From positions 1,915,501 through 1,979,500 of the forward strand of contig NZ_JQNB01000001.1 in the NCBI RefSeq assembly GCF_000745005.1: 64,000 bases of DNA, given 5' to 3'. This stretch comes from Luteibacter sp. 9135. GTDB taxonomy: Bacteria > Pseudomonadota > Gammaproteobacteria > Xanthomonadales > Rhodanobacteraceae. The position numbers and the translations under genes are program-made. Positions 1 through 64,000 of this stretch are shown in pieces. The notes under the pieces were generated by a model that did no database searches, had not been told where the DNA came from, and was given only the letters and a program-made list of their open reading frames with translations. Each line of letters starts with the position of its first letter. The stretch's first letter is position 1.

Positions 1-885
1 AGCGGCATGGTGATGCGCCTCGCCTTCTCGGTCATCGTGCATGTCGATGCCGACGTCCTGATCATCGATGAGGCGCTGGCGGTCGGTGATGCGTTCTTTA
101 CCCAGAAGTGCATGCGGTTCCTGCGGGACTTCAAGGCGCGGGGCACGTTGCTTTTCGTCAGCCACGACGGCGCCGCGGTCACGGGACTGTGCGACCGCGC
201 CATCTGGCTCGACAGCGGTGTGGTCAAGGCCGCCGGCGTGGCCAAGGATGTCATGGCCGCCTACACCGAAGCGTTCATCCACGAACGTCAGGGCACCAAG
301 TCGGGCACGCTGGTCGCCCGGGCCAAGACCGACGCACGCGTCGCCCGGCGACGGGACGAGAGGCTCGAGCTCCGGGATCGTTCGGTACTACGCAACGATA
401 TCGAGCTGCTCCCCTTCGATCCCAATGCGCCGAGTTTCGGTGAATCGCGGGCGGAGATCGCGCACGTTGCCATGGTGGGCAGCGACGACAGCGAACTCGG
501 CCTGATATTCGGTGGCGAGGAAGTGGCACTGAAGATCGACGTGGTCGCCAAGGGTGATCTCGACGGCGTCATCGTGGGGTTCTACATCAAGGATCGCCTC
601 GGACAGCTGCTGTTCGGGGACAATACGCATCTGTACATCGACGAGAAGTTCCAGGTCGAAACAGCAGGGACGCTGACTGCGGTCTTCAGGTTCGAAATGC
701 CAAGACTGCAGGCTGGCGAATATTTCGTGACGGCGGGCGTGGCGGAAGGTGACCAGTCGGAGCATGTCATCCAGCACTGGATACACGAGGCCATCAAGTT
801 CAGGTCCGATGGTCGGGGTACGCCCTCCGGCCTCATCGGCATCAACATGCTCGACGTCGAAGTCATCAGGGAAAATCAATCGTGA
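1..885 (+). CDS. O-antigen/polysaccharide ABC transporter ATP-binding protein, Wzt type (5' truncated)
   Basis: The reading frame is open at the window edge, so the N-terminus with Walker A is missing. The first codons read SGMVMRLAFSV, the end of the ABC signature in the Wzt/TagH subgroup. Walker B (DVLIIDEALAVGD, about residues 19-31) and the H-loop (SHD, about 57-59) follow. Beyond about residue 140 lies a roughly 140-residue C-terminal domain (FGEE, GFYIKDRLGQLLFGDNT) typical of Wzt carbohydrate-binding domains, which in the family recognise the modified non-reducing end of an O-polysaccharide before export. The protein should act at the inner membrane with a Wzm-like permease, presumably upstream of the window. 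The stop overlaps the GTG start of the methyltransferase gene (GTGA), so the two are probably translationally coupled. Confidence 0.9.
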   Translation, partial: SGMVMRLAFSVIVHVDADVLIIDEALAVGDAFFTQKCMRFLRDFKARGTLLFVSHDGAAVTGLCDRAIWLDSGVVKAAGVAKDVMAAYTEAFIHERQGTKSGTLVARAKTDARVARRRDERLELRDRSVLRNDIELLPFDPNAPSFGESRAEIAHVAMVGSDDSELGLIFGGEEVALKIDVVAKGDLDGVIVGFYIKDRLGQLLFGDNTHLYIDEKFQVETAGTLTAVFRFEMPRLQAGEYFVTAGVAEGDQSEHVIQHWIHEAIKFRSDGRGTPSGLIGINMLDVEVIRENQS

Positions 886-2435
886 ATTTCAACCTCGACA
901 AGTATCGCACCGCTTTCCTCAAGCCGTCGCTGACGTTCCCCTATCCTTGGGCAGGGCATATTCCGTTCGCCTATGCAGTGATCGAGATGCTGCGTCCGCG
1001 AAAGCTGGTGGAGCTGGGCACGGACTCAGGTAACTCCTATCTGGCGTTCTGCCAGGCAGCCGAAGCGATCGGCCTGGAGGCCGAATTTTTCGCTGTCGAC
1101 AGCTGGGAAGGTGATCCGCAGGCGCGGTTCTATGACAGCTCCGTGCTGGAAAGCCTGCGCGCGCGACACGACAAGCGGTTCGGCCACTTCTCGACGTTGC
1201 GACAGGGCTATTTCGACGACGTGCGTGACAGCTTCGCGGACGGCAGCATCGATCTGCTGCATATCGATGGCCTGCATACCTATGAGGCGGTCAGTCACGA
1301 CTTCAACACCTGGTTGCCGAAGATGAGCGACCGGGGCGTCGTCCTGTTCCACGACAGCCAGGTGCGGCACGGCGACTTCGGCGTCTGGAAGTTCATCGCC
1401 GAACTGCGCGAGCGTTACCAGGTATTCGAGTTCAACCACAGCAACGGTCTGGCCGTGCTGCGCATCGGTTCCGCGGCCACGGAAGCGTTCGACGATTTCA
1501 TGGCCTTGGCCGCGGAAGATCCGGCTCGCGTCCGGAATTACTTCGAGCAGATCGCCAGCACGATCATCGACGAGCAGACGCGTCTTCTCGATCGCGCGGT
1601 GGCGCTGCCTTCCGGGGTTGAAGCGCGTATTTATTATCGTAACGAAGACGAAGGCTTCTCGGAGCAGAAATCGATATCCGTAAAGGCGGGCGGTGCCCTC
1701 GGCCAGGTCAGTCTCGTCTTTCGGCTTCCTCCCGGTGAACGCCCCGATTTCATCCGTATCGATCCCGCAAACCTGGGTGGTGTGTTCAGCGTCCTGTCGC
1801 TGGCGTTCCGTCATGAACTGAACGCGGTCGTGAACCTCGACGTTCGCGCAGCGGAGCGCCTGCTGGCTGTAAGCGGCCAGCTGGTGAGCGATCGATTCGA
1901 GGGCGGCCTGCGTATCGCGTCGTTCCACGACGATCCGAACTTCGAGATGTACGTCGGTGACGTCTGGGGCAGCCTAACCCGGGACGGCTGGGTTGCATTG
2001 GAAGCGACGCTCGATTATGAGGCGCTGCTGACGGATCGGGATGTCGCAGAGGTTGCGCATTCGCAGCTTGCTGGCGTAACGGCTGAAGTTAACGGCCAGG
2101 AAAAGCGGTTGCCACTGGCCGCACTGCGCTCGGAACTGGCCTCGTTCAACGCATCAGTCGCGGAGGCGAGAGCACGGCTCGATGTCAATGCGCATGCCAC
2201 CAACGTCCTGGTATCCGACCTTGGTGAGAAATTGGCGCAACTGATCGCGAAGACGGATGAACTCGCTGCGAAAACAGCCACCGTGGAAGCGACAACCAAC
2301 GAGCTGATCGCGAAGACCGACGGGCTTACCGTACGAGCCGACGATCTGTTGACAAGGATGGACGCATCTTCCGCACTTCTTCAACATATAAGTCAGAGAT
2401 CGTTCTTCGATCGCTTTCGCAGACGACCACGATAA
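882..2435 (+). CDS. SAM-dependent methyltransferase with C-terminal coiled coil
   Basis: 517 aa, GTG start overlapping the upstream stop by four bases. The N-terminal ~200 residues look like a class I methyltransferase of the Methyltransf_24 kind: a glycine motif in LVELGTDSGNSYLAF (about 44-58), an acidic strand end in FFAVDSWEGD, and DLLHIDGLHTYEAV followed by VVLFHDS. A beta-rich middle part of unknown type follows (about 240-400). The last ~110 residues form heptad-like repeats such as LIAKTDELAAKTATVE and ELIAKTDGLTVRADDLL, which I read as a coiled coil. Directly after a Wzt gene, a methyltransferase with a coiled coil recalls WbdD-type chain terminators, which cap the O-polysaccharide and set its length. 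That role is inference; no kinase domain is visible. Confidence 0.75.
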   Translation: MNFNLDKYRTAFLKPSLTFPYPWAGHIPFAYAVIEMLRPRKLVELGTDSGNSYLAFCQAAEAIGLEAEFFAVDSWEGDPQARFYDSSVLESLRARHDKRFGHFSTLRQGYFDDVRDSFADGSIDLLHIDGLHTYEAVSHDFNTWLPKMSDRGVVLFHDSQVRHGDFGVWKFIAELRERYQVFEFNHSNGLAVLRIGSAATEAFDDFMALAAEDPARVRNYFEQIASTIIDEQTRLLDRAVALPSGVEARIYYRNEDEGFSEQKSISVKAGGALGQVSLVFRLPPGERPDFIRIDPANLGGVFSVLSLAFRHELNAVVNLDVRAAERLLAVSGQLVSDRFEGGLRIASFHDDPNFEMYVGDVWGSLTRDGWVALEATLDYEALLTDRDVAEVAHSQLAGVTAEVNGQEKRLPLAALRSELASFNASVAEARARLDVNAHATNVLVSDLGEKLAQLIAKTDELAAKTATVEATTNELIAKTDGLTVRADDLLTRMDASSALLQHISQRSFFDRFRRRPR

Positions 2436-2494
2436 CGTCCACGAGCCGTCTGGGGCTCGACGTCGTACATGTGTCATTTTGGGGGTTAAAAAAG

Positions 2495-4801
2495 GTGTCT
2501 CTGGTAATTGACAATAGCGCGCCGCATCGCGGTCCGGGTATGAAACTCGAGCCGGCTAACGATCTGGTGGCCAGTGCCGGCTCGGCGAAGCGCTGGACGT
2601 CCACAGGCCACGATCCCCAGTTCCGCGTCGAGCTTCCAGGCGGCCGCCTGGAAGCCGGCTGGTACGAGGTGACGTGCGACTTGGAGGCCGTCGATGGGGC
2701 GGGCCTCTCCGCAGTGCTTTATCCCGATTTCGGCACGCCGGTGCTGGAATCCGACGGCATACCGCTGTTCGGTGCGGCCACCCGGACGCGCACCTCTATC
2801 ATTGTGCTCAAGCGCGATATCGTCGGCCTGCGCTTCGATCCGCTCAGCAGCGAGGCGGAGTTCGACCTTGAGTTGTTCACCCTCACCAAGGTGGGCCGCT
2901 TCCATGCGGCGCGCGAGATGTGGAGCGCGATCACGCAGCGTTCGGGCGTCGTCATGTCGCGCAAGCGCCTCATCCGGCGCTGTGCATACCAGCTTTTCCG
3001 CAACGGGCCGCGTGCCGTCGGGCAAGCGCTGTATGCGCTGTACCTCGACATCGTAGCGATCTCGCTCTCACGGAACTACCTGAACTGGGTGCTCACGAAC
3101 GACACATGGACGCCGGCGAGGCTGGAAGAAATCAGGGCATCGTTCCGCGGTCGCGAAGATGCGCCCTCGATATCCGTGGTGATGCCCGTCTACAACCCGC
3201 CGGAAAAGTGGCTGCGTCGGTGTATCGATTCCGTCATCGAGCAAAGCTACGAGGCATGGACCCTGTGCATCGCCGACGACTGCTCGCCCAATCCCCGCAT
3301 CCGCTCGGTGTTGAGCGAGTACGCGGCCCGCGACCCGCGTATCAAGGTGGTGTTCCGGGAGAAGAATGGACACATCTCGCGCTCGTCCAATTCCGCACTG
3401 GAATTGGTGACGGGCGATTACGTGGCGCTGCTTGACCACGACGATGAACTCTCGCCCGTTGCCCTGTCCACCATGGCCAAGGCAATCATGGACAACCCGG
3501 ATGCCCAGGTCCTGTACTCCGACGAGGACAAGATCGGTGAGGACGGGATTCGCTTCGATCCGTACTTCAAGCCGGATTTCAATATCGACTTGTTCCGTGG
3601 GCACAACATGGTCAGCCACTTCGGTGTCTATCGCACGGCGTTGCTGCGCGAACTCGGTGGCTTCCGCGAAGGTTATGAAGGCAGCCAGGATTACGATCTG
3701 GCGCTGCGTTGCGTCGAGCGACTGTCGCCCTCGCAGATCGTCCATGTGCCGCACGTGCTCTATCACTGGCGCACCATCGCCGGCTCCACGGCCGCCGGGC
3801 CGCAGGAGAAGAGCTACGCAGGCGTTGCGGCGAAGAAGTCGCTGACGGCGCACTTCGAGCGGGTGGGCATGCGCGGTCGCTTTGAAGAGCTGTCCTCGTT
3901 CCCGGGCAACTTCGCACATATGATCGAGCCAGGCGATGTGCCGCTCGTCTCGATCATCATTCCCACGCGTGACCGCGTTGATCTTCTCAAGCAGTGCGTC
4001 GAGAGCATCCTGGAGAAGACGACCTACACCCGCTACGAGGTGCTGATTGTCGATAACGGGTCGGTCGAGCAGGAAACGCTGGATTACTTCGAAGGGCTAA
4101 CCGTCGCGAACCGGGCGAAGGTGCTTCGCTATGACGCGCCGTTCAACTTCTCCGCGATCAATAATTTTGCGGTAGGCCAGGCTGCCGGCACGGTCCTGGT
4201 TTTTGCCAACAACGATCTGGAAGTGATCTCTTTCGGCTGGCTCGACGAGCTCGTCTCACACGCACTGCGCAAGGAAGTGGGGGCGGTGGGCTGCATGCTG
4301 TATTACCCCAACGATACCGTCCAGCATGCCGGCATCATTCTCGGCCTCGGGCAGGCGCGCATTGCGGGCCATGCCTACCATCTGCAGCAGCGTGGCTATC
4401 CCGGTCAGATGTGCCGAATGCACCTGACCCAGCAACTGTCGGCCGTCACCGCGGCTTGCATGGCTGTTCGGCGCGAGGTGTTCGACGAGGTCGGTGGCTT
4501 CGACGAGGCACTGGGGGTGGCATTCAACGATGTCGACCTGTGCCTTAGGATTCGTGCGAAGGGCTACGCCGTGGTCTGGACGCCCCGCGCCGAGATGTAT
4601 CACCACGAATCCGCATCGCGCGGCCACGACGATGTGGGCGCCCGCAAGGAACGGTTCGACGCGGAGTCTGCGTTCATGGCTTCTCGCTGGGGCGCCGAGT
4701 TGCTCAACGATCCTTATTTCAACCCGAACCTGAGCCTGGACGACGCATCGTTCATGTTCGGTCCGAAGCGCCATGTCCGGCAGTGGCAGGCGGGCGCCTG
4801 A
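2495..4801 (+). CDS. Double-domain family 2 glycosyltransferase
   Basis: About 768 aa. Two GT-A/GT2 domains are visible. The first starts near residue 225 (SVVMPVYNPPEKWLRRCIDS, then IADDCSPN and later LLDHDDELSP and YSDEDKIGEDG). The second starts near residue 485 (VSIIIPTRDRVDLLKQCVES, IVDNGS, FANNDLEV, FNDVDLCLRI). The ~200-residue N-terminal part is beta-rich and not recognised. The GTG at 2495 is preferred because GGGGG lies nine bases upstream; an in-frame GTG at 2471 would add eight residues without a visible ribosome binding site. The arrangement resembles rhamnosyl/mannosyl polymerising GT2 proteins of O-antigen clusters. It probably extends or initiates the glycan exported by the adjacent ABC system. 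A strong hairpin terminator follows. Confidence 0.85.
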   Translation: MSLVIDNSAPHRGPGMKLEPANDLVASAGSAKRWTSTGHDPQFRVELPGGRLEAGWYEVTCDLEAVDGAGLSAVLYPDFGTPVLESDGIPLFGAATRTRTSIIVLKRDIVGLRFDPLSSEAEFDLELFTLTKVGRFHAAREMWSAITQRSGVVMSRKRLIRRCAYQLFRNGPRAVGQALYALYLDIVAISLSRNYLNWVLTNDTWTPARLEEIRASFRGREDAPSISVVMPVYNPPEKWLRRCIDSVIEQSYEAWTLCIADDCSPNPRIRSVLSEYAARDPRIKVVFREKNGHISRSSNSALELVTGDYVALLDHDDELSPVALSTMAKAIMDNPDAQVLYSDEDKIGEDGIRFDPYFKPDFNIDLFRGHNMVSHFGVYRTALLRELGGFREGYEGSQDYDLALRCVERLSPSQIVHVPHVLYHWRTIAGSTAAGPQEKSYAGVAAKKSLTAHFERVGMRGRFEELSSFPGNFAHMIEPGDVPLVSIIIPTRDRVDLLKQCVESILEKTTYTRYEVLIVDNGSVEQETLDYFEGLTVANRAKVLRYDAPFNFSAINNFAVGQAAGTVLVFANNDLEVISFGWLDELVSHALRKEVGAVGCMLYYPNDTVQHAGIILGLGQARIAGHAYHLQQRGYPGQMCRMHLTQQLSAVTAACMAVRREVFDEVGGFDEALGVAFNDVDLCLRIRAKGYAVVWTPRAEMYHHESASRGHDDVGARKERFDAESAFMASRWGAELLNDPYFNPNLSLDDASFMFGPKRHVRQWQAGA

Positions 4802-4807
4802 AACGCA

Positions 4808-4840
4808 GAAGGGGGTGGAATCTCCGCCCCCTTCCGTTTT
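4808..4840. terminator. Bidirectional rho-independent terminator
   Basis: A 12-bp stem (4808-4819 with 4823-4834, one G-T wobble) closes a 3-base loop and is followed by CGTTTT on the plus strand. The minus strand leaves the same stem into TGCGTTT. It lies between convergent genes and can serve both. Confidence 0.85.
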
Positions 4841-4847
4841 CATAAAC

Positions 4848-6140
4848 CTAAGGTGTCGTGACGTCGACCGACCACCCGGGCGGATTGATGGGGATCGAGT
4901 GGCTTCCCGGCTGTTTCAGCTCTCGCGCATGCGCCTTCCACTGGAAGTCCTGCATGGGGCCGCGCCGCATGTGGCTCAGGTTGGATAGGGTGATCATCAC
5001 GATGCACAGCGTCACGATGGTACATATGTCCTTTCTGCAATACGTCGTCGCGGACGCGATGGCGACGAAAACGGCCCACCAGAAGACGATTCTCAGTGCG
5101 TGGAAATACCTGTCGGCGAGGTTGAAATCGTAGTAGCTGTCCAGGTTGGGTGTCTTGGCCATACCTGATAGTACGCCGGCAAAAGCGAAGAGCAGAAGAG
5201 CCAGGATCGTCAACCGATGCTCGCCTGTCATGCCTCGTCCGAAAATCAGTGCAGCACCGATCGCCAGGTAGATAAGCGCGTAGCAGGTGTTCGTGAGGAA
5301 ATCGAAGCCGAAGATATGTATCGGTGTGATGTCGAACAGTGCGATTTTCACCAACCGGAACGGCGTGTGCGTATCGCCTGAAAGAGGCACGGGATGGGTC
5401 AGGAACGTCACCAGCTGAATCAACCCGCCCGCGGCGATGAGTACAATGATCCGGACGTCGGCTCGTGTAGACCAGGCCGCGAGATGCCCTTCGAAAGCGC
5501 CGATGGAGAAGCGACGGTCGGTCCACGACGCGAACCACATACCTGCCGCCACTATGGTTGCGATAAGCGAAAACGGGCCGCTTAGCGCTATGAGCAGGAT
5601 GACAAGGTCTCGGGCAGGCAGGCGCCAGCCATCGAGGCGCGGTGCCGCGGAAAGACACGCCACGGGCAGCACGAGCTGAAGGAACCACTGTACATTCGTG
5701 AGGTTGCCGAAGATCTCCCCGCTGGTCGGCAAGAGCAGGAATGTCGCCAGCATGAGCGGCAGCGGTAGTACCCTGCGTAACCTGCCGACGACGTAAGTGA
5801 GGGCTATGGCACTCATCACGATCGCGGAAAGGTTGTATATCACCGGCGCGCGCGTCGGGCTAGCCAGGGTCGCAAGCCACGCGACGATCCTTGGGATGGC
5901 ATGCAGGTAGCCGGCGTAAGAAGCGAACACCTGCGGCAGCGCATGTCCGAACTGCCCGGCGAAGAAGACGGGCCCGTCTTCAGCCCAGAACTGAGGCAGC
6001 GAAAGAGCATCCGTCGACTTGAAGGCGATGGCGACGAACAGGACCAGGAACAGCGCGAGCGCGCCCTGATGCGTTCTGGTGCTTTCGGTATCGATGGTCA
6101 TCGATGGCGTATTGATGCGGGATGTCTGATCGGCGGACAA
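4848..6140 (-). CDS. Polytopic membrane protein, GT-C-like, function unknown
   Basis: 430 aa with about ten hydrophobic segments spread over the whole length. An early loop carries acidic residues (PQFWAEDGPVFFAG, about residues 49-62), the position where GT-C glycosyltransferases keep their catalytic Asp/Glu. It is the last gene of the minus-strand glycan operon, 28 bases after the preceding stop. A TTG at 6140 has AAGGGA eight bases upstream; an ATG at 6101 (residue 14) is the alternative. I infer a glycosyltransferase using a polyprenyl-phosphate sugar donor on the periplasmic face, but no family signature proves this; it could also be a polymerase or another membrane enzyme. Confidence 0.6.
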   Translation of the reverse strand: MSADQTSRINTPSMTIDTESTRTHQGALALFLVLFVAIAFKSTDALSLPQFWAEDGPVFFAGQFGHALPQVFASYAGYLHAIPRIVAWLATLASPTRAPVIYNLSAIVMSAIALTYVVGRLRRVLPLPLMLATFLLLPTSGEIFGNLTNVQWFLQLVLPVACLSAAPRLDGWRLPARDLVILLIALSGPFSLIATIVAAGMWFASWTDRRFSIGAFEGHLAAWSTRADVRIIVLIAAGGLIQLVTFLTHPVPLSGDTHTPFRLVKIALFDITPIHIFGFDFLTNTCYALIYLAIGAALIFGRGMTGEHRLTILALLLFAFAGVLSGMAKTPNLDSYYDFNLADRYFHALRIVFWWAVFVAIASATTYCRKDICTIVTLCIVMITLSNLSHMRRGPMQDFQWKAHARELKQPGSHSIPINPPGWSVDVTTP

Positions 6141-6168
6141 GCGAATGTTCCCTTACGTTCCGGTTCTT

Positions 6169-8469
6169 TTACGGCAAGGTGACCGTCGCGCGCACGGGAC
6201 ACAGGTGCGGGACGTTGTCTGAGGTCTGCAGGATACGAACCACGAAGGTTCCATGGATGTCCGAGGTATCCACGGAAGCCCTGAAGCCGATGTTGCTCTC
6301 TTCCGGATGACCGAAGAAAGCGGCTACGTCGGGTCGCGGAAGCATGCGCGTCGGCGCGACGAAGGTTTGGTCGCCGCGGGTAAGAAGAATCCGCACGTCC
6401 TCGTTCGCCCTGCCGCTGGCGGTGGAAACCATCGTCCATCCGCGAACACGGAGGAGATCGGCGGGCAGGATGTTCCCCGCAGGATTGACCGGCTTTTCGT
6501 CGATGCTGTCGATCGAGCAGTCGCCGCCATCCGGTACGTCGGACAGATGCTCCGCAGGCGTCGCCTTGTCGAAGAGCAGGGTGTCGGTCGAATCCAAGGC
6601 AGGAATACTCACGTCCTGGACGCTGAAAGTGAAGTCATGTTTCCACAGCCAGCGCGTTCCGCTCTCACCGGCGATCGTTATCGTTTTTACGTATTTACCT
6701 GCCAACAGGTTGGCTTGCTTATGCGACGTCAGGGCGGCGAATTCTTCGGCACTCGATACCGTCGGCGACAACAGGAATCCCTCCGAGGCCATGCCCGGCA
6801 CGAAGGTGTAGTTTTTCCGAGTTCCGTCGTTATAGCTGACCGACATGATGAGCCGGGGAGCCTTGTACACGGTCGAAGCCAGCTTCCCGAGCAGGGTCGG
6901 CTGGACATCGATCTTCGCCCAGAGCGCGTCGGTGTGGTTTTCGAGAGGAATCGTGCGGCCAAACTCTCCTGTCGATTCGGCCACCTTCCCGAAAACCAAC
7001 GCTTGGCTCGGGGAGCGTCGGTCGAGTATGGCGTAGCGGTCTACAAAGCCTGTTGGCGCGTAGGTGCCGAGCAGCACGGGCCAGCTGAGACTGTCACCCA
7101 GCGCCGGGTAACGCGAGTCGATAGGCGCAAGCGCGAAGTAGATCCGGGCGGCGCCATGCTCCCGCAGATGGTCGGCGTCCGCACGCAGCAGGGCCGGCGT
7201 GTAGGCCGTATAGGTGATGATAGTCGGCCGAGGGTTCCAGCGCGTGCCACTGGCCAGAAGCGCAGCGACATTTTCCGGGTAAAGGTCGGCGTCACCGGAG
7301 AAAGGGGGTAGCGGATACAGCGTCCGCAAGCGCGCGTTTTCTTCTGCGAAGCCCTTTTGCAGGCTACCCGGATGCAGGATGCGAGTCGCCAAACCGGACG
7401 AAGCGGCACCGAGCTCCTGGAACAGGCGTTCCTGCATCTTCAGCGTATCGAAGGATTGGTACGACATAGAGATCAGCGCGAAGCCGGCGAACCCGACCAC
7501 AAGTCCCGTCGCACCGCGCGTCGTGATACGCGGTTTTTCGAGGAAGGCGATCAGGCCGGCCAGTGCCAGGGAACTGGCGGCGATTGTCGCGTGGGTATCG
7601 TGACGAACGAAGCCCGCTTTGAACGCGAGGAACAACAGCAGGGCGACGGCGACGACGACGCGCCAGCCCTGCCGCAGGTCGTGGCGCCACATGGCCCATA
7701 TCGCGAAGATCGCAAACATCGGGAAGACCACGGCTTCCCAGGTGTTGCCGGGCTGGGCCATGGCTATCGTGTAACCGGATACGACTGGAATCTGGCTGGC
7801 GAAGAACACCGGCAGCGCGGCGAGAGGTTGGCCCGCGAGCATCCATGTCCCGCAGAGTGTCACCAGTCCGACGACGACGATTCCGAGTGAGGCGACCCGT
7901 GAGCGCCGCCAGAGCGCCAGGAAAGTCAGCGCGAGACACGCCGCGACGGCTATCGCCATGGTCCCCTTGACCAGGGGGAGCAGGGTGCACGCCACGACGA
8001 GTCCATAGGTGGCCGCCATCTGGAGGCGGCAACCTTGCTCGGTAGCCTTCTCGGCAGACAGCAGGAGCAGAAGGGGGAGCGCCAGGATCGTGGCACCCTC
8101 AAATGTGGTCTGGCTGAGCAGTACGGGCAACAGCAACAGCCAGGGCCGACGCGCGGGCGGTGTGATGGCCGCAAAGCCGGCAAAAAGGGCGGTAGCCAGG
8201 ATCAGCGAAACGCCGATCAGGAAAACGTCGGTCGCCGGGTGATAGGCATGCGTGTACACCGTGCTGAGGGGCCCGGCGGTAAAAATGATGTCCCTCCCGA
8301 AGACCATATGGTCGGCCACCGCGACGTTCATCGCATAGCGCCATGCTTCACCGTCCAGTCCTCCCACGAAGGGTGCGAACGGGACGACAAGCAGGATGGT
8401 GGCGGCAAAGGCCGTGACGACGGCGGACAGCCGCGCCAGCCTTGCGTAATCGAGTCGCTGGAGGTGCAT
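6169..8469 (-). CDS. Large polytopic membrane protein with C-terminal soluble domain, GT-C-like
   Basis: About 766 aa when started at the ATG MHLQRLDYARLARLS; the frame is open 44 codons further upstream but that part overlaps the GtrA-like gene. The N-terminal ~350 residues contain many hydrophobic helices (LSAVVTAFAATILLVVPFAP, LILATALFAGFAAI, LLLLPVLLSQTTF). The C-terminal ~350 residues are hydrophilic and presumably periplasmic. An early loop after helix 1 carries Asp/Glu (FVGGLDGEAWRYAM), compatible with GT-C chemistry. Its place between a GtrA-like gene and another membrane protein in the arabinose-donor operon suggests transfer of a lipid-linked sugar to a surface glycan. The substrate is unknown. 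Confidence 0.6.
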   Translation of the reverse strand: MHLQRLDYARLARLSAVVTAFAATILLVVPFAPFVGGLDGEAWRYAMNVAVADHMVFGRDIIFTAGPLSTVYTHAYHPATDVFLIGVSLILATALFAGFAAITPPARRPWLLLLPVLLSQTTFEGATILALPLLLLLSAEKATEQGCRLQMAATYGLVVACTLLPLVKGTMAIAVAACLALTFLALWRRSRVASLGIVVVGLVTLCGTWMLAGQPLAALPVFFASQIPVVSGYTIAMAQPGNTWEAVVFPMFAIFAIWAMWRHDLRQGWRVVVAVALLLFLAFKAGFVRHDTHATIAASSLALAGLIAFLEKPRITTRGATGLVVGFAGFALISMSYQSFDTLKMQERLFQELGAASSGLATRILHPGSLQKGFAEENARLRTLYPLPPFSGDADLYPENVAALLASGTRWNPRPTIITYTAYTPALLRADADHLREHGAARIYFALAPIDSRYPALGDSLSWPVLLGTYAPTGFVDRYAILDRRSPSQALVFGKVAESTGEFGRTIPLENHTDALWAKIDVQPTLLGKLASTVYKAPRLIMSVSYNDGTRKNYTFVPGMASEGFLLSPTVSSAEEFAALTSHKQANLLAGKYVKTITIAGESGTRWLWKHDFTFSVQDVSIPALDSTDTLLFDKATPAEHLSDVPDGGDCSIDSIDEKPVNPAGNILPADLLRVRGWTMVSTASGRANEDVRILLTRGDQTFVAPTRMLPRPDVAAFFGHPEESNIGFRASVDTSDIHGTFVVRILQTSDNVPHLCPVRATVTLP

Positions 8470-8507
8470 CGATAGGTCCGTGTATTCCGGGTGGGACGTG
8501 TTGCCCT

Positions 8508-8948
8508 TCAGTTCCTGAAGGACAGGTACTTGTGGCCGAAGTAGCTCGACACGAGGGGGAGCATGATCCCGATGGCATGCGCGACGGCTTCGGGGTGCCA
8601 TGTGAAGCCTATGGCGGGGAAGCCGTACTTCGCCAGCACGACGCTGACGATCAGCGTCTGGACCAGCGCGAACAGGTTGACGAGGATGAACCAGAGTGCC
8701 TGGTGGTGCACGGCCTGGGACGACCCCTTGAACACGAACAGGCGGTTCAATACGAAAGCCGTCGTCATGCCGATGACATACGCCAGGCCGACGGACCAGG
8801 CGTAGCTGGTCCAGTGGTTGATCACTACCCGGGAAAGGAAGTTCACGACCGCCGCAGACCCGCCGACGATCAGGAAAAGCACGAACTGGGACTTCATCAG
8901 GTCCCGCAGGCGGCGGTGTAGCGGTGCCTTGATGGTGTGCTCGGTCAT
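8508..8948 (-). CDS. GtrA-like membrane protein
   Basis: 146 aa with four hydrophobic segments ([79 protein letters not shown]). The pattern of small four-helix protein with G-x-x-AAxVNF, NRxxVF and GHKYLSF fits the GtrA family, members of which are proposed to translocate or help use polyprenyl-phosphate sugars. The ATG overlaps the stop of the upstream FAD oxidoreductase by four bases. In mycobacteria the GtrA-like Rv3789 sits beside dprE1/dprE2; this neighbourhood is similar, so a role in handling the arabinose donor is a reasonable inference. Confidence 0.85.
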
Positions 8949-10252
8949 GCCACGACTTCGCGTGCCATCATCCGGCCGAAGTCGATGCTCTCGGAGATGC
9001 CCCGATCCTCGGGATAATAATGCGAGGTATCCGCCACCCAGAGACCATGCACGGGCAGCTTGCGCGGAGGGATCGATTCCAGGTAGCCCGGCGGGCAGAT
9101 CGGCTGTGCGTAGCGGTACCGGTTCGCGCGGATGTCGATGAAATCCTCGTCGGTCAGCGACGGGTTGATCGTCTTCAGGTATCGGCGGACCTTGTCGGTG
9201 AAGACCTCGTTGGCCTCCGCATACTTCGGGTGCTCGCCCGGCATGTAGAACGGCACGTACACGACATGCTGATCGAGCGGGCGCAGGTTGGTGTACTCGA
9301 CCAGACCCGGGATATCCATGTCGTCGTCGTTGGTGTTGAGCCAGAAATTCTCCGTGACCGGCTTGCGCAGCTTGGCGATGACGCACACCACCGCCACGTT
9401 CTTCAGTGCACTGAACTTGGCGAGGATGTCGGCGGGCAGGTCCGGCATGACCCGCGGGACGAAGGGCAGCGGAATCGTGCTGACAACCTTGTCGAACGCT
9501 TCGAAGCCTGCGGGCGTCTCCACGCCCCTGACCGTGCCATTCTCGATCACGACGCGGGTAACGGGCGTCGACAGGCGAAACTCGCCACCGTGGTCCGTGA
9601 TCCACTGCTGCATACCGTGGAGCAACGTGTCCGAGCCACCGTCGAGGTAGCCGAGTTTCTCGCGGAACATGCTGTATCGCGAGGTGCCGATGCGGCGGAT
9701 ACGGCTCCATATCCAGGCGGCCGAAAGATTGTCGCTGTAGTCGTAGAACTTGTAGTCGAACAGGCGCTGCCAGAGCGACCGCCATGCTTCCTCGCCCACC
9801 CAGCGGCGAATCCATCCGGTGGCCTCGATATGATCGAGCGGACGCCAGTCCTCGCGCTTGCGCTTCGTCGAAAGGAAGGCATGCAGACCGTAGCGGACCT
9901 TGGCCGTGAGGCTCAGACCCTTGAACTTCAGCAGGGCCACCGGGTTGCCCCAGGCTTGCAGGCGCTTGTCGAACCAGTAGCCCATCTTCGTTTCGGTCCA
10001 GCGCATACGATCAGCCAGGCCGAGCTCGTCCAGCATGGTCAGGAAGCCGGCATCCGAGATGCAGTGGAAATGGTAATACCGTTCGATCTTCAGGCCGCCG
10101 AAGTCGAAGCTCGCCGTCATGCCGCCGACGCGGTCGTCGGCTTCGAAGATGACCGGCGTGTGCCCGTCGCGGGCAAGCTGGTAGGCCACGGCCAGGCCCA
10201 TGGGGCCGGCACCGAGTACGGCGACACGTTGGGGATGATTCATCGACTGCAT
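8945..10252 (-). CDS. NAD(P)/FAD-dependent amine-oxidase-type oxidoreductase
   Basis: 435 aa. A Rossmann FAD motif opens the protein ([20 protein letters not shown], then [16 protein letters not shown]), as in protoporphyrinogen oxidase, UDP-galactopyranose mutase and amine oxidase relatives. The C-terminus has the second FAD contact ([20 protein letters not shown]). Two starts are possible, 10252 and 10243; only three residues differ. It lies between the epimerase and GtrA-like genes, overlapping the latter by ATGA. Similar genes are frequent in polysaccharide clusters. The reaction cannot be told from the sequence; a mutase-like or sugar-oxidising role in glycan assembly is possible. Confidence 0.75.
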
Positions 10253-10265
10253 TCCGGCGGGGCGC

Positions 10266-11210
10266 TCAGCGCTTCAGGACAATGGCGGAGTAACGGGGGT
10301 CGCAGTAGCTCTCGCGCACGGCATCGGCGAACGGGGTTTGCCGCACGCCGAACACGGCCTGCGTGTCCACGCCCTTGAAGTCGTCGCCGGCGCTCAGCGC
10401 CTTGAGCTGGCTTTCGGTAAAGGGCGGTTTCCCGCTGAATAGCGCATACACCCTCAGCAGGAAGCCGAAGAAGCCATAGGGGATGTGCACGATCAGCGTC
10501 TTCAGGCCCTTGGCCTTCTTGATCGTATGGATGATGTCCACGTAGTCGATGCGTGTATCGCCCACCACGTCGTACACCTCGCCGTTGCGCTCGCGCACGA
10601 TGCAATCGGCGATGCAACGGCAGAAGTCGCGCTCGTAGAGTGGCTGGCGCATGTAGCGGCCATCGCCGGGGATCGGGAACACCGGCGTCTTGGCCATGAA
10701 GCGCGACAGCCAGCCGAAATGTTTCGGATCGAACCAGCCGAACATCAGGGTGGGGCGCAGCACGGTATGGCGGATGCCCGACTCCACCACCAGTTTTTCC
10801 TGGGCCTTCTTGGTGTTGGTGTAGTCGTCGTTGGCGACCGAGACCACCACCGAGGAGCTGATATGCACCATATAAGGCACGTTATGGCGCTTGAACGCGT
10901 CCAGCACCACGCGCGTGGCATCGATGTTGTTGCGGACGAATTCCTCGGTGAACTTGCTGGTGATCTGCGCATGCAGCTGCACGACGCACGACGCACCGGC
11001 AAAGGCCTCTTCCCACGGGCCCGGCACCGCCACGTCCGCCTCGATCGTCACCACGTCCGGATGCAGGTCGCGCAGGATGCCCATGTTGTAAGCGTGCTTG
11101 TCGATCGCCACCAACTGGGTGAAACCCTGGCTTTTCAGTTCGACGATGAGGTTCTGGCCGACCAGACCGGCCGCGCCTGTGATGACGATCTTGCTGTGCT
11201 TGTCTGCCAT
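10266..11210 (-). CDS. NAD-dependent epimerase/dehydratase family protein
   Basis: 314 aa from the ATG at 11210, two bases after the stop of the upstream SDR gene; the longer open frame (25 extra codons) overlaps that gene. The extended-SDR signature is clear: nucleotide motif [16 protein letters not shown] (about residues 6-21), acidic strand end VAIDKHAY, and HISSSVVVS. The usual YxxxK is modified: the region reads [13 protein letters not shown], with Tyr and Lys four apart (Y-T-N-T-K), which matches YxxxK. It probably epimerises or reduces a nucleotide or lipid-linked sugar for the surrounding cluster; the substrate is unknown. Confidence 0.8.
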
Positions 11211-11212
11211 GG

Positions 11213-11950
11213 TCAGAGGCTGAGCCGTTTGAAGAGGAATTCGGGGATGCAGCGGATGATGGTCATGATGCCGGACCAGAACCACGGCAGGTAAGCCACG
11301 GCGCGGCCCTTGTCCACGGCGGAGACGATGCCCTCGGCGATGGCCTCCGGCTTGGCCCAGAGGGCACCCTTCTTGAACTCGCGGGTCATCGGCGTGTCGA
11401 CGAAGCCGGGCTTGATCGTGATGACGGCCACCCCGTGCTTCGCCATGCGCTGGCGCAAGCCGCTGAGGAAGGCACTGACCGCGGCCTTGGCCGAGCCGTA
11501 CAGGTAGTTGCTGGCGCGACCCCGGTCGCCAGCCACCGACGAGATCACGGCGATGCTGCCGCGGCCGGCGGTCTGCATGCGGTTGGCGATCAGGGTCAGC
11601 AGGGCGATGGTGGACGTGCCGTTGGTGGCGAACTCCGCCAGGGCGGTCTCCACGGAGGCCTCGCAGGCCTTCTGATCGGGCAGCGTGCCGTGTGCGATCA
11701 GCACTACGTCGACCTCACCCAGCGCCGCCCAGGCCGCGTCGAGAGCGGCGCCGTGGGCGGCGATATCGTTGACTTCCAGCTCGGCGCGGGTGACCTCGGG
11801 GGCGCCGCGGACCAGCAGGTCGTCGGCAATGGCGTCCAGCCGAGCCCGGTTACGGGCGACGAGATGGAGCCTTGCACCGCGTTCGGCGTACAGACGGGCG
11901 GTGGCTTCGGCAATCGCCGAGGTCGCTCCGATGATCAGGACTCGCTGCAT
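11213..11950 (-). CDS. SDR oxidoreductase, DprE2-like (polyprenyl-phosphate keto-ribose reductase)
   Basis: 245 aa classical short-chain dehydrogenase: cofactor motif VLIIGATSAIAEATARLYAE (residues 4-23), VLIAHGTLP in the NNAG position, catalytic Ser in IAVISSVAGDRG and YxxxK in YLYGSAKAAVS. The C-terminus is hydrophobic (YLPWFWSGIMTIIRCIPEFL), as in DprE2, which works at the membrane on a polyprenyl-linked substrate. In the DprE1/DprE2 pathway this enzyme reduces the 2-keto intermediate to the arabinose epimer with NADH. The DprE1-like oxidase and UbiA-like transferase in the same operon support the assignment; sequence alone would only give SDR. Confidence 0.8.
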   Translation of the reverse strand: MQRVLIIGATSAIAEATARLYAERGARLHLVARNRARLDAIADDLLVRGAPEVTRAELEVNDIAAHGAALDAAWAALGEVDVVLIAHGTLPDQKACEASVETALAEFATNGTSTIALLTLIANRMQTAGRGSIAVISSVAGDRGRASNYLYGSAKAAVSAFLSGLRQRMAKHGVAVITIKPGFVDTPMTREFKKGALWAKPEAIAEGIVSAVDKGRAVAYLPWFWSGIMTIIRCIPEFLFKRLSL

Positions 11951-11953
11951 GTG

Positions 11954-13708
11954 TTACTCCGAATACGCGAAAGAGGCGCCCGTGGGCATAGCGCAGATGC
12001 GCAGGGAGGTGGTCGTCCAGCCGGCATGATCCGTTCGCGGGTCGTCGACGAAGCCGCTGAAAGCGGGCCCGTCGACGCTATCGCCACGCTCCCGGGCCGC
12101 CTTTGGCCGGACCAGCGCCCAACCGACGATTATATCGTGCTCGTCCACGACCAGGGCCGCCCCGTCGGACGATTGGCTGAACGCGGTCTTCAGATGCCCA
12201 TCGATACGGCGCTGCGGACGGCCCGAGGCGAGGACCTGTGACGTTTCGATACCGGCCTGGCACCCGGCAGCGGGCGCGCGTCTGCCCAGCCACCCTATCG
12301 CCGCCAGCAGGTGGTTCCTCCCGAAGGCGGAGAGACGGGCCTTACCTGCCCTGTTGGCGATGTCGAGCACATGCGCCGTCTGTTCGGGCGGATACAACGG
12401 CGCGATGGCAGACGGATCGTTCATCTGCGTGGCGAGGGCCAGGGCGCCCAGATCACGCGAATAGAGGGTGGACGCCTGATTGCGGATGGCCCTGAGTTGC
12501 CAGGACATGAGACCGAGGAGCACCAGGGTGGCCGCCAGGGGAAGAGCGCGCACAATGCGATCGCCTAGGGCAGGCGCCACCATGACCAGGCTCGCCAGCC
12601 AGGCCAGTCCACCCATCGTGGTGTACCGGCTGACGAACGCGCCGGCAAGCCCGTAAGGCAGGGGGAGACGGCCCAACGACGTTCCGAAGGCGCTGACGGC
12701 CACATAAGCCACCACGGCTACCATGGCCAACGACATCGGGTGGGTGCGGCGCGTGCGCCATGCCGTGGGCACGAACGCCAAGGTGCCCAGCAGCAGCAGC
12801 GCTGCGGCGATTTCCGTGATTCCAATGGCCCAGTTTGCCCTGCCGAATGCAAACCAGAGCGGACCGCCGACATAGCGCAGCACGAAGTGGACGACGTCCA
12901 TCGGCCGATCCATCAGGACCGCCAGCATCGGCACATGCGTCTGTCCGCCGCTGAACCCCTGCCGGAACAGCAGCACGGCAAGTACGGTCGTCAACGCCGT
13001 GCCCGCCAGCCAGCGGGGGGACAGACCCACGCAGGCACCGAGAACGAGCAGGATCGGCAGGGCAAAAATGCCGTTTGCCATCGCACCCAGTGCAAGCGCA
13101 GCACATGCCGTTGCCACCGGTGCAAGATAACCGCGTGTCGGTTCCGACGCAGCGCGCGCCGCGAGGTAGAACGCGGACAGGGGCAGCCAGGCGACGAGGA
13201 AGAACTGCACCTGGAAAGCCCAGGTGAAGTTCTCGCGTTGTGACCAAAAAAACGTGCCGCCAAGAAGAACGGCGCAAAGGGCTTTGCGTGCCGCGGGTGT
13301 CAGTGCGTCCGATGAGCGCCTGGCAGCCTGGATGAAGATCGTCGCGATACCGGCCGTGATGGCCAGGCCTGCGACGATCGGCAGGATACCCCGCGCCCCG
13401 AACCAGGCAATATCGGCGTAGAAGAAGGGCCGCGACAGCACGATCCGGTGCTCGGCATGCCCATCCAGCCATGGCAACCAGCCGCCTTCCCTGGCTTGCA
13501 GGAAGAATCCGATATACCCGTCCCACATGTCCCACAACGGTACGGGCGAATAGGCCCGAACGACGCCGATCAGGGTATACAGCACCATCACCAGGGCCAT
13601 GACAGTGGCTGCCGTCGCCCAATGCGGGCTCGTGAGGCGATGGCGGTGGGGCGGATCAGACGGGGAGGCGAACGAAGCGTTCACTCCGTGCCACGCATCC
13701 CCCCTCAT
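11954..13708 (-). CDS. Polytopic membrane protein, putative GT-C glycosyltransferase
   Basis: 584 aa. About ten hydrophobic segments lie in the first ~420 residues, beginning with TVMALVMVLYTLIGVVRAY. The first periplasmic loop reads PVPLWDMWDGYIGF, with the Asp residues expected of a GT-C catalytic loop, followed by HAEHRIVLSRP. The last ~160 residues are soluble. Its ATG overlaps the stop of the DprE1-like gene and its own stop lies four bases before the DprE2-like start, so it is embedded within the arabinose-donor genes. That position makes it the best candidate in the window for the transferase that uses the polyprenyl-phosphate arabinose. The acceptor is unknown. Confidence 0.65.
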   Translation of the reverse strand: MRGDAWHGVNASFASPSDPPHRHRLTSPHWATAATVMALVMVLYTLIGVVRAYSPVPLWDMWDGYIGFFLQAREGGWLPWLDGHAEHRIVLSRPFFYADIAWFGARGILPIVAGLAITAGIATIFIQAARRSSDALTPAARKALCAVLLGGTFFWSQRENFTWAFQVQFFLVAWLPLSAFYLAARAASEPTRGYLAPVATACAALALGAMANGIFALPILLVLGACVGLSPRWLAGTALTTVLAVLLFRQGFSGGQTHVPMLAVLMDRPMDVVHFVLRYVGGPLWFAFGRANWAIGITEIAAALLLLGTLAFVPTAWRTRRTHPMSLAMVAVVAYVAVSAFGTSLGRLPLPYGLAGAFVSRYTTMGGLAWLASLVMVAPALGDRIVRALPLAATLVLLGLMSWQLRAIRNQASTLYSRDLGALALATQMNDPSAIAPLYPPEQTAHVLDIANRAGKARLSAFGRNHLLAAIGWLGRRAPAAGCQAGIETSQVLASGRPQRRIDGHLKTAFSQSSDGAALVVDEHDIIVGWALVRPKAARERGDSVDGPAFSGFVDDPRTDHAGWTTTSLRICAMPTGASFAYSE

Positions 13709-15009
13709 GCCGAAACACGCCGCCAGAAACTGGACGACACACCGGGATCGACGAACGCCGAGAACGCCTCGTGCGCCGGGAAGTAAGCGCGGAAATGGGC
13801 GGCCGACATCCGCGCGTCCTTGGCCGGATACACCGCGCCGCCCTTGTCCGCGACGATCGCGTCCAGGCGGTCAAGCAGCGAGAACACGCCTGCGCCGTCG
13901 TTCGGAAAATCCAGTGCCAGCGTCGTGCCTTGCCGCGAGAACGACAGCATGCCGGGCGAAGGCCGGTCACCGAACTGCTTGAGCACGGCCAGGAACGAGC
14001 CGCCGCCGGCGTCGGCGATCGTCTTCACCAGCTCGAACATGGTCGCTTCCGCGGCGGCGGGCGGCACCACGCACTGGTACTGCAGGAAGCCACGCGGGCC
14101 GTACATGCGGTTCCAGTGGGCGATGCTGTCCAGCGGGTAGAAGAACGGCTGGTAGTGCGTCGTCGCGTGCGCCACGCGTTGCCGCTGGCGGTGGTAATAC
14201 AACTGGTTGAACGCCCGCAGGCTGAGCGAATTGACCAGGCTGACCGGTGGGGTGATCGGCATGGCGAGGCGCCGAGACGACGTCGCCGGGCGCTGGTCCG
14301 GCCGCGACGGCGCATGGTTGGCCCGGCTGAACAGGCCGCGGCCAAGCGCCTTGCCCTTGGCCGCGCAGTCGATCCACGACACGGTGTATTCGTAGTCCCG
14401 GTCGGAGGCCTGCGACAAGTCGAAGAAACCGGCCAGGCTTTCGAAGCGGTGGCTCTCGGTAGACATCCACGGCCCGGCGATGCGGCGCAACTGGATCGTG
14501 GCACGGGTGATGACGCCGGTCAGGCCCAGGCCACCCACGGTGGCCGCGAACCAGTCCGCGTTTTCGGTGGGCGAGCAGACTCGCCGTGAGCCGTCCGTAC
14601 GCAGTAGCTCGAAGGCCAGCACATGGTGGCCGAACGTGCCGGCGCGATGGTGGTTCTTCCCATGCACGTCGTTGGCGATGGCGCCGCCGACAGTCACGAA
14701 GCGGGTGCCCGGGGTGACCGGCAGGAACCAGCCCTGGGGCACCACCAGATCGAGGATGTCGGCAAACAGCACGCCGGCCTCGCAGGTCAGCACGCCGGTG
14801 GCCGGATCGAAGGCGATGAAGTGGTCCAGACCCCGCGCCGCGAGCAGCACGCCGCCGTCGTTGAGGCAGCTGTCGCCGTAGCTGCGTGCGTTGCCCAGGG
14901 GCAGCACGGGCAGGGTACTGGGCGGCAGGGGGGCATGCCGATCGCTCAGGGCGATCACTTTTTCCGTGGTGACGGGGTAACGGCCCCAGGAGCGTCCGGC
15001 GCGGGCCAT
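13705..15009 (-). CDS. FAD-binding oxidase, DprE1-like (polyprenyl-phosphoryl ribose 2'-oxidase)
   Basis: 434 aa from the ATG at 15009, which overlaps the stop of the UbiA-like gene by one base. The FAD-binding PCMH/VAO domain is evident: LPLGNARSYGDSCLN, then VTPGTRFVTVGGAIANDVHG with KNHHRAGTFGHHV, a block close to mycobacterial DprE1 as I remember it. WFAATVGGLGLTGVITRATI continues the match. Near the C-terminus TLALDFP aligns with the DprE1 segment carrying Cys387, here replaced by Ala, and YPAKDAR keeps the active-site Lys (Lys418 in M. tuberculosis). DprE1 oxidises the 2'-hydroxyl of polyprenyl-phosphate ribose. The frame stays open far upstream (to 15843), but only as an overlap of the UbiA-like gene. 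Confidence 0.85.
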   Translation of the reverse strand: MARAGRSWGRYPVTTEKVIALSDRHAPLPPSTLPVLPLGNARSYGDSCLNDGGVLLAARGLDHFIAFDPATGVLTCEAGVLFADILDLVVPQGWFLPVTPGTRFVTVGGAIANDVHGKNHHRAGTFGHHVLAFELLRTDGSRRVCSPTENADWFAATVGGLGLTGVITRATIQLRRIAGPWMSTESHRFESLAGFFDLSQASDRDYEYTVSWIDCAAKGKALGRGLFSRANHAPSRPDQRPATSSRRLAMPITPPVSLVNSLSLRAFNQLYYHRQRQRVAHATTHYQPFFYPLDSIAHWNRMYGPRGFLQYQCVVPPAAAEATMFELVKTIADAGGGSFLAVLKQFGDRPSPGMLSFSRQGTTLALDFPNDGAGVFSLLDRLDAIVADKGGAVYPAKDARMSAAHFRAYFPAHEAFSAFVDPGVSSSFWRRVSA

Positions 15010-16454
15010 CAGACGGCCGCTGCGACGATCACCGCCGCGATCACGCCGAGGATCTGGCTGGTGCGGTCCATCACGGCGAACACCACCGGGTCGTCGTGCA
15101 TGATCCCGCGGTGGGCGATCGCCCAGGTGCGGCTGATCCAGTAAAGCAGCAGCGGGCACAGCATCCACAAATAATGCGGGTGGTCGTAGAGCGACATGCT
15201 GGCCGTGCTGTCCACATAAAGTGCCAGCACCAGCACGGCAAGGTAGCCGCTGGAGCCGCCCAGGGACTGGATCAGCGGAATGTCTTCGACATCGTAGCCA
15301 CGCCCGCTGGCCTTCACCTGGCCCTTCTTCTGCAGCGCCAGCAACTCGGTGTAGCGCTTGACCATCGCCAGGCTGAGGAAGATGAACATCGAGAAGGCCA
15401 GCAGCCAGAACGACGGCTTGGTGTGGATCGCTGCCGTGCCGGCGAGGATGCGTGTCGTATACAGCGTGGCCAGCACAACCACGTCGAGCATCATGATCCG
15501 CTTCAACCGGATCGAGTAGGCCGTGGTGAGGATGTAGTAACCCAGCAGCACGCCGACGAACAGGTGCGAGACGAAGAAGGCCAGGCCGAAACCGGCGATC
15601 AGCAGCAGCACTGCGGCGATGGGTCCGGCGATCAGCGGCAGCGTACCCGCCGCGAACGGGCGGTTGCGCTTGCGATGGTGCTGGCGGTCCGACGGCAGGT
15701 CGAGCAGGTCGTTGGTCAGGTAGACGCTCGAGGCGCACAGGCCGAAGCAGACGAAGGCCAGCAGGGCCGCCGCGACGCGATCGAGTTCCAGCACGCGATG
15801 CGAGGCCAGCAACGGCAGGAAGACCAGCACGTTCTTGATCCACTGGTGCACACGCAGGGCTTTCGCCCAGGCCTTGATGCCGCCGCTACGCACGGTGAAG
15901 CGTTTTTCCACCGGGGCGACGCGTGCCGCGGCTTTCGACAGGGTCTCGCCCTGCTCCACGACCAGGGCCGCGTGGGCGTGCTTCCACACGGCGAGGTCTA
16001 CGGGCGCGTTACCGATGTAATCGAAGGCTTTCTCGCCGAAGCGTTCCACCAGCGCCTTTGCCTTGTTGGCACCGGACAGGTTGACCTGGCCGTCGCTGGC
16101 CATCACCTCGTCGAACACAGCCGCGTGGTCGGCGACGGGTGTGGCGAGGGTCACGTCCGAGGCGGTGCACAGCACCACGTGACGATGGGCGCGTTGATCG
16201 CGCAGCCAGTCGATCAGCTCGTGGTTGTAGGGCAGGGCGACCGGATCCAGCTGCACGCGCCGCGCGATCTCGCGCTTCAGGTGGGCCTTGCCCCGGAGCA
16301 GCCAGCCCAGCATCGAGAAGATGGCCAGCGGATGCTGCGCCAGCAGCGCCAGTGCCGACTCGATCAGCAAATCGGAGCGGATGAGCGTGCCATCCAGGTC
16401 GACGCAAAGCGGGATACCCGTCTTTGCCGCGTTTTCCACCGCCATGTCCGGCAT
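15009..16454 (-). CDS. HAD phosphatase-UbiA prenyltransferase fusion (polyprenyl-phosphate phosphoribosyltransferase type)
   Basis: 481 aa from the ATG at 16454; an earlier in-frame ATG at 16535 lies inside the etfA terminator region and is rejected. The N-terminal ~200 residues are a HAD domain with nucleophile motif CVDLDGTLIRSDLL (about residues 17-30). The C-terminal ~280 residues are a multi-helix UbiA domain with the substrate/metal motif NDLLDLPSDRQHHRKRNRP and the second motif YSIRLKR. The related Rv3806c transfers phosphoribose from PRPP to decaprenyl phosphate, and a separate phosphatase removes the 5-phosphate. A fused HAD could do that second step here (inference). Order with the DprE1- and DprE2-like genes supports the pathway. 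Confidence 0.85.
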   Translation of the reverse strand: MPDMAVENAAKTGIPLCVDLDGTLIRSDLLIESALALLAQHPLAIFSMLGWLLRGKAHLKREIARRVQLDPVALPYNHELIDWLRDQRAHRHVVLCTASDVTLATPVADHAAVFDEVMASDGQVNLSGANKAKALVERFGEKAFDYIGNAPVDLAVWKHAHAALVVEQGETLSKAAARVAPVEKRFTVRSGGIKAWAKALRVHQWIKNVLVFLPLLASHRVLELDRVAAALLAFVCFGLCASSVYLTNDLLDLPSDRQHHRKRNRPFAAGTLPLIAGPIAAVLLLIAGFGLAFFVSHLFVGVLLGYYILTTAYSIRLKRIMMLDVVVLATLYTTRILAGTAAIHTKPSFWLLAFSMFIFLSLAMVKRYTELLALQKKGQVKASGRGYDVEDIPLIQSLGGSSGYLAVLVLALYVDSTASMSLYDHPHYLWMLCPLLLYWISRTWAIAHRGIMHDDPVVFAVMDRTSQILGVIAAVIVAAAV

Positions 16455-16472
16455 TGCTAGTCCCTGAATCAG

Positions 16473-16533
16473 AAAAACGGCCGCGGCGGACGCCGCGGCC
16501 TTGAACGTGACGGCCCGGGCGCCTGCCCGGGCC
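16473..16533 (-). terminator. Tandem hairpins after etfA, the second with a T-run
   Basis: Reading the minus strand, a 9-bp hairpin (16512-16520 with 16525-16533) comes first. A perfect 10-bp GC stem (16479-16488 with 16491-16500) follows, and after it GTTTTT. The second is a canonical rho-independent terminator for etfBA. It separates that operon from the UbiA-like gene, which therefore needs its own promoter or read-through. Confidence 0.88.
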
Positions 16534-16538
16534 ATGGG

Positions 16539-17480
16539 TCAGCCGAGGGCGGCTTCCAACTCGGGCAGGATCTTGAACAGATCGCCGACCAGGCCGATGT
16601 CGGCAATTTCGAAGATCGGCGCCTCGCCGTCCTTGTTGATGGCGACGATGGTACCCGCGTCCTTGATGCCCGTCAGGTGCTGGATGGCGCCGGAGATGCC
16701 GATGGCGATGTACAGCTCCGGCGCGATGATCTTGCCGGTCTGGCCGACCTGCATCTCGTTGGGCACGTAGCCGGCATCCACGGCCGCGCGCGAGGCGCCC
16801 ACGGCCGCGCCGATCTTGTCGGCGAAGGCGTAGACGATCTCGAAGTTTTCCTTCGAGCCCACGCCACGGCCCCCGGAAACCACCTTGGCGGCACCCTGCA
16901 GGTCCGGACGGTCGCTCTTGCCCTGCTGCAGCCCGACAAAGCGGGTGTGCGAGGGCAGGGTGGCCTCGACGGTCAGCGCCTCGACCGGGGCCGACCCGTT
17001 GGCGGCGGCCGCGGGCCACGACGCGGTGCGGATGGTGGCGACGACCGTGGAGGCGGCATCCACTTCCACGGTAACGATGGCGTTGCCGGCGTAGATGGGG
17101 CGCTTGAAGCTGTGCGGCCCCTCCACGGTCATTACGTCGCTGACCTGGGACACGCCCAGCAGGGCGGCCACGCGCGGCGCCAGATCCTTGCCGAAGGTGG
17201 TCGAGGGTAGGAACACGTGGCTGTAACCCGCGGCCGCCTTGGCGATCTGCGGCGCGAGCACGGCAGCCAGCGCGTGGGCGTTCTCGGCGCGGGCCACGGT
17301 CAGCACCTTGCTGACGCCGTCGATCTTCGCCGCCTCGGCGGCAACCGCGTCGGGGGCGTCGGACAGCACGATGACGTCGATGGTGTCGGGCTTCACGGCC
17401 GAGGCGGCACTGACGGCGCGGGCGGTAGCACCGTTCAGCTTGCCGTCGAGGTGCTCGGCGATAACGAGGATCTTGGACAT
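16539..17480 (-). CDS. etfA: Electron transfer flavoprotein subunit alpha
   Basis: 313 aa, normal length for EtfA/FixB. N-terminal half: [20 protein letters not shown] and [20 protein letters not shown]. The FAD-binding C-terminal domain is well conserved ([76 protein letters not shown]). With EtfB it collects electrons from acyl-CoA and other dehydrogenases and passes them to ETF:ubiquinone oxidoreductase, whose gene lies about 4 kb away. The gene starts 21 bases after etfB and ends at a strong terminator. Confidence 0.97.
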
Positions 17481-17501
17481 GGGATTCTCCGGTCGGCTGC
17501 C

Positions 17502-18248
17502 TTACAGCAGGCCCTTCTGTTTGAGGGCCGCGACGAGTTCGGCGGCGTCCTTCACCATGACGCCCTTGCTGCGCTTGGGCGGGGCGGCGTAGTGGGTGGT
17601 CTTGATGTGGTCTGCCGCATCGACGCCCAGCGAGTCCAGCTCGATCACGTCGATCGGCTTGGACTTGGCTTTCATGATGTCGGGCAGCTTGATGAATCGC
17701 GGTTCGTTGAGGCGCAGGTCCGTGGTGATCACCGCGGGCAGGTCGGCCTCGATGGTCTCCAGGCCGGCGTCGACCTCACGCGTGACCGTGGCCTTGCCGT
17801 CGGCGATCTCGACCTTGCCGGCGAAGGTGGCCTGCGGACGGTCCCACAGGGCCGCCAGCATCTGGCCGGTCTGGTTGGCGTCGTCGTCGATGGCCTGCTT
17901 GCCCAGGATGACCAGCCCCGGCTGCTCCTTCTCTATCAGCTTGAGGAAGGTGCGGGCGGCGGTCAGCGGGGCGATGGCCTCCGTGGTCTGGACGTGGATG
18001 GCACGGTTGGCGCCCATGGCCAGGCCGTTGCGCAGGTGGGCGGTCAGGTCGGCCGGACCGATGCCCACCACGATCACCTCGTCGGCGACGCCCTTCTCGC
18101 GCAGGCGCAGGGCCTCTTCCAGGGCGATATCGTCGAACGGGTTGGCGGAGAGCTTCACGCCGTCGGTCACGACGCCCGTGCCGTCCGGCTTGACCTGAAT
18201 GCGGACGTTGTAGTCCACGACGCGCTTGTAGCCGACCAGAATCTTCAT
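17502..18248 (-). CDS. etfB: Electron transfer flavoprotein subunit beta
   Basis: 248 aa, the usual EtfB/FixA size. It begins MKILVGYKRVVDYNVRIQVK and has the family blocks VKLSANPFDDIALEEALRLR, DLTAHLRNGLAMGANRAIHV, PGLVILGKQAIDDDANQTGQ and ETIEADLPAVITTDLRLNEP. EtfB contributes the AMP-binding part of the heterodimer. It is the first gene of etfBA. The 171-base gap to the divergent glycosyltransferase gene must hold its promoter; I see no clear -35/-10 pair there. Confidence 0.97.
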   Translation of the reverse strand: MKILVGYKRVVDYNVRIQVKPDGTGVVTDGVKLSANPFDDIALEEALRLREKGVADEVIVVGIGPADLTAHLRNGLAMGANRAIHVQTTEAIAPLTAARTFLKLIEKEQPGLVILGKQAIDDDANQTGQMLAALWDRPQATFAGKVEIADGKATVTREVDAGLETIEADLPAVITTDLRLNEPRFIKLPDIMKAKSKPIDVIELDSLGVDAADHIKTTHYAAPPKRSKGVMVKDAAELVAALKQKGLL

Positions 18249-18419
18249 TCGGGGTTCCTGTGCGTAGGGGCGGCCGTCGTTGCGGTCGCCTCGGGTTGAC
18301 TCCGTATTCTATCCAAACTTCAAACCGGCGTTTGACGCGCCGCGGGATGGCATACGGCAAAGGTGGCGCGCGGGGGTATCTTTGCGATAATCCGGGGTCA
18401 TGTCCGGAATCGACCTTTA

Positions 18420-19400
18420 ATGACGCCGACCGTCAGCGTGGTGGTGTGCACCTACAACGGATCGGCCTATGTGGAGCAGCAATTCGCCAGCCTGTTGGCC
18501 CAGTCGCGCCTGCCCGACCAGATCGTGATCGCGGACGATGCCTCTTCGGACGGCACGCCCAAGGCCATCGAGCGGTTCGCGGCGCGTTGCCGTGGTCAGG
18601 GCGTGGAGGTCGTGATTCGCCTGCGGCCGGCCAACGTCGGTTTCATCGCCAACTTCGCCGATGCGCTCACGTTGGCGACGGGCGATCTCATATTCCTTTG
18701 CGACCAGGACGATCGGTGGCATGAGGAAAAACTGGCGCGGATGGCCGCGACCCTCGCCGAGGAGCCCGACCTGACCCTGCTGTTCACCGATGCCCGCCTG
18801 GTCGATGCGGCCGGCGCCCCGCTGGGGCAGACATTGTTCGACGCGCTCGAACTGCTTCCGGCCGACTGGCATGCCCTGCGCTCCGGCCGCGCGTTTCCGG
18901 TGCTGCTGCGACGTGCGGTGGTCACCGGGGCGACGACGGCGTTCCGGCAGCCGCTGGTGCGTCGTGCGCTGCCCGTGCCCCCGGGCTGGATCCATGACGA
19001 ATGGCTGGCCACCGTGGCGGCGCTGACCGGGCGCATCCTGCCGCTGTCGTCCCCGTTGATCGATTACCGGCAGCATGGCGGCAACCAGATCGGGATGCGC
19101 AAGCGCACGTGGCGCCAGCGGATCGCCGACCTGTTCCTTCCGCGCAACGCGCTGCTCATCCGGGGGCTGGAGCGCATGGCCGCCCTGGACGAACGTTTCG
19201 CCGAGGACGCGACGATCCCGCTCGCCTCGCGCCAGATGGTCGCCGAGCGCATGCGTCATTTCCGGCGACGCGTGGCGATCGGTTCCCGCCCGCGTTACGC
19301 GCGATGGCCCGACCTGTGGTCGGAATGGCGTGGCGGTGGGTATGGCCGGCACGGCAACGGCCTGTCGTCGGTACTACGCGACGCATTGAGGAAGCATTGA
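18420..19400 (+). CDS. Family 2 glycosyltransferase (first of three tandem)
   Basis: 326 aa. GT2 fold from the start: VSVVVCTYNGSAYVEQQFAS, then IVIADDASSDGTPKAI and LIFLCDQDDRWHEEKLARM (donor DxD region), LLFTDARLVDAAG and a C-terminal block YRQHGGNQIGM. The last block resembles rhamnosyl/galactosyl transferases of O-antigen clusters. The ATG at 18420 follows a stop-rich leader; an in-frame start 57 bases upstream would add residues with no homology to the fold. The next gene starts two bases after its stop. The protein is clearly paralogous to its neighbour, sharing the CDQDD, HSDARLV/FTDARLV and YRQH blocks. Confidence 0.9.
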   Translation: MTPTVSVVVCTYNGSAYVEQQFASLLAQSRLPDQIVIADDASSDGTPKAIERFAARCRGQGVEVVIRLRPANVGFIANFADALTLATGDLIFLCDQDDRWHEEKLARMAATLAEEPDLTLLFTDARLVDAAGAPLGQTLFDALELLPADWHALRSGRAFPVLLRRAVVTGATTAFRQPLVRRALPVPPGWIHDEWLATVAALTGRILPLSSPLIDYRQHGGNQIGMRKRTWRQRIADLFLPRNALLIRGLERMAALDERFAEDATIPLASRQMVAERMRHFRRRVAIGSRPRYARWPDLWSEWRGGGYGRHGNGLSSVLRDALRKH

Positions 19401-19402
19401 CC

Positions 19403-20386
19403 ATGGCGCCTGCCTTGCGTATTTCCGTCGTGCTTTGCACATGCGATGGCCAGGCTTACCTTGCGGAACAGCTCAGTACGCTGCTGACGCAGAGCCGCCT
19501 GCCTGATGAGGTGATCATCGGTGATGACGACTCGACGGACGGCACATGGACCATCGTCCAGGACTTCGCCGTGCTGGCGCGGACGCGGGGTGTCACCGTG
19601 CAGGCGGTACGTCGCCCCCGCCGGCTGGGCTATGTCGCCAACTTCTCCGCTTCGCTGGCGCAGTCCTCGGGCGATCTGGTCTTCCTGTGCGATCAGGACG
19701 ACGCATGGCATCCGGACAAGATCGCCACGCTGGCAGCGCGTTTCCTCGCCGATCCGGCGCTGACCTTCCTGCACAGCGATGCCCGTCTGGTTACCGCGGA
19801 TGGGGCGGACATGGGCTGCGGCCTGTTCGAGGCGCTTGAACTGTCCGCGATCGAACGGGGCCTCATCGACGGCGGCGAAGCGCTGCGTGTCTACCTGCGC
19901 CGGAACATCGCCACGGGGGCTACGGCGGCGTTCCGCCGCGAGTTGTTGGCTCGTGCCTTGCCCGTGCCCTCTGCCTGGGTACACGACGCATGGATCGCTA
20001 CTCTCGCCGCAGCGACGGGCAAGGTCGATTTCATCGACGATCCGCTGATCGACTACCGCCAGCATGACGGCAACCAGATCGGCATGCGGTCCCGTACGTG
20101 GCGCACCCGTCTGGCCGAATTCCGGATGCCGCGTGGGGACGAATTGCGTGCGGCCGTCGCGCGCATCGACGCGCTGGATGAGCGCCTCGATACCGAAGGC
20201 GCCCCCGACGGCGTGCAAAACGACATCGATGCCACGCGACGGCATCTCGAGCGACGCCTGAGCATCGGCACGCGCGCTCCGCTTTTCCGCGTGCCGTCGG
20301 TGGCCTGGGAATGGCTGACCGGCGCCTACACGCGTTTTGCCACGGGCACGCGAACGGCGTTGCGCGACCTGTTGAGGAAGGGATGA
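19403..20386 (+). CDS. Family 2 glycosyltransferase (second of three tandem)
   Basis: 327 aa. ISVVLCTCDGQAYLAEQLST opens the GT2 domain; VIIGDDDSTDGTWTIV, VFLCDQDDAWHPDKIATLA and FLHSDARLVTADG follow, and IDYRQHDGNQIGMRSRTWR is near the C-terminus. It is a close paralogue of the preceding gene along its full length, so it probably arose by local duplication. The ATG at 19403 lies two bases after the upstream stop, and its end overlaps the next gene by four bases (ATGA), giving a tightly coupled three-gene unit. Sugar specificity cannot be read from the sequence. Confidence 0.9.
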   Translation: MAPALRISVVLCTCDGQAYLAEQLSTLLTQSRLPDEVIIGDDDSTDGTWTIVQDFAVLARTRGVTVQAVRRPRRLGYVANFSASLAQSSGDLVFLCDQDDAWHPDKIATLAARFLADPALTFLHSDARLVTADGADMGCGLFEALELSAIERGLIDGGEALRVYLRRNIATGATAAFRRELLARALPVPSAWVHDAWIATLAAATGKVDFIDDPLIDYRQHDGNQIGMRSRTWRTRLAEFRMPRGDELRAAVARIDALDERLDTEGAPDGVQNDIDATRRHLERRLSIGTRAPLFRVPSVAWEWLTGAYTRFATGTRTALRDLLRKG

Positions 20387-21318
20387 TGGTTACGGGGACG
20401 CAGCATGTCGCCATCCTCCTCGCCACCTACAATGGCACCCGCCACCTCGCCGAGCAACTCGACTCCATCGTTGCCCAGACCCATACGGACTGGACGATTC
20501 ACGCCTCCGACGACGGCTCCACCGACGCGACGCTCGCCCTCCTGTTGACCTATCGCGAGCGGCTCGGCGCGGAGCGCATGGTGCTCTGGCAGGGCCCCAG
20601 CGCCGGTTACTCGCGCAACTTCATGTCGATGCTGCATCGCGAAGGCGTAACGGGCGACTACGTGGCGTTCAGCGACCAGGACGACATATGGGATGCGCAC
20701 AAGCTGGAGACCGCGCTTCTCGCGCTCGCCGCGGTGCCGCCGGACAAACCGGCCCTGTACGGGGGCCGTTCGCGACTGATCGACGAGGCGGGCCGGCCAT
20801 TCGGCCTTTCACCCCTGTTCGGCCGTCGTCCGTCGTTCGCCAATGCCCTGGTACAAAGCCTCGCCGGTGGCAACACCATGCTGCTCAACCGTCGCGCGCG
20901 CGACCTGATGTGTCGCGCACCGGCGTCTGCCCGCGTGGTCTCGCACGACTGGTGGGCGTACCTGGTGGTCTCGGGTGCCGGAGGTCGGGTGGTCTACGAC
21001 CGAGAGCCGACGCTGGGTTATCGCCAGCATGCCGATAACATCATCGGTTCGAATGCCGGACTGGGCGCTCGCCTGCGCCGCATGGCCGACATGGTGGGTG
21101 GCCGTCATCGCGAGTGGAACGAAGCCAACGTTGCCCTGCTGTCGAACATGCGCGATGCGCTGGGCGACGACGAACGCGCGCGCTTCGACCATTTCGCACG
21201 GGGCCGCGCCACTTGGTTGCTGCCGCGCCTGTGGCACTTCGCGTGCGCCGGCCTTTACCGACAGACCGCCATCGGCAATGCGGGGCTGCTGCTGGCCGCG
21301 GCGCTGGGCCGGCTGTGA
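20383..21318 (+). CDS. Family 2 glycosyltransferase (third of three tandem)
   Basis: 311 aa from ATGATG overlapping the previous stop. GT2 motifs: VAILLATYNGTRHLAEQLDS, IHASDDGSTDATLALL, VAFSDQDDIWDAHKLETALL, GGNTMLLNRRARDLM, and YRQHADNIIGS. It is more diverged from the other two than they are from each other but keeps the same architecture. The three likely add successive residues of one glycan. The 3' end carries a 9-bp hairpin around the stop codon and faces the ETF:QO gene tail to tail. Confidence 0.9.
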   Translation: MMVTGTQHVAILLATYNGTRHLAEQLDSIVAQTHTDWTIHASDDGSTDATLALLLTYRERLGAERMVLWQGPSAGYSRNFMSMLHREGVTGDYVAFSDQDDIWDAHKLETALLALAAVPPDKPALYGGRSRLIDEAGRPFGLSPLFGRRPSFANALVQSLAGGNTMLLNRRARDLMCRAPASARVVSHDWWAYLVVSGAGGRVVYDREPTLGYRQHADNIIGSNAGLGARLRRMADMVGGRHREWNEANVALLSNMRDALGDDERARFDHFARGRATWLLPRLWHFACAGLYRQTAIGNAGLLLAAALGRL

Positions 21319-21326
21319 GCCGGCCC
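21306..21326. terminator. GC hairpin between convergent genes, terminator-like
   Basis: A perfect 9-bp stem (21306-21314 with 21318-21326) with a 3-base loop spans the stop codon of the third GT2 gene. No T-run follows on either strand, so intrinsic termination is doubtful; it may only protect the transcript end. Confidence 0.4.
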
Positions 21327-21337
21327 TCGCGTGAGCG

Positions 21338-22945
21338 CTACAGGTTCTGGTAGTTCGGGCCCGAGCCGCCTTCGGGCGTGACCCAGGTGATGATCTCGTA
21401 CGGGTCCTTGATGTCGCACGTCTTGCAGTGCACGCAGTTGGCCGAGTTGATCTGCAGGCGACGCCCACCTTCGTCCTGCACCATCTCGTAGACGCCGGCC
21501 GGGCAGAACCGTTCGCACGGGTTGCCGTATTCCGTCGTGCAGCGATCCACACAGATGGAGGTATCCAGCACCTTCAGGTGCACCGGCTGGTCCTCGTCGT
21601 GCTCGGTGGCCGCGAAATACACGCTGGCCAGGCGATCGCGCGGGGGCAAGGTGCGGTCGACATAATCCGTCTTCGGTGCCTCGTACTCGCCCAGCTTCTG
21701 CAGCGCCGACCAGTCGGCGTGGTTCTTCAGTGTCCAGGGCGAACGACCGCCGGTCACGGTTTCCCACGCGGCATTGATCAATCCCCACCACAGCCCCTTG
21801 TTGAAACCGGGCCGGATATTGCGGACCTTCTTCAACTCGCTCATGACGGCGGAATCGCGCAGCTTCGCGTCCCAGCCGGCCGGGCTGAGCGCGTTGCCCA
21901 GGAGATGTTCGGCCGCGAGCATGCCCGAGGCGATCGCCTGGTGCGTGCCCTTGATCTTTGGGACGTTGACCAGTCCTGCGGAGTCCCCGATGAGCACCGC
22001 GCCCGGCATCTCCACCTTCGGCAGCGACTGGAAACCGCCCTCGACGATGGCGCGCGCGCCGGCGGAGACGATGGTGCCGCCGTCGAGCAGGCCCTTCACG
22101 TTCGCGTGGTGCTTGAACTGCTGGAAGGCCTCGAACGGCGAGAACATCGGGTCCGGGTAGTCCAGGCCGGCGACGAAGCCGATCGCCACGCGGTCGTTTT
22201 CCATGTGGTAAAGAAAGCTGCCGCCGTAGGTGTCGTTGGCCAGCGGCCAGCCGGCGGTATGCACCACCTTGCCGGGTTGGCCGCGGCCGGGCGGCAGCTG
22301 CCACAGTTCCTTGATGCCGATGCCGTAGGTCTGCGGGTCGCTGTCCTTGTCCAGGGCGAACTGCCGGATCAACGATTTGGTGATGTGACCGCGGCAGCCT
22401 TCGGCCAGCACGGTGACCTTCGCGCGGATGTCGATGCCCTCGGTGTAGCCGGGCTTGTGCGTGCCGTCGCGCGCCACGCCCATGTCGCCGATACGCACGC
22501 CGTTCACCGCGCCCGCGTCGTCGAACAGGGCCTCGGCGGCGGCATAGCCGGGAAATACGTCCACGCCTAGCGCTTCGGCCTGCGGCGCCAGCCACGCGCA
22601 GAGCGCGCCCAGGCTGACGATCACGTTGCCGTGGTTGTTCATCTGCGGCGGCGTGACCGGAAGTTTCGTGCCGGAGGCGTGGTCGCGCAGCAGCCAGAAT
22701 TCGTCGGTGGTCACCGGCACGCAGATGGGCGGCGGCGCCGTGCGCCAATCCGGCAGCAACCGATCCAGCGGCCCGGTTTCGATCACGGCGCCGGACAGTA
22801 TCTGCGCACCGATCGTCGAGGCTTTTTCGATGACGCAGACCGACGTGTCGGGGTTGAGTTGTTTCGCACGCATCGCGAACGCCAGGCCGGCGGGGCCGGC
22901 CCCGACGACGACGACGTCGTATTCCATGGTCTCGCGGTCGCTCAT
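21338..22945 (-). CDS. Electron transfer flavoprotein-ubiquinone oxidoreductase
   Basis: 535 aa from MSDRETMEYD; the frame is open 24 codons further. The FAD motif is YDVVVVGAGPAGLAFAMRAK, followed by CVIEKASTIGAQILSGAVIE. The C-terminal 4Fe-4S ferredoxin-like part has the cysteines CERFCPAGVYEM and CVHCKTCDIKDPYEIITWV, ending in GGSGPNYQNL as in the family. It passes electrons from EtfAB to ubiquinone at the inner membrane. Placement close to etfBA, but on the other side of three glycosyltransferase genes, suggests those genes were inserted into an older etf neighbourhood. Confidence 0.96.
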   Translation of the reverse strand: MSDRETMEYDVVVVGAGPAGLAFAMRAKQLNPDTSVCVIEKASTIGAQILSGAVIETGPLDRLLPDWRTAPPPICVPVTTDEFWLLRDHASGTKLPVTPPQMNNHGNVIVSLGALCAWLAPQAEALGVDVFPGYAAAEALFDDAGAVNGVRIGDMGVARDGTHKPGYTEGIDIRAKVTVLAEGCRGHITKSLIRQFALDKDSDPQTYGIGIKELWQLPPGRGQPGKVVHTAGWPLANDTYGGSFLYHMENDRVAIGFVAGLDYPDPMFSPFEAFQQFKHHANVKGLLDGGTIVSAGARAIVEGGFQSLPKVEMPGAVLIGDSAGLVNVPKIKGTHQAIASGMLAAEHLLGNALSPAGWDAKLRDSAVMSELKKVRNIRPGFNKGLWWGLINAAWETVTGGRSPWTLKNHADWSALQKLGEYEAPKTDYVDRTLPPRDRLASVYFAATEHDEDQPVHLKVLDTSICVDRCTTEYGNPCERFCPAGVYEMVQDEGGRRLQINSANCVHCKTCDIKDPYEIITWVTPEGGSGPNYQNL

Positions 22946-23105
22946 GGCTGGCTCACTCGAACTCGGCTGGCGGGGTGGCTGACCCATCATTGTCAGGCTT
23001 CGTCGCAAGGGGGGCAAATCGCCGTTTCAAACGTCCTCACGCGATAGGGCCTTGCATGACGTTCACATATCGCGTTCATAATCGTGCCAAGCGCCAGGAG
23101 ATTTC

Positions 23106-24506
23106 ATGAATACGATGCCGCCGGTGGCCGACACCGACATGCGCCGCGCCACGCTGTTGCAAATACTGCATTGGCTGGCTATCGGCAGGGTGCAACCGCA
23201 AGCCCTGTCCGATGTCTACCAGAACGCCATCGAGCGCCTCAATCCGCGCCTGAATGCGTTCGTCGATTACAGCGTCTCGCTGATCCAGGAACAGGCCCTG
23301 GCCGCGGATCGTCGCCGTCGCGACGGCGTCATCGGGCGCCTGGACGGCATCCCTATCGCGATCAAGGACAACTTCGACGTGGCCGGCGTGCCCACACGTG
23401 CCGGCATGCGGCGGCGCAGCGTCGTGCCCGACGAAGATGCGCACGTGGTGGCGCGCCTGCGCGCGTCGGGCGCCGTTCTACTGGGCAAGACCAACATGGA
23501 CGAGGGCGCACTGGGCCTCACCACCAACAATCCCGTGCATGGCGCAACGCACAACCCGCACCGGCTCGGTTACACCGCGGGCGGTTCGTCCGGCGGCGCG
23601 GCGGCGGCCGTGGCCTCGGGCATGGCGGTGGCGGCCATCGGTTCGGACAGCCTCGGCTCCATCCGCGTGCCGGCCAGCTATTGCGGCATCTATGCGCTGA
23701 AGCCGACCCACGGCGAGATATCGGCGCGGGGCTTGGTGCCGGCGGCGCGTCGCCTCGACGCGGTGGGCCTGCTGGCGCGCGGGGTAGACGACCTTACCGT
23801 GCTACTGCAGACGTTGGCCGGCTACGACGCGGACGATCCGCGCTCGCGCCGCCGTCGCGTGGCGTTCTCGCCGCCGGATTGGGAGCCGGGCAACCTGCGC
23901 GCGGGTTTCCTGCCCGACCTGGCTGCCATCGGTGTCGAGCAGGACGTGATCGACGTGTTCGAGGCTGCCCTGGCGCGCCTGCAGGGTGAACTGGGCGAGC
24001 GCCGCCAGGTCGATTTCTCGGACTGGGATTTTGCCCGGACCCGACGGGCGGGCCTGCTGCTGATGGAAGCGGAGATGATCCATACCTTCGCCGCGGAACT
24101 GGCTGACGAGGCCTATCCGGTATCGGCGGGCTTCCGTGACATGGTCGGCTTCGCCACCCGCAAGTCGGCTGCCGACTATGCCGCCGCCGACGGCGTGCTG
24201 GATGCGGCCACCCTGAAGATGCGTCGCCTGTTCGCACAAGTGGACGTGCTGGTGCTACCGACCACGCCACAGGGTGCCTTTCCGCTAGATGGGCCGGTAC
24301 CTGCTTCACAGGCAGACCTGTGTGGCTTTGCCAGCCTGGCGGGCTGCCCGGCGGTCAGTATTCCGATGGGCACGCTGGCCAACGGCATGCCGATCGGCAT
24401 GCAGCTGGTCGGCGCACGTGGCTCGGATCTTCGCCTGCTGGAACTGGCGGCGGTGTGTGCCTCGTCGCTCGATGCGGAGCCCGCCTACCCGGTGGAACCC
24501 GCCTGA
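23106..24506 (+). CDS. Amidase signature family protein
   Basis: 466 aa with AGGAG seven bases before the ATG. The Ser-cisSer-Lys triad is visible: Lys in GIPIAIKDNFDVAG (about residue 83), the Gly/Ser-rich signature YTAGGSSGGAAAAVASGMAV (about 158-177), and the nucleophile region IGSDSLGSIRVPASYCG. The C-terminus (CPAVSIPMGTLANGMPIGMQ) also matches the family. Members hydrolyse amides ranging from simple aliphatic amides to allophanate, and GatA is a relative, but no gatB/C is present here. The substrate is unknown. The stop codon lies within or next to the start of the AlkB-like gene. Confidence 0.88.
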   Translation: MNTMPPVADTDMRRATLLQILHWLAIGRVQPQALSDVYQNAIERLNPRLNAFVDYSVSLIQEQALAADRRRRDGVIGRLDGIPIAIKDNFDVAGVPTRAGMRRRSVVPDEDAHVVARLRASGAVLLGKTNMDEGALGLTTNNPVHGATHNPHRLGYTAGGSSGGAAAAVASGMAVAAIGSDSLGSIRVPASYCGIYALKPTHGEISARGLVPAARRLDAVGLLARGVDDLTVLLQTLAGYDADDPRSRRRRVAFSPPDWEPGNLRAGFLPDLAAIGVEQDVIDVFEAALARLQGELGERRQVDFSDWDFARTRRAGLLLMEAEMIHTFAAELADEAYPVSAGFRDMVGFATRKSAADYAAADGVLDAATLKMRRLFAQVDVLVLPTTPQGAFPLDGPVPASQADLCGFASLAGCPAVSIPMGTLANGMPIGMQLVGARGSDLRLLELAAVCASSLDAEPAYPVEPA

Positions 24507-25114
24507 CCGCCGCGTGGCAACCGGTCGATCTGCCGGGCGCCGAGGTGGATATCGCGCCGGCATGGTTGCCGCGCGACGAAGCGGATGCGCTGCTGGCGTC
24601 GCTGCTCGCCACCTTGCCGTGGGAGGTCCATCGCATCCGCATGTTCGGGCGGCAGGTGGATTCACCTCGCCTGAGTGCGTGGATCGGTGACGCCGACGCC
24701 GCCTATCGTTATTCGGGCACACGCTTCGTACCGCATCCGTGGCTGGCTCCACTGCGCATGTTGCGGGACCGCGTGGCGACCGCATGCGGTACTTCCTTCA
24801 ACAGCGTGCTTGCCAACCTCTACCGTAACGGTGCCGACCGGATGGGCTGGCACAGCGATGACGAGCCGGAGCTCGGCCCCGAGCCGATCATCGCGTCGGT
24901 GAGCCTGGGCGCGCCACGGACGTTTCGTTTTCGCCACACGGCAGGTGGCCCGGCCGTGGCGGTGGAGCTGCCGCACGGCAGCCTGTTGCGCATGGCTGGC
25001 GCAACGCAACGCTTATATAAGCATGAGTTGCCGGCCCGACGGCGCGTGGACGCGCCACGGATCAACCTGACGTTCCGCCAGGTGGCACCGCCTGCTCCAG
25101 GGTCCAGGCGGTGA
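24455..25114 (+). CDS. AlkB-like 2-oxoglutarate/Fe(II) dioxygenase
   Basis: About 200-219 aa. Core AlkB features: Fe ligands HSD in MGWHSDDEPELG, the distal His in LYKHELPA, and the 2-oxoglutarate Arg pair in RINLTFRQV; NLYRNGADRMGWH and SVSLGAPRTFRF agree. The family removes alkyl groups from DNA/RNA bases by oxidation. No ATG precedes the domain at a sensible distance. Candidates are GTG at 24455 (overlapping the amidase end) or CTG at 24503 forming CTGA with the amidase stop. The 3' end overlaps the convergent lipoprotein gene by 53 bases, so one of the two stops sits inside the other gene. Confidence 0.82.
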   Translation: MCLVARCGARLPGGTRLTAAWQPVDLPGAEVDIAPAWLPRDEADALLASLLATLPWEVHRIRMFGRQVDSPRLSAWIGDADAAYRYSGTRFVPHPWLAPLRMLRDRVATACGTSFNSVLANLYRNGADRMGWHSDDEPELGPEPIIASVSLGAPRTFRFRHTAGGPAVAVELPHGSLLRMAGATQRLYKHELPARRRVDAPRINLTFRQVAPPAPGSRR

Positions 25115-25682
25115 TCTGGCGGGCCAGCGTGTCCATCGCCCGACCGAATGCCTCGACCACCTGTGGTACGGCCTTGCCGTCGACCGGCTCGCGTACCTCG
25201 AAGCGGCGCGCGCCGACCATTTGGTGCTTGCGCGTGCCGGCGACGATGGCATCGAAACGGATCACCACGGTCGGCTTGCCGTCGATGTACTCGGTCTGGA
25301 ACGCGGCCAGGCTGCCGTCCAGTTCGTAGTCGGCGCCGAGATTGCCGTCGTCGGTGCCGATGGCGCGCACGCGGCCGGTATCGCGGAAGGCATCGGCAAG
25401 CCGGTCGCGCACGAGGTGCGGCACGCTGTCGGCCCAGCGCGCGCCGGCATAGACGCTGATGGTATTGGCTTCGGGCACCACGGCGATGCGTGCGCTGTCG
25501 AGCGCGCGCGGTGCGGTGGGGGTGGCGATGCGCAACGTCCAGGTCACGCTCGTCGTGGTCGCCGGACGCGCCGCCGGTGCCGCGGGCAGCAGGTAGACAC
25601 GGGGCGATTCGGCCTTGGGCAGGATCGAGCAGCCGGCCAGCAAGGCAAGGCATAGCGGAACGGCGAAGCGGGCCAGTCTCAT
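25062..25682 (-). CDS. ABC-type transport auxiliary lipoprotein (PqiC/MlaC-position)
   Basis: 206 aa. The N-terminus is a lipoprotein signal peptide with lipobox LLAGC (Cys about residue 18), so the mature protein is probably anchored in the outer membrane. The body (SPRVYLLPAAP, RIAVVPEANTISVYAGARWA, DLVRDRLADAFRDTG-like block, YELDGSLAAFQTEY) fits the ABC-type transport auxiliary lipoprotein family, which is found with MCE operons such as pqiABC. It overlaps the MCE gene start by four bases and is the last gene of the operon. It likely forms the outer-membrane end of a lipid transport path. Confidence 0.85.
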   Translation of the reverse strand: MRLARFAVPLCLALLAGCSILPKAESPRVYLLPAAPAARPATTTSVTWTLRIATPTAPRALDSARIAVVPEANTISVYAGARWADSVPHLVRDRLADAFRDTGRVRAIGTDDGNLGADYELDGSLAAFQTEYIDGKPTVVIRFDAIVAGTRKHQMVGARRFEVREPVDGKAVPQVVEAFGRAMDTLARQITAWTLEQAVPPGGTSG

Positions 25683-26617
25683 GGCGTGAACTCCCTGGTC
25701 TTCTCGCGGCCGAGCAGGTAGCCGCTGGGGTTTTCGTCGAGGCGCCGGGTGATCGACCGCAGCGAGCCCAAGGTGTCGCGCAGCTCGTGCAGTGTGGGTG
25801 CCAGATCGCCCAGGCTGGCGGCACCGCCGTTGATCGCGTCGGCATTGTCGTTGAGCAGGCGATCGACCGATGCCGTGGCGCGTTCCAGCGACGCCATCGC
25901 CCGCTGCGCGCTTTCCAGCGTGGCCTTGCCTTGCGTATCGATCAGGCCGTTGGCGTTGTGTACCAGGGCGCGACTCTCCGCCAGCGTGTCGTCGGCCTGT
26001 CGGGTCACGGTCACCAGTTGCCTGATCAGCATGCGGATGTCCTCGCGCTCGTCGGCGATCACGGCCGTGGTCTTGTCGAGATGGTCGAGCGTGTTCTGCA
26101 CCCGCTGCACGTTATCTTTCGACAGCAGTTCGTTGGCCTTCGCGGCGGCCTGGCTGATGTTGGTCATCAGGTCTTCGCCATTGGCCAGCAAGCGTGCGAA
26201 CGGCGATGGGTCGGCGACGATCACCGGCACCTGGCCGTCATGCCCCACCATCAGCGGGCTACCCGGCGAGCCGCCGGACAACTGGATGATGGCGACGCCG
26301 GTGACACCGGTGAGGGCAAGCTTGGCGTGGGTATCCTTGCGCAGCGGCGTGTCGCCGGAAAGGCGCACACGGGCCAGCACACGACGCGGGTCTTCGGGGT
26401 CCAGCCGCAGCTGGGTGACGTCGCCCAGCCGGATGCCGTTGTACTGCACGGTGCCGCCCTTCGACAGGCCGGTCACGGCTTCGTTGAAAACGATGTCGTA
26501 GTAGTTCCATTCCTGGTCGGAATGCGCCCTGGCCAGCCACACGCCGAAGGCCAGGCCGAAGAGGACGACCAGGACCGCGAACAGTCCGATCAGTACGTGG
26601 TGGGCACGGGTTTCCAT
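25679..26617 (-). CDS. mlaD: MCE-domain phospholipid transport protein MlaD
   Basis: 312 aa with one N-terminal transmembrane segment (VLIGLFAVLVVLFGLAFGVW). The MCE domain spans about residues 38-130 (YYDIVFNEAVTGLSKGGTVQ, YNGIRLGDVTQLRLDP, GVTGVAIIQLSGG), followed by a long helical tail with coiled-coil character (about 140-300). MCE proteins form hexameric rings in the periplasm that shuttle lipids between membranes. A good ribosome site (AAGGAA) precedes the ATG, three bases after the mlaF stop. The tail makes it longer than the ~180-residue E. coli MlaD, a form common outside the enterobacteria. Confidence 0.92.
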   Translation of the reverse strand: METRAHHVLIGLFAVLVVLFGLAFGVWLARAHSDQEWNYYDIVFNEAVTGLSKGGTVQYNGIRLGDVTQLRLDPEDPRRVLARVRLSGDTPLRKDTHAKLALTGVTGVAIIQLSGGSPGSPLMVGHDGQVPVIVADPSPFARLLANGEDLMTNISQAAAKANELLSKDNVQRVQNTLDHLDKTTAVIADEREDIRMLIRQLVTVTRQADDTLAESRALVHNANGLIDTQGKATLESAQRAMASLERATASVDRLLNDNADAINGGAASLGDLAPTLHELRDTLGSLRSITRRLDENPSGYLLGREKTREFTP

Positions 26618-26620
26618 GGT

Positions 26621-27406
26621 TCATTCCTTGCCGCGGTGGGCGGCGAGCGTGGCGGCATGGCCGCGCGGTCCGTTGAAGTACGCCTGCACCCAGGCATCGT
26701 CGGTACGCGCGACCTCGTCGATGGGCGCGGCGGCCAGCACGCGCCGTTGCGACAGCACGGCAACGCGGTCGCATGTGGAATACAACGTATCCAGATCGTG
26801 GGTCACCAGGAACACCGTCAACCCCAGCGCATCCCGCAGGGTGACGATCAGGCTGTCGAACGCGGCCGCGCTGATCGGGTCCAGCCCGGCGGTGGGTTCG
26901 TCGAGGAAGAGGATCTCCGGGTCGAGCGCCAGCGCACGTGCCAGGGCAGCGCGCTTGATCATGCCGCCGGACAGCTGCGAGGGGTACTTGCGCCCTGCGT
27001 CCGCGGGCAGGCCGGATAGCGCCAGCTTCACGCCGGCAAGCCGTTGCGCGTCGCCGCGCGCCAGGCCGGCATGTTCGATCAGGGGCAGCGCGATATTCTC
27101 GGCCACGGTCAGCGACGAGAACAGGGCGCCGCTCTGGAACAGCACGCCGAAGCGACGCTCCACGCGCGAGCGTTGTTCGTCGGGCAACGCCAGCAGGTTT
27201 TCGCCGAAGACGCGTACCTCGCCGGCCACCGGTCGCACCAGTCCGACGATGGTGCGCAGCAGTACCGACTTGCCGGTGCCCGAGCCACCCACGATGCCGA
27301 TGATTTCGCCGCGGTAGACATCGAGGTCCAGGTCCTCGTGGACGGTCTGCGCACCGAAGCGGTTAACCAGTCCGCGCACGGCGATCACGGTCTCCTTGGC
27401 GCTCAC
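26621..27406 (-). CDS. mlaF: Phospholipid ABC transporter ATP-binding protein MlaF
   Basis: 261 aa. Start is a GTG at 27406, overlapping the MlaE stop (GTGA) and preceded by GGAG; the open frame extends much further but only as a shadow of mlaE. Walker A GIVGGSGTGKSVLLRTI, signature YPSQLSGGMIKRAALARALA, Walker B EILFLDEPTAGLDP and H-loop LVTHDLDTLY are all intact. It powers the MlaE permease. The C-terminal end (GPRGHAATLA) is typical of MlaF-type ATPases. Confidence 0.95.
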   Translation of the reverse strand: MSAKETVIAVRGLVNRFGAQTVHEDLDLDVYRGEIIGIVGGSGTGKSVLLRTIVGLVRPVAGEVRVFGENLLALPDEQRSRVERRFGVLFQSGALFSSLTVAENIALPLIEHAGLARGDAQRLAGVKLALSGLPADAGRKYPSQLSGGMIKRAALARALALDPEILFLDEPTAGLDPISAAAFDSLIVTLRDALGLTVFLVTHDLDTLYSTCDRVAVLSQRRVLAAAPIDEVARTDDAWVQAYFNGPRGHAATLAAHRGKE

Positions 27407-28545
27407 CAGCCCATCTCCATATAGAAGAGGGCGGCCAGCGCATCCAGCAGGATTACCACGAAGATGGACTGCACCACCGCCGAGGTGGTGTGCTCGCCCA
27501 CCGACTGCGCGCTGCCGCTCACCTTGAAACCCTCCATGCATCCGATGACGCCGATCATGAAAGCGAACAGAGGCGCCTTGACGATGCCCACCAGGAACTG
27601 GCCGAGCGAGATATCCGACTGGAACATCGACAGGAACATCGAGGGCGACATCTTCAGCACCGCCATGCACACCACGCCGCCACCGGCGATGCCCGCGATC
27701 ATCGCGATGAAGGTGAGCAGGGGCAGGGCGACCAGCAGCGCCAGCACCCGCGGCAGCACCAGCAGCTCTACCGGGTCGAGGCCCAGCGTGCGGATGGCGT
27801 CGATCTCCTCGCGGGCCTTCATTGAGCCGATCTGCGCGGTGAACGCACTGGCGGTGCGACCGGCGAGCAGGATGGCGGTAAGCAACACGCCGAATTCCCG
27901 CAGGAAGGCGAAACCGATCAGGTCGACGGTGAAGACGCTGGCGCCGTAACTGGCCAGCGCCGTAGACCCGAGGAAGGCGACCACCGCGCCCACCATGAAG
28001 GAAAGCAGGGCGAGGATGGGTACCGCATCCAGGCCGGTCTGTTCGATATGCGCCACCAGGGACGTGACGCGCCAGCGCCGGGGCCGCCATGCCGTGGCGA
28101 GAAATCCCTGCAGGGTGATGCCGATGAACGCCAGCAAGGTCGCCGTCTGTTTCCAGGTGCCTTCCAGCGCGCGGCCGATCCGCTCCAGCATGACCACGAA
28201 GCCGGCATCGCGCTTTCGCTTCGTGCCGGTGCAATAGGTGTCCATGGCGTCGCCGACGGTTTTCAGCAGGGCCTGGCGGGCGGCGGGCAGGGCATCGTCC
28301 TGGGCGAGTTGCCGCGTGCGTGCGCTGCCCAGCAACTCGGCGACGACGAAGGCACCCGATGTATCCATCGCGCCGAGCCGGTGGGTATCGATCACGGTGT
28401 CGCCGTCGATCGCACCGGCCAGTTCGCTGGCGCGACGCTGCAGGTCCGTGTAGTGGGCGAGTGTCCAGTCGCCTGCGAGCATCAGCCGCTGGCCCGAGGC
28501 GTCGCGGGTAAGGGTGGCCGAGCCGGGGTGGGATGCCGATGCCAT
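27403..28545 (-). CDS. mlaE: MlaE-type permease with N-terminal STAS domain
   Basis: 380 aa, about 120 longer than E. coli MlaE (260 aa). The first ~100 residues look like a STAS domain (LMLAGDWTLAHYTDLQRRAS, VIDTHRLGAMDTSGAFVVAE), which corresponds to a separate MlaB in E. coli. The permease part has the family blocks FMVGAVVAFLGSTALASYGA, FLREFGVLLTAILLAGRTAS, FTAQIGSMKAREEIDAIRTL and SVGEHTTSAVVQSIFVVIL. So regulatory MlaB and permease MlaE are one chain. It heads the mlaE-F-D-lipoprotein operon and is divergent from gcvT; no separate mlaC is seen. Confidence 0.93.
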   Translation of the reverse strand: MASASHPGSATLTRDASGQRLMLAGDWTLAHYTDLQRRASELAGAIDGDTVIDTHRLGAMDTSGAFVVAELLGSARTRQLAQDDALPAARQALLKTVGDAMDTYCTGTKRKRDAGFVVMLERIGRALEGTWKQTATLLAFIGITLQGFLATAWRPRRWRVTSLVAHIEQTGLDAVPILALLSFMVGAVVAFLGSTALASYGASVFTVDLIGFAFLREFGVLLTAILLAGRTASAFTAQIGSMKAREEIDAIRTLGLDPVELLVLPRVLALLVALPLLTFIAMIAGIAGGGVVCMAVLKMSPSMFLSMFQSDISLGQFLVGIVKAPLFAFMIGVIGCMEGFKVSGSAQSVGEHTTSAVVQSIFVVILLDALAALFYMEMGW

Positions 28546-28670
28546 GGGCGGAACACTAGCAGGAGCCGGTGCCCGCGCGGCGATCGTGCTGCACCGCGAT
28601 TGGCCTTCTGCACCGCCGCGGCCGATAATGCCGGGCTACTGCCTACCGCCATCTCCTGCAAGGTAAGACG

Positions 28671-29777
28671 ATGACCGACAAGACCGAACTCAACGCCACC
28701 CACCGCGAACTCGGTGCCCGCATGGTCGACTTCGGCGGTTGGGACATGCCGATCGCCTACGGTTCGCAGATCGAGGAGCACCACGCCGTCCGCAAGGACG
28801 CCGGCATGTTCGACGTCTCGCACATGACCGTGGTCGACCTCACCGGCGAGCGCACCCGCGAGTTCCTGCGCAAGCTGCTCGCCAACAACGTCGACAAGCT
28901 GACCAAGAGCGGCAAGGCCCTCTACACGTGCATGCTCGCCGAGAACGGCGGCGTCATCGACGATCTCATCGTCTATTTCCTGCGCGAAGATTTCTTCCGC
29001 CTGGTCGTCAACGCCGCGACGCGCGTCAAGGATCTGGCCTGGATCGAGAAGCAGGCCGCCGCGTTCGGCGTCACCGTGCGCGAGCGCCCCGAGTTCGGGA
29101 TGATCGCCGTGCAGGGCCCCAACGCCCGCCAGAAACTGCTCGGCCTGCTGCCGGACGAGGTTCGCGAGAAAGCCGGCAAGCTGGGCAAGTTCGCCGCCCT
29201 TGAGGTGGAAGGGCCGAATGGCATGCCGCTGTTCCTCGCCCGCACCGGCTACACCGGTGAAGACGGCTTCGAGGTCGTGGTGCCCAACAGTCGTGTGGTC
29301 GAACTGTGGAACCTGCTGTGCGAGGCGGGCGTCACTCCGGCGGGTCTGGGTGCGCGCGACACGCTTCGCCTGGAGGCCGGCATGAACCTCTACGGCCAGG
29401 ACATGGACGAGACGGTCAGCCCCTGGGAGGCCGCGCTCGCCTGGACGATCTCGCTCGACGAGGGGCGTGACTTCATCGGTCGCGCCGCGCTGGAAGCGAT
29501 GAAGGCCGAGGGTGTGCCTCGCGTCATGATCGGCCTGGTGATGGACGAGAAAGGCGTGCTGCGGCACGGCCAGAAAGTGCTCACCGCCCGCGGCGAAGGC
29601 GAGATCCTCTCGGGTGGCTTCGCACCCACCCTCGGTAAGTCGGTGGCCTTCGCCCGGGTTCCGGCGGGTGACCATGGCGAGGTTCGGGTCGACATCCGTG
29701 GCCGCGAGATTCCGGTGCGCGTGGTCAGGTTCCCGTTCGTCCGCGACGGCCAGCCCATGCCGGGCATCGTCGACTGA
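28671..29777 (+). CDS. gcvT: Glycine cleavage system aminomethyltransferase (T protein)
   Basis: 368 aa, the normal T-protein length. N-terminal [20 protein letters not shown] and [13 protein letters not shown], middle [30 protein letters not shown], and [20 protein letters not shown] are diagnostic. It transfers the methylene group from the lipoyl arm of H protein to tetrahydrofolate and releases ammonia. AAGG lies eight bases before the ATG. gcvH follows 90 bases later. No glycine riboswitch is recognisable in the 125 bases upstream. Confidence 0.97.
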
Positions 29778-29867
29778 TCCACAGCATGCTTTCGCGAAAC
29801 GCGTGGACCGGCGACAATGTCCCGACCCGCTATCGCACCCCCGTCCCGAGCTAACGAGGAATACCCC

Positions 29868-30263
29868 ATGAGCGAAATCCCAGGCGATCTGAAGTTTGCC
29901 AAGTCCCACGAGTGGGTGCGCGTCGAGCAGGACGGCACGGTCACCGTCGGCATCTCCGACCATGCTCAAGGCGCCTTGGGCGATCTGGTCTACGTCGAAC
30001 TGCCGGAAGTCGGCAGCAGCGTGCAGGCCGGCAACGGTACCGCCGTGGTCGAGTCGGTCAAGGCCGCCTCCGATATCTACGCGCCGGTGTCGGGCGAGAT
30101 CATCGAGGTCAACGCCACGCTGAGCGACAAGCCGGAAACGATCAACGAAGACCCTTACGAGGCTGGCTGGATCTTCAAGCTGAAGGTCGACGACAAGAGC
30201 GAACTCGACAGCCTGATGACGGCCGACGAGTATGCCGAGCTCGCCGAAAACGGCGACGACTGA
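29868..30263 (+). CDS. gcvH: Glycine cleavage system H protein
   Basis: 131 aa. The lipoylated Lys is in [19 protein letters not shown] (about residue 65); other conserved parts are [36 protein letters not shown], and [17 protein letters not shown]. An ACGAGGA ribosome site precedes the ATG; an in-frame ATG 51 bases upstream is outside the conserved protein. It carries the aminomethyl intermediate between P, T and L proteins. gcvP is not in this window. A strong terminator follows. Confidence 0.97.
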
Positions 30264-30287
30264 TCGCCCCTCTTGTGCTTCAACCCG

Positions 30288-30317
30288 ATGCCGGTCGTCC
30301 TCGACCGGCATTTTTTT
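30288..30317 (+). terminator. Rho-independent terminator of gcvTH
   Basis: A perfect 10-bp stem (30288-30297 with 30302-30311), TCCT loop and a run of seven T form a textbook terminator 24 bases after the gcvH stop. Confidence 0.95.
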
Positions 30318-30640
30318 GTCCGCGGGGCGCCTTCGGCGAAATTTTTTTTTCGGCTCAGTCGTCTTCCGTTCATCCCCGGAATTCGCCCCTGAGGCAGTCG
30401 CCGGCCGGTATGAAAATATCGTGCGACGATCCTCGCGCCGCGCATGCTCCTTTACTGGAAAGGCGATAAAAAACGCTTTATTTACGGTGTTTGCTGAACG
30501 GCCTGTCCGTCGCAGCGTGTTTCGTTATGGAAGTCCATTAGTACGCCGACAGCTTCGACGGTAACGCCCACGGCCACCGTGCAGTCCGCTCGATCGTCGG
30601 TTATGTGTCCGCAACGTCTTCAATTTAGAGCCAAAATTTA
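30318..30640. other. Intergenic region between gcvH and the MetJ-fusion gene
   Basis: No convincing gene. A short CGCC-TTC-GGCG hairpin followed by AAA and nine T (about 30328-30350) could be a second weak terminator. The rest is less GC-rich than the coding sequence around it, with AT-rich patches at 30465-30490 and 30620-30645. AACGTCTT at 30613-30620 resembles half of a MetJ box (AGACGTCT). A small RNA cannot be excluded. Confidence 0.5.
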
Positions 30641-30669
30641 TTGACAGCGGAAATGTTGAGGAATAGCTT
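30641..30669 (+). promoter_or_regulatory. Sigma-70-type promoter of the MetJ-histone fusion gene
   Basis: A perfect -35 hexamer TTGACA (30641-30646) is followed after 17 bases by TAGCTT (30664-30669), a weak -10. Transcription would begin near 30676, leaving about 20 bases before the ATG at 30697. The perfect -35 and ideal spacing make this the best promoter seen in the window. Confidence 0.6.
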
Positions 30670-30696
30670 TTGCGTCAATTGACGGGGAACCCGGAA

Positions 30697-31368
30697 ATGG
30701 AAACAGAAAAATTCATCAGGCCGTACGTGGAGCATGGTTCGAAAGCGGGTGCGGTTCGCAAGATCACCGTCTCGATTCCGCTGCATATCCTCCGCCTGCT
30801 ATCCGATGAACGTACACGCCGCCAGGTGAACAATTTGAGGCACGCGACGAACAGCGATTTGCTGGTTGAAGCGTTCCTTCATGCTTTTACTGGGCAACCA
30901 CTGCCAACTGATGAGGAGCTGAGACGAACCATGGCCACTGCCAAGAAAGCCACTGCCAAGAAATCCGCCGCCAAGAAGGCGACGAAGAAGTCCACCGTAA
31001 AGAAGACTGCCGCGCGCAAGACGCCGGCCAAGAAGGCCTCGACCCGCAAGGTCGCGACCAAGAAGGCGTCGACCCGCAAGTCGCCGGTCCGCAAGACCAC
31101 CGCCAAGAAGGCTGCGGTCAAGAAGACCTCGACCCGCAAGGTCGCCACCAAGAAGGCTTCGACCCGCAAGTCGCCGGTCAAGAAGGCCACCACCACCCGC
31201 AAGGTCGCCGCCAAGAAGACCGCCCGCAAGGCAGCTACGCCGCGCAAGGCCGCCGCACCGCGTAAGGCAGCTGCCCCGCGCAAGGCTGCCGCTCCGCGTA
31301 AGGCCGCCACCAAGAAAGTCGCCACTGCCAAGGTCGCTCGCGCTACCCGGACCGCCAAGGTCAAGTAA
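30697..31368 (+). CDS. MetJ-like repressor fused to histone H1-like basic tail
   Basis: 223 aa in one uninterrupted frame. Residues 1-78 closely resemble the methionine repressor Met[11 protein letters not shown], the DNA-reading beta strand RKITVSIPL, helix A with [17 protein letters not shown], and helix B with [12 protein letters not shown]. The last part of normal MetJ (about 30 residues after the LP motif) is absent. From residue 79 the chain is Lys/Ala/Thr/Arg-rich with repeats such as KKASTRK, RKVATKK and PRKAAA, like bacterial histone H1-like proteins. Residue 79 is itself Met (30931), and [11 protein letters not shown] is a plausible stand-alone start with GAGGAG about 14 bases upstream. 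The main start at 30697 is chosen over TTG 30670 because the promoter -10 would overlap the latter. It probably binds DNA; whether it still senses S-adenosylmethionine is unknown. Confidence 0.88.
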
Positions 31369-31446
31369 GCGTTACCTACTTATAAGAACGTGCTTTGCGA
31401 ATTATCTCTCCGCGGTGCCCAGCGCGGGGAGACGCTTCGAAACTTG

Positions 31447-31474
31447 ACCCCGGCTTGCCGGGGTTATTCATTTG
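31447..31474 (+). terminator. Weak hairpin terminator after the MetJ-histone gene
   Basis: An 8-bp GC stem (31447-31454 with 31457-31464) is followed by TATTCATTT, a broken T-run. It sits 78 bases after the stop. The remaining bases to 31602 show no gene. Confidence 0.5.
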
Positions 31475-31602
31475 TGGGATGGCCATGCTGGATTCACGCG
31501 GCCATTACGGTTACCTTGTCGCCACATCGCGCTGCGGGGGACGGGGGGTCCACCGCGTCAAGCCATAGGGGGCGCGCGCTTTGCGGAGTCCGTACGACCG
31601 CC

Positions 31603-32640
31603 ATGGATAACCGTCTACGCACCATCGAGCGCCGCCGCCAGCGTGGCGCGATCAGTCCCGTCACACTTGCCGTCGTCGTCATCGTCGCCGCGCTTGCCGT
31701 CGCAGCCTGGTTCCTCATCATCAAGCCCTACCGCGATGCCCACGAGGCGGAAGCACCGGCACCGGTCGCCGTGCAGAATTCGACCGCCACGCGTGACACG
31801 ACGCCCGTGGCCAACGTCGATGCCCTGAGCGTCGACCAATTGCTGGCCGAAGCGCGCACCGCCATGAACGAGCAACGCCTGGTTGCGCCCGCCGGCAACA
31901 ATGCGTTCGAGTTCTACATGAAGGTGCTGGAGAAGCAGCCAGGTAACCCCGTGGCCGCCGACGCACTGCGCGAGACCTTCTCCTACGGCTCAGCGGCCAC
32001 CGAGCAGACGATCAACCAGCGCGACTTCAACGAAGCGCAGCGCGAGATCGACCTGCTGGCCAAGGCCGATCCGGAAAACTACACGCTGACCATCCTGCGC
32101 TCGAAACTGGACGCGCAGCGCAAGACGCTGGACCGCGAGCAGCAGCAGGCCCTGGATGCCCAGAAGGCCCAGCAGAACGCCGCGGCGACCCGTCAGCAGC
32201 AGGCCGAGCAGGCTGCGGCGGCGGCCGAAGCCCAGCGGTCGCAGGCGGCACGGGAGCAGGCGGCACGTCTCGCCCAGTCGCAGCAGCAGACCGCTCCGGC
32301 ATCCGCTGCCGCCACGCGTCAGGCAGCGACCGCGCCCTCGGCGCCCGCCGCGGCCGAAAGCGGCGCGATCAGCGATGCCGTGCTGGTACGCCAGGTGAGT
32401 CCGCGTTATCCCACGGCGGCCATGCGTGCCAACCAGGAAGGCTGGGTGGATGTCGAACTGACGGTGGGCGTCGATGGCGCCGTGTCCAATGTCACCGTCG
32501 TCGATTCGCAGCCCAAGCACGTGTTCGATCGCTCCGCCATGGACGCGGTGGGACGTTGGGAATTCAAGCCGGCCATGCGCAACGGCGAGCCGATGGCCGT
32601 GACCCTGCGGCGCCGGCTGCAGTTCAACCTGGGTCGATAA
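31603..32640 (+). CDS. TonB-family energy-transducer-like protein
   Basis: 345 aa. One transmembrane helix near the N-terminus (TLAVVVIVAALAVAAWFLII, about residues 20-39) puts the rest in the periplasm. The middle (about 60-175) is helical and TPR-like, then a Gln/Ala-rich stretch (about 185-250) forms a spacer. The C-terminal ~85 residues are a TonB_C domain: VSPRYPTAAMRANQEGWVDV, then VSNVTVVDSQPKHVFDRSAM and WEFKPAMRNGEP. TonB proteins pass proton-motive energy to outer-membrane receptors. No exbB/exbD is nearby. The ATG at 31603 is preferred to upstream in-frame starts because the membrane anchor then lies properly near the N-terminus. Confidence 0.85.
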   Translation: MDNRLRTIERRRQRGAISPVTLAVVVIVAALAVAAWFLIIKPYRDAHEAEAPAPVAVQNSTATRDTTPVANVDALSVDQLLAEARTAMNEQRLVAPAGNNAFEFYMKVLEKQPGNPVAADALRETFSYGSAATEQTINQRDFNEAQREIDLLAKADPENYTLTILRSKLDAQRKTLDREQQQALDAQKAQQNAAATRQQQAEQAAAAAEAQRSQAAREQAARLAQSQQQTAPASAAATRQAATAPSAPAAAESGAISDAVLVRQVSPRYPTAAMRANQEGWVDVELTVGVDGAVSNVTVVDSQPKHVFDRSAMDAVGRWEFKPAMRNGEPMAVTLRRRLQFNLGR

Positions 32641-32644
32641 GGCC

Positions 32645-32666
32645 CGCGTCCCCCGGTGGGGACGCG
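32645..32666. terminator. GC hairpin between convergent genes
   Basis: A perfect 9-bp stem (32645-32653 with 32658-32666) fills the gap between the TonB-like gene and the hydrolase gene. It lacks a T-run on both strands, so it is a weak candidate for termination of either gene. Confidence 0.4.
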
Positions 32667-34028
32667 TCAGTTCGACGCTTTCTTTTTCTTCTTGGTCGAG
32701 GTGGCGGGCGCGGTCTTCTTTGCCGGCGCCGCCTTGCCCTTCGCCTTGGTCTTCGACTTCGTGGGTGCAGCCGCGGCCTTGGCCACCGGCGCCGCGCGCA
32801 CGTTGCCTTCCACACCGGCCCAGTCCACGTGGTTGAGGCCGAGAAGGCTGTCGAACACCATCGGCATGAGGCCGGCCGGCACCGGACCTGCACCGTTCCA
32901 CATGGTCACCACGCCGGCGTGGTACTTCGGGAAGAAGCCGATCATGGTGCGATAGCCCGACACGGCGCCCGCATGGAAGATCAGGTCCTCGTTGGCGTAC
33001 TTGAACACGCGCCAGCCGAGCGCATAGTGGGCTTCGGTCACGCGGGCACGGCGCCAGGGCAGCGAGTGCACCTCGGACGGGGTGTCCACTTCGGGCGCAT
33101 GCAGCACGTCAAGCGACGGTGTCGGCAGGACGTCCGGACGTCCACCCATCTGGGCCATCAACCACTGCTCCATGTCACGCAGGCTGGCGTTGACGCCGGC
33201 CGCGGGGGCGACCCGGTAGTAGCTGTCGTTGGGCTCGTAGGGAATCCAGTTGTGCGGCCCGCCACGATGTGGCCGTGCCCAGCTCTTGCTGGCCTCGAGG
33301 GCATCGCGGCCGTAGCTGGCGGTGGTCATGCCCAGAGGTGCGAAGATGCGCCGCTCCACCTGGCGGAAGAAGTAGTCGCCAGTGGTGGCGTAGATCACGT
33401 CGCCGATCATGCTGAAGGCCACGTTCTGGTAGCCGTAGCATGCGCCGACCTTGCAGGACAGATCCACCTCGTCGAGCTTGCGGACCAGCTCCTCGTACGG
33501 GGCGTCGGCCTCGAGCATGTTGTCGTAGGTGTTGCGTGGCAGGCCCAGTCGCTGGCCGAGGATGTCACGCACCGTGGCCTGCTGCGCGGCCTGCATGTCC
33601 TTGAGCTTGAAGTACGGGATGGTGTCGATCAGCTTGGTGTCCCAGCTGAGGAACCCCTGGCGCACCAGCACCGCGGTGACGCCGGTGGCGAAGGCCTTGG
33701 ACAGCGAAGCCAGGCGAAATACGGTTTCCGGCGTGGCGGCTTCCTTTGTCTTCGCATTGGCATAGCCGATGGCTCGCTCGTAGACCACCTTGTCGTCGAC
33801 GATGATGGCCGTGACGATGGCCGGTGCCGCGTCACGGGCTTCGGCGGCATCCATCCAGCGTTTGTAGTTTTCGATCGTGTCCTTGACCCGCTCGGCCGGC
33901 AGTTTTTCCGACGCGGGGTCGACATGGACCACCGGTGGCTTCTGCGGGGGGGGCGCCGCGAGGGCCACGGGAATGGCGGTGGCGCAGGCAAGGGCGCAGG
34001 CGAGCAGGGAGGCGGAACGAAACGACAT
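32667..34028 (-). CDS. Beta-lactamase-fold serine hydrolase with lysine-rich C-terminal tail
   Basis: 453 aa from the ATG at 34028; an N-terminal signal peptide (SASLLACALACATAIPVALA) exports it. The serine beta-lactamase/DD-peptidase fold is shown by SxxK in FRLASLSKAFATG, the YxN motif in ACYGYQNVAFSM, and HAG (HxG) in LIFHAGAVSGYRTM. The last ~45 residues are unusual: KAAAAPTKSKTKAKGKAA and then repeated Lys/Ala/Thr ending KKKKKASN, a histone-like basic tail not expected in the family. The tail could bind cell-wall polymers or nucleic acid. The substrate (beta-lactam, peptidoglycan or ester) is not known. Confidence 0.85.
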   Translation of the reverse strand: MSFRSASLLACALACATAIPVALAAPPPQKPPVVHVDPASEKLPAERVKDTIENYKRWMDAAEARDAAPAIVTAIIVDDKVVYERAIGYANAKTKEAATPETVFRLASLSKAFATGVTAVLVRQGFLSWDTKLIDTIPYFKLKDMQAAQQATVRDILGQRLGLPRNTYDNMLEADAPYEELVRKLDEVDLSCKVGACYGYQNVAFSMIGDVIYATTGDYFFRQVERRIFAPLGMTTASYGRDALEASKSWARPHRGGPHNWIPYEPNDSYYRVAPAAGVNASLRDMEQWLMAQMGGRPDVLPTPSLDVLHAPEVDTPSEVHSLPWRRARVTEAHYALGWRVFKYANEDLIFHAGAVSGYRTMIGFFPKYHAGVVTMWNGAGPVPAGLMPMVFDSLLGLNHVDWAGVEGNVRAAPVAKAAAAPTKSKTKAKGKAAPAKKTAPATSTKKKKKASN

Positions 34029-34209
34029 GCTTATCTCGCGCGGTCGAGGCGTGGGGGCACGCCGCGGGAAGGGGGATGCCAGCGAGCGCGGCATCGTCTT
34101 CCGCATTGTCTTTCACTTCCGGGTTCGCCACAACGCATGCGCCTTGACCTCCCTGAACGAAAGCGGCGTGCTAGTCTCGACGAAGATTCCCGCGGAACGC
34201 CCGCCACCC

Positions 34210-35499
34210 GTGAACGTCCGTCGACGCGTCGCCTTGGGCGAGGGCAGGACCCTCGCGCTATCCGTCATCGCCTTCTTCTTCGTGATGACGTCCTATTACG
34301 TGCTGCGCCCCGTTCGCGACCAGCTTGCCGGCGCCGCAGGGTCGCAATCGCTGCCCACGTTCTACGCCATCGTGTTCGTGGTGATGCTGGCGCTGACGCC
34401 CGTGTTCGGCTGGCTGGTCTCGCGCTTCCCGCGCAAGCGCGTCATCGGCAGCAGCTACCTGTTCTTTGCAGCCTCCATGCTGGCGTTCATCCCGGCCTTC
34501 ATTGCCCAGGACCGGATCGGCGCGGTGTCGCTGGGGCGCATCTTCTTCGTCTGGGTCAGCGTCTTCAACCTGTTCGTGGTGTCGCTTTTCTGGAGCTTCA
34601 TGGCCGACGTGTACCGCAGCCAGCAGGCGCGGGTCATGTTTCCATTCATCGCCGCCGGCGGCATGGCTGGCGCGCTGCTGGGCCCCCTGCTGACCCGGCT
34701 ACTGGTCCAGCGCCTGGGCGTGCCGGCCATGCTGGTGGTGTCCGCCACGCTGCTGCTGCTGGCGCTAGGCGCTTTGCTGGCCCTGTCCGGGCGCCGCGAC
34801 ATCAACGACGACAGCGCCGGCGCGCCCGTGGGCGGGTCGATCCTGCAGGGCGCCAAGGCCGCGTTCTCGCAACCGTTCCTGCGCTACATGCTGGTGCTGA
34901 TGCTGCTGGGTGACGGCATCGCCACCATGGGTTACACGCTCATGGCCGATTACACCAAGGCCCACTTCGTGGACAACGCGGCGCGCACGGCCTTTTATGC
35001 CGACCTCGACCTGTGGACCAACTGCTTCGGTGCGTTACTGCAGCTGACGCTGACCCCGATGATCATGCGCGGCCTGGGCGTGGTCTGGGCGATGGTGTTG
35101 CCAGCGTTGGCCAACATGCTCCTGCTGCTGGGCCTGTCGCTGGCCGGGCTGGTCGACCTGCACGTGGGCGGCTGGACGGTTCCGGTGATCGCCATCGTCC
35201 TGGTCGGCTCGCGTGGCATGACCTACGGGATGACCAAGCCGGCGTCCGATGCGCTCTACACCCGCACGCCCCGCGAGGTGCGCTACAAGGGCAAGAACTT
35301 CATCGAGACCGCGGTATGGCGCTTCGGCGACCTGGTGGTCACTACCGGTCTGGTCGCCCTGCGCGGTGCGGGCGTCGGCATCACCGCGATTGGTCTTACC
35401 GCAGCCGGGCTGGCCTGCGTGGCCGCGGAGATGGGGCGTCGGGCGGCGACGTCCCCCGATCTACTGCCGGAACAGCGCGACGATCAACCGGTGATATAG
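34210..35499 (+). CDS. MFS-like transporter, nucleotide-exchanger-like
   Basis: About 429 aa with roughly twelve hydrophobic segments. The first reads LALSVIAFFFVMTSYYVLRP with VRDQLAG following, similar to the start of ATP/ADP-antiporter-like and related MFS proteins. The loop PRKRVIGSSYLFF matches the MFS inter-helix 2-3 region. The substrate is unknown. No ATG is available; GTG 34210 is taken because the first helix then starts about 15 residues in, with GTG 34168 as the alternative. The 3' end overlaps the convergent CBS-protein gene by 16 bases. Confidence 0.75.
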   Translation: MNVRRRVALGEGRTLALSVIAFFFVMTSYYVLRPVRDQLAGAAGSQSLPTFYAIVFVVMLALTPVFGWLVSRFPRKRVIGSSYLFFAASMLAFIPAFIAQDRIGAVSLGRIFFVWVSVFNLFVVSLFWSFMADVYRSQQARVMFPFIAAGGMAGALLGPLLTRLLVQRLGVPAMLVVSATLLLLALGALLALSGRRDINDDSAGAPVGGSILQGAKAAFSQPFLRYMLVLMLLGDGIATMGYTLMADYTKAHFVDNAARTAFYADLDLWTNCFGALLQLTLTPMIMRGLGVVWAMVLPALANMLLLLGLSLAGLVDLHVGGWTVPVIAIVLVGSRGMTYGMTKPASDALYTRTPREVRYKGKNFIETAVWRFGDLVVTTGLVALRGAGVGITAIGLTAAGLACVAAEMGRRAATSPDLLPEQRDDQPVI

Positions 35500-35912
35500 C
35501 TCTCGAGTTGGTTGATGGTTTCTTTCTGCTCGGAGATCACCGCCTTGACCAGGTCGCCGATGGACACGATGCCGACCATCGCTTCGCCATCGATCACCGG
35601 CAGGTGGCGCAGGCGACCGTCAGTGCACAGGCGCATGCACTCGTCCACCGTGGCGTCGACGGACACCGTGATCACACTGGCCGTCATGATCTCGGCCACC
35701 GGCGTGTCGCGTGACGAGCGATCCTTCAGGATCACCTTGCGGGCGTAATCGCGCTCGGAGACGATGCCGACCAGCGTGTCGCCCTGCATGACCACCAGTG
35801 CGCCGACGTTCTTTTCCGCCATCTGCCGGACCGCGTCATACACGGACGCCTCGGGCGCCACGGCGAAGACCGCCTTGCCCTTGCCTTCGAGAAGATGCCT
35901 GACCTGCTGCAT
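35484..35912 (-). CDS. Tandem CBS-domain protein
   Basis: 142 aa made of two CBS motifs: VYDAVRQMAEKNVGALVVMQ with DTLVGIVSERDYARKVI (residues about 18-58), and ATVDECMRLCTDGRLRHLPV with EAMVGIVSIGDLVKAVI (about 82-125). Such stand-alone pairs bind adenine nucleotides or S-adenosylmethionine and often act as sensors. The protein has no other domain. It is 47 bases upstream of the GT2 gene on the same strand but reads away from it at its 3' end, so it may be a single-gene unit. Confidence 0.9.
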   Translation of the reverse strand: MQQVRHLLEGKGKAVFAVAPEASVYDAVRQMAEKNVGALVVMQGDTLVGIVSERDYARKVILKDRSSRDTPVAEIMTASVITVSVDATVDECMRLCTDGRLRHLPVIDGEAMVGIVSIGDLVKAVISEQKETINQLESYITG

Positions 35913-35959
35913 GATCGTGACTCCGCTGCATGCGGCGTGCCGCCGCGGAAACAGCGAGT

Positions 35960-36931
35960 CTACGCCGGCGGCTGTCCGGTGGGGTCACGGCCGGGTGAAC
36001 GCGCCTGCCCGCGGCGCGACTCCACGTAGTACAGCGGGCGCCGCTTGGACTCCGCGTAGGTCCGTCCGATGTATTCGCCGATGACGCCCAGCGCCAGCAA
36101 CTGTGCGCCGCCCAGGAACAGGATGACCACCATCAGGGTCGGGTAACCCCGCACCGGGTCGCCCCAGAGCCAGACCTTGAGCAGCACCCACAAGCCGTAG
36201 AGGAAGGCGAGCAAGGCCGCTGATACGCCCAGCCATGTGGCGATGCGCAGTGGCGCCGTGGAAAACGAGGTGATGCCTTCGACGGCCAGGTTGCCCAGCC
36301 GCCAGTAGTTCCATTTGGTGACGCCGGCATGGCGGGCATCGCGGTGGTACACCACCGATGTCTGCCGGTAGCCGATCCAGGCGAACAGGCCTTTCATGAA
36401 GCGCTGGCGCTCGCGCAGCCCACCCAGGGCCTCCACGGCGCGGCGCGAGAGCAGGCGGAAGTCACCCGTGTCCCGCGGCAGCGGGGTATCGGCCACGCGC
36501 TCCATCACCCGGTAGAACGCCGCGGAAGTGAACCGCTTGAAGCGCGTTTCGCCGTCGCGTTCCCCGCGCGTCGCGTACACCACGTCGAAGCCTTCCTGCC
36601 AGCGCGCCACCAGCGTGGGGATCAGCTCGGGCGGGTCCTGCAGGTCGGCGTCGATCACCACCACCGCATCGGCGTCCGCGGCGTCGATGCCGGCGGTCAT
36701 GGCCGCTTCCTTGCCGAAGTTGCGTGACAGGCGCAGCGCCACCACGCGGGCGTCGCGCTGCGCGATGGCCTCTATCAGCGTCCAGGTGTCGTCGCCACTC
36801 CCGTCGTCGACATAGATGATGCGCGACGCTGCGGCCAGGCCGTCGAGCACGGCGCCCATGCGCGCGTGGAAGTCGTCGATCACCTGCGCTTCGTTATAAG
36901 CGGGGACAACGATCGCGAGGGAGTAGGTCAT
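35960..36931 (-). CDS. Polyprenyl-phosphate glycosyltransferase (GtrB/ArnC/DPM type)
   Basis: 323 aa. GT2 domain in the first ~230 residues: LAIVVPAYNEAQVIDDFHAR, IYVDDGSGDDTWTLI, RLSRNFGKEAAMTAGIDAAD, VVVIDADLQDPPELIP. Two C-terminal transmembrane helices follow (IATWLGVSAALLAFLYGLWV, TLMVVILFLGGAQLLALGVI) and then GEYIGRTYAESKRRPLYYV. This is the architecture of enzymes that put a sugar on undecaprenyl phosphate. The start at 36931 lies eight bases after the mtgA stop; the open frame upstream is a shadow of mtgA. The sugar is unknown. Confidence 0.9.
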   Translation of the reverse strand: MTYSLAIVVPAYNEAQVIDDFHARMGAVLDGLAAASRIIYVDDGSGDDTWTLIEAIAQRDARVVALRLSRNFGKEAAMTAGIDAADADAVVVIDADLQDPPELIPTLVARWQEGFDVVYATRGERDGETRFKRFTSAAFYRVMERVADTPLPRDTGDFRLLSRRAVEALGGLRERQRFMKGLFAWIGYRQTSVVYHRDARHAGVTKWNYWRLGNLAVEGITSFSTAPLRIATWLGVSAALLAFLYGLWVLLKVWLWGDPVRGYPTLMVVILFLGGAQLLALGVIGEYIGRTYAESKRRPLYYVESRRGQARSPGRDPTGQPPA

Positions 36932-36939
36932 CGGTGTGC

Positions 36940-37680
36940 TCAGCGGACGCGTCCGGCCGCCGGTGCCGGTCGCTTGAGGTAGGCCGGTCCGCCGAGCTGG
37001 CCCATCTGCTGGGCAATCCAAGCCGCGCGACGCTGCACATAGGCGCTGGGCGCATCGGCGTGGAACCGCCGGGGATTGGGCAACACTGCAGCCAGGCGGG
37101 ACGCCTGCGCCACGCCCAGCCGGTCGGGCGTGGTGTGGAAGAACGCCTCGCTGGCGGCACCGACGCCGTAGACGCCGTCGCCCAACTCCACGGTATTCAT
37201 GTAGACCTCGAGGATGCGCTGCTTGGACCACAGTGCTTCGATCAGCACCGTGTAGTACGCCTCCAGGCCCTTGCGGACGAAGCTACGGCCGTTCCACAGG
37301 AACAGGTTCTTGGCGACCTGCTGGCTGATCGTGCTGGCGCCGCGCAAGCGCTTGCCCTCGTCGGCGGCGTCGATGGCATCCTGGATCGCATCGACGTCGA
37401 AGCCGTGGTGGTAGGGAAATTTCTGGTCCTCGCCGGCGACCATGGCCAGGCCGACCTGCGGCGATATGCCTGCCCAAGGCACCCAGTGGCGGCGGTAGGT
37501 AAAATCGCTCTCGCCGCCGAGCAGGGCGCCGACCCGGCGCTCCATGATCATGGCGCTGGTCCAGGGCGGGACGAAGCGCAGCACCCCGACCACGAGGCAC
37601 GACAACGCCACCCAGGAAACCACGAGCAGCGCGACGATGTGGACGAGGCGGCGGGGCAGCGAGCGAGGCGTCGGGCTCAT
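36940..37680 (-). CDS. mtgA: Monofunctional biosynthetic peptidoglycan transglycosylase
   Basis: 246 aa with one N-terminal membrane anchor (LVHIVALLVVSWVALSCLVV). The GT51 motifs are present: VAGEDQKFPYHHGFD with the catalytic Glu, GASTISQQVAKNLFLW, RKGLEAYYTVLIEALWSKQR and ILEVYMNTVELGDGVYGVGA. It polymerises lipid II into glycan strands at the periplasmic face. The ATG at 37680 (MSPTPRSL) is chosen over one 42 bases upstream. It is co-directional with the GT2 gene downstream and divergent from hslO. Confidence 0.96.
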   Translation of the reverse strand: MSPTPRSLPRRLVHIVALLVVSWVALSCLVVGVLRFVPPWTSAMIMERRVGALLGGESDFTYRRHWVPWAGISPQVGLAMVAGEDQKFPYHHGFDVDAIQDAIDAADEGKRLRGASTISQQVAKNLFLWNGRSFVRKGLEAYYTVLIEALWSKQRILEVYMNTVELGDGVYGVGAASEAFFHTTPDRLGVAQASRLAAVLPNPRRFHADAPSAYVQRRAAWIAQQMGQLGGPAYLKRPAPAAGRVR

Positions 37681-37786
37681 GGCGTCACGGCGAAGGAGGA
37701 TGGCGCAGTATAAGGGCCGCACGCGTGCCGGGCTTGTCGACGGCGCGCTGCATCCCCATCTCCCGTCGGATCACCCGGAGGCCACC

Positions 37787-38710
37787 GTGCCCGATTCGCT
37801 TCTCGATACCCTTGCATCCGAAGACATCCTGCACCGCTTCCTGTTGGAGAAAGCCGGCGTGCGCGGCGTCTTCGTCCGCCTCGGCACCAGCTGGCAGGAC
37901 ATTGCGTCACGGGCGGAGTATCCGCCGGCCCTGCGCAACCTGCTGGGCCAGGCGATGGCGGCCTCCGCGTTGCTCACCGGCAACATCAAGTTCGAGGGTT
38001 CGCTGTCGCTGGAGTTCAAGAGCCAGGGCGCACTGCGCCTGCTCTTCGCCGAATGCACCGACAAGGGCCGCCTGCGCGGGCTGGCACGGTTCGAACCGGA
38101 CCAGCTTGCGCCCGGCGGCGAACTCGACTTCAGGGCGCTGCCGGAAGCGGCCCTGGCGATCACCATCGGCCAGGCCGAGCGCGGTCGTTACCAGGGTCTG
38201 GTCGACCTGGACGCACCGTCGCTGGCCGAGGCGCTGGAAAGCTACTTCGAGCGCTCCGAGCAACTGCCGGCCCGCATCCTCCTGGCCGCGGACGGCCAGC
38301 ACGCAGTCGGCCTGTTCCTGCAGCCCGTGCCGGGCGAGGGCGGCCATGACGCCGCGGAAAACGACGACGATGCCTGGGAACGCGTCGGCCACCTCACCGC
38401 GACGCTGAGCGCCAGCGAGATGCTGACGACACGCCCGGAGGAACTCCTGTTCCGGCTCTACCACGAGGAAACGGTGCGCCTCTACGAGCCCAGGTCGCTG
38501 GCCTTCGGCTGCACGTGCTCGCAGGAGCGCGTGGAAGGCATGCTACGCGCGCTGGGCCGCGAGGAAGTCGAGGCCACCCTGGAAGATCGCAACGGCGAGA
38601 TCGAGGTCATCTGCGAATTCTGCGCCACCCGCTACGTCTTCGACCGCGTCGACGCCGAACGCCTGCTCACCCAGTCCGACACCCCTCCCTCCCCAAAAAC
38701 CCTACAGTAG
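37787..38710 (+). CDS. hslO: Redox-regulated chaperone Hsp33
   Basis: 307 aa. Start is GTG at 37787 with GGAG seven bases upstream; the longer open frame overlaps mtgA. Hsp33 core: ILHRFLLEKAGVRGVFVRLG, LLGQAMAASALLTGNIKFEG. The C-terminal zinc switch has CTC (GCTCSQERV) and CEFC (ICEFCATRYVFD), the four Cys that bind zinc and form disulfides on oxidation, turning on the chaperone. The TAG stop belongs to the first bases of a REP-like palindrome (GTAGGAGC), so the repeat defines the protein end. Confidence 0.96.
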   Translation: MPDSLLDTLASEDILHRFLLEKAGVRGVFVRLGTSWQDIASRAEYPPALRNLLGQAMAASALLTGNIKFEGSLSLEFKSQGALRLLFAECTDKGRLRGLARFEPDQLAPGGELDFRALPEAALAITIGQAERGRYQGLVDLDAPSLAEALESYFERSEQLPARILLAADGQHAVGLFLQPVPGEGGHDAAENDDDAWERVGHLTATLSASEMLTTRPEELLFRLYHEETVRLYEPRSLAFGCTCSQERVEGMLRALGREEVEATLEDRNGEIEVICEFCATRYVFDRVDAERLLTQSDTPPSPKTLQ

Positions 38711-38917
38711 GAGCGCACGCTGTGCGCGAAAAGCCAACAAAGCGGCGAAGCGGTAAGCCCGCGAAAAGCCAACGAAGCGGTGAAGCGGTAGGCCCGCTAA
38801 AGCCAACGAAGCGTTGAAGCGGCAAGCCCGCGAAAAGCCAACAAAGCGGTGAAGCGGCACCCCCGCGAAACACAACATCGCGGCAACCTGGCATCGCGCA
38901 CAGCGTGCGCTCCTACA
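38707..38917. repeat. REP-like inverted pair enclosing four 35-nt tandem repeats
   Basis: GTAGGAGCGCACGCTGTGCG begins at 38707, and its inverted counterpart ends in GCTCCTACA at 38917. Between them a 35-base unit is repeated: 38726-38760, 38761-38795, 38796-38829 (34 bases) and 38830-38864, with a degenerate fifth to about 38894. The unit begins GCGAAAAGCCAACAAAGCGG. Copies of the same palindrome and unit recur at 43139, 43276, 43536, 43631 and 53472. Nothing here looks coding. Confidence 0.88.
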
Positions 38918-38942
38918 TAGCTTTTTTAGGAGCCGCTGGCTA

Positions 38943-41834
38943 TCAGGCATCCAACGACAGCGGCGCCGCCAGCCACTTGCTTGCCGGCTGCGGCTGCGCG
39001 AACAGGAAACCCTGACCGAAGCGACAGCCGATGCGCTGCAATACGCGCATCTGCGACTCGGTCTCGATGCCTTCGGCGATCACCTGCATCCGCAGCGAAT
39101 CCGCCAGCGCCTGGATGGCGCGCACCACGGCGGTGCTGTGAGCCTGGTCGTCTTCCGCGGGCAGCTCGATCACGAACGAGCGATCGATCTTCAGGGTTTC
39201 GATCGGGTACTGGTGCAAGTAGCTCAACGATGAATAGCCCGTGCCGAAATCGTCCAGCGCGATACCCACGCCGTGCCCTTGCAGGTTCTCCAGTATCCGT
39301 TTCACCTGGGCCGGATTTTCCAGCAGGGCGCGCTCGGTCACTTCCACGCGGATGCATCGTGCGGGTACGCCATGCTGGGCGAACAGGTCGAGCAGGCGCT
39401 GGTCGAGGTCGGGCGAACGAAAGTGGCTTCCCGAGACGTTGATGCTGATGAAGCCCTCGTCGCGCGTGAGCGCGCGGGCCTGCCGTGCGACCTGCTCGAA
39501 GATCTGCCAGTCGATCGCCTCGGAACAACCGGTATCTTCGGCTACCGCCAGGAACTCGCCGGGCGGAAGCAGGCCGCGCTCCGGATGGCGCCAGCGCAGC
39601 AGGGCTTCGTAGCCCACCACACGCAGGTTTTCCAGCTCGACGATCGGCTGGAAGAACGGCACGAACTCGTTACGGGCGATCGCCCGGCGCAGGTCGCCTT
39701 CCAGTTCGAGCAGCGACAACGCCTCACGCCGTAGCCGATCGTCGAAGATGGCCGCGCGATGGCGTCCCTCGTCCTTCGCGCGGTACATCGCCGAATCGGC
39801 GTCGCGCAGCAGTTCTTCCGGCCGCGTGTACTCGGGCGTGGGCAGCGCGATGCCGATGGATGCGGAGGTGAAGATCTCCTTCGCCCCCAGTCGGAACGGC
39901 GTCTGTAACTGCGCGATGATCCGCTCGGCGATCTGCGTGGCGGCCTGTGGATCGGTGATGCCCTCGACCAGCACGGCGAATTCGTCGCCACCCAGGCGCG
40001 CCACCACGTCGCGTGTTTTCAGGCAGGCGCGTACCCGCCCGCCCACTTGGAAGAGCAGGTCGTCGCCGACGAGGTGACCCACCGAGTCGTTGATGACCTT
40101 GAAGCGGTCCAGGTCGATGAACAGAACCGCGAACAGCTCGCCCGGGTTTTCCCGGTAATGGTTGAGGGCCTGTTCCAGGCGTTGCAGCAACAGCGTGCGG
40201 TTGGGCAAGCCGGTGAGCGAATCGTGCAGGGTTTCGTACTTGAGGCGGCGCTCGACGCGCTCGCGCTCGGCGATCTGCTCGCGCAGGTCGCGGTTGGCCA
40301 GGGCGAGCGCACGCGTACGCTCGGTTACACGGCGTTCCAGGCTGGCATACGCCTGCTTGAGGGATTCGGTGGTGTATTTGCGCTGCAAGGCGTTGGCGAT
40401 GTGGTAGCTGACGAAGGTCAGCAGTTCCTGGTCGCGTGCGCTGTACGTGTGCTCGGGCGAGTAGCTCTGCACCGCCAGCACGCCCATGGATTTCTCGTTC
40501 CAGATCAACGGCACGCCCAGCCAGTGCAGCGAGCGCGCGCCGCTGGTGGAGAGCACGTGGTCACGGTTGAGGCGGTCGATCTCGTCGCGGTCTGCCAGCA
40601 GGGCCTTGCCGTTGCGCAGCACGAATTCGGTCAGGCCGCGGCCCAGTTCGCGTGGCTCGCGCGAGCCGTCCAGTTCGTCCACGGAGTAAGGGAAGGTCAG
40701 CTTGTTCTGGTCTTCCGAGAGCAGCGCGATATAGAAGTTGCGCGCGTACAGCAGGCCGCCGATGACGCGATGCACGGCGGCGTAGAAATTTTCGATGCTG
40801 TCGGACGTGTTGGCCAGCTCGGCGATGCGGAACAGGGCGGCCTGCAGGCGCTCGCCGCGCTGGCGTTGCAACACCTGTTGACGCAGCACGCGGTTCGCCT
40901 CGCGCAAGGCGGCGGTACGCGTGGTGACGCGGCGTTCCAGTTCCTCGTGGGCCTGGCGACGCTCGAGTGCCGTCTGCACGTGCTGGGCGACATAGGTGAG
41001 CAGGTCGCGGTCGTTCTCCGTATAGCGCGTATCGTCCCGGTAGCTCTGCACGACCAGCGCCCCGACCACGTCGTCGCCGCGTTTCATCGGCACGCCCAGC
41101 CAGTCGTCGCTGGGCGGCCCGATGGCCACGCGCCGGCTGGGCAGGCTTTTTTCCAGTTCGTTGCTGGCGCCCATCATGGACCGGCCGCTCATCAGCACGT
41201 GCCAGGTCAGTGAGTTCTCGATCGCGTCGATCAGCTGGATGCCCTCGGGATCGGGGATGTCGTCGTCCAGCGTGTCCACGAAATACGGAAAGCGCACCGT
41301 ACGGTTCTGCGCGTCGTACAGGACGATGAAGAAATTTTCGGCGTACATGAGGCTACTGACGATGCCGTGCAGCGCGCTCATCATGTCCTTCATGTTGTGC
41401 TCGGCGCCGGCCTGCTCGGCGATGGCGTAGAGCGCACGCTGCAGCCGCTCGGCAAGCGCCAGGCGCGAGATGGCTTCATAGAGGCTGGCGGTTTCGGCCA
41501 GTTGGCGCAGGCGTGCTGATGCCAGGCGGCCCATCCAGGCGATGAGGTCGGTCCAGGCAGGCGCATCGTCGTCGACGGCGAAGTCGAGGCTGCGCCCGGT
41601 CTGCGGATCGGCGCCCAGTGCGATCACGGTGCCGGCGCGGGTCGGGGCATCGTCGGTCTGGCGCCAGAATACCCGGGCGTCCGGCAACAGGCAGCGCGCG
41701 AAGGATTCGCACTCGTCGCGGATGCCTTCAGGGTCCGCCGCCCGCAGCAGCCGTTCGACGGCATCGTGCAACGGCTCGACCTCCCCGAAACCGGGGGGCA
41801 ATGTTGTCGGGCTATGGGATGGAGCTATGGTCAT
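38943..41834 (-). CDS. GAF-GAF-GGDEF-EAL cyclic di-GMP protein
   Basis: 963 aa, cytosolic (no membrane segment). Two GAF domains (about 135-285 and 325-475, both with LYARNF/MYAENF-type blocks), each followed by a helical linker. GGDEF domain about 535-695 with intact ARLGGDEFAVL near residue 615 and FIDLDRFKVINDSVGH. EAL domain about 715-955 with YEALLRWRHPE, NVSGSH, EVTERALLE, DDFGTGYSSLSYLHQ and EGIET, so both active sites look complete. Five residues before GGDEF the I-site position reads KTRD instead of RxxD, so product inhibition may be weak. It probably adjusts cyclic di-GMP according to a small ligand or redox signal. Whether synthesis or breakdown dominates is unknown. Confidence 0.95.
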   Translation of the reverse strand: MTIAPSHSPTTLPPGFGEVEPLHDAVERLLRAADPEGIRDECESFARCLLPDARVFWRQTDDAPTRAGTVIALGADPQTGRSLDFAVDDDAPAWTDLIAWMGRLASARLRQLAETASLYEAISRLALAERLQRALYAIAEQAGAEHNMKDMMSALHGIVSSLMYAENFFIVLYDAQNRTVRFPYFVDTLDDDIPDPEGIQLIDAIENSLTWHVLMSGRSMMGASNELEKSLPSRRVAIGPPSDDWLGVPMKRGDDVVGALVVQSYRDDTRYTENDRDLLTYVAQHVQTALERRQAHEELERRVTTRTAALREANRVLRQQVLQRQRGERLQAALFRIAELANTSDSIENFYAAVHRVIGGLLYARNFYIALLSEDQNKLTFPYSVDELDGSREPRELGRGLTEFVLRNGKALLADRDEIDRLNRDHVLSTSGARSLHWLGVPLIWNEKSMGVLAVQSYSPEHTYSARDQELLTFVSYHIANALQRKYTTESLKQAYASLERRVTERTRALALANRDLREQIAERERVERRLKYETLHDSLTGLPNRTLLLQRLEQALNHYRENPGELFAVLFIDLDRFKVINDSVGHLVGDDLLFQVGGRVRACLKTRDVVARLGGDEFAVLVEGITDPQAATQIAERIIAQLQTPFRLGAKEIFTSASIGIALPTPEYTRPEELLRDADSAMYRAKDEGRHRAAIFDDRLRREALSLLELEGDLRRAIARNEFVPFFQPIVELENLRVVGYEALLRWRHPERGLLPPGEFLAVAEDTGCSEAIDWQIFEQVARQARALTRDEGFISINVSGSHFRSPDLDQRLLDLFAQHGVPARCIRVEVTERALLENPAQVKRILENLQGHGVGIALDDFGTGYSSLSYLHQYPIETLKIDRSFVIELPAEDDQAHSTAVVRAIQALADSLRMQVIAEGIETESQMRVLQRIGCRFGQGFLFAQPQPASKWLAAPLSLDA

Positions 41835-42099
41835 CGCCTGACATGGATTCCGGTCATGGTTGAGGTGAGTCTATATGCGTTAAGGCAGCCGTGCGATGGC
41901 CTCGCCCTGTGCCGAATCCGTTGCGCCCCACGCGTCCGGTCCCCCACTCGTCATAAACGGCAGCTAAGCTTTTTCCTGAACCCCAGCCTTCTCGGGGTGT
42001 TAGTAAAAAGTAAAACGGGGTATAGTTCCAATCGTCTTCGTCGGGCTGATGACGGGGGCACGGGGAGGCAACCATCAGCCGCTGACCACCAGACCTTTC
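41835..42099. other. Intergenic region with possible promoter
   Basis: No gene seen in these 265 bases. TATAGT at 42021-42026 is a fair -10 hexamer for the secreted-protein gene, with AT-rich sequence (TTAGTAAAAAGTAAAA) before it but no good -35. A small hairpin (ACCCC...GGGGT) lies at about 41979-41999. Confidence 0.35.
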
Positions 42100-43059
42100 A
42101 TGCGCCGATCCGTACTCACCTTGCTACTGCTGATGCCGCTCGCCGCGGCAGGGCAGACCGCGTCGGTGGGCTCGGATGCCACGGCCACGCGTCTGCTGTC
42201 ACAGCAGCCGGATGCCTATGCCCGGACCAACGCGGGTTCGCTGCCGCTGTGGCGCGCCCCCGACGGCCGGATGCTGGCTCTCCAGGCCGATGACCGCGCC
42301 GATCCGTCCAAGCCGCTGGCGTTGCACGCCGTGGATGCGGGTCCGTTTCTTGCCAGCGGCCTGCAGTACGACCTCGGCCCGCGCCTCCAGGCGCATGCCA
42401 GCGTGAGTGGGCAGGGCTGGGCGAACACCGCCGCGTCCTGTGCCACCGCCGCGTCCAGCAGCCTCGACAGCCGCTGTTACACGCCTGGGGCACCGCCGCG
42501 CATCGTCGGCAGCGAAGTCGGCGCCACGTTCCGCGGCACGGGCTACAGCGTTGGCCTCGGCGTCGGTTCCAGCCGGCCCACGGGCGGCGGCGCCGCGCTG
42601 CCGCGTGTCCTGCCGGGTCTGGCGACGGCCTCGGGCCTGCCGGTCAATGCCTTGTCCTCCAGCACCGAACTCAACGCGCATGGCCGGGTCGACCTGGGCG
42701 CGCGCAGCGGCATCGACCTGGGCGCCAGTGTCGGTCGCATCCGGCTCCTGCCCGGTAACCTGCTGGGGATCGGTTCGGTCGACCAGAAGGCCCTGAGCTT
42801 CGGCGTCGACCGCGGCCCCATCTCCGGTGCGATCACCGGCCGCACCATGCAGCCGGAAGCCAACATCGTGAATGGCCTCAACCCGGACCGCCGCTGGAGC
42901 GCTGTCGACCTCGGCGTGACCTTCCGGCTGCCCTGGCGTGGCGAGCTGTCGGTCGGCGCACAGAACGTGTGGTCGTCCGGCAATGCCCCCACAGCGCCCG
43001 CCGGGCCCGAGCCCGACCAGTCCCGAACACCCTACGTCCAATACCACCAGGACCTCTGA
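42100..43059 (+). CDS. Secreted protein of unknown function, possibly outer-membrane beta protein
   Basis: 319 aa. A signal peptide is clear (MRRSVLTLLLLMPLAAAGQT). The mature part is rich in Gly, Ser and alternating hydrophobic residues (YDLGPRLQAHASVSGQGW, SVGLGVGSSRPTG, SGIDLGASVGRIRLL, AVDLGVTFRLPWRGELSVGA), a pattern like amphipathic beta strands of an outer-membrane barrel. Two Cys (CATAASSSLDSRC) may form a disulfide. I recognise no family. The ATG at 42100 has no strong ribosome site. A good terminator follows. Confidence 0.7.
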   Translation: MRRSVLTLLLLMPLAAAGQTASVGSDATATRLLSQQPDAYARTNAGSLPLWRAPDGRMLALQADDRADPSKPLALHAVDAGPFLASGLQYDLGPRLQAHASVSGQGWANTAASCATAASSSLDSRCYTPGAPPRIVGSEVGATFRGTGYSVGLGVGSSRPTGGGAALPRVLPGLATASGLPVNALSSSTELNAHGRVDLGARSGIDLGASVGRIRLLPGNLLGIGSVDQKALSFGVDRGPISGAITGRTMQPEANIVNGLNPDRRWSAVDLGVTFRLPWRGELSVGAQNVWSSGNAPTAPAGPEPDQSRTPYVQYHQDL

Positions 43060-43060
43060 A

Positions 43061-43087
43061 AAACCCGCCCCATGAGGCGGGTTTTTC
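43061..43087 (+). terminator. Rho-independent terminator
   Basis: Stem AAACCCGCC (43061-43069) with GGCGGGTTT (43076-43084), then further T. It begins two bases after the stop of the secreted-protein gene; the A-rich left arm also makes it usable from the other strand. Confidence 0.93.
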
Positions 43088-43138
43088 GTTTACACATGGT
43101 TGGTTCGCGCATGGGTATGCGTTATCCGCGCAAAGGTG

Positions 43139-43190
43139 TGTAGGAGCGCACGATGTGCGCGAAAAGCCAACAAAGCGGTGAAGCGGCACC
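43139..43190 (+). repeat. REP-like palindrome with one 35-nt unit
   Basis: TGTAGGAGCGCACGATGTGC at 43139 opens the palindrome; GCGAAAAGCCAACAAAGCGG and the rest of one 35-base unit follow. It is the same composite as at 38707 but with a single unit, and it ends just before the TIR element. Confidence 0.85.
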
Positions 43191-43198
43191 GATCGAAC

Positions 43199-43479
43199 AA
43201 GAGCCGGCGGGTAGCCCCCTCGGGGCCACGCCTGCGGCGACCCGGATGAAAGGCCGCTGGCGCGGCCGTGTACCTGGTTCGCGCACATCGTGCGCTCCTA
43301 CGCGCGGCCGTTTATTGATTGTCCTACGGGCCCGGGTCGGGCTTCGAACGGAGGTTTCCGATTCGACCTCCTGTCTCAGCGGAAACGGCCGGCCGTCCTG
43401 GCCGGCCCCCTTCGGGCTTTTTCCGTTCGAATCCCTCGCCTGCGGCTACCGGCCCCGAGGGGGCTACCCGTCGGCTCTT
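43199..43479 (+). repeat. 281-bp element with 29-bp terminal inverted repeats (copy A)
   Basis: Left end 43199-43227 begins AAGAGCCGGCGGGTAGCCCC; right end 43451-43479 is its reverse complement with one mismatch (GGC to GAC). The interior is GC-rich with further hairpins (GGCCGGCCGTCCTGGCCGGC near 43390-43410) and carries a REP-like palindrome at 43276-43301. The second copy, inverted, lies at 43768-45246 around the IS3 element. Small size, TIRs and no coding capacity resemble a MITE or a structured repeat. Short open frames across it are not genes. I do not know a named family for it. Confidence 0.8.
43276..43301 (-). repeat. REP-like palindrome inside repeat copy A
   Basis: GGTTCGCGCACATCGTGCGC followed by TCCTAC is the reverse orientation of the TGTAGGAGC family. 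It has no equivalent in copy B, so it probably inserted into copy A later or was lost from B. Confidence 0.75.
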
Positions 43480-43535
43480 CCCAAGACTGAGGTGGGTTGT
43501 GACGCAAGCGGCGGCAGACGTGCAGGGTGTGGCGT

Positions 43536-43576
43536 CGCCGCTTTGTTGGCTTTTCGCCCACATCGTGGGCTCCTAC
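43536..43576 (-). repeat. REP-like palindrome, inverse orientation
   Basis: CGCCGCTTTGTTGGCTTTTC (part of the 35-nt unit) precedes CCCACATCGTGGGCTCCTAC. It is the inverse of the unit at 43139. Confidence 0.78.
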
Positions 43577-43630
43577 CCCAGGGGTAGGGCAGGTCGTCGC
43601 ATATCCAACGCGTGATCCGCCGTCTGGGGG

Positions 43631-43660
43631 GTAGGAGCGCACGCACGTGCGCGAACCCTC
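43631..43660 (+). repeat. REP-like palindrome
   Basis: GTAGGAGCGCACGCACGTGC followed by GCGAACCCTC. It pairs with the inverse copy ending at 43576. The stretch from 43661 to 43767 shows no gene. Confidence 0.75.
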
Positions 43661-43844
43661 GACGTATCTAAGACGACCGATGCCATGCAAAGCAGGCTGA
43701 CGGGCGTTCCCACCCACGAAGCGAAACCCCGCTCTTCGCTCTCCCCACACGCGACCTCAGTCGTCGAAAGAGCCGGCGGGTGGCTGAGGTGGTCTAATCT
43801 TTCTGGACAGTCCGATAGGATTCACAGGCAGAAGGAGGTGAGCT

Positions 43845-44144
43845 ATGGGACGTAAAGAGATATCGCAATCGCAGCGAGACGACGCCGTGCATCTGGTGGT
43901 GGCCGAGGGGCATACGGTACGACAGGTATGCCAGCTGATGGATGTAGGCCCGACAGCGTTGAGGCGCTGGCTGGCGATACATGAAGAGGCTAAGTCGACC
44001 GGGGTTCATGCCCCCACGGCGGCGGATGATCGGCGGCGTATCGTCGAGCTTGAGTCGCAGGTACTTCAGCTAAAGGAGGAGCGCGAACTTTTAAAAAAAT
44101 CCATCGCCTTCTTCGTTCGGGAGAGCGATCGCCCACGGCGGTGA
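43845..44144 (+). CDS. IS3-family transposase OrfA
   Basis: 99 aa with AGGAGG nine bases before the ATG. Helix-turn-helix for end binding (GHTVRQVCQLMDVGPTALRR WLA, about 25-47) and a C-terminal leucine-zipper-like helix (ELESQVLQLKEERELLKKS). A slippery stretch CTTTTAAAAAAAT at 44088-44100 lies near its end. A -1 shift there opens into OrfB with no stop, giving the OrfAB transposase as in other IS3 elements. Confidence 0.93.
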   Translation: MGRKEISQSQRDDAVHLVVAEGHTVRQVCQLMDVGPTALRRWLAIHEEAKSTGVHAPTAADDRRRIVELESQVLQLKEERELLKKSIAFFVRESDRPRR

Positions 44145-44983
44145 TCGACGAGCTGAAGGAGGCCTACCCGGTATCGCGGCTGTGCGAGGCGATGGAATAC
44201 CCCCGTAGCAGCTATTACGCCAAGCGGGCAGAAGAGGTACAGCCGGCGGTTGCCGATCCGGCGCTAGTAGCGAGGGTCAAGCAGATTCATCGCCAGAGCC
44301 GAGGCAGTTACGGCACCCGTCGCATGGCGGCTGAGTTGGGTCGCCAAGGCATGCCGACAGGGCGATATCGGGCGCGCACGTTGATGAGGCAGGCCGGTCT
44401 ATGGGCCGAGCGGGTGCGTCGGCACGTGTACCGGACGGCGAGCAAGGCGGCTGTGCCGGCCCCCAACCGCCTCGAACGGCAATTCAACGTCGCCCGGCCC
44501 GACCAGGTTTGGGTCGGTGACATTACCTTTGTGCCTACCCGACAGGGTTGGCTCTATCTGGCCGTTGTCGTGGATCTTTATGCACGCCGGATCGTGGGCT
44601 GGGCCTTTTCAACCCGGCCGAATGCACAGCTGGCCGTTGCCGCCCTGGACATGGCAATCAGAGAGAGGAAACCGTCGGGGAATCTCATGTTCCACTCCGA
44701 TCAAGGTGCGCAGTACAACAGTTTTGACTTTCTCGGACGCCTCAAGGCCCTGGGGATTACCCAAAGTATGAGCAGGCGCGGCAACTGTTGGGATAACGCG
44801 GTTGCCGAGCGCGTCTTCGCCACGTTGAAAACCGAATGGGCGACATCGACTTACAGCAACCGCGATGAAGCCCAAAGCGACATCACTGTTTTCTTGACGT
44901 CGTACTACAACTACCGGCGCCTACATGCGGCCAACGGGCAGGTGCCGCCAGCCATTTACGAGATGATGGCGGCCCGGAAATAA
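44141..44983 (+). CDS. IS3-family transposase OrfB (DDE catalytic domain)
   Basis: 280 aa if started at GTG 44141, overlapping the OrfA stop (GTGA); the same frame is open back to the slippery site. HTH_21 region SRGSYGTRRMAAELGRQG is followed by the rve integrase core with D in VWVGDITFVPT, D in FHSDQGAQYNS and E in NAVAERVFATLKTE, the DDE triad. It ends with YNYRRLHAANGQVPPAIYE. No frameshift or internal stop is seen. Confidence 0.95.
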   Translation: MIDELKEAYPVSRLCEAMEYPRSSYYAKRAEEVQPAVADPALVARVKQIHRQSRGSYGTRRMAAELGRQGMPTGRYRARTLMRQAGLWAERVRRHVYRTASKAAVPAPNRLERQFNVARPDQVWVGDITFVPTRQGWLYLAVVVDLYARRIVGWAFSTRPNAQLAVAALDMAIRERKPSGNLMFHSDQGAQYNSFDFLGRLKALGITQSMSRRGNCWDNAVAERVFATLKTEWATSTYSNRDEAQSDITVFLTSYYNYRRLHAANGQVPPAIYEMMAARK

Positions 44984-45297
44984 CGCCTATCGGGTGTCCA
45001 GAAATACTTGACCACGACAGGCCCCCTCGGGGCCGGTAGCCGCAGGCGAGGGATTCGAACGGACAAGGCCCGAAGGGGGCCGGCCAGGACGGCCGGCCGT
45101 TTCCGCTGAGCCATGGATGGCGAATCGGAAACCTCCGTTCGAAGCCCGACCCGCCCCGTAGGGGAATATATAAACGGCCGCGCACGCGGCCCTTCCTTGA
45201 CGGGTCGCCGCAGGCGTGGCCCCGAGGGTGGCACCCGCCGGCTCTTGCTCCAACACCTCAAGACGCCAACACCTCAAAACTCCAATGCCCCACCCCC

Positions 45298-46206
45298 TCA
45301 GCGCCCCTGCCCACGAATCCGCACATCACCGCTGAACGACTCCACGTGGATGGTGCCATTGCCGCTGCCGATCGTGGTTTTCAGTTCCTTGCCCGGGCCA
45401 TCCTCACCCTTGGACGGCGTGCCGAAATCGCTGCGCAGGTCGCCACTGAACGTCGATGCTTCCAGCCGGGCGGAGGTGTCGCCCGGAAGCTGGATCTGCA
45501 CGTCGCCGCTCATGGAATCGACGGTGAGCTTGCCGTCCCGGACCAGGCCGCCGGTAACTTGGGTATCGCCCGAGACGGTGCTGAAATTGGCCTCTTTCCA
45601 GGCGCCGCCGCCGACGGTCATCCGGCCGGAGACGGTCTGCGCCTCGACGCGGTCGGTGACCGAGGGGGCGGTGATATCGCCCGATACGGTCTGTAGATCG
45701 GCCTTGCCCGCTCGGCCGGCGAGGTCGATGGTGCCACTGACGGTCTGCATGGTGACTTCGGGAGAGCGCAGATTGGCGCGGACCCTTCCGCTCACGGAAT
45801 CGACATCGATCTTGCCGCCATCCAGGCCGTCCATGCTCACCGGCGCGCTGACCACGTTGATGGACACCGACACCGAGCGCGGCACGCGGATGTTGAGCAC
45901 GGTGGGCTGCATGCGGGTGTCGTTGCCCCAGCTGAGCCAGTTGCCCTTCTTTTCGTCGCCTTCGACATGGATATCGACCTCGCGATTGTCGCCGTCGATC
46001 TCCAGCGGGCGGGCGCCGTCGCCGAGGGTGCCGGACACCTGGATCTGGTTCTTGTCCCAGGCGGTGACGGTGACCTCGCCCTTGACGTTGTCGATGGTGA
46101 CCTTGGCGTCGGGTCGAATGTCTTTCGACAGGTTGATCGGGGTCGAGGCTATGGCCTGACCGATCGAGAACGCCAGCAGCAGGGGAGTGAGATAGAGCGT
46201 TTTCAT
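45298..46206 (-). CDS. DUF4097-type exported beta-helical protein
   Basis: 302 aa with a signal peptide (TLYLTPLLLAFSIGQAIAST). The rest consists of short repeated strands with SVSGRVRANL, TVSGTIDLAG, TVSGDITAP, TVSGRMTVGG, TVSGDTQVTGG, SMSGDVQIQL and SFSGDVRIRG, the pattern of DUF4097 (LiaG/DUF2807-like) proteins that fold as beta helices. The function is not known; such genes often follow an ECF sigma/anti-sigma pair, as here. The start at 46206 is chosen because the signal peptide begins there; upstream frame is anti-sigma shadow. Confidence 0.85.
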   Translation of the reverse strand: MKTLYLTPLLLAFSIGQAIASTPINLSKDIRPDAKVTIDNVKGEVTVTAWDKNQIQVSGTLGDGARPLEIDGDNREVDIHVEGDEKKGNWLSWGNDTRMQPTVLNIRVPRSVSVSINVVSAPVSMDGLDGGKIDVDSVSGRVRANLRSPEVTMQTVSGTIDLAGRAGKADLQTVSGDITAPSVTDRVEAQTVSGRMTVGGGAWKEANFSTVSGDTQVTGGLVRDGKLTVDSMSGDVQIQLPGDTSARLEASTFSGDLRSDFGTPSKGEDGPGKELKTTIGSGNGTIHVESFSGDVRIRGQGR

Positions 46207-46229
46207 GGGGGTGTCCTGGCTGTACGTGT

Positions 46230-46655
46230 TTAGCCGGCTTGCTTTTCGAGATTGCGCAGGCGATCGCGCTGGCGTTCGGTACGCAGCAGCAGTCGCTGCA
46301 GCGCAGGGGATTCGGGGGAGTCCTGAATGGCTTGGGTCAGCTCCATGTGGGCAGCGTCGAGTTCGACCGCGGCGCCGGACAGGCGAGGATCGCTGGGCTT
46401 CCAGACCTGCCGGCTGGCCAGGCCATCGCCGCCTGCCGGCCCGACCAGGTGCAGGCCGAGGCCGCCACCCAGTACGGCGACGCCGGCGATGGCGGCGGCC
46501 ATCAGCCAGGGCTGCGCGCGTCGGCGCCGGGGGGCGAGGGCGGCGCGCGCGGTCGACTCGTCCAGCCGCGCGTCGATGTCGGCCCAGAGGTCGCGATGCG
46601 GCGTGACCGGGCGGTTGAGCGAGCGCATCTGGCGCAGGTAATCGAGTTCGTTCAT
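46230..46655 (-). CDS. Putative anti-sigma factor, single-pass membrane protein
   Basis: 141 aa. Short cytosolic N-terminal part (MNELDYLRQMRSLNRPVTPH), one transmembrane helix (WLMAAAIAGVAVLGGGLGLH, about residues 50-69), then a periplasmic helical region with heptads (LQRLLLRTERQRDRLRNLEK). No zinc-binding HxxxCxxC motif is visible. Position directly after an ECF sigma gene, overlapping it by four bases, implies it binds that sigma factor. Confidence 0.75.
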   Translation of the reverse strand: MNELDYLRQMRSLNRPVTPHRDLWADIDARLDESTARAALAPRRRRAQPWLMAAAIAGVAVLGGGLGLHLVGPAGGDGLASRQVWKPSDPRLSGAAVELDAAHMELTQAIQDSPESPALQRLLLRTERQRDRLRNLEKQAG

Positions 46656-47242
46656 GGTGTGTCTCCCAGGACGCGGCGGAGCAGCCCGCGCGCACGGTGC
46701 AACTGAGCCTTGGAGGACCCCACCGCCATACCCAGCTCGATGGAGATCTCTTCGTGTTTCCAGCCTTCCACGTCGTGCAGTACCAACACGGCGCGTGCGC
46801 GCGGCGGAAGCGCGGCGATGGCTTTTTCGAGTTCGTCGCGCTCGACGGCGCGCACGGGATTGTCGGTGGACATGATGTCCGGCAGGTGGTCGTCGTCCAT
46901 GATGCTGACCGGATCGGCGTTGCGGGCGCGTATGGACATCAGCGCCACATTGACGGCCAGCCGGTAGACCCAGGTGCCGAAGGCGCTTTCGAAGCGGAAG
47001 CCGTCCAGTTTCTGCCAGGCCCGGACGAACGCCTCCTGGGTGAGGTCTTCGGCACGGGCATGGTCGAACGCGGCCAGCCGCAGAACGGCGCCGTAGACGC
47101 GATCGGCGTGGCGGCGATACAGCGTCTCGAAGGCCTTGCGGTCGCCGGCGATCGCCGCTCGGACCACCGCGTCGTCGGTGGTCGCGACGACGGGCGGCTC
47201 AGACGGCATCAGGGCGGTGGCGGTGAGGCATAGGGCATTCAT
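46652..47242 (-). CDS. ECF-family RNA polymerase sigma factor
   Basis: 196 aa. Region 2: FETLYRRHADRVYGAVLRLA, EDLTQEAFVRAWQKLDGF and FGTWVYRLAVNVALMSIRAR. Region 4: ALPPRARAVLVLHDVEGWKH and EISIELGMAVGSSKAQLHRA. Both core regions are complete and no extra domain is seen. It should transcribe its own operon and possibly envelope genes under control of the downstream membrane protein. Start 47242 or 47209 (MPSEPP) cannot be separated; the longer is given. Confidence 0.93.
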   Translation of the reverse strand: MNALCLTATALMPSEPPVVATTDDAVVRAAIAGDRKAFETLYRRHADRVYGAVLRLAAFDHARAEDLTQEAFVRAWQKLDGFRFESAFGTWVYRLAVNVALMSIRARNADPVSIMDDDHLPDIMSTDNPVRAVERDELEKAIAALPPRARAVLVLHDVEGWKHEEISIELGMAVGSSKAQLHRARGLLRRVLGDTP

Positions 47243-47284
47243 CTTGCCAGCTTGGATGCCGGCAAGGGCGAAACGGTTTAACGA

Positions 47285-49075
47285 TCAGGCGACGTTGGTC
47301 GCCTTGCGCTCCAGCGCGGCATCGAGCGCGTCGCTGACGCGGGTGCGTTCGGCCTTCAGTCGCGACGGCATACGCTCGCCGAAGCCGTCCAGATAGAGTC
47401 CGATGGCGCGAAGTTCCTCGGTCCATCCCTCCACGTCCACATGGAGCAGGTCGTCCAGCGCGCCGGGCTTGAGCGACAAGCCATCGGTGTTGAGTTCCCC
47501 AGCGGCGGGTACGACCCCGATCGCCGTCTCGACGCCCTGGGCCTTGCCCGTGACGCGCTGGATCATCCAGTCCAGCACGCGCATGTTCTCGCCGTAGCCC
47601 GGCCACATGAAGCGGCCTTCGGCATCCTTGCGGAACCAGTTGACGTGGAAGATCCGCGGCAGCCTGGCACCGGGCTTGTCGAACGACAGCCAGTGGGCGA
47701 AGTAGTCGGCGAAGTTGTAGCCGCAGAAGGGCTTCATCGCCATGGAGTCGCGGCGGAGCACGCCCACGGCGCCCGTGGCGGCAGCCGTGGTTTCCGAGCC
47801 CATCGCGGCCCCCACCAGCACGCCGTGCACCCAGTCGCGGGCTTCGAATACCAGCGGCACCAGGGACGGACGGCGGCCACCGAAGACGATGGCCGAGATC
47901 GGCACGCCGGCGGCGTCCTCCGACTCCGGCGCCCAGCTGGGGCATTGCCTGGCGCTGACCGTGAAGCGGGAATTGGGATGGGCGGCCGGACCGTGGGCGG
48001 CGTCGAACGGGCGGCCCTGCCAGTCGGTGGCCGGCTCGCCTTCGCCGAGGCCTTCCCACCAGGGACGCTGGTCGGCGGTGAGGGCGACGTTGGTGAAGAT
48101 CGCATCGTGGCCCAGGGTGGCCAGCGCGTTGGGGTTGGTTCCCGCGCCGGTGCCGGGCGCCACCCCGAAGTAACCCGCTTCGGGATTGATCGCCCAGAGG
48201 CGTCCATCGGAGCCGGGTGTCATCCAGCAGATATCGTCGCCGACGGTCCAGACCTTCCAGCCGGCCTGTCGGTAGCCGTCGGCGGGAATCAGCATGGCCA
48301 GGTTGGTCTTGCCGCAGGCCGACGGGAACGCCGCCGCGATGTAATGCTTTTCGCCTTGCGGGTTTTCCACGCCGACGATGAGCATGTGCTCGGCGAGCCA
48401 GCCCTCACGGCGTGCCTGGTGACTGGCGATACGCAGCGCATGGCATTTCTTGCCGAGCAGCGCGTTGCCGCCGTAGCCGGAACCGATCGACTTGATCGAC
48501 AGTTCCTCGGGGAAATGCATGATGAAGCGGCGTTCCGGGTCCAGGTCGCCCGTGGAATGCAGGCCCTTCACGAAGCGGCCTTCGCGTTCGATGCGTGCCA
48601 GGGCGGGCGCACCCATGCGGGTCATGATGCGCATGTTGGCGACGACGTAGGGGCTGTCGGTGATTTCTACGCCGCAGCGCGAGAGCGGCGAGTCGATCGG
48701 GCCCATGCAATAGGGGATGACGTACATCGTGCGTCCACGCATCGCGCCTTCGAACAAAGCATCGATCTTGGCGTGCGCTTCCGCAGGCGCCATCCAGTGG
48801 TTGTTCGGGCCGGCATCGTCCTGCTCGGGGGTGCAGACGAAGGTGAGGTGTTCGACGCGCGCCACGTCCGACGGATGCGAGCGGTGCAGGTAGCTACGCG
48901 GGTTGCTCGCCTCGTTCAGCGGCAGCAGATCGCCGCTGTCGAGCATGGTGCGGACCAGTCCGGCGTACTCGGCATCGGAGCCGTCGCACCAGTGGATGGA
49001 CGCGGGGCAGGTGAGGCGGGCGGCCTCGTCGACCCATCGATTCAGTGCTTCCAGGGAACTGCCGTCCAAACGCAT
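47285..49075 (-). CDS. pckG: Phosphoenolpyruvate carboxykinase (GTP)
   Basis: 596 aa, typical for the GTP-dependent enzyme. It converts oxaloacetate to phosphoenolpyruvate with GTP. Kinase-1 loop FPSACGKTNLAML (with the reactive Cys) and VGDDICWM are diagnostic; also YVIPYCMGPIDSPLSRCGVE, SIGSGYGGNALLGKKC, and GRRPSLVPLVFEARDW. GGAG lies upstream of the ATG. It is alone in its unit, between the sigma-factor operon and a TetR gene on the same strand. Confidence 0.97.
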   Translation of the reverse strand: MRLDGSSLEALNRWVDEAARLTCPASIHWCDGSDAEYAGLVRTMLDSGDLLPLNEASNPRSYLHRSHPSDVARVEHLTFVCTPEQDDAGPNNHWMAPAEAHAKIDALFEGAMRGRTMYVIPYCMGPIDSPLSRCGVEITDSPYVVANMRIMTRMGAPALARIEREGRFVKGLHSTGDLDPERRFIMHFPEELSIKSIGSGYGGNALLGKKCHALRIASHQARREGWLAEHMLIVGVENPQGEKHYIAAAFPSACGKTNLAMLIPADGYRQAGWKVWTVGDDICWMTPGSDGRLWAINPEAGYFGVAPGTGAGTNPNALATLGHDAIFTNVALTADQRPWWEGLGEGEPATDWQGRPFDAAHGPAAHPNSRFTVSARQCPSWAPESEDAAGVPISAIVFGGRRPSLVPLVFEARDWVHGVLVGAAMGSETTAAATGAVGVLRRDSMAMKPFCGYNFADYFAHWLSFDKPGARLPRIFHVNWFRKDAEGRFMWPGYGENMRVLDWMIQRVTGKAQGVETAIGVVPAAGELNTDGLSLKPGALDDLLHVDVEGWTEELRAIGLYLDGFGERMPSRLKAERTRVSDALDAALERKATNVA

Positions 49076-49177
49076 CCGTCATGGTCTCCAGTAAAAGTCC
49101 ATGGAGACAGTAGTTTGCGATGCGTGGTATTGGCAAGGCACGGCGCAGCAAAACCGCACCATGCCATTCATGCGCGA

Positions 49178-49768
49178 TCAGTCGTTGACGTGCGCCGGCG
49201 TCAGCGTGGCGATCATGTGCTCGACATAGGCATCGAATTCCTCATGACTGAGGCGGGGCAGGCCGAGCGTGAAGTTGAGCTGCAGGAAGCCGACATAAGC
49301 CGCGTAGGTGAGGCGCGAGCGATGCAGGGCGACTACCGGGTCCAGCCCGGCCTCACTGTAGAGCCGGGTCAGGAACTCCATCCGGCGCTGGGAGACGCGC
49401 GACATGACCGGGACCACCTGTGGATGATCCAATGCCTTCAACAGGGCCGCATAGACGCGATGCGGCTGCATCTCGTGAGCCACCCGCCGGAACAGCTCGG
49501 GAAAGCGCTTGAGCGGGTCGGGAATGCGCTCGATCTCCGCGAGCACCTCGCGTTCGCCGTATTCCTCCCAGCGCTCCAGGGCCGCCTGCAGCAGCGCCTC
49601 GCGCGTGCGGAAGTGCCAGTAGAAGCTGCCCTTGGTGACGCCGAGCCGGCGCGCAAGGGCTTCCACCGCGAGGGCGCCCACGCCCTGTTCGGCGATAAGG
49701 GCCAGCGCGCCGTCTTCCCAGTCTTCGGCAGAGAGGCGGACTCGTTCGTTCTTGGCACCGTCGTTCAT
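49178..49768 (-). CDS. TetR-family transcriptional regulator
   Basis: 196 aa. The TetR N-terminal helix-turn-helix is clear: DGALALIAEQGVGALAVEAL followed by ARRLGVTKGSFYWHFRTREA (about residues 20-60). The C-terminal ligand domain is not assignable. It is divergent from the alpha/beta-hydrolase and fadE genes (141 bases to the hydrolase ATG), so it may regulate those lipid genes; this is inference from position. Confidence 0.92.
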   Translation of the reverse strand: MNDGAKNERVRLSAEDWEDGALALIAEQGVGALAVEALARRLGVTKGSFYWHFRTREALLQAALERWEEYGEREVLAEIERIPDPLKRFPELFRRVAHEMQPHRVYAALLKALDHPQVVPVMSRVSQRRMEFLTRLYSEAGLDPVVALHRSRLTYAAYVGFLQLNFTLGLPRLSHEEFDAYVEHMIATLTPAHVND

Positions 49769-49908
49769 CGCCGCATGGTAGCGGAGCCGCCGCGGTTTGC
49801 AATCCGGGGGCTTTAGGATGTGTTGCATAAGACCTTGACTTGGAAGCCATTGCATGACCGTACGCGGGCGTATTGACGCACCCGCCCGACGCCCACATAC
49901 TCTACCGT

Positions 49909-50781
49909 ATGGTTGCCGATGTCCTTTCTGCCTGCCCGACCCCGACACGCCTCGTCTCCATGGACGGGGTGGCGCTGGCGATCGAGCGCAGGATAGGGCA
50001 CCGCTCGCCGAGCCTGCTGTTCGCCCACGGCTTCGGCCAGACGCGCCATGCCTGGACCGGCGCCGCGGTGGCCCTGGCGGAGCAAGGCTTCGGCAGCACC
50101 ACGTTCGATGCCCGGGGTCACGGCGAGAGCGACCGCCTGCCTCGCGGCGAATACCACATGCAGCAGTTCGTGGACGACCTGCTGGTCGTGGCGGCCTCCG
50201 CTTCGCCGGACGGTCGGCCTCCGGTTCTGGTGGGCGCGTCGATGGGCGGCCTGCTGGGCCTCGCCGCGGCGGGCGGATCGTCCGGGGCTGCGCCGTTCTC
50301 GGCGCTCGTGCTCGTCGATATCACTCCGCGGTGGGAAACCGCGGGGGTGGAACGTATCCTCGGCTTCATGCGCGCCCACCCCCACGGCTTCGCCAGTTAC
50401 GACGAGGCGGCCTCGGCCATCGAGGCGTACCTGCCCCAGCGTCGTGAGCGCAAGACGGCGACGCAGCTGGCGCCGCTGCTGCGCCGGGGCGAAGACGGCC
50501 GGCTGCGCTGGCACTGGGACCCGGCACTGCTCGACGGCATGGTGGCCGAGAGCGAACGCTACCAGCCGCAGTTGTTCGAAGCGGCGGCGCGGGTCAGTGT
50601 GCCGGTGCTGCTGTTGTCGGGTGCCCGCAGCGATGTCGTCTCCTGCCAGACGGTGGAGGAATTTCTCCGGCTGGTGCCGCACGCGCGACATGTCAGCCTT
50701 CCCGGGGCAACCCATATGGTGGCGGGGGATGCCAACGATGCGTTCACGCGCGAGATCGCCCTGTTCCTGCGTACCCTCTGA
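49909..50781 (+). CDS. Alpha/beta-hydrolase fold protein
   Basis: 290 aa from the ATG at 49909. FAHGFGQTRHAWTGAAVALA gives the oxyanion HG motif, DARGHGESDRL follows, and the nucleophile elbow is VLVGASMGGLLGLAAAG (GxSxG). The acid probably lies in LLLSGARSDVVS, and His in PGATHMVAGDAN. The substrate is unknown. It precedes fadE by 60 bases on the same strand, which suggests an ester or acyl-CoA-linked role. Confidence 0.88.
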   Translation: MVADVLSACPTPTRLVSMDGVALAIERRIGHRSPSLLFAHGFGQTRHAWTGAAVALAEQGFGSTTFDARGHGESDRLPRGEYHMQQFVDDLLVVAASASPDGRPPVLVGASMGGLLGLAAAGGSSGAAPFSALVLVDITPRWETAGVERILGFMRAHPHGFASYDEAASAIEAYLPQRRERKTATQLAPLLRRGEDGRLRWHWDPALLDGMVAESERYQPQLFEAAARVSVPVLLLSGARSDVVSCQTVEEFLRLVPHARHVSLPGATHMVAGDANDAFTREIALFLRTL

Positions 50782-50841
50782 AACGCTCCACGCCGTACCC
50801 GATACCCTTTTCCGTAGTTCGACTGTAACGAGGTGATTCCG

Positions 50842-53313
50842 ATGTCTGCGATCCTGGTTGTGCTGGCGGCGCTCATCGCCTCCGGTGCCTGTGCTTACCA
50901 CCGCACGTCCCTGAAGACGTGGGCCATCGCCACGGGCGTGACCATCCTCGTGGTCGGCGTGCTTGCCGGCGCGCCGGTGACCACCGTGGTCCTGCTCATC
51001 CTGCTGGCCCTCGTCGCCGCGCCGCTGATGATGGTGGACTTCCGTCGCAAGAAGATCAGTGCGCCGCTGCTGTCCCTCTTCGCCAAGGTCACCCCGAAAC
51101 TGTCGGACACCGAACAGACCGCGCTCGAGGCAGGCACCGTCGGTTTCGAGGGCCAGTTGTTCTCGGGCAAGCCGGCGTGGTCCGAACTGCTGCGCCAGCC
51201 GCGCCCTGAACTGTCGGTCGAGGAACAGGCCTTCCTCGATGGCCCGGTCGAGGAACTGTGCAGCATGATCGACGACTGGCAGATCACCCACGAGCTGGCC
51301 GACCTGCCGCCGAACGTCTGGGAGTTCATCAAGAAGAACAAGTTCTTCGGCATGATCATTCCCAAGAGCTACGGTGGCCTTGGCTTCTCGGCGCTGGCCC
51401 ATTCGGCGGTGCTGCAGAAGCTGTCCAGCATGTCGCAGACGGTGGCGTCCACCGTCGCCGTGCCCAACTCGCTTGGGCCTGGCGAACTGCTGATGCATTA
51501 CGGCAGCGACGAGCAGAAGAACCATTACCTGCCGCGCCTGGCCGATGGCCGTGAAATTCCCTGCTTTGCGCTGACGGGTCCCTACGCGGGTTCCGATGCC
51601 ACCTCCATCCCCGACTTCGGCATCGTCACCAAGGGCGTGTGGAACGGCGAAGAGACGGTCGGCATCCGCCTCACCTTCGACAAGCGTTACATCACGCTGG
51701 CGCCGGTGGCGACCATCGTCGGCCTGGCCTTTCGTATGTACGACCCGGACAAGCTGCTGGGCGACAAGGAAGACCTTGGCATCACGCTGGCGCTGCTGCC
51801 GCGCGAAACCCCGGGGCTGGAGATCGGCCGCCGCCATTTTCCGTTGAACACGCCGTTCCAGAACGGCCCGGTGCACGGCAAGGACATGTTCGTGCCGTTG
51901 TCGGTGCTGATCGGTGGCCCGCACATGGCCGGCCAGGGCTGGCGCATGCTGGTCGAGTGCCTGTCGGTGGGCCGCGCCATCTCGCTGCCGTCGAACGCCA
52001 CGGGTGCGTCGCGCATGGCGGTATCGGCCACGGGCTCGTATGCGCGCATGCGCAAGCAGTTCGGCCTGGCCATCGGCCGGTTCGAGGGCGTGGAGGAAGC
52101 ACTGGCCCGGATCGGTGGGCTCACCTATGCCATGCAGGCGCTGTCGCGTGCCACGGCCGCTGCCGTGGACCGCGGTGAAAAGCCCGCCGTCCCGTCGGCC
52201 ATCGCCAAGTACCACGCCACGGAATGGTGCCGCCAGATCGCCTCCGACGCGATGGACGTGCACGGTGGCAAGGGCGTCATCCTCGGCCCGAAGAACTACA
52301 TGGGTCGCGGCTGGCAGTCGGTGCCCATCGCCATCACGGTGGAAGGCGCGAACATCATGACGCGCAGCCTGATGATCTTCGGTCAGGGTGCCATCCGCTG
52401 CCATCCTTACGTGCTGAAGGAAATGCAGGCGCTGGGCATCGCCGACTACCGCGAGCGCCTGAAGACCTTCGACAAGGCACTGTTCGGTCATATCGGCTTC
52501 GGCATCTCCAATGCGGTGCGCAGCTTCGTGCTGGGCATCACGGCCGCGAAGATCGGTGACACCGCCGGTGACGCCTACACGCGCCGCTACTACCGCAAGC
52601 TCAACCGCTACTCGGCGGCGCTGGCGCTGTGTGCGGACGTCGCCATGGGCGTGCTTGGCGGCAAGCTGAAATTCAAGGAGAAGCTGTCGGCTCGTCTGGG
52701 TGACGTGCTGTCGTACCTGTACATCGCCAGTGCGATGCTCAAGCGCTACGAGGACACAGGTCGGCCGGAATCCGACCGTCCGCTGCTGGCCTGGGCGTTC
52801 CACCAGTGCGTGTGGAACATGCAGATGGCGCTGGACGGCGTGATCCGCAACTTCCCCGTGCGCCCGGTGGCCTGGCTGCTGCGGGCCCTCGTCTTCCCGT
52901 TCGGTCGGCGCGAAGTGCCGCCGTCGGATCGCCTGGGTCGTCGCGTCGCCGCGCTGATCACCGCTCCCAGCGAAGCCCGCGACCGCCTTACCACCTGGAG
53001 CTACACGACGCCTACGGCAAACAACACCGTGGGTCGCATGAACGCGCTGCTGCCCGATGTCATCGCCGCCGAGCCGGTGGAGCGCAAGTTCGTCAAGGCG
53101 CTCAAGGGTGGCCAGCTGAAGGCACACACGTACAACGAGCAACTGGCCGAGGCGGAGAAGATGGGCGCCATCAATGCTGCCGAGCGCGAACTGCTGCAGC
53201 GTGTGCGTGATGGCGTGGCGGAGTTCATCGCGGTGGACGATTTCGACACCGAGGAACTGCGCGCCAATGTGATTCGCAATGCGGAACAGATGAAGGCGGT
53301 GCGCGCGGCGTAA
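50842..53313 (+). CDS. fadE: Membrane-associated acyl-CoA dehydrogenase FadE
   Basis: 823 aa, the long form like E. coli FadE (814 aa). It starts with two hydrophobic helices (LVVLAALIASGACAYHRTSL region and TTVVLLILLALVAAPLMMVD). The dehydrogenase core has FIKKNKFFGMIIPKSYGGLG, IPCFALTGPYAGSDATSIPD, GASRMAVSATGSYARMRKQF, DVHGGKGVILGPKNYMGRG and VEGANIMTRSLMIFGQGAIR. It carries out the first oxidation of beta-oxidation and hands electrons to ETF, whose genes lie in this window. A strong terminator follows. Confidence 0.97.
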   Translation: MSAILVVLAALIASGACAYHRTSLKTWAIATGVTILVVGVLAGAPVTTVVLLILLALVAAPLMMVDFRRKKISAPLLSLFAKVTPKLSDTEQTALEAGTVGFEGQLFSGKPAWSELLRQPRPELSVEEQAFLDGPVEELCSMIDDWQITHELADLPPNVWEFIKKNKFFGMIIPKSYGGLGFSALAHSAVLQKLSSMSQTVASTVAVPNSLGPGELLMHYGSDEQKNHYLPRLADGREIPCFALTGPYAGSDATSIPDFGIVTKGVWNGEETVGIRLTFDKRYITLAPVATIVGLAFRMYDPDKLLGDKEDLGITLALLPRETPGLEIGRRHFPLNTPFQNGPVHGKDMFVPLSVLIGGPHMAGQGWRMLVECLSVGRAISLPSNATGASRMAVSATGSYARMRKQFGLAIGRFEGVEEALARIGGLTYAMQALSRATAAAVDRGEKPAVPSAIAKYHATEWCRQIASDAMDVHGGKGVILGPKNYMGRGWQSVPIAITVEGANIMTRSLMIFGQGAIRCHPYVLKEMQALGIADYRERLKTFDKALFGHIGFGISNAVRSFVLGITAAKIGDTAGDAYTRRYYRKLNRYSAALALCADVAMGVLGGKLKFKEKLSARLGDVLSYLYIASAMLKRYEDTGRPESDRPLLAWAFHQCVWNMQMALDGVIRNFPVRPVAWLLRALVFPFGRREVPPSDRLGRRVAALITAPSEARDRLTTWSYTTPTANNTVGRMNALLPDVIAAEPVERKFVKALKGGQLKAHTYNEQLAEAEKMGAINAAERELLQRVRDGVAEFIAVDDFDTEELRANVIRNAEQMKAVRAA

Positions 53314-53342
53314 CGTCCGCTAACGATCGTTGCTGTCATGAA

Positions 53343-53376
53343 AAGGGGTCACGAGACATCGTGGCCCCTTTTTTTT
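53343..53376 (+). terminator. Rho-independent terminator of fadE
   Basis: A 12-bp stem (53343-53354 with 53359-53370, one wobble) with GACA loop leads into eight T. Confidence 0.95.
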
Positions 53377-53717
53377 GTGCGTCATGCACACCATCGCAAC
53401 ACGGACACACATCAAGGCCTCGCGGCCGGCACCCCATCACGACATGGGATGCACCACGGCATGGTGCCGTGTGTAGGAGCGGACGATGTCCGCGAACCCT
53501 CAACCCAATCGATACCGAAGGAAGCCATGCACCCCCATCGTGCAGGCGTTTTCAGCACAAAACGAAGCGAATGACCGGACGTCGAAACGCTCGCCCGTGC
53601 AAACGGTCCTCCCTCATTCGCGATAGGTAGGTTGAGGGTTCGCCGACATCGTCGGCTCCTACAGTGTGCCGGGCTTGGGGTCAGACACGGTCGGAGGTGA
53701 TGCCGGGTGTGGCGTCG
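53377..53717. other. Intergenic region with an inverted REP pair
   Basis: No gene is supported in these 341 bases between fadE and ptsI (convergent). It is occupied by a REP pair, described separately, with an unremarkable spacer. Confidence 0.6.
53472..53663. repeat. Pair of inverted REP-like palindromes
   Basis: Left unit 53472-53505 begins TGTAGGAGCGGACGATGTCC and continues GCGAACCCTCAACC. Right unit 53630-53663 is its reverse complement in outline (GGTTGAGGGTTCGCCGACAT ... GCTCCTACA). The inner bases vary in a compensated way (GGACGATGTCC against CCGACATCGTCGG), so each hairpin is conserved, as in REP/BIME elements. Confidence 0.87.
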
Positions 53718-54665
53718 TCAGTCTGACGGGCAGGCGTCCTGCAATGCCTCGACTTCGAGCAACCTCGCCTCGACCTCATCGCGTGTGTGCGCGCGGAACA
53801 ACTGCGGCGCGGCGCGACGCAGGGCGCGGCAGTCCAGCTGCGTGAGCCGGTCGCGCACCTGGAGCAGCTGGCCGGGATGCATGCTGAATTCTTCCAGGCC
53901 CATGGCCAGGAGCAGGGCGGTGAAGCGGGTGTCGCCGGCGATCTCGCCGCACAGGCTGACGGGCTTCTTAGCCCTACGCGCGCTGGCGATGACGTGCGCG
54001 ATCAGGCGCAGGAAGGCCGGTTGCAGGGGATCGTAAATACCTTCCAGGGCATCGTTGTTGCGATCCGCCGCCAGCACGTACTGGGCTAGGTCGTTGGTGC
54101 CGATGGCCAGGAAGTCTGCTTTCTCGAGGATGGAGGTGACGCCGATGGCGGCGGCCGGTACCTCGATCATGGCGCCCAGGTCGATCCGTTCGGGCAACTC
54201 GTGACCGGCGCGGGCCAGGTCCTCTCGGGCCTTCTTGACCAGCCGGCGCACCTCGGTCATCTCGCCCAGGTGCGTGATCATCGGTACGAGGATACGCACG
54301 GGGCCGTAGCAGGCCGCGCGCAGGATGGCGCGCAGCTGCACGCTGAAAATGTCGGGATAGCGCAGCGACAGGCGCACGCCACGCACGCCCAGGGCCGGGT
54401 TGTCCTCGCCTCGGATGGCCAGGCCAGCGGAATCCGCCTTGTCGGCGCCCAGGTCCAGCGTGCGGATGGTGACGGGCAAGCCGCCCATGCCGAGTACCAC
54501 GTCGCGGTAGGCGACGAACTGTTCCTCCTCGGAGGGCAGGCCACGCTGGCGCAGGAACAGGAATTCGGAACGGTACAGGCCGACGCCATCGGCGCCGCGG
54601 GAACGGGCGAGGGTGACGTCGCTAGTCAGCTCCGCGTTGGCATTAGAGCCGCACGTGGGCGCCAT
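53718..54665 (-). CDS. ptsI C-terminal fragment
   Basis: Open frame with the PEP-binding domain: GVGLYRSEFLFLRQRGLPSE, VTIRTLDLGADK, ILVPMITHLGEMTEVR, IGTNDLAQYVLAADRNN, VSLCGEIAGD. The ATG at 54665 is in the wrong context to be a natural start; its first eight codons are out of register with the EI sequence. Confidence 0.75.
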   Translation of the reverse strand: MAPTCGSNANAELTSDVTLARSRGADGVGLYRSEFLFLRQRGLPSEEEQFVAYRDVVLGMGGLPVTIRTLDLGADKADSAGLAIRGEDNPALGVRGVRLSLRYPDIFSVQLRAILRAACYGPVRILVPMITHLGEMTEVRRLVKKAREDLARAGHELPERIDLGAMIEVPAAAIGVTSILEKADFLAIGTNDLAQYVLAADRNNDALEGIYDPLQPAFLRLIAHVIASARRAKKPVSLCGEIAGDTRFTALLLAMGLEEFSMHPGQLLQVRDRLTQLDCRALRRAAPQLFRAHTRDEVEARLLEVEALQDACPSD

Positions 54666-55473
54666 CGCGCGTATGTGTCGGCGCGGTGGCCAGCGCGGCC
54701 AGGCGCCGGCCTTCCGCGGCGGCCTGGCGCTGCCATTGCCGATAGCGGGCGAGATCCTGCGCGGTGGGGTGAACGATGACCTCGCCGTGCTCGGCGTCGA
54801 TCAGCACGAGGTCGTCGTCGTTGATCGTCGCCAGCGCGTCCTTGGTCCCGACCACCATGGGCAGGTTGAAGCTGCGCGCCAGGATGGCGCTGTGCGAATA
54901 GATGCTGCCGGCGCTGGCGATGACGCCGAGCATGCCTTGGCCCGCCATGCTCGCCATGTCTGCCGGTGCGACGGTGTCGCTGACGATGATTTCGCCGACG
55001 CGCGCGGCCAGCTTACGCTCCTCCCGGCTGGACTGTTGGAGCAGCGCGGACATCACGCGTCCGATGACCTGGTCGATATCTTCGCCGCGGCTCTTCAGGT
55101 AGGGGTCGTTCATCGCGTCGAACACGGCCGCGAGGCGATCGCGCTGCATCTTGAGCGCGGCGCTGGCGGTGTAGTGGCCGACGGATACCAGTTCGTCCAG
55201 GCCGCGCAGCAGCTCCTGGTCGTCCAGCAGAAGGCTGTGGGCGTCGATGAAGTCGCCCACCTCGCGGGCGAGCGCGCCGTGCAGTTTGCCGCGCAGCTCG
55301 CGCAGTTCCGTACGCGCGCTGTCGATCGCCTTGTGCAGGCGATCGATTTCCGGGGCGACTTCGGTGTCCTCGAGCATTCGCGTGTCGACGGCGTAGATGC
55401 TCGGCTGGACCAGGCGCGCACGACCCAGGGCCATGCCCCGGGCGGCTTGCGTACCGGTCAGCAGGTACCTCAT
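54643..55473 (-). CDS. ptsI N-terminal fragment
   Basis: 276 codons encoding the HPr-binding and phospho-His domain: LTGTQAARGMALGRARLVQP, DAHSLLLDDQELL, GVIASAGSIYSHSAILARSF (active His), LPMVVGTKDALATI. It ends early at a TAA inside the linker to the PEP domain. Confidence 0.8.
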   Translation of the reverse strand: MRYLLTGTQAARGMALGRARLVQPSIYAVDTRMLEDTEVAPEIDRLHKAIDSARTELRELRGKLHGALAREVGDFIDAHSLLLDDQELLRGLDELVSVGHYTASAALKMQRDRLAAVFDAMNDPYLKSRGEDIDQVIGRVMSALLQQSSREERKLAARVGEIIVSDTVAPADMASMAGQGMLGVIASAGSIYSHSAILARSFNLPMVVGTKDALATINDDDLVLIDAEHGEVIVHPTAQDLARYRQWQRQAAAEGRRLAALATAPTHTRDGAHVRL

Positions 55474-55508
55474 GGGGGGCTGACGCTGCGCGCGTGATGG
55501 GTCATGGA

Positions 55509-55778
55509 TCAGGCGCCTTCGTCGAACTTGCGCTCGAACAGGTCGACCACGGCGGCCAGCGCGGCCTCCGCGTCGTCGCCTTCGGCGCGCACGGTGAGCG
55601 AGGTGCCCATGCCGGCGGCCAGCATCATCACGCCCATGATGCTCTGCGCATTCACTTCACGGCCCTTGCTGATGAGCCAGACCGTGGACTTGAACCCAGC
55701 CACCAGTTGCACGAGCTTGGCAGAGGCGCGCGCGTGCAGGCCCAGCCGATTGGATACCACGATGTCCCGTTCAAGCAT
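55509..55778 (-). CDS. ptsH: Phosphocarrier protein HPr
   Basis: 89 aa from MLERDIVVSNRLGLHARASA; His in LGLHARAS is the phospho-acceptor from enzyme I. The regulatory serine region reads NAQSIMGVMML with the Ser that HprK phosphorylates. An upstream in-frame ATG would add ten residues from the overlapping EIIA gene. It overlaps that gene by eight bases and is followed by ptsI 35 bases later. Together with hprK it forms a two-site regulatory switch. Confidence 0.95.
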   Translation of the reverse strand: MLERDIVVSNRLGLHARASAKLVQLVAGFKSTVWLISKGREVNAQSIMGVMMLAAGMGTSLTVRAEGDDAEAALAAVVDLFERKFDEGA

Positions 55779-56163
55779 GGTCGATGAAGATCCCGCCGCG
55801 ACCGCCACTGGCCGCTATTTCGGCCAGTTCGGTCAGCGATTTTTCCGAATAGTTGAGTACGCGCAGCAGCATGGGCAGGTTGAGCCCCGACACGCAGCGG
55901 AGGTGGACGCCCAGTTCGCTCAGCGACAAGCCGATATTGCATGGCGTGGCGCCGTAGAGGTCGGCAAGCACGAGTACACCGTCGCCGTGGTCCAGGTCGC
56001 GGGCGTGCTTGGCGGTGAGCGTGCGCATGACGTCCGGATCGGAACTGGGCGGGACTTCGACCGCGTCGACGTCCATGGGCAGCTTGGGCATGACGTGGCG
56101 GGCAGCCGAGATCAGAGCCTTGCCGACGGCTTCGTGGGTCATGAGGAGCACACCGACGCTCAT
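55771..56163 (-). CDS. PTS EIIA component, mannose type
   Basis: 130 aa, a single EIIA-Man domain: VGVLLMTHEAVGKALISAA with His9 as phosphorylation site, DHGDGVLVLADLYGATPCNI, SGLNLPMLLRVLNY. No EIIB/C/D sugar transporter accompanies it, so it is probably the output of a regulatory rather than sugar-transporting PTS. It follows rapZ by 39 bases. Confidence 0.93.
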   Translation of the reverse strand: MSVGVLLMTHEAVGKALISAARHVMPKLPMDVDAVEVPPSSDPDVMRTLTAKHARDLDHGDGVLVLADLYGATPCNIGLSLSELGVHLRCVSGLNLPMLLRVLNYSEKSLTELAEIAASGGRGGIFIDHA

Positions 56164-56202
56164 GGCCCGGGTACTCGCACTGGCTTGGGCTGGGTCATGG
56201 GG

Positions 56203-57084
56203 TCACTCGAGCTCGCGATGGAAGGTAAGTACGTTGCCGCGTTCCGAGCGGAAATGCTGTGCCAGCTTCTCGACCATGTAGACCGACCGGTGTCGTCCGC
56301 CGGTGCAGCCGATCGACACCGTGACGTAGCTGCGGTCCTCGCCCTCGAAGCGCGGCAGCCAGGTGTCGAGCCAACGGGCGACGTCGGCATAGTACTCGCC
56401 CACGAGTGGATTGGCGTCGAGGAATTCGCGCACCGGCAGGTCGCGGCCGGAAAACGGCCGCAGGCGAGGATCCCAGTGGGGGTTGGGCAGGCAGCGGGCG
56501 TCGAAGACGAAATCGGCATCCGACGGCAGCCCGCGGCGGTAGGCGAAGGACTCGAACAGAAGGGTGGTGCCGTCCGAGGCGGCCGCGTAGCCGGTGGCGA
56601 ACAGGCGGCGCAGCTGGTGGACGTTGAGGTCGCTGGAATCGATGACCTTTTCGGCGATGGACACGAGCGGGCGCAACAGGCGCCGTTCTTCCGCGATGGA
56701 GTCGGCCAGCGAGCGTTTTTCCGCCGCCAGCGGGTGGCGGCGGCGTGTTTCCGAATAACGCTTGATGAGGACGTCGTCGCGGCTGTCCAGGAAGATGAGG
56801 TGGACGTGTACCCCGGCCGTGGACAGCTCGGAAAGCACATGGGGCATGCGCGAGAGATCGATGCGGCGATTGCGCACGTCCACTCCGACCGCGATGCGCC
56901 GCCGGGGACCGTGCTCGCCCTGGCTGACGGCGGCGACCAACTGGGGGATCAGCTCCGCCGGCATGTTGTCGACGCAGTAGAACTCGAGGTCTTCCAGCGC
57001 GCGCAGGGCGACGGTTTTGCCGCCCCCGGACATGCCCGTGAGCACCACGAGGTGGATGCCTTCGGGCTCGACGATGGGGCTCAT
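56203..57084 (-). CDS. rapZ: RNase adapter protein RapZ
   Basis: 293 aa from ATG 57084, which has GAGG five bases upstream. Starts at 57099 or 57111 (the last overlapping hprK) are possible. P-loop VVLTGMSGGGKTVALRALED, LEFYCVDNMPAELIPQL, LIFLDSRDDVLIKRYSETRR and the C-terminal IGCTGGRHRSVYMVEKLA identify it. In E. coli RapZ binds small RNAs and UDP-GlcNAc precursors and directs RNase E to control glmS. Here it sits with hprK and the PTS genes in the rpoN operon. Confidence 0.94.
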   Translation of the reverse strand: MSPIVEPEGIHLVVLTGMSGGGKTVALRALEDLEFYCVDNMPAELIPQLVAAVSQGEHGPRRRIAVGVDVRNRRIDLSRMPHVLSELSTAGVHVHLIFLDSRDDVLIKRYSETRRRHPLAAEKRSLADSIAEERRLLRPLVSIAEKVIDSSDLNVHQLRRLFATGYAAASDGTTLLFESFAYRRGLPSDADFVFDARCLPNPHWDPRLRPFSGRDLPVREFLDANPLVGEYYADVARWLDTWLPRFEGEDRSYVTVSIGCTGGRHRSVYMVEKLAQHFRSERGNVLTFHRELE

Positions 57085-57104
57085 GACGTCCTCGTTCATG
57101 TCGG

Positions 57105-58079
57105 TCACCATGGCGGTAGCCGGCGCATCTGGTGCGCCTGGCGGTCGATGAAGGTCTGTGCCGGATCGATGCCCTTGCTCTTGAGCACGTGGTTGCGCAC
57201 GGCGGCCTCGACCAGCACGGCGAGGTTGCGACCGGGCGCGACCGGGATGGTGATCTTGGGGACGTCCACGTCCAGCACGTTGCGCCGGCTGACATCGCCG
57301 GTGAGGCGAGTCATGCCGTCGATGTCCTCGCCGGAGGTGAGCGGCTTGAGGTGGACGACCAGGCGCAGGTATTTGGAGGGCTTGACCGCCGTGTGGCCGA
57401 ACATCTCGCGGATGTTGAGCACGCCCAGGCCGCGGACCTCGAGCAGGTCCTGCAGGAGTTCGGGGCAGGCGCCGTCGATCACGTCCGGAGCGATCAGCGT
57501 GAACTCGGTGGCGTCGTCCGCCACCAGCCGGTGGCCGCGGCTGATCAACTCGAGGGCGAGCTCGCTCTTGCCCGAGCCGGGCTCACCGGTGATGAGCACG
57601 CCGATGGAGAAGACCTCGAGGAAGACGCCGTGAAGGGTGACGCGGGGCGCCAGCGTGCGGGCCAGGTGGTACTGAAGGTAGGTGAGCAGCTCATGGCCGC
57701 GTTTGGTGCTCTGCCAGAGCGGGGTGTCGGTTTCTTCCGCGACCTCGCGAAGGTCGGGGGGGATCGACTGGTCTTTCGTCACGATCAGCGCGGCCGGCTG
57801 ATAGGCGGCGATCTTGTGGATCACTTCCCAGCGCTGGCGCGACTCCAGCCCGTCGAGGAAATTGAGCTCCTCGGTGCCGATGATCTGGATCTTGTTGGGA
57901 TAGATGACGTTGAGGTAGCCGACCAGAGAGGGCCGGCGGCTCTGCTTGGCGTTGGGCTCGAGCACGCGCGACTCACCGCGCATGCCCGCGGCCCAGCGCA
58001 GTGCCATGCGGTCGTAAACGCCGTCGAAGAGTTGTCTGGCGGTGAGCCGGTCCACGCGTGAGATCCCTTTGGATGGCAA
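57105..58079 (-). CDS. hprK: HPr kinase/phosphorylase
   Basis: 324 aa. N-terminal domain up to about 135; kinase domain with Walker [21 protein letters not shown] (about residues 163-182), [12 protein letters not shown], the HprK signature [14 protein letters not shown], and C-terminal [20 protein letters not shown]. It phosphorylates or dephosphorylates the Ser of HPr depending on energy state. In E. coli this slot holds ptsN; here hprK replaces it, as in several proteobacteria that lack a sugar-uptake PTS. Confidence 0.95.
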
Positions 58080-58176
58080 GACCGGCGAGAAAAAACGCCG
58101 GCCAGGGGGCTATTGTGCCATCAATCGCGCGGTGGCTTGCCCGGCGGCGCCTGAGGGCTGCCGCCGGGCGGTGGAG

Positions 58177-58530
58177 TCAGCTGGTGCTGGCGACGCGCGC
58201 GTCGCGGCCCTCGCTGTTATGGTGATCCTTCAGTTTTTCCTTGTGCTTGCGCAGCTGGTCGGCCAGTTTGCCGATCATGGCGTCGATGGCCGAGTAAAGG
58301 GTGTCACCCTTGTTGTCGTCTTCGAGGCGGGCAATCCCTTCGGCATGCAGGCGAGTACCAGCGCAGTGCAGGGTGCCACCGGCCTTGTGTTCGTTCTTGT
58401 CGACGGAAAGAACCACGTCGAGGGCTTTGATGTTGTCGAAAAGGCGTTCGAAGCGGCTGACTTGCTGCTCCACGCGCTCGCGCAGGGCGGGGGTGATATG
58501 GACGTGCTGGCCGCTGATCTGGATTTGCAT
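58177..58530 (-). CDS. hpf: Ribosome hibernation promoting factor (short form)
   Basis: 117 aa from MQIQISGQHVHITPALRERV, preceded by AAGGAGG. DVVLSVDKNEHKAGGTLHCA, LHAEGIARLEDDNKGDTLYS, AIDAMIGKLADQLRKHKEKL are the S30AE family blocks. The short length, with no long C-terminal domain, makes it the HPF/YfiA-type protein that joins ribosomes into inactive dimers in stationary phase. It follows rpoN by 122 bases, the normal partner. Confidence 0.95.
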   Translation of the reverse strand: MQIQISGQHVHITPALRERVEQQVSRFERLFDNIKALDVVLSVDKNEHKAGGTLHCAGTRLHAEGIARLEDDNKGDTLYSAIDAMIGKLADQLRKHKEKLKDHHNSEGRDARVASTS

Positions 58531-58652
58531 GACGCCTCCTTCTTGCTGAGGGTGTCGCCGTGGGGCGACAGGATCGGAACGACGGGGGTGCCGTTCCTCA
58601 AGCCTGAACTCCTGGGACCGTGACGCGCCGATGGGGTTCCCCCCGATGTTTC

Positions 58653-60143
58653 TCAACTTGCGCGTACGCGTTCACTGGAGCTGGGAATGCGCATCGCTTC
58701 CCGGTACTTGGCCACCGTACGGCGAGCGACCTGAATGCCGCGTCGATGGAGTTCTTCGGCCAGCGCCTGGTCGGACAGCGGGCGCCGGGCGTCTTCGGCC
58801 GTGATCAGCTTGCGCAGCATGGCCTGGATGGCCGTGGCCGAGGCGCTGCCGCCGTCTTCGGTAGAGACGCCGCTGGAAAAGAAGTGTTTCAGCTCGAAGG
58901 TGCCGCGCGGGGTGTGCATGTATTTGCGCGTGGTGACCCGGGAGATGGTCGATTCGTGCATGCCCACCTCTTCGGCCACCTCGCGCAGCACCAGCGGATG
59001 CATGGCTTCCGGGCCGTAATCGAGGAAGGCGCTCTGCCGGCGGACGATGACCTCGGCGACCTTGGTCAGGGTTTCCGCACGGGATTGCAGGCTTTTCAGC
59101 AGCCAGCGGGCCTCCTGCAACTGTCCCTTCATCCAGGTGGCATCGTCGCCGCGTGCTCGGGCGATCAGGTTGCAATAGTGCTGGTTGAGGCCCAGCCGCG
59201 GCTGGGAGTCGGGGTTGAGGCTGACGTGCCAGCGACCACCCTCGCGCCGTGCATACACGTCGGGCGCGACGTATTCCACGGGCGTGGCATCCAGGGCCGC
59301 GCCGGGGCGCGGATCGAGGCTGCGGATCAGTGCGGCCGCTGCGGCCACGTCGGCCTCGGCGGCCTTCAGCTTGCGGGCGATCCGGACGCTGTCGTTGCGG
59401 GCCAGCAGTTCCAGTTCCTCGTTGACGATGCGGATCGCCAGGTCGCGATACGGTGTTTCCGCCGCGAACTGGGATAACTGGCAGAGCAGGCAGTCGCGCA
59501 GGTCGAGGCTGGCGATACCGGTGGGATCGAAGCGCTGCACCCGCTGGCGCACGGCTTCGATCTCGCCGACGCCCGGTCGCAGCTCGGCGGGCAGGGCGGC
59601 TTCCACCGCCTCCACGCCATCACGCAGGTAGCCGTCCTCGTCCAGCGCGTGGATGATCGCCGTGGCGATCGCGTGGTCGCGGGGCGAGAACTGGGACAGG
59701 TTGAGCTGCCACTCCAGGTGTTGCTGCAGGCTCTGTGGCGCGGCGTTCTGCGGTTCGAAGCCGTCCTCGTCACCCCCGCCGCTGGCTCGCGAGGAGGCGC
59801 TGCCACCGTAGTCGCTCGCCTCGCCGTGGAAGCGGTCGTCCTCCCATTCCGGCGCGAGTTCTTCGGATGGGGTGGCAGTGGACTCGTCGTCCTTGGCGGA
59901 CTTGGGGGTTTCCTGGCGGGACGGGTAATCGTTATCGAAGTCCGGCCCGTCCGTGGACTCGCCGTCCGGATCGGCTTCCGCCTCGGCATCCTCGGCGAAC
60001 TCGAGCAGCGGGTTGCCCTCGGCGATCTGGCGGAGCTCCGCTTCGAGCTCCAGCTGCGACAACTGCAGCAGGCGGATGGCCTGCTGCAGTTGGGGCGTCA
60101 GCGTGAGCTGCTGGTTGAGGCGAAACTGGAGTCCGGGTTTCAT
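58653..60143 (-). CDS. rpoN: RNA polymerase sigma-54 factor
   Basis: 496 aa. The Gln-rich activator-interacting N-terminus (LNQQLTLTPQLQQAIRLLQL) is followed by an acidic, poorly conserved segment (about 60-135) and the core-binding and DNA-binding domains. The RpoN box is intact (ARRTVAKYREAM), as is VGMHESTISRVTTRKYMHTP. It directs transcription at -24/-12 promoters with AAA+ activators. The 111-base gap to lptB upstream might hold its own promoter. Confidence 0.97.
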   Translation of the reverse strand: MKPGLQFRLNQQLTLTPQLQQAIRLLQLSQLELEAELRQIAEGNPLLEFAEDAEAEADPDGESTDGPDFDNDYPSRQETPKSAKDDESTATPSEELAPEWEDDRFHGEASDYGGSASSRASGGGDEDGFEPQNAAPQSLQQHLEWQLNLSQFSPRDHAIATAIIHALDEDGYLRDGVEAVEAALPAELRPGVGEIEAVRQRVQRFDPTGIASLDLRDCLLCQLSQFAAETPYRDLAIRIVNEELELLARNDSVRIARKLKAAEADVAAAAALIRSLDPRPGAALDATPVEYVAPDVYARREGGRWHVSLNPDSQPRLGLNQHYCNLIARARGDDATWMKGQLQEARWLLKSLQSRAETLTKVAEVIVRRQSAFLDYGPEAMHPLVLREVAEEVGMHESTISRVTTRKYMHTPRGTFELKHFFSSGVSTEDGGSASATAIQAMLRKLITAEDARRPLSDQALAEELHRRGIQVARRTVAKYREAMRIPSSSERVRAS

Positions 60144-60254
60144 GCCTGCGATGCGTTAGGGGTTCAATGGCATCCTAACCCCATGCGACGTGCACAACCA
60201 GCATCCGCGCAGGCCGGACGTTCCGGCCGAATTCGCGTCACGCCCAGGCGTGGA

Positions 60255-60974
60255 TCAGATCCGGAATTCACGTCCCAGGTACACCTCACGGACCTTCTCG
60301 TCGGCGAGGATGTGCTGCGGCGTGCCGCGGGCGAGCACCTCGCCGTCGTTGAGAATGTAGGCGCGGTCGCAGATGCCTAAGGTCTCGCGGACATTGTGGT
60401 CGGTGATGAGCACGCCGATGCCGCGTTCCTTCAGGTGACGGACGATGCGCTGGATCTCGCCCACGGAGATGGGATCGACGCCCGCGAACGGTTCATCCAG
60501 CAGCATGTAGCGCGGCCGTGCGGCCAGGGCGCGGGCGATCTCGACACGTCGACGCTCGCCACCGGACAGGCTGATGCCTTTCTGGTCGGCGATGTGGGCG
60601 ATCTTCAGTTCGTCGAGCAGGCTGTCCAGTTCGTCGTCGCGCTGCTTCTGGGTCATGCCCTCGCGCAGTTCCAGCACCGCCATGATGTTGTCCGACACGC
60701 TGAGCCGGCGGAACACCGAGGCTTCCTGGGGCAGGTAGCCGATGCCCAGCTTGGCGCGCGCGTGCATCGGCAGACCGGTGATGTCCTTCTCGTCGAGCTT
60801 GATCACGCCGGCATCGGCCTGGATGAGACCGACCACCATGTAGAAGCAGGTGGTCTTGCCGGCACCGTTGGGACCGAGCAGGCCGACGACCTCGCCTTCG
60901 CTGATGGAAAAAGCGAAGTCGCGAACCACCTTGCGGGCGCGGAAACGCTTTTGCAGGCCTTGGGCTGAAAGCAT
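60255..60974 (-). CDS. lptB: LPS export ABC transporter ATP-binding protein LptB
   Basis: 239 aa. Walker [21 protein letters not shown], signature [20 protein letters not shown], Walker [22 protein letters not shown]-loop [11 protein letters not shown]. Two copies drive LPS extraction from the inner membrane with LptFG (not in window). It starts four bases after the lptA stop. Confidence 0.97.
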
Positions 60975-60978
60975 CGGG

Positions 60979-61560
60979 TCAGGGCTTCTTCGGGGTGGGG
61001 GCGGGCGTGGCCGGCTTCGCGGGCGCGGCGCCCGGCGGCGGGTTCTTCGGCTGGAAGGTCATGTGCACGGGCGCGCCGCCGGAGCTTTCGCCGGTCATCG
61101 TGCTGTCCTTCGTGTTGTACGTGAGCTTGTCGCCTTCGGCGCTGCCCTTCACCGGCTGCTTGACCTTCGCGTTGCCCGTGAGCACGGCGTAGTCCTGGTC
61201 GACCTTGTAGTCGATGTTCAGGGCCTGGCCGTCCATCGGGTTGTCGTCGTCGTCCAGCTGGTGGATGGTGGCCGGCTTGCCGTCGACGATGATGCGCGTG
61301 ATCGAGTTGTTGGCGTCGAGGAAACCCGTCGCTTTGTCGCCGGTGATTTTCAGCGTGCCCTGGGTGATCACCACGCTGCCCGTCCAGATGACCTTGCCGT
61401 TGGGCTGCTGCGAGCCGTCGAAGGATTTGGAATCGACGTTGGCCGGCTGCTGGCGGTCGGACTGCTTGGCGGCCACGGGCAGGCTGGCCACCAGCGCCAG
61501 TCCGAGCACCGCGAGGAGGGCCTTAGCGCTTGGCGGGCAGGTACGTGCTGTGGACTGCAT
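60979..61560 (-). CDS. lptA: LPS transport periplasmic protein LptA
   Basis: 193 aa from the ATG at 61560. Signal peptide ([20 protein letters not shown]), then OstA/LptA strands: [58 protein letters not shown]. It bridges LPS across the periplasm. The C-terminal ~25 residues are Pro/Ala-rich, an addition compared with E. coli LptA. The start overlaps the lptC end by 38 bases. Confidence 0.93.
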
Positions 61561-62122
61561 CGAGGAGCTCCAGGTGCTTGGTATCGAGATTGGCGCGCAT
61601 GCCAACGCCGTTCATTGTAGAGGTTCCCTGGACGATCCGGGCTGCCTCGGCCGTCTCCAGGCGGTTCTCCTTGGGCCACGCGGTGACCTCGGAGGTGTCG
61701 ATGCTGGCCGGCGGCGTCTGCGCGAAGGCCACGCGGTCCATGTGGACCTTGCCCTGCAGTTTCAGCACGGTGCCATCCTTGTTGACCCAGCCGTACTGCG
61801 AATGGCCCTTCCACGGCGGCACGTCCACTTCCTTGGTGGACGGCAGCACGAAGTCGGGCGCGTTGATATAGAGCGAATCGTCACCCTCGCGCCGTTCGAG
61901 GTGCGGGGCGATGAGGGTGAAGGCCAGCTTGCCCTGCTCGTTGTAGGAGTCCAGGTCGAAGTTGGTCAGCACGTAGCCAGAGCGCGGTGGGCCGACGAAA
62001 TCCTGCAGTTTCTTCTGCGGTGCCACCCAGTAATACAGCAGCACGCTGGCGCCCAGCGCCACGACGAGGATGCCGGCGATGCCACCGGCGCTGCGATCCT
62101 TGAGCAGGTTGAGTGCGCTCAC
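61523..62122 (-). CDS. lptC: LPS export system protein LptC
   Basis: 199 aa with one N-terminal membrane anchor (AGGIAGILVVALGASVLLYY) and the LptC/YrbK fold after it: GYVLTNFDLDSYNEQGKLAF, DGTVLKLQGKVHMDRVAF, TEVTAWPKENRLETAEAARI-like block. It passes LPS from LptB2FG to LptA. The ATG overlaps the kdsC stop (ATGA). Confidence 0.92.
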   Translation of the reverse strand: MSALNLLKDRSAGGIAGILVVALGASVLLYYWVAPQKKLQDFVGPPRSGYVLTNFDLDSYNEQGKLAFTLIAPHLERREGDDSLYINAPDFVLPSTKEVDVPPWKGHSQYGWVNKDGTVLKLQGKVHMDRVAFAQTPPASIDTSEVTAWPKENRLETAEAARIVQGTSTMNGVGMRANLDTKHLELLDAVHSTYLPAKR

Positions 62123-62667
62123 TGCCAGCGATCCCGTTCGGCTTCGGCCTTGCCCTGGGCGGCAAGGATCATGTCGGCGACTTCGCGGGCGGCGCCGTAA
62201 CCACCGGACAGGCGGGTACGCCAGTGGGCGCGCTCCGCCACCCAGGGATGGGCATTGGCCACGGCGACCGACAGCCCGGCGATACCCATGGCCGGCAGGT
62301 CGGGGAGGTCGTCGCCGACGAAGGCGGCCTGCTCCGGCGTCAGGCGCAGGGCGCTGAGCAGCTCGTTGAGGCAGGCGCGCTTGTCCTTCTGGCCCTGGTA
62401 GACGTGCGGGATGCCCAGTTCCTCGGCGCGCAGGGAGACCGGATGGCTGATCCGCGCGGTGATGATCGCGACCTTGACGCCGTTTTCCTGCAGGCGCTTC
62501 AGACCGAGGCCGTCATGCACGTGGAAAACCTTGGTCTCGCGACCGTCCTCGCCGTACCAGAGGCGACCGTCGGTCAGCGTGCCATCCACGTCGAAGACGA
62601 CGATGCGCACGCGGGCCGCACGTTCGGCGATATCGGCGGGAATGTCGGTGTAATGCGTATAGGCCAT
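62119..62667 (-). CDS. kdsC: 3-deoxy-D-manno-octulosonate 8-phosphate phosphatase KdsC
   Basis: 182 aa, HAD type C0. Nucleophile motif VRIVVFDVDGTLTDGRLWYG, motif II IITARIS, motif IV FVGDDLPDLPAMGIAGLSVA. It removes phosphate from KDO-8-phosphate to give KDO for the LPS inner core. It is the second gene after kdsD in the operon. Confidence 0.95.
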   Translation of the reverse strand: MAYTHYTDIPADIAERAARVRIVVFDVDGTLTDGRLWYGEDGRETKVFHVHDGLGLKRLQENGVKVAIITARISHPVSLRAEELGIPHVYQGQKDKRACLNELLSALRLTPEQAAFVGDDLPDLPAMGIAGLSVAVANAHPWVAERAHWRTRLSGGYGAAREVADMILAAQGKAEAERDRWQ

Positions 62668-62721
62668 GGGATCGATATGGGGACGAAAGGGCGCGTCGGG
62701 GAGCCGCGCCGGGTCCGGTCG

Positions 62722-63735
62722 TCAGACGACGCGGGCGCGAAGCAGGTCGTGGATGTTCAGCGCGCCGACCACCTTGCCGGAGGGGTCGGTGACCAGCAGC
62801 GCGTTGATCTGGTGTTTTTCCATCAGCTGGGCCGCCTCGACGGCCAGCTTGTCCGAGCCGATGGTCTTCGGGCCGCGGGTCATCAGTTCGCCCACGGTGG
62901 CGCCGCGCAGGTCCACATCGTCGTCGTCGAGCGCACGGCGAAGATCGCCGTCGGTGAACACGCCGAGCAGGTGGCCCTCGCCGTCGATCACCGCAGTCAT
63001 GCCCAGGTGCTTGCGGGTCATTTCCACCAGCGCCTCGCTGACCGAGGCATCCACGCCGATGCGCGGCACGTCGTCACCGGTGTGCATGACGTCGGCGATG
63101 TGCAGCAAGAGCCGGCGCCCGAGGCTGCCGGCCGGATGCGAACGGGCGAAGTCGTCCGAGGTGAAGCCTCGCGCCTCGAGCAGGGCCACGGCCAGGGCAT
63201 CGCCCATAACCAGGGCGGCGGTGGTGCTGGAGGTCGGTGCGAGCCCGTGGGGACACGCCTCGGACGGCACGTTGGCGTCGATGTTGACCTCGGCCTGCCG
63301 CGCCAGCGACGACCGCGGGTTACCGGTGATGGCGATCAGCGGAATGCCCTGGCGCTTGACCGCGGGAAGGATGAAGAGCAATTCGTCCGTTTCCCCGGAA
63401 TAGGAGATGCCCAGCAGGATGTCATCCGGCTGGATCATGCCGAGGTCACCGTGGCTGGCCTCGGCGGGGTGGACGAAGAACGACGGAGTGCCCGTGGAGG
63501 CCAGCGTGGCGGCGATCTTGCGGGCCACGTGGCCGGACTTGCCCATGCCGGACACCACGACACGTCCCTTGCAGGCCAGGATCATCCGGCACGCCTCGAC
63601 AAAGGTGGCGTCGATCTTCGTTTCCAGCGCCCGGATGGCCGCGGCTTCCGTGACGATCACCGTACGGGCGCTGCGCACGACAGCTTCGACGTTCACGGCG
63701 GAATGATCGGTGGGCGGGGCGGTGCGGGCGTTCAT
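62722..63735 (-). CDS. kdsD: Arabinose-5-phosphate isomerase KdsD
   Basis: 337 aa from the ATG at 63735. SIS sugar-isomerase domain (VVVSGMGKSGHVARKIAATL, STGTPSFFVHPAEASHGDLG, LGISYSGETDELLFILPAVK) followed by two CBS domains (VSEALVEMTRKHLGMTAVID, LAVEAAQLMEKHQINALLVT). It makes arabinose 5-phosphate from ribulose 5-phosphate, the first step to KDO. It heads the minus-strand operon; the 171 bases to the divergent IbaG-like gene should hold promoters. Confidence 0.96.
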   Translation of the reverse strand: MNARTAPPTDHSAVNVEAVVRSARTVIVTEAAAIRALETKIDATFVEACRMILACKGRVVVSGMGKSGHVARKIAATLASTGTPSFFVHPAEASHGDLGMIQPDDILLGISYSGETDELLFILPAVKRQGIPLIAITGNPRSSLARQAEVNIDANVPSEACPHGLAPTSSTTAALVMGDALAVALLEARGFTSDDFARSHPAGSLGRRLLLHIADVMHTGDDVPRIGVDASVSEALVEMTRKHLGMTAVIDGEGHLLGVFTDGDLRRALDDDDVDLRGATVGELMTRGPKTIGSDKLAVEAAQLMEKHQINALLVTDPSGKVVGALNIHDLLRARVV

Positions 63736-63906
63736 GCGGCCTCGGGAGTCCGGGTGGTGGCTTCTGACCCGGGATGTCCATTTCTGCGACACCGGATTTC
63801 CATTACCATTACATATTCTCATTTTATCGGCGCCGCCATCGACCGGTGGTTCAGGGTCCGTTTCGGAACCCTCCCGGGCGCGGCACATCCCCTCATCGGA
63901 GAACCC

Positions 63907-64000
63907 ATGGACGCTGCGCGCATCCAGGCATTGATCGAAGCCGGCCTGCCCGGTGCCAGGGTCGCCGTTCACGGCGACGACGGCGTTCATTTCGAAGCCG
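63907..64000 (+). CDS. BolA/IbaG-family protein (3' truncated by window)
   Basis: The first 31 codons read MDAARIQALIEAGLPGARVA, then VHGDDGVHFEA, as in the start of IbaG/YrbA BolA-type proteins (leading helix, then the VxGDGxHF strand). GGAG lies about ten bases before the ATG. In many gammaproteobacteria ibaG precedes murA near the lpt operon, which fits its place here. The rest is outside the window. Confidence 0.82.
   Translation, partial: MDAARIQALIEAGLPGARVAVHGDDGVHFEA

Follow-up and report, generated by a model that had tools for sequence, protein, structure and literature searches.

MetJ (PF01340; E. coli structure 1cma) is the closest described relative of the N-terminal half of the protein studied here. 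The ribbon-helix-helix and the ligand-binding core can be aligned, and tandem Met boxes occur in the genus. However, the present protein lacks the C-terminal segment of MetJ and carries a histone H1-like tail instead, and the end of its gene appears to double as the leader of a second open reading frame (ORF). AlgP and PhaF likewise combine a folded N-terminal domain with a disordered Lys/Ala/Pro tail of KPAA repeats that is thought to bind DNA, but neither a site-specific repressor domain nor an internal leader is described for them in the available passages of the source (PMC9239181). CdbA shares the ribbon-helix-helix fold, is ligand-responsive and has been proposed to be nucleoid-associated; it differs in its ligand, and the available passages of its description do not mention an H1-like tail (PMC7156744). 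The synthesis of two proteins from one frame by means of an internal start is known for the long and short forms of CheA and for the infB forms, as far as the available part of PMC12350097 goes. In contrast to these cases, sister families encode the counterpart of the short product in a gene of its own, and at the present locus the proposed leader is coding. Finally, Xanthomonas and its relatives possess a stand-alone H1-like gene that shares with the present locus a similar start, the gcvH neighbour and, in seven of eight cases, two leader blocks, but that has no MetJ in front and whose blocks are non-coding and occur in all frames.

With regard to methionine regulation in this order, metJ was reported to be absent from Xanthomonas campestris, according to the part of PMC6230763 that was available. 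The available part of a comparative study lists four Xanthomonadales without MetJ and with SamR instead (PMC4239095). In the open-licence PMC literature, a fusion of MetJ with an H1-like tail was not found among the matches listed, and searches there for MetJ in Rhodanobacteraceae and for MetJ together with histone H1-like proteins returned nothing. Such proteins are already present in sequence databases, where they are named MetJ (best 120 of 968 matches listed).

The window, i.e., the whole stretch of 64,000 nucleotides of Luteibacter sp. 9135 that was analyzed, contains an uninterrupted frame of 223 codons at 30697-31368 on the forward strand (ORF reading; window coordinates). The initial annotation had described this frame as a MetJ that continues without a stop into a 145-residue H1-like tail, and this was confirmed by the frame itself and by two Pfam matches above their cut-offs. 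PF01340 (MetJ) matched residues 5-88 (E 5.9e-37; 126 bits vs. a cut-off of 25), and PF07382 (HC2, histone H1-like) matched residues 80-220 (E 2.7e-11; 44.4 bits vs. a cut-off of 40). The NCBIfam MetJ equivalog NF003622 scored 132.4 bits (cut-off 110), and E. coli MetJ 1cma aligned over residues 5-88 of the long frame (E 7.3e-32). The assignment of residues 1-78 to MetJ thus stood as regards the domain, while its border was refined: the MetJ-like part stops at about residue 77 and the H1-like tail begins with Met79. Position 1 of the model NF038053 (hist_H1_lk_Burk equivalog) falls on this Met79, in a match of 36.3 bits that lies below the model's cut-off of 80. An AlphaFold model of the protein had a mean pLDDT of 50.9 and was too poor for use. 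The metJ-H1 gene is the single MetJ match in the genome, which consists of one contig of 4,485,268 bases. PF07382 is a low-complexity family, and other Lys/Ala-rich stretches of the genome match it too, one of them above the cut-off. Lys/Ala-rich stretches were seen in other proteins of the same genome (L092, L094, L096 and L097), among them, by sequence reading, one topoisomerase I-like and one Ku-like protein. The features of the locus are listed in Table 1.

Table 1. Features of the metJ-H1 locus in window coordinates.
Feature	Position	Strand	Basis
gcvT (glycine cleavage T protein)	28671..29777	+	ORF; similarity upstream of metJ-H1 in named loci; name by sequence reading
gcvH, immediate upstream neighbour	29868..30263	+	ORF; sister-family relative named GcvH
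Putative metJ promoter, TTGACA-17-TAGCTT	30641..30669	+	Direct reading; similar across 23 upstream regions of relatives
MetJ coding part, codons 1-77	30697..30927	+	Profile matches, 1cma alignment, pN/pS
Dual-use element, metJ codons 63-77, proposed leader of the H1-like ORF	30883..30927	+	Synonymous conservation, shared blocks
Block A, ACTGGGC	30889..30895	+	Common to non-coding leader of stand-alone H1 genes
Block B, ACTGATGAGGAGC, with Shine-Dalgarno-like GAGGAG at 30913-30918	30907..30919	+	Common to stand-alone H1 leaders
Putative internal start codon (Met79 in the 223-codon frame)	30931..30933	+	Conserved Met, NF038053 position 1
H1-like ORF, 145 aa, Lys/Ala/Arg-rich; tail of MetJ, proposed also as separate protein	30931..31368	+	
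Terminator-like hairpin CCCCGGCTTGCCGGGG, then TTATTC	31448..31469	+	Direct reading

MetJ was detected in 145 of 398 genomes of the order, namely in each of the 125 that belong to the own family (f1) and in 20 elsewhere (13 in f9, six in f12 and one in f8; families counted by hand). The named loci L002-L081 suggest that f1 corresponds to the Rhodanobacteraceae (Luteibacter, Dyella, Frateuria, Rhodanobacter, Dokdonella, Tahibacter and others). The open MetJ frames of f1 comprise 137-399 aa, except in G380, where MetJ lies in pieces at two contig ends; one of the f1 genomes, G390, holds an internal TGA. Outside f1 the frames comprise 80-106 residues, with one exception of 143. A search for the same domain order in Rhodanobacteraceae, proposed in the initial annotation as a check, was successful: 76 of the 80 named loci are in frame across the junction, with Met at residue 79 or 78. 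Five of these 76 reach a contig edge soon after the junction (L023, L036, L037, L058 and L069), and the total length of the complete fused loci is 113-387 aa. The remaining four loci are the unfused outgroups L080 and L081, L076, whose contig ends just before the Met, and L009, from a Luteibacter MAG, whose contig has the same length as contig C45 of G390. In L009, a stop interrupts metJ at codon 42 (position ~6124), with leader and H1 frame intact; this may be a real loss or a MAG error. Upstream of metJ-H1, gcvH is present in 73 of the 80 loci, and the seven without a detected gcvH are five with a short upstream flank and the two outgroups. Most named loci with enough flank show a TonB-like ORF downstream.

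As noted initially, the C-terminal segment of MetJ after about residue 80 is absent from the fusion. It is also nearly absent from L194 and L195, unfused MetJs from a different family within the order, which end four residues past the same point (TDEELARPE and TDEELARSE, each followed by a stop); other unfused MetJs are longer at the C-terminus. Since L194 and L195 are unfused and equally short, the short C-terminus need not stem from the fusion, and its interpretation as a consequence of the fusion was weakened.

The MetJ half is constrained as a protein and looks functional. Over codons 5-62, comparison of the own gene with those of ten relatives yielded pS values of 0.26-0.82 and pN values of 0.02-0.19. 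At positions that contact DNA or SAM in the E. coli structures, the residues K22, T24, R41, E58, F64 and L69 are the same as in E. coli in the 1cma alignment; the position of R41 is occupied by Arg in just 67% of 78 loci. Several Rhodanobacter proteins have His at codon 41 (E. coli Arg42), which is a SAM-contact position.

The genus also possesses candidate operator sites for MetJ. In 19 genomes of the genus (17 with MetJ demonstrated and two outside the MetJ sample), tandem AGACGTCT-like Met boxes gave 52 matches as compared with six for the reversed pattern (up to two mismatches; overlapping matches in triple arrays counted separately). Eleven genomes of the order in which MetJ was not found gave 0 matches vs. 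9 for the control, and G011, which has an unfused MetJ, gave 16 vs. 0. The own genome alone barely exceeded the control, with 9 vs. 5 matches at up to three mismatches, and the Met-box case rests on the genus-wide count.

The surroundings of the box sites were examined at 47 loci of relatives and at two of the own genome. In the largest cluster obtained by blastp clustering, comprising 15 loci (14 of relatives and that of the own genome), the boxes lie beside the ORF of MetX, homoserine O-succinyltransferase, as identified by an NF006449 match in the own genome and in the one relative tested. The metX boxes often adjoin TTGACA; the own metX operator (G000:C1:188669-188700) was included at three mismatches. 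In several relatives, a divergently oriented gene lies on the other side of the boxes at metX (L159, 2192-3235, and similar ORFs that make up the second cluster), and the one tested was a cysteine synthase. A further ten loci carry tandem boxes before an ORF cluster of which three of three tested members were TonB-dependent-receptor-like (L111, L121, L124, L155, L158, L165, L167, L168, L174 and L179), which suggests MetJ-controlled uptake via these ORFs. The best array of the own genome consists of three boxes, one pair with one mismatch (L184, ~3630-3653; G000:C1:3203629-3203652), and adjoins a gene for a chemotaxis receptor as well as an ORF region of which the piece tested gave no Pfam match.

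Before metJ itself, a box pair was found in 53 of 74 relatives (up to four mismatches), mostly at -165 to -190, and the reversed box in 0 of 74; the best pair before metJ in the own genome has 7-8 mismatches. The pair about 170 bases before metJ (window 30263-30697) has been lost in the Luteibacter-like clade, the own genome included. At metF, a good Met-box pair was not found in 16 own-genus loci (L126-L138, L140, L141 and L143, the own genome being L131), two of which had a pair at four mismatches (control 0). In all 16, metF is immediately preceded by a 24-base palindrome that is nearly perfect (ATCTTTCCATCTGGATGGAAAGAT or a close variant) and that resembles the SamR motif (ATC-..-GAT) described in the available part of PMC4239095. 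Since metF has a SamR-like palindrome and no good box pair, methionine control seems to be split between MetJ and a SamR-like regulator, and the MetJ regulon of the own genome is, judged by these predicted sites, partial. MetJ and Met boxes are thereby extended to a branch of the Xanthomonadales outside the four genomes listed in that study, as far as its available part goes, alongside a SamR-like metF site.

Translation from the ATG at 30697 would yield a MetJ repressor that has kept its DNA-binding ribbon and SAM-binding core and that ends in a presumably disordered, strongly basic H1-like tail. With SAM plentiful, MetJ-H1 would bind the tandem Met boxes at metX and at some other promoters, and the tail would add non-specific DNA contacts. 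On a conservative view, MetJ-H1 would act as a specific repressor with an extra, non-specific grip on DNA, and a SAM-sensing repressor would thus join the proteins with H1-like tails. The fusion might instead be mainly a global DNA condenser steered by MetJ, i.e., a SAM-responsive nucleoid protein. This is conceivable but unlikely: the tail matches the H1-like family, and CdbA provides an example of a nucleoid protein of the ribbon-helix-helix type that has a small-molecule ligand (available part of PMC7156744), but the Met boxes at metX and before metJ of relatives point to a specific repressor, and a total length that varies from 113 to 387 aa among complete fused loci argues against a fixed fusion architecture.

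At the junction of the two halves, selection is apparent beyond the protein level. The 15 codons before Met79 are nearly frozen across 78 loci, even at silent sites (GCT TTT ACT GGG CAA CCA CTG CCA ACT GAY GAG GAG CTR AGA CGN), and the codons CCA, ACT, GGG and AGA of this stretch are uncommon elsewhere in the same gene. On a 72-locus tree of GcvT, the product of a neighbouring gene, codons 63-77 required a mean of 2.27 Fitch steps vs. 14.07 for the codons up to 62, of which 41 were usable (Mann-Whitney p 8.5e-8). All 76 fused loci whose sequence extends to the junction have the Met there. Six unfused MetJ loci share the residues TGQPLPTD, with varying codons. A 27-base core of the stretch (up to three mismatches) occurs in 124 of 125 f1 genomes and in 0 of 273 others, including the 20 with unfused MetJ; the reversed core was found in none of the 398 order genomes. 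Because the core is frozen in f1 and absent with unfused MetJ, something appears to act on the nucleic acid here and to be tied to the H1 part. The conserved internal start codon is preceded by the Shine-Dalgarno-like GAGGAG at a spacing of 12 bases (nine in 6 of 58 distinct f1 sequences), which is long for a Shine-Dalgarno sequence. The sole f1 genome without the core, G236, has GTG in place of the junction ATG and ordinary codons before it, with the fusion open; element and ATG were apparently lost together in this genome, and the GTG could still be a start.

The same blocks recur before H1-like genes that have no metJ. In the surroundings of gcvH of 16 non-f1 genomes, a stand-alone H1-like gene without metJ was found in 7 of 7 genomes of f2 and in the single genome of f3, and in 0 of 8 of other families within the flank available. 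These genes start with MATKKAA or similar. Family f2 includes Xanthomonas, since over the 128 residues that were searched the GcvH of G061 (f2) and that of X. arboricola are identical. The eight genes had been found by gcvH adjacency, independently of the motif. Upstream of their start codon, seven have ACTGGGC together with ACTRAYGAGGARC, with a wider spacing in one of the seven; the eighth has neither. The exact pattern ACTGGGC-N8..30-ACTRAYGAGGAGC-N3..14-ATGGC was present in 161 of the 398 order genomes (reversed pattern, 0), i.e., by hand count in 112 of 125 of f1, 46 of 128 of f2, 3 of 3 of f3 and 0 of 142 others.

Reading frames were compared in distinct sequences, most of which had been picked by the bipartite pattern. 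Among the 58 of f1, both blocks keep the frame of the start without exception. Among the 20 of f2, block A is found in each of the three frames with respect to the start codon (5, 10 and 5 sequences), the spacing of the blocks varies from 13 to 30 bases, and 10 have an in-frame stop within about 70 bases before the start. Thus, by comparison of frames and patterns, blocks that belong to the coding sequence in one family precede the same gene as non-coding sequence in two others. The leader of f3 is close to that of f1 beyond the Shine-Dalgarno sequence as well (GAGGAGCTAAGAC, CTAAGAC) and can be regarded as a bridge between the f1 and f2 leaders. With the Shine-Dalgarno sequence masked, the local alignment of f1 and f3 leaders exceeded shuffles (p 0.0005-0.0015); single f1-f2 pairs with GAGGAG masked gave weak values (p 0.003-0.15).

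A stable or conserved fold was not found for the leader. Its folding was no better than that of shuffles, the consensus fold of -1.95 kcal/mol was reached by 2 of 60 column shuffles, and Rfam gave no match at the element and nothing near the gathering score in four sister loci. A fourU-like stem masking the Shine-Dalgarno sequence was also considered. The mean longest pairing was 5.76 vs. 5.45 for shuffles in f1, 5.15 vs. 4.15 in f2 and 6.0 vs. 4.99 in f3; pairing of the element start with the Shine-Dalgarno sequence was thus hardly above shuffles in f1, and clear masking was not seen. Three other readings of the element were rejected. A frameshift or hidden peptide at the junction was discarded upon hand reading: although the CTR codons preserve a -1 frame stop in most cases, no ATG is conserved in that frame. 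A hammerhead-like core (CUGAUGAG..GAA) spotted by eye is broken in Dokdonella-type loci. A promoter inside the element is contradicted, by eye, by the length of contiguous conservation in f1 and by the variable block spacing in f2.

Two proteins, MetJ-H1 and H1 by itself, are probably encoded in a single frame, and the end of metJ would serve as the H1 leader that was kept where metJ was lost. The internal ATG at 30931, with GAGGAG 12 bases upstream and a leader of about 45 bases, would give rise to the H1-like protein alone; the leader would consist of the last 15 metJ codons, which would hardly change silently because the same bases act as leader. The initial annotation had treated the fusion and a start at residue 79 as alternatives. 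Since residue 79 matches the start of the stand-alone gene of the sister families and the leader blocks are kept, both starts are probably used instead.

As to the origin, the ancestor of f1, f2 and f3 may have acquired an arrangement with metJ between gcvTH and an H1-like gene, immediately before the latter, such that the ribosome-binding region of H1 fell within the metJ end. The two frames would then have been joined in f1 (Rhodanobacteraceae), while in f2 (Xanthomonas and kin) and f3 metJ would have been lost and its end retained as an untranslated H1 leader. On balance, the last 45 bases of metJ are somewhat more likely than not to be a dual-use element, at once the end of a repressor and a translation leader for H1, that outlived the repressor in Xanthomonas and its kin and is non-coding there now. 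If true, a protein-coding segment became an mRNA control element, and one stretch of DNA is under two simultaneous kinds of selection in a clean, testable case. Natural contrasts are at hand: the element is coding in one family and non-coding in two, G236 lost both start and element, and L009 combines a broken metJ with an intact leader. The loss of metJ in this scenario would also offer a history for its reported absence from X. campestris (PMC6230763, available part).

The direction of evolution might have been the opposite. The two-block leader would then have been that of an old stand-alone H1 gene, onto which metJ recombined later through a chance resemblance of its codons to the leader. 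The stand-alone H1 with its leader in two sister families fits such a course, as does the result that upstream of the stand-alone H1 genes no longer metJ remnant was found. However, the peptide TGQ..TDEELRR, part of which can be read from the leader, is largely common to unfused MetJs, the f3 leader matches f1 after the Shine-Dalgarno sequence too (CTAAGAC), and a chance likeness of both blocks is improbable, at ~1e-6 without the Shine-Dalgarno sequence by a rough personal estimate. This course of events therefore appears unlikely.

A separate question is whether the internal start is used. If only the fusion protein were made, Met79 would be a relic of the joining, and codons 63-77 would be frozen for another reason at the nucleic-acid level that has nothing to do with translation initiation, such as a protein, a small RNA or a DNA-level site. 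The long Shine-Dalgarno spacing and the retention of the fusion in G236 after loss of the ATG are in line with this. It is nevertheless quite improbable, as the frozen stretch ends at the start codon, holds the Shine-Dalgarno-like core and recurs in stand-alone H1 genes as the non-coding leader that immediately precedes the start codon, and as G236 lost element and ATG together.

The reverse notion, that H1 alone matters and that the metJ part is a decaying leader, is suggested by the metJ stop of L009 with its intact leader and H1 frame, but it is very hard to reconcile with a pN far below pS over codons 5-62, with MetJ in 125 of 125 f1 genomes and with the enrichment of Met boxes. A base or assembly error joining two genes, which the initial annotation had named as a possible refutation, was practically eliminated by the recurrence of the same fusion in many independent records (all f1 genomes with MetJ; 76 of 80 named loci) and by family frames of matching length. 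The two-protein reading with a dual-use leader is therefore preferred. Upstream of the H1 leader of f2, a GC-rich inverted repeat, GCGGGTCCGACTCCCGC and variants, recurs in L222-L224, L226 and L230-L232.
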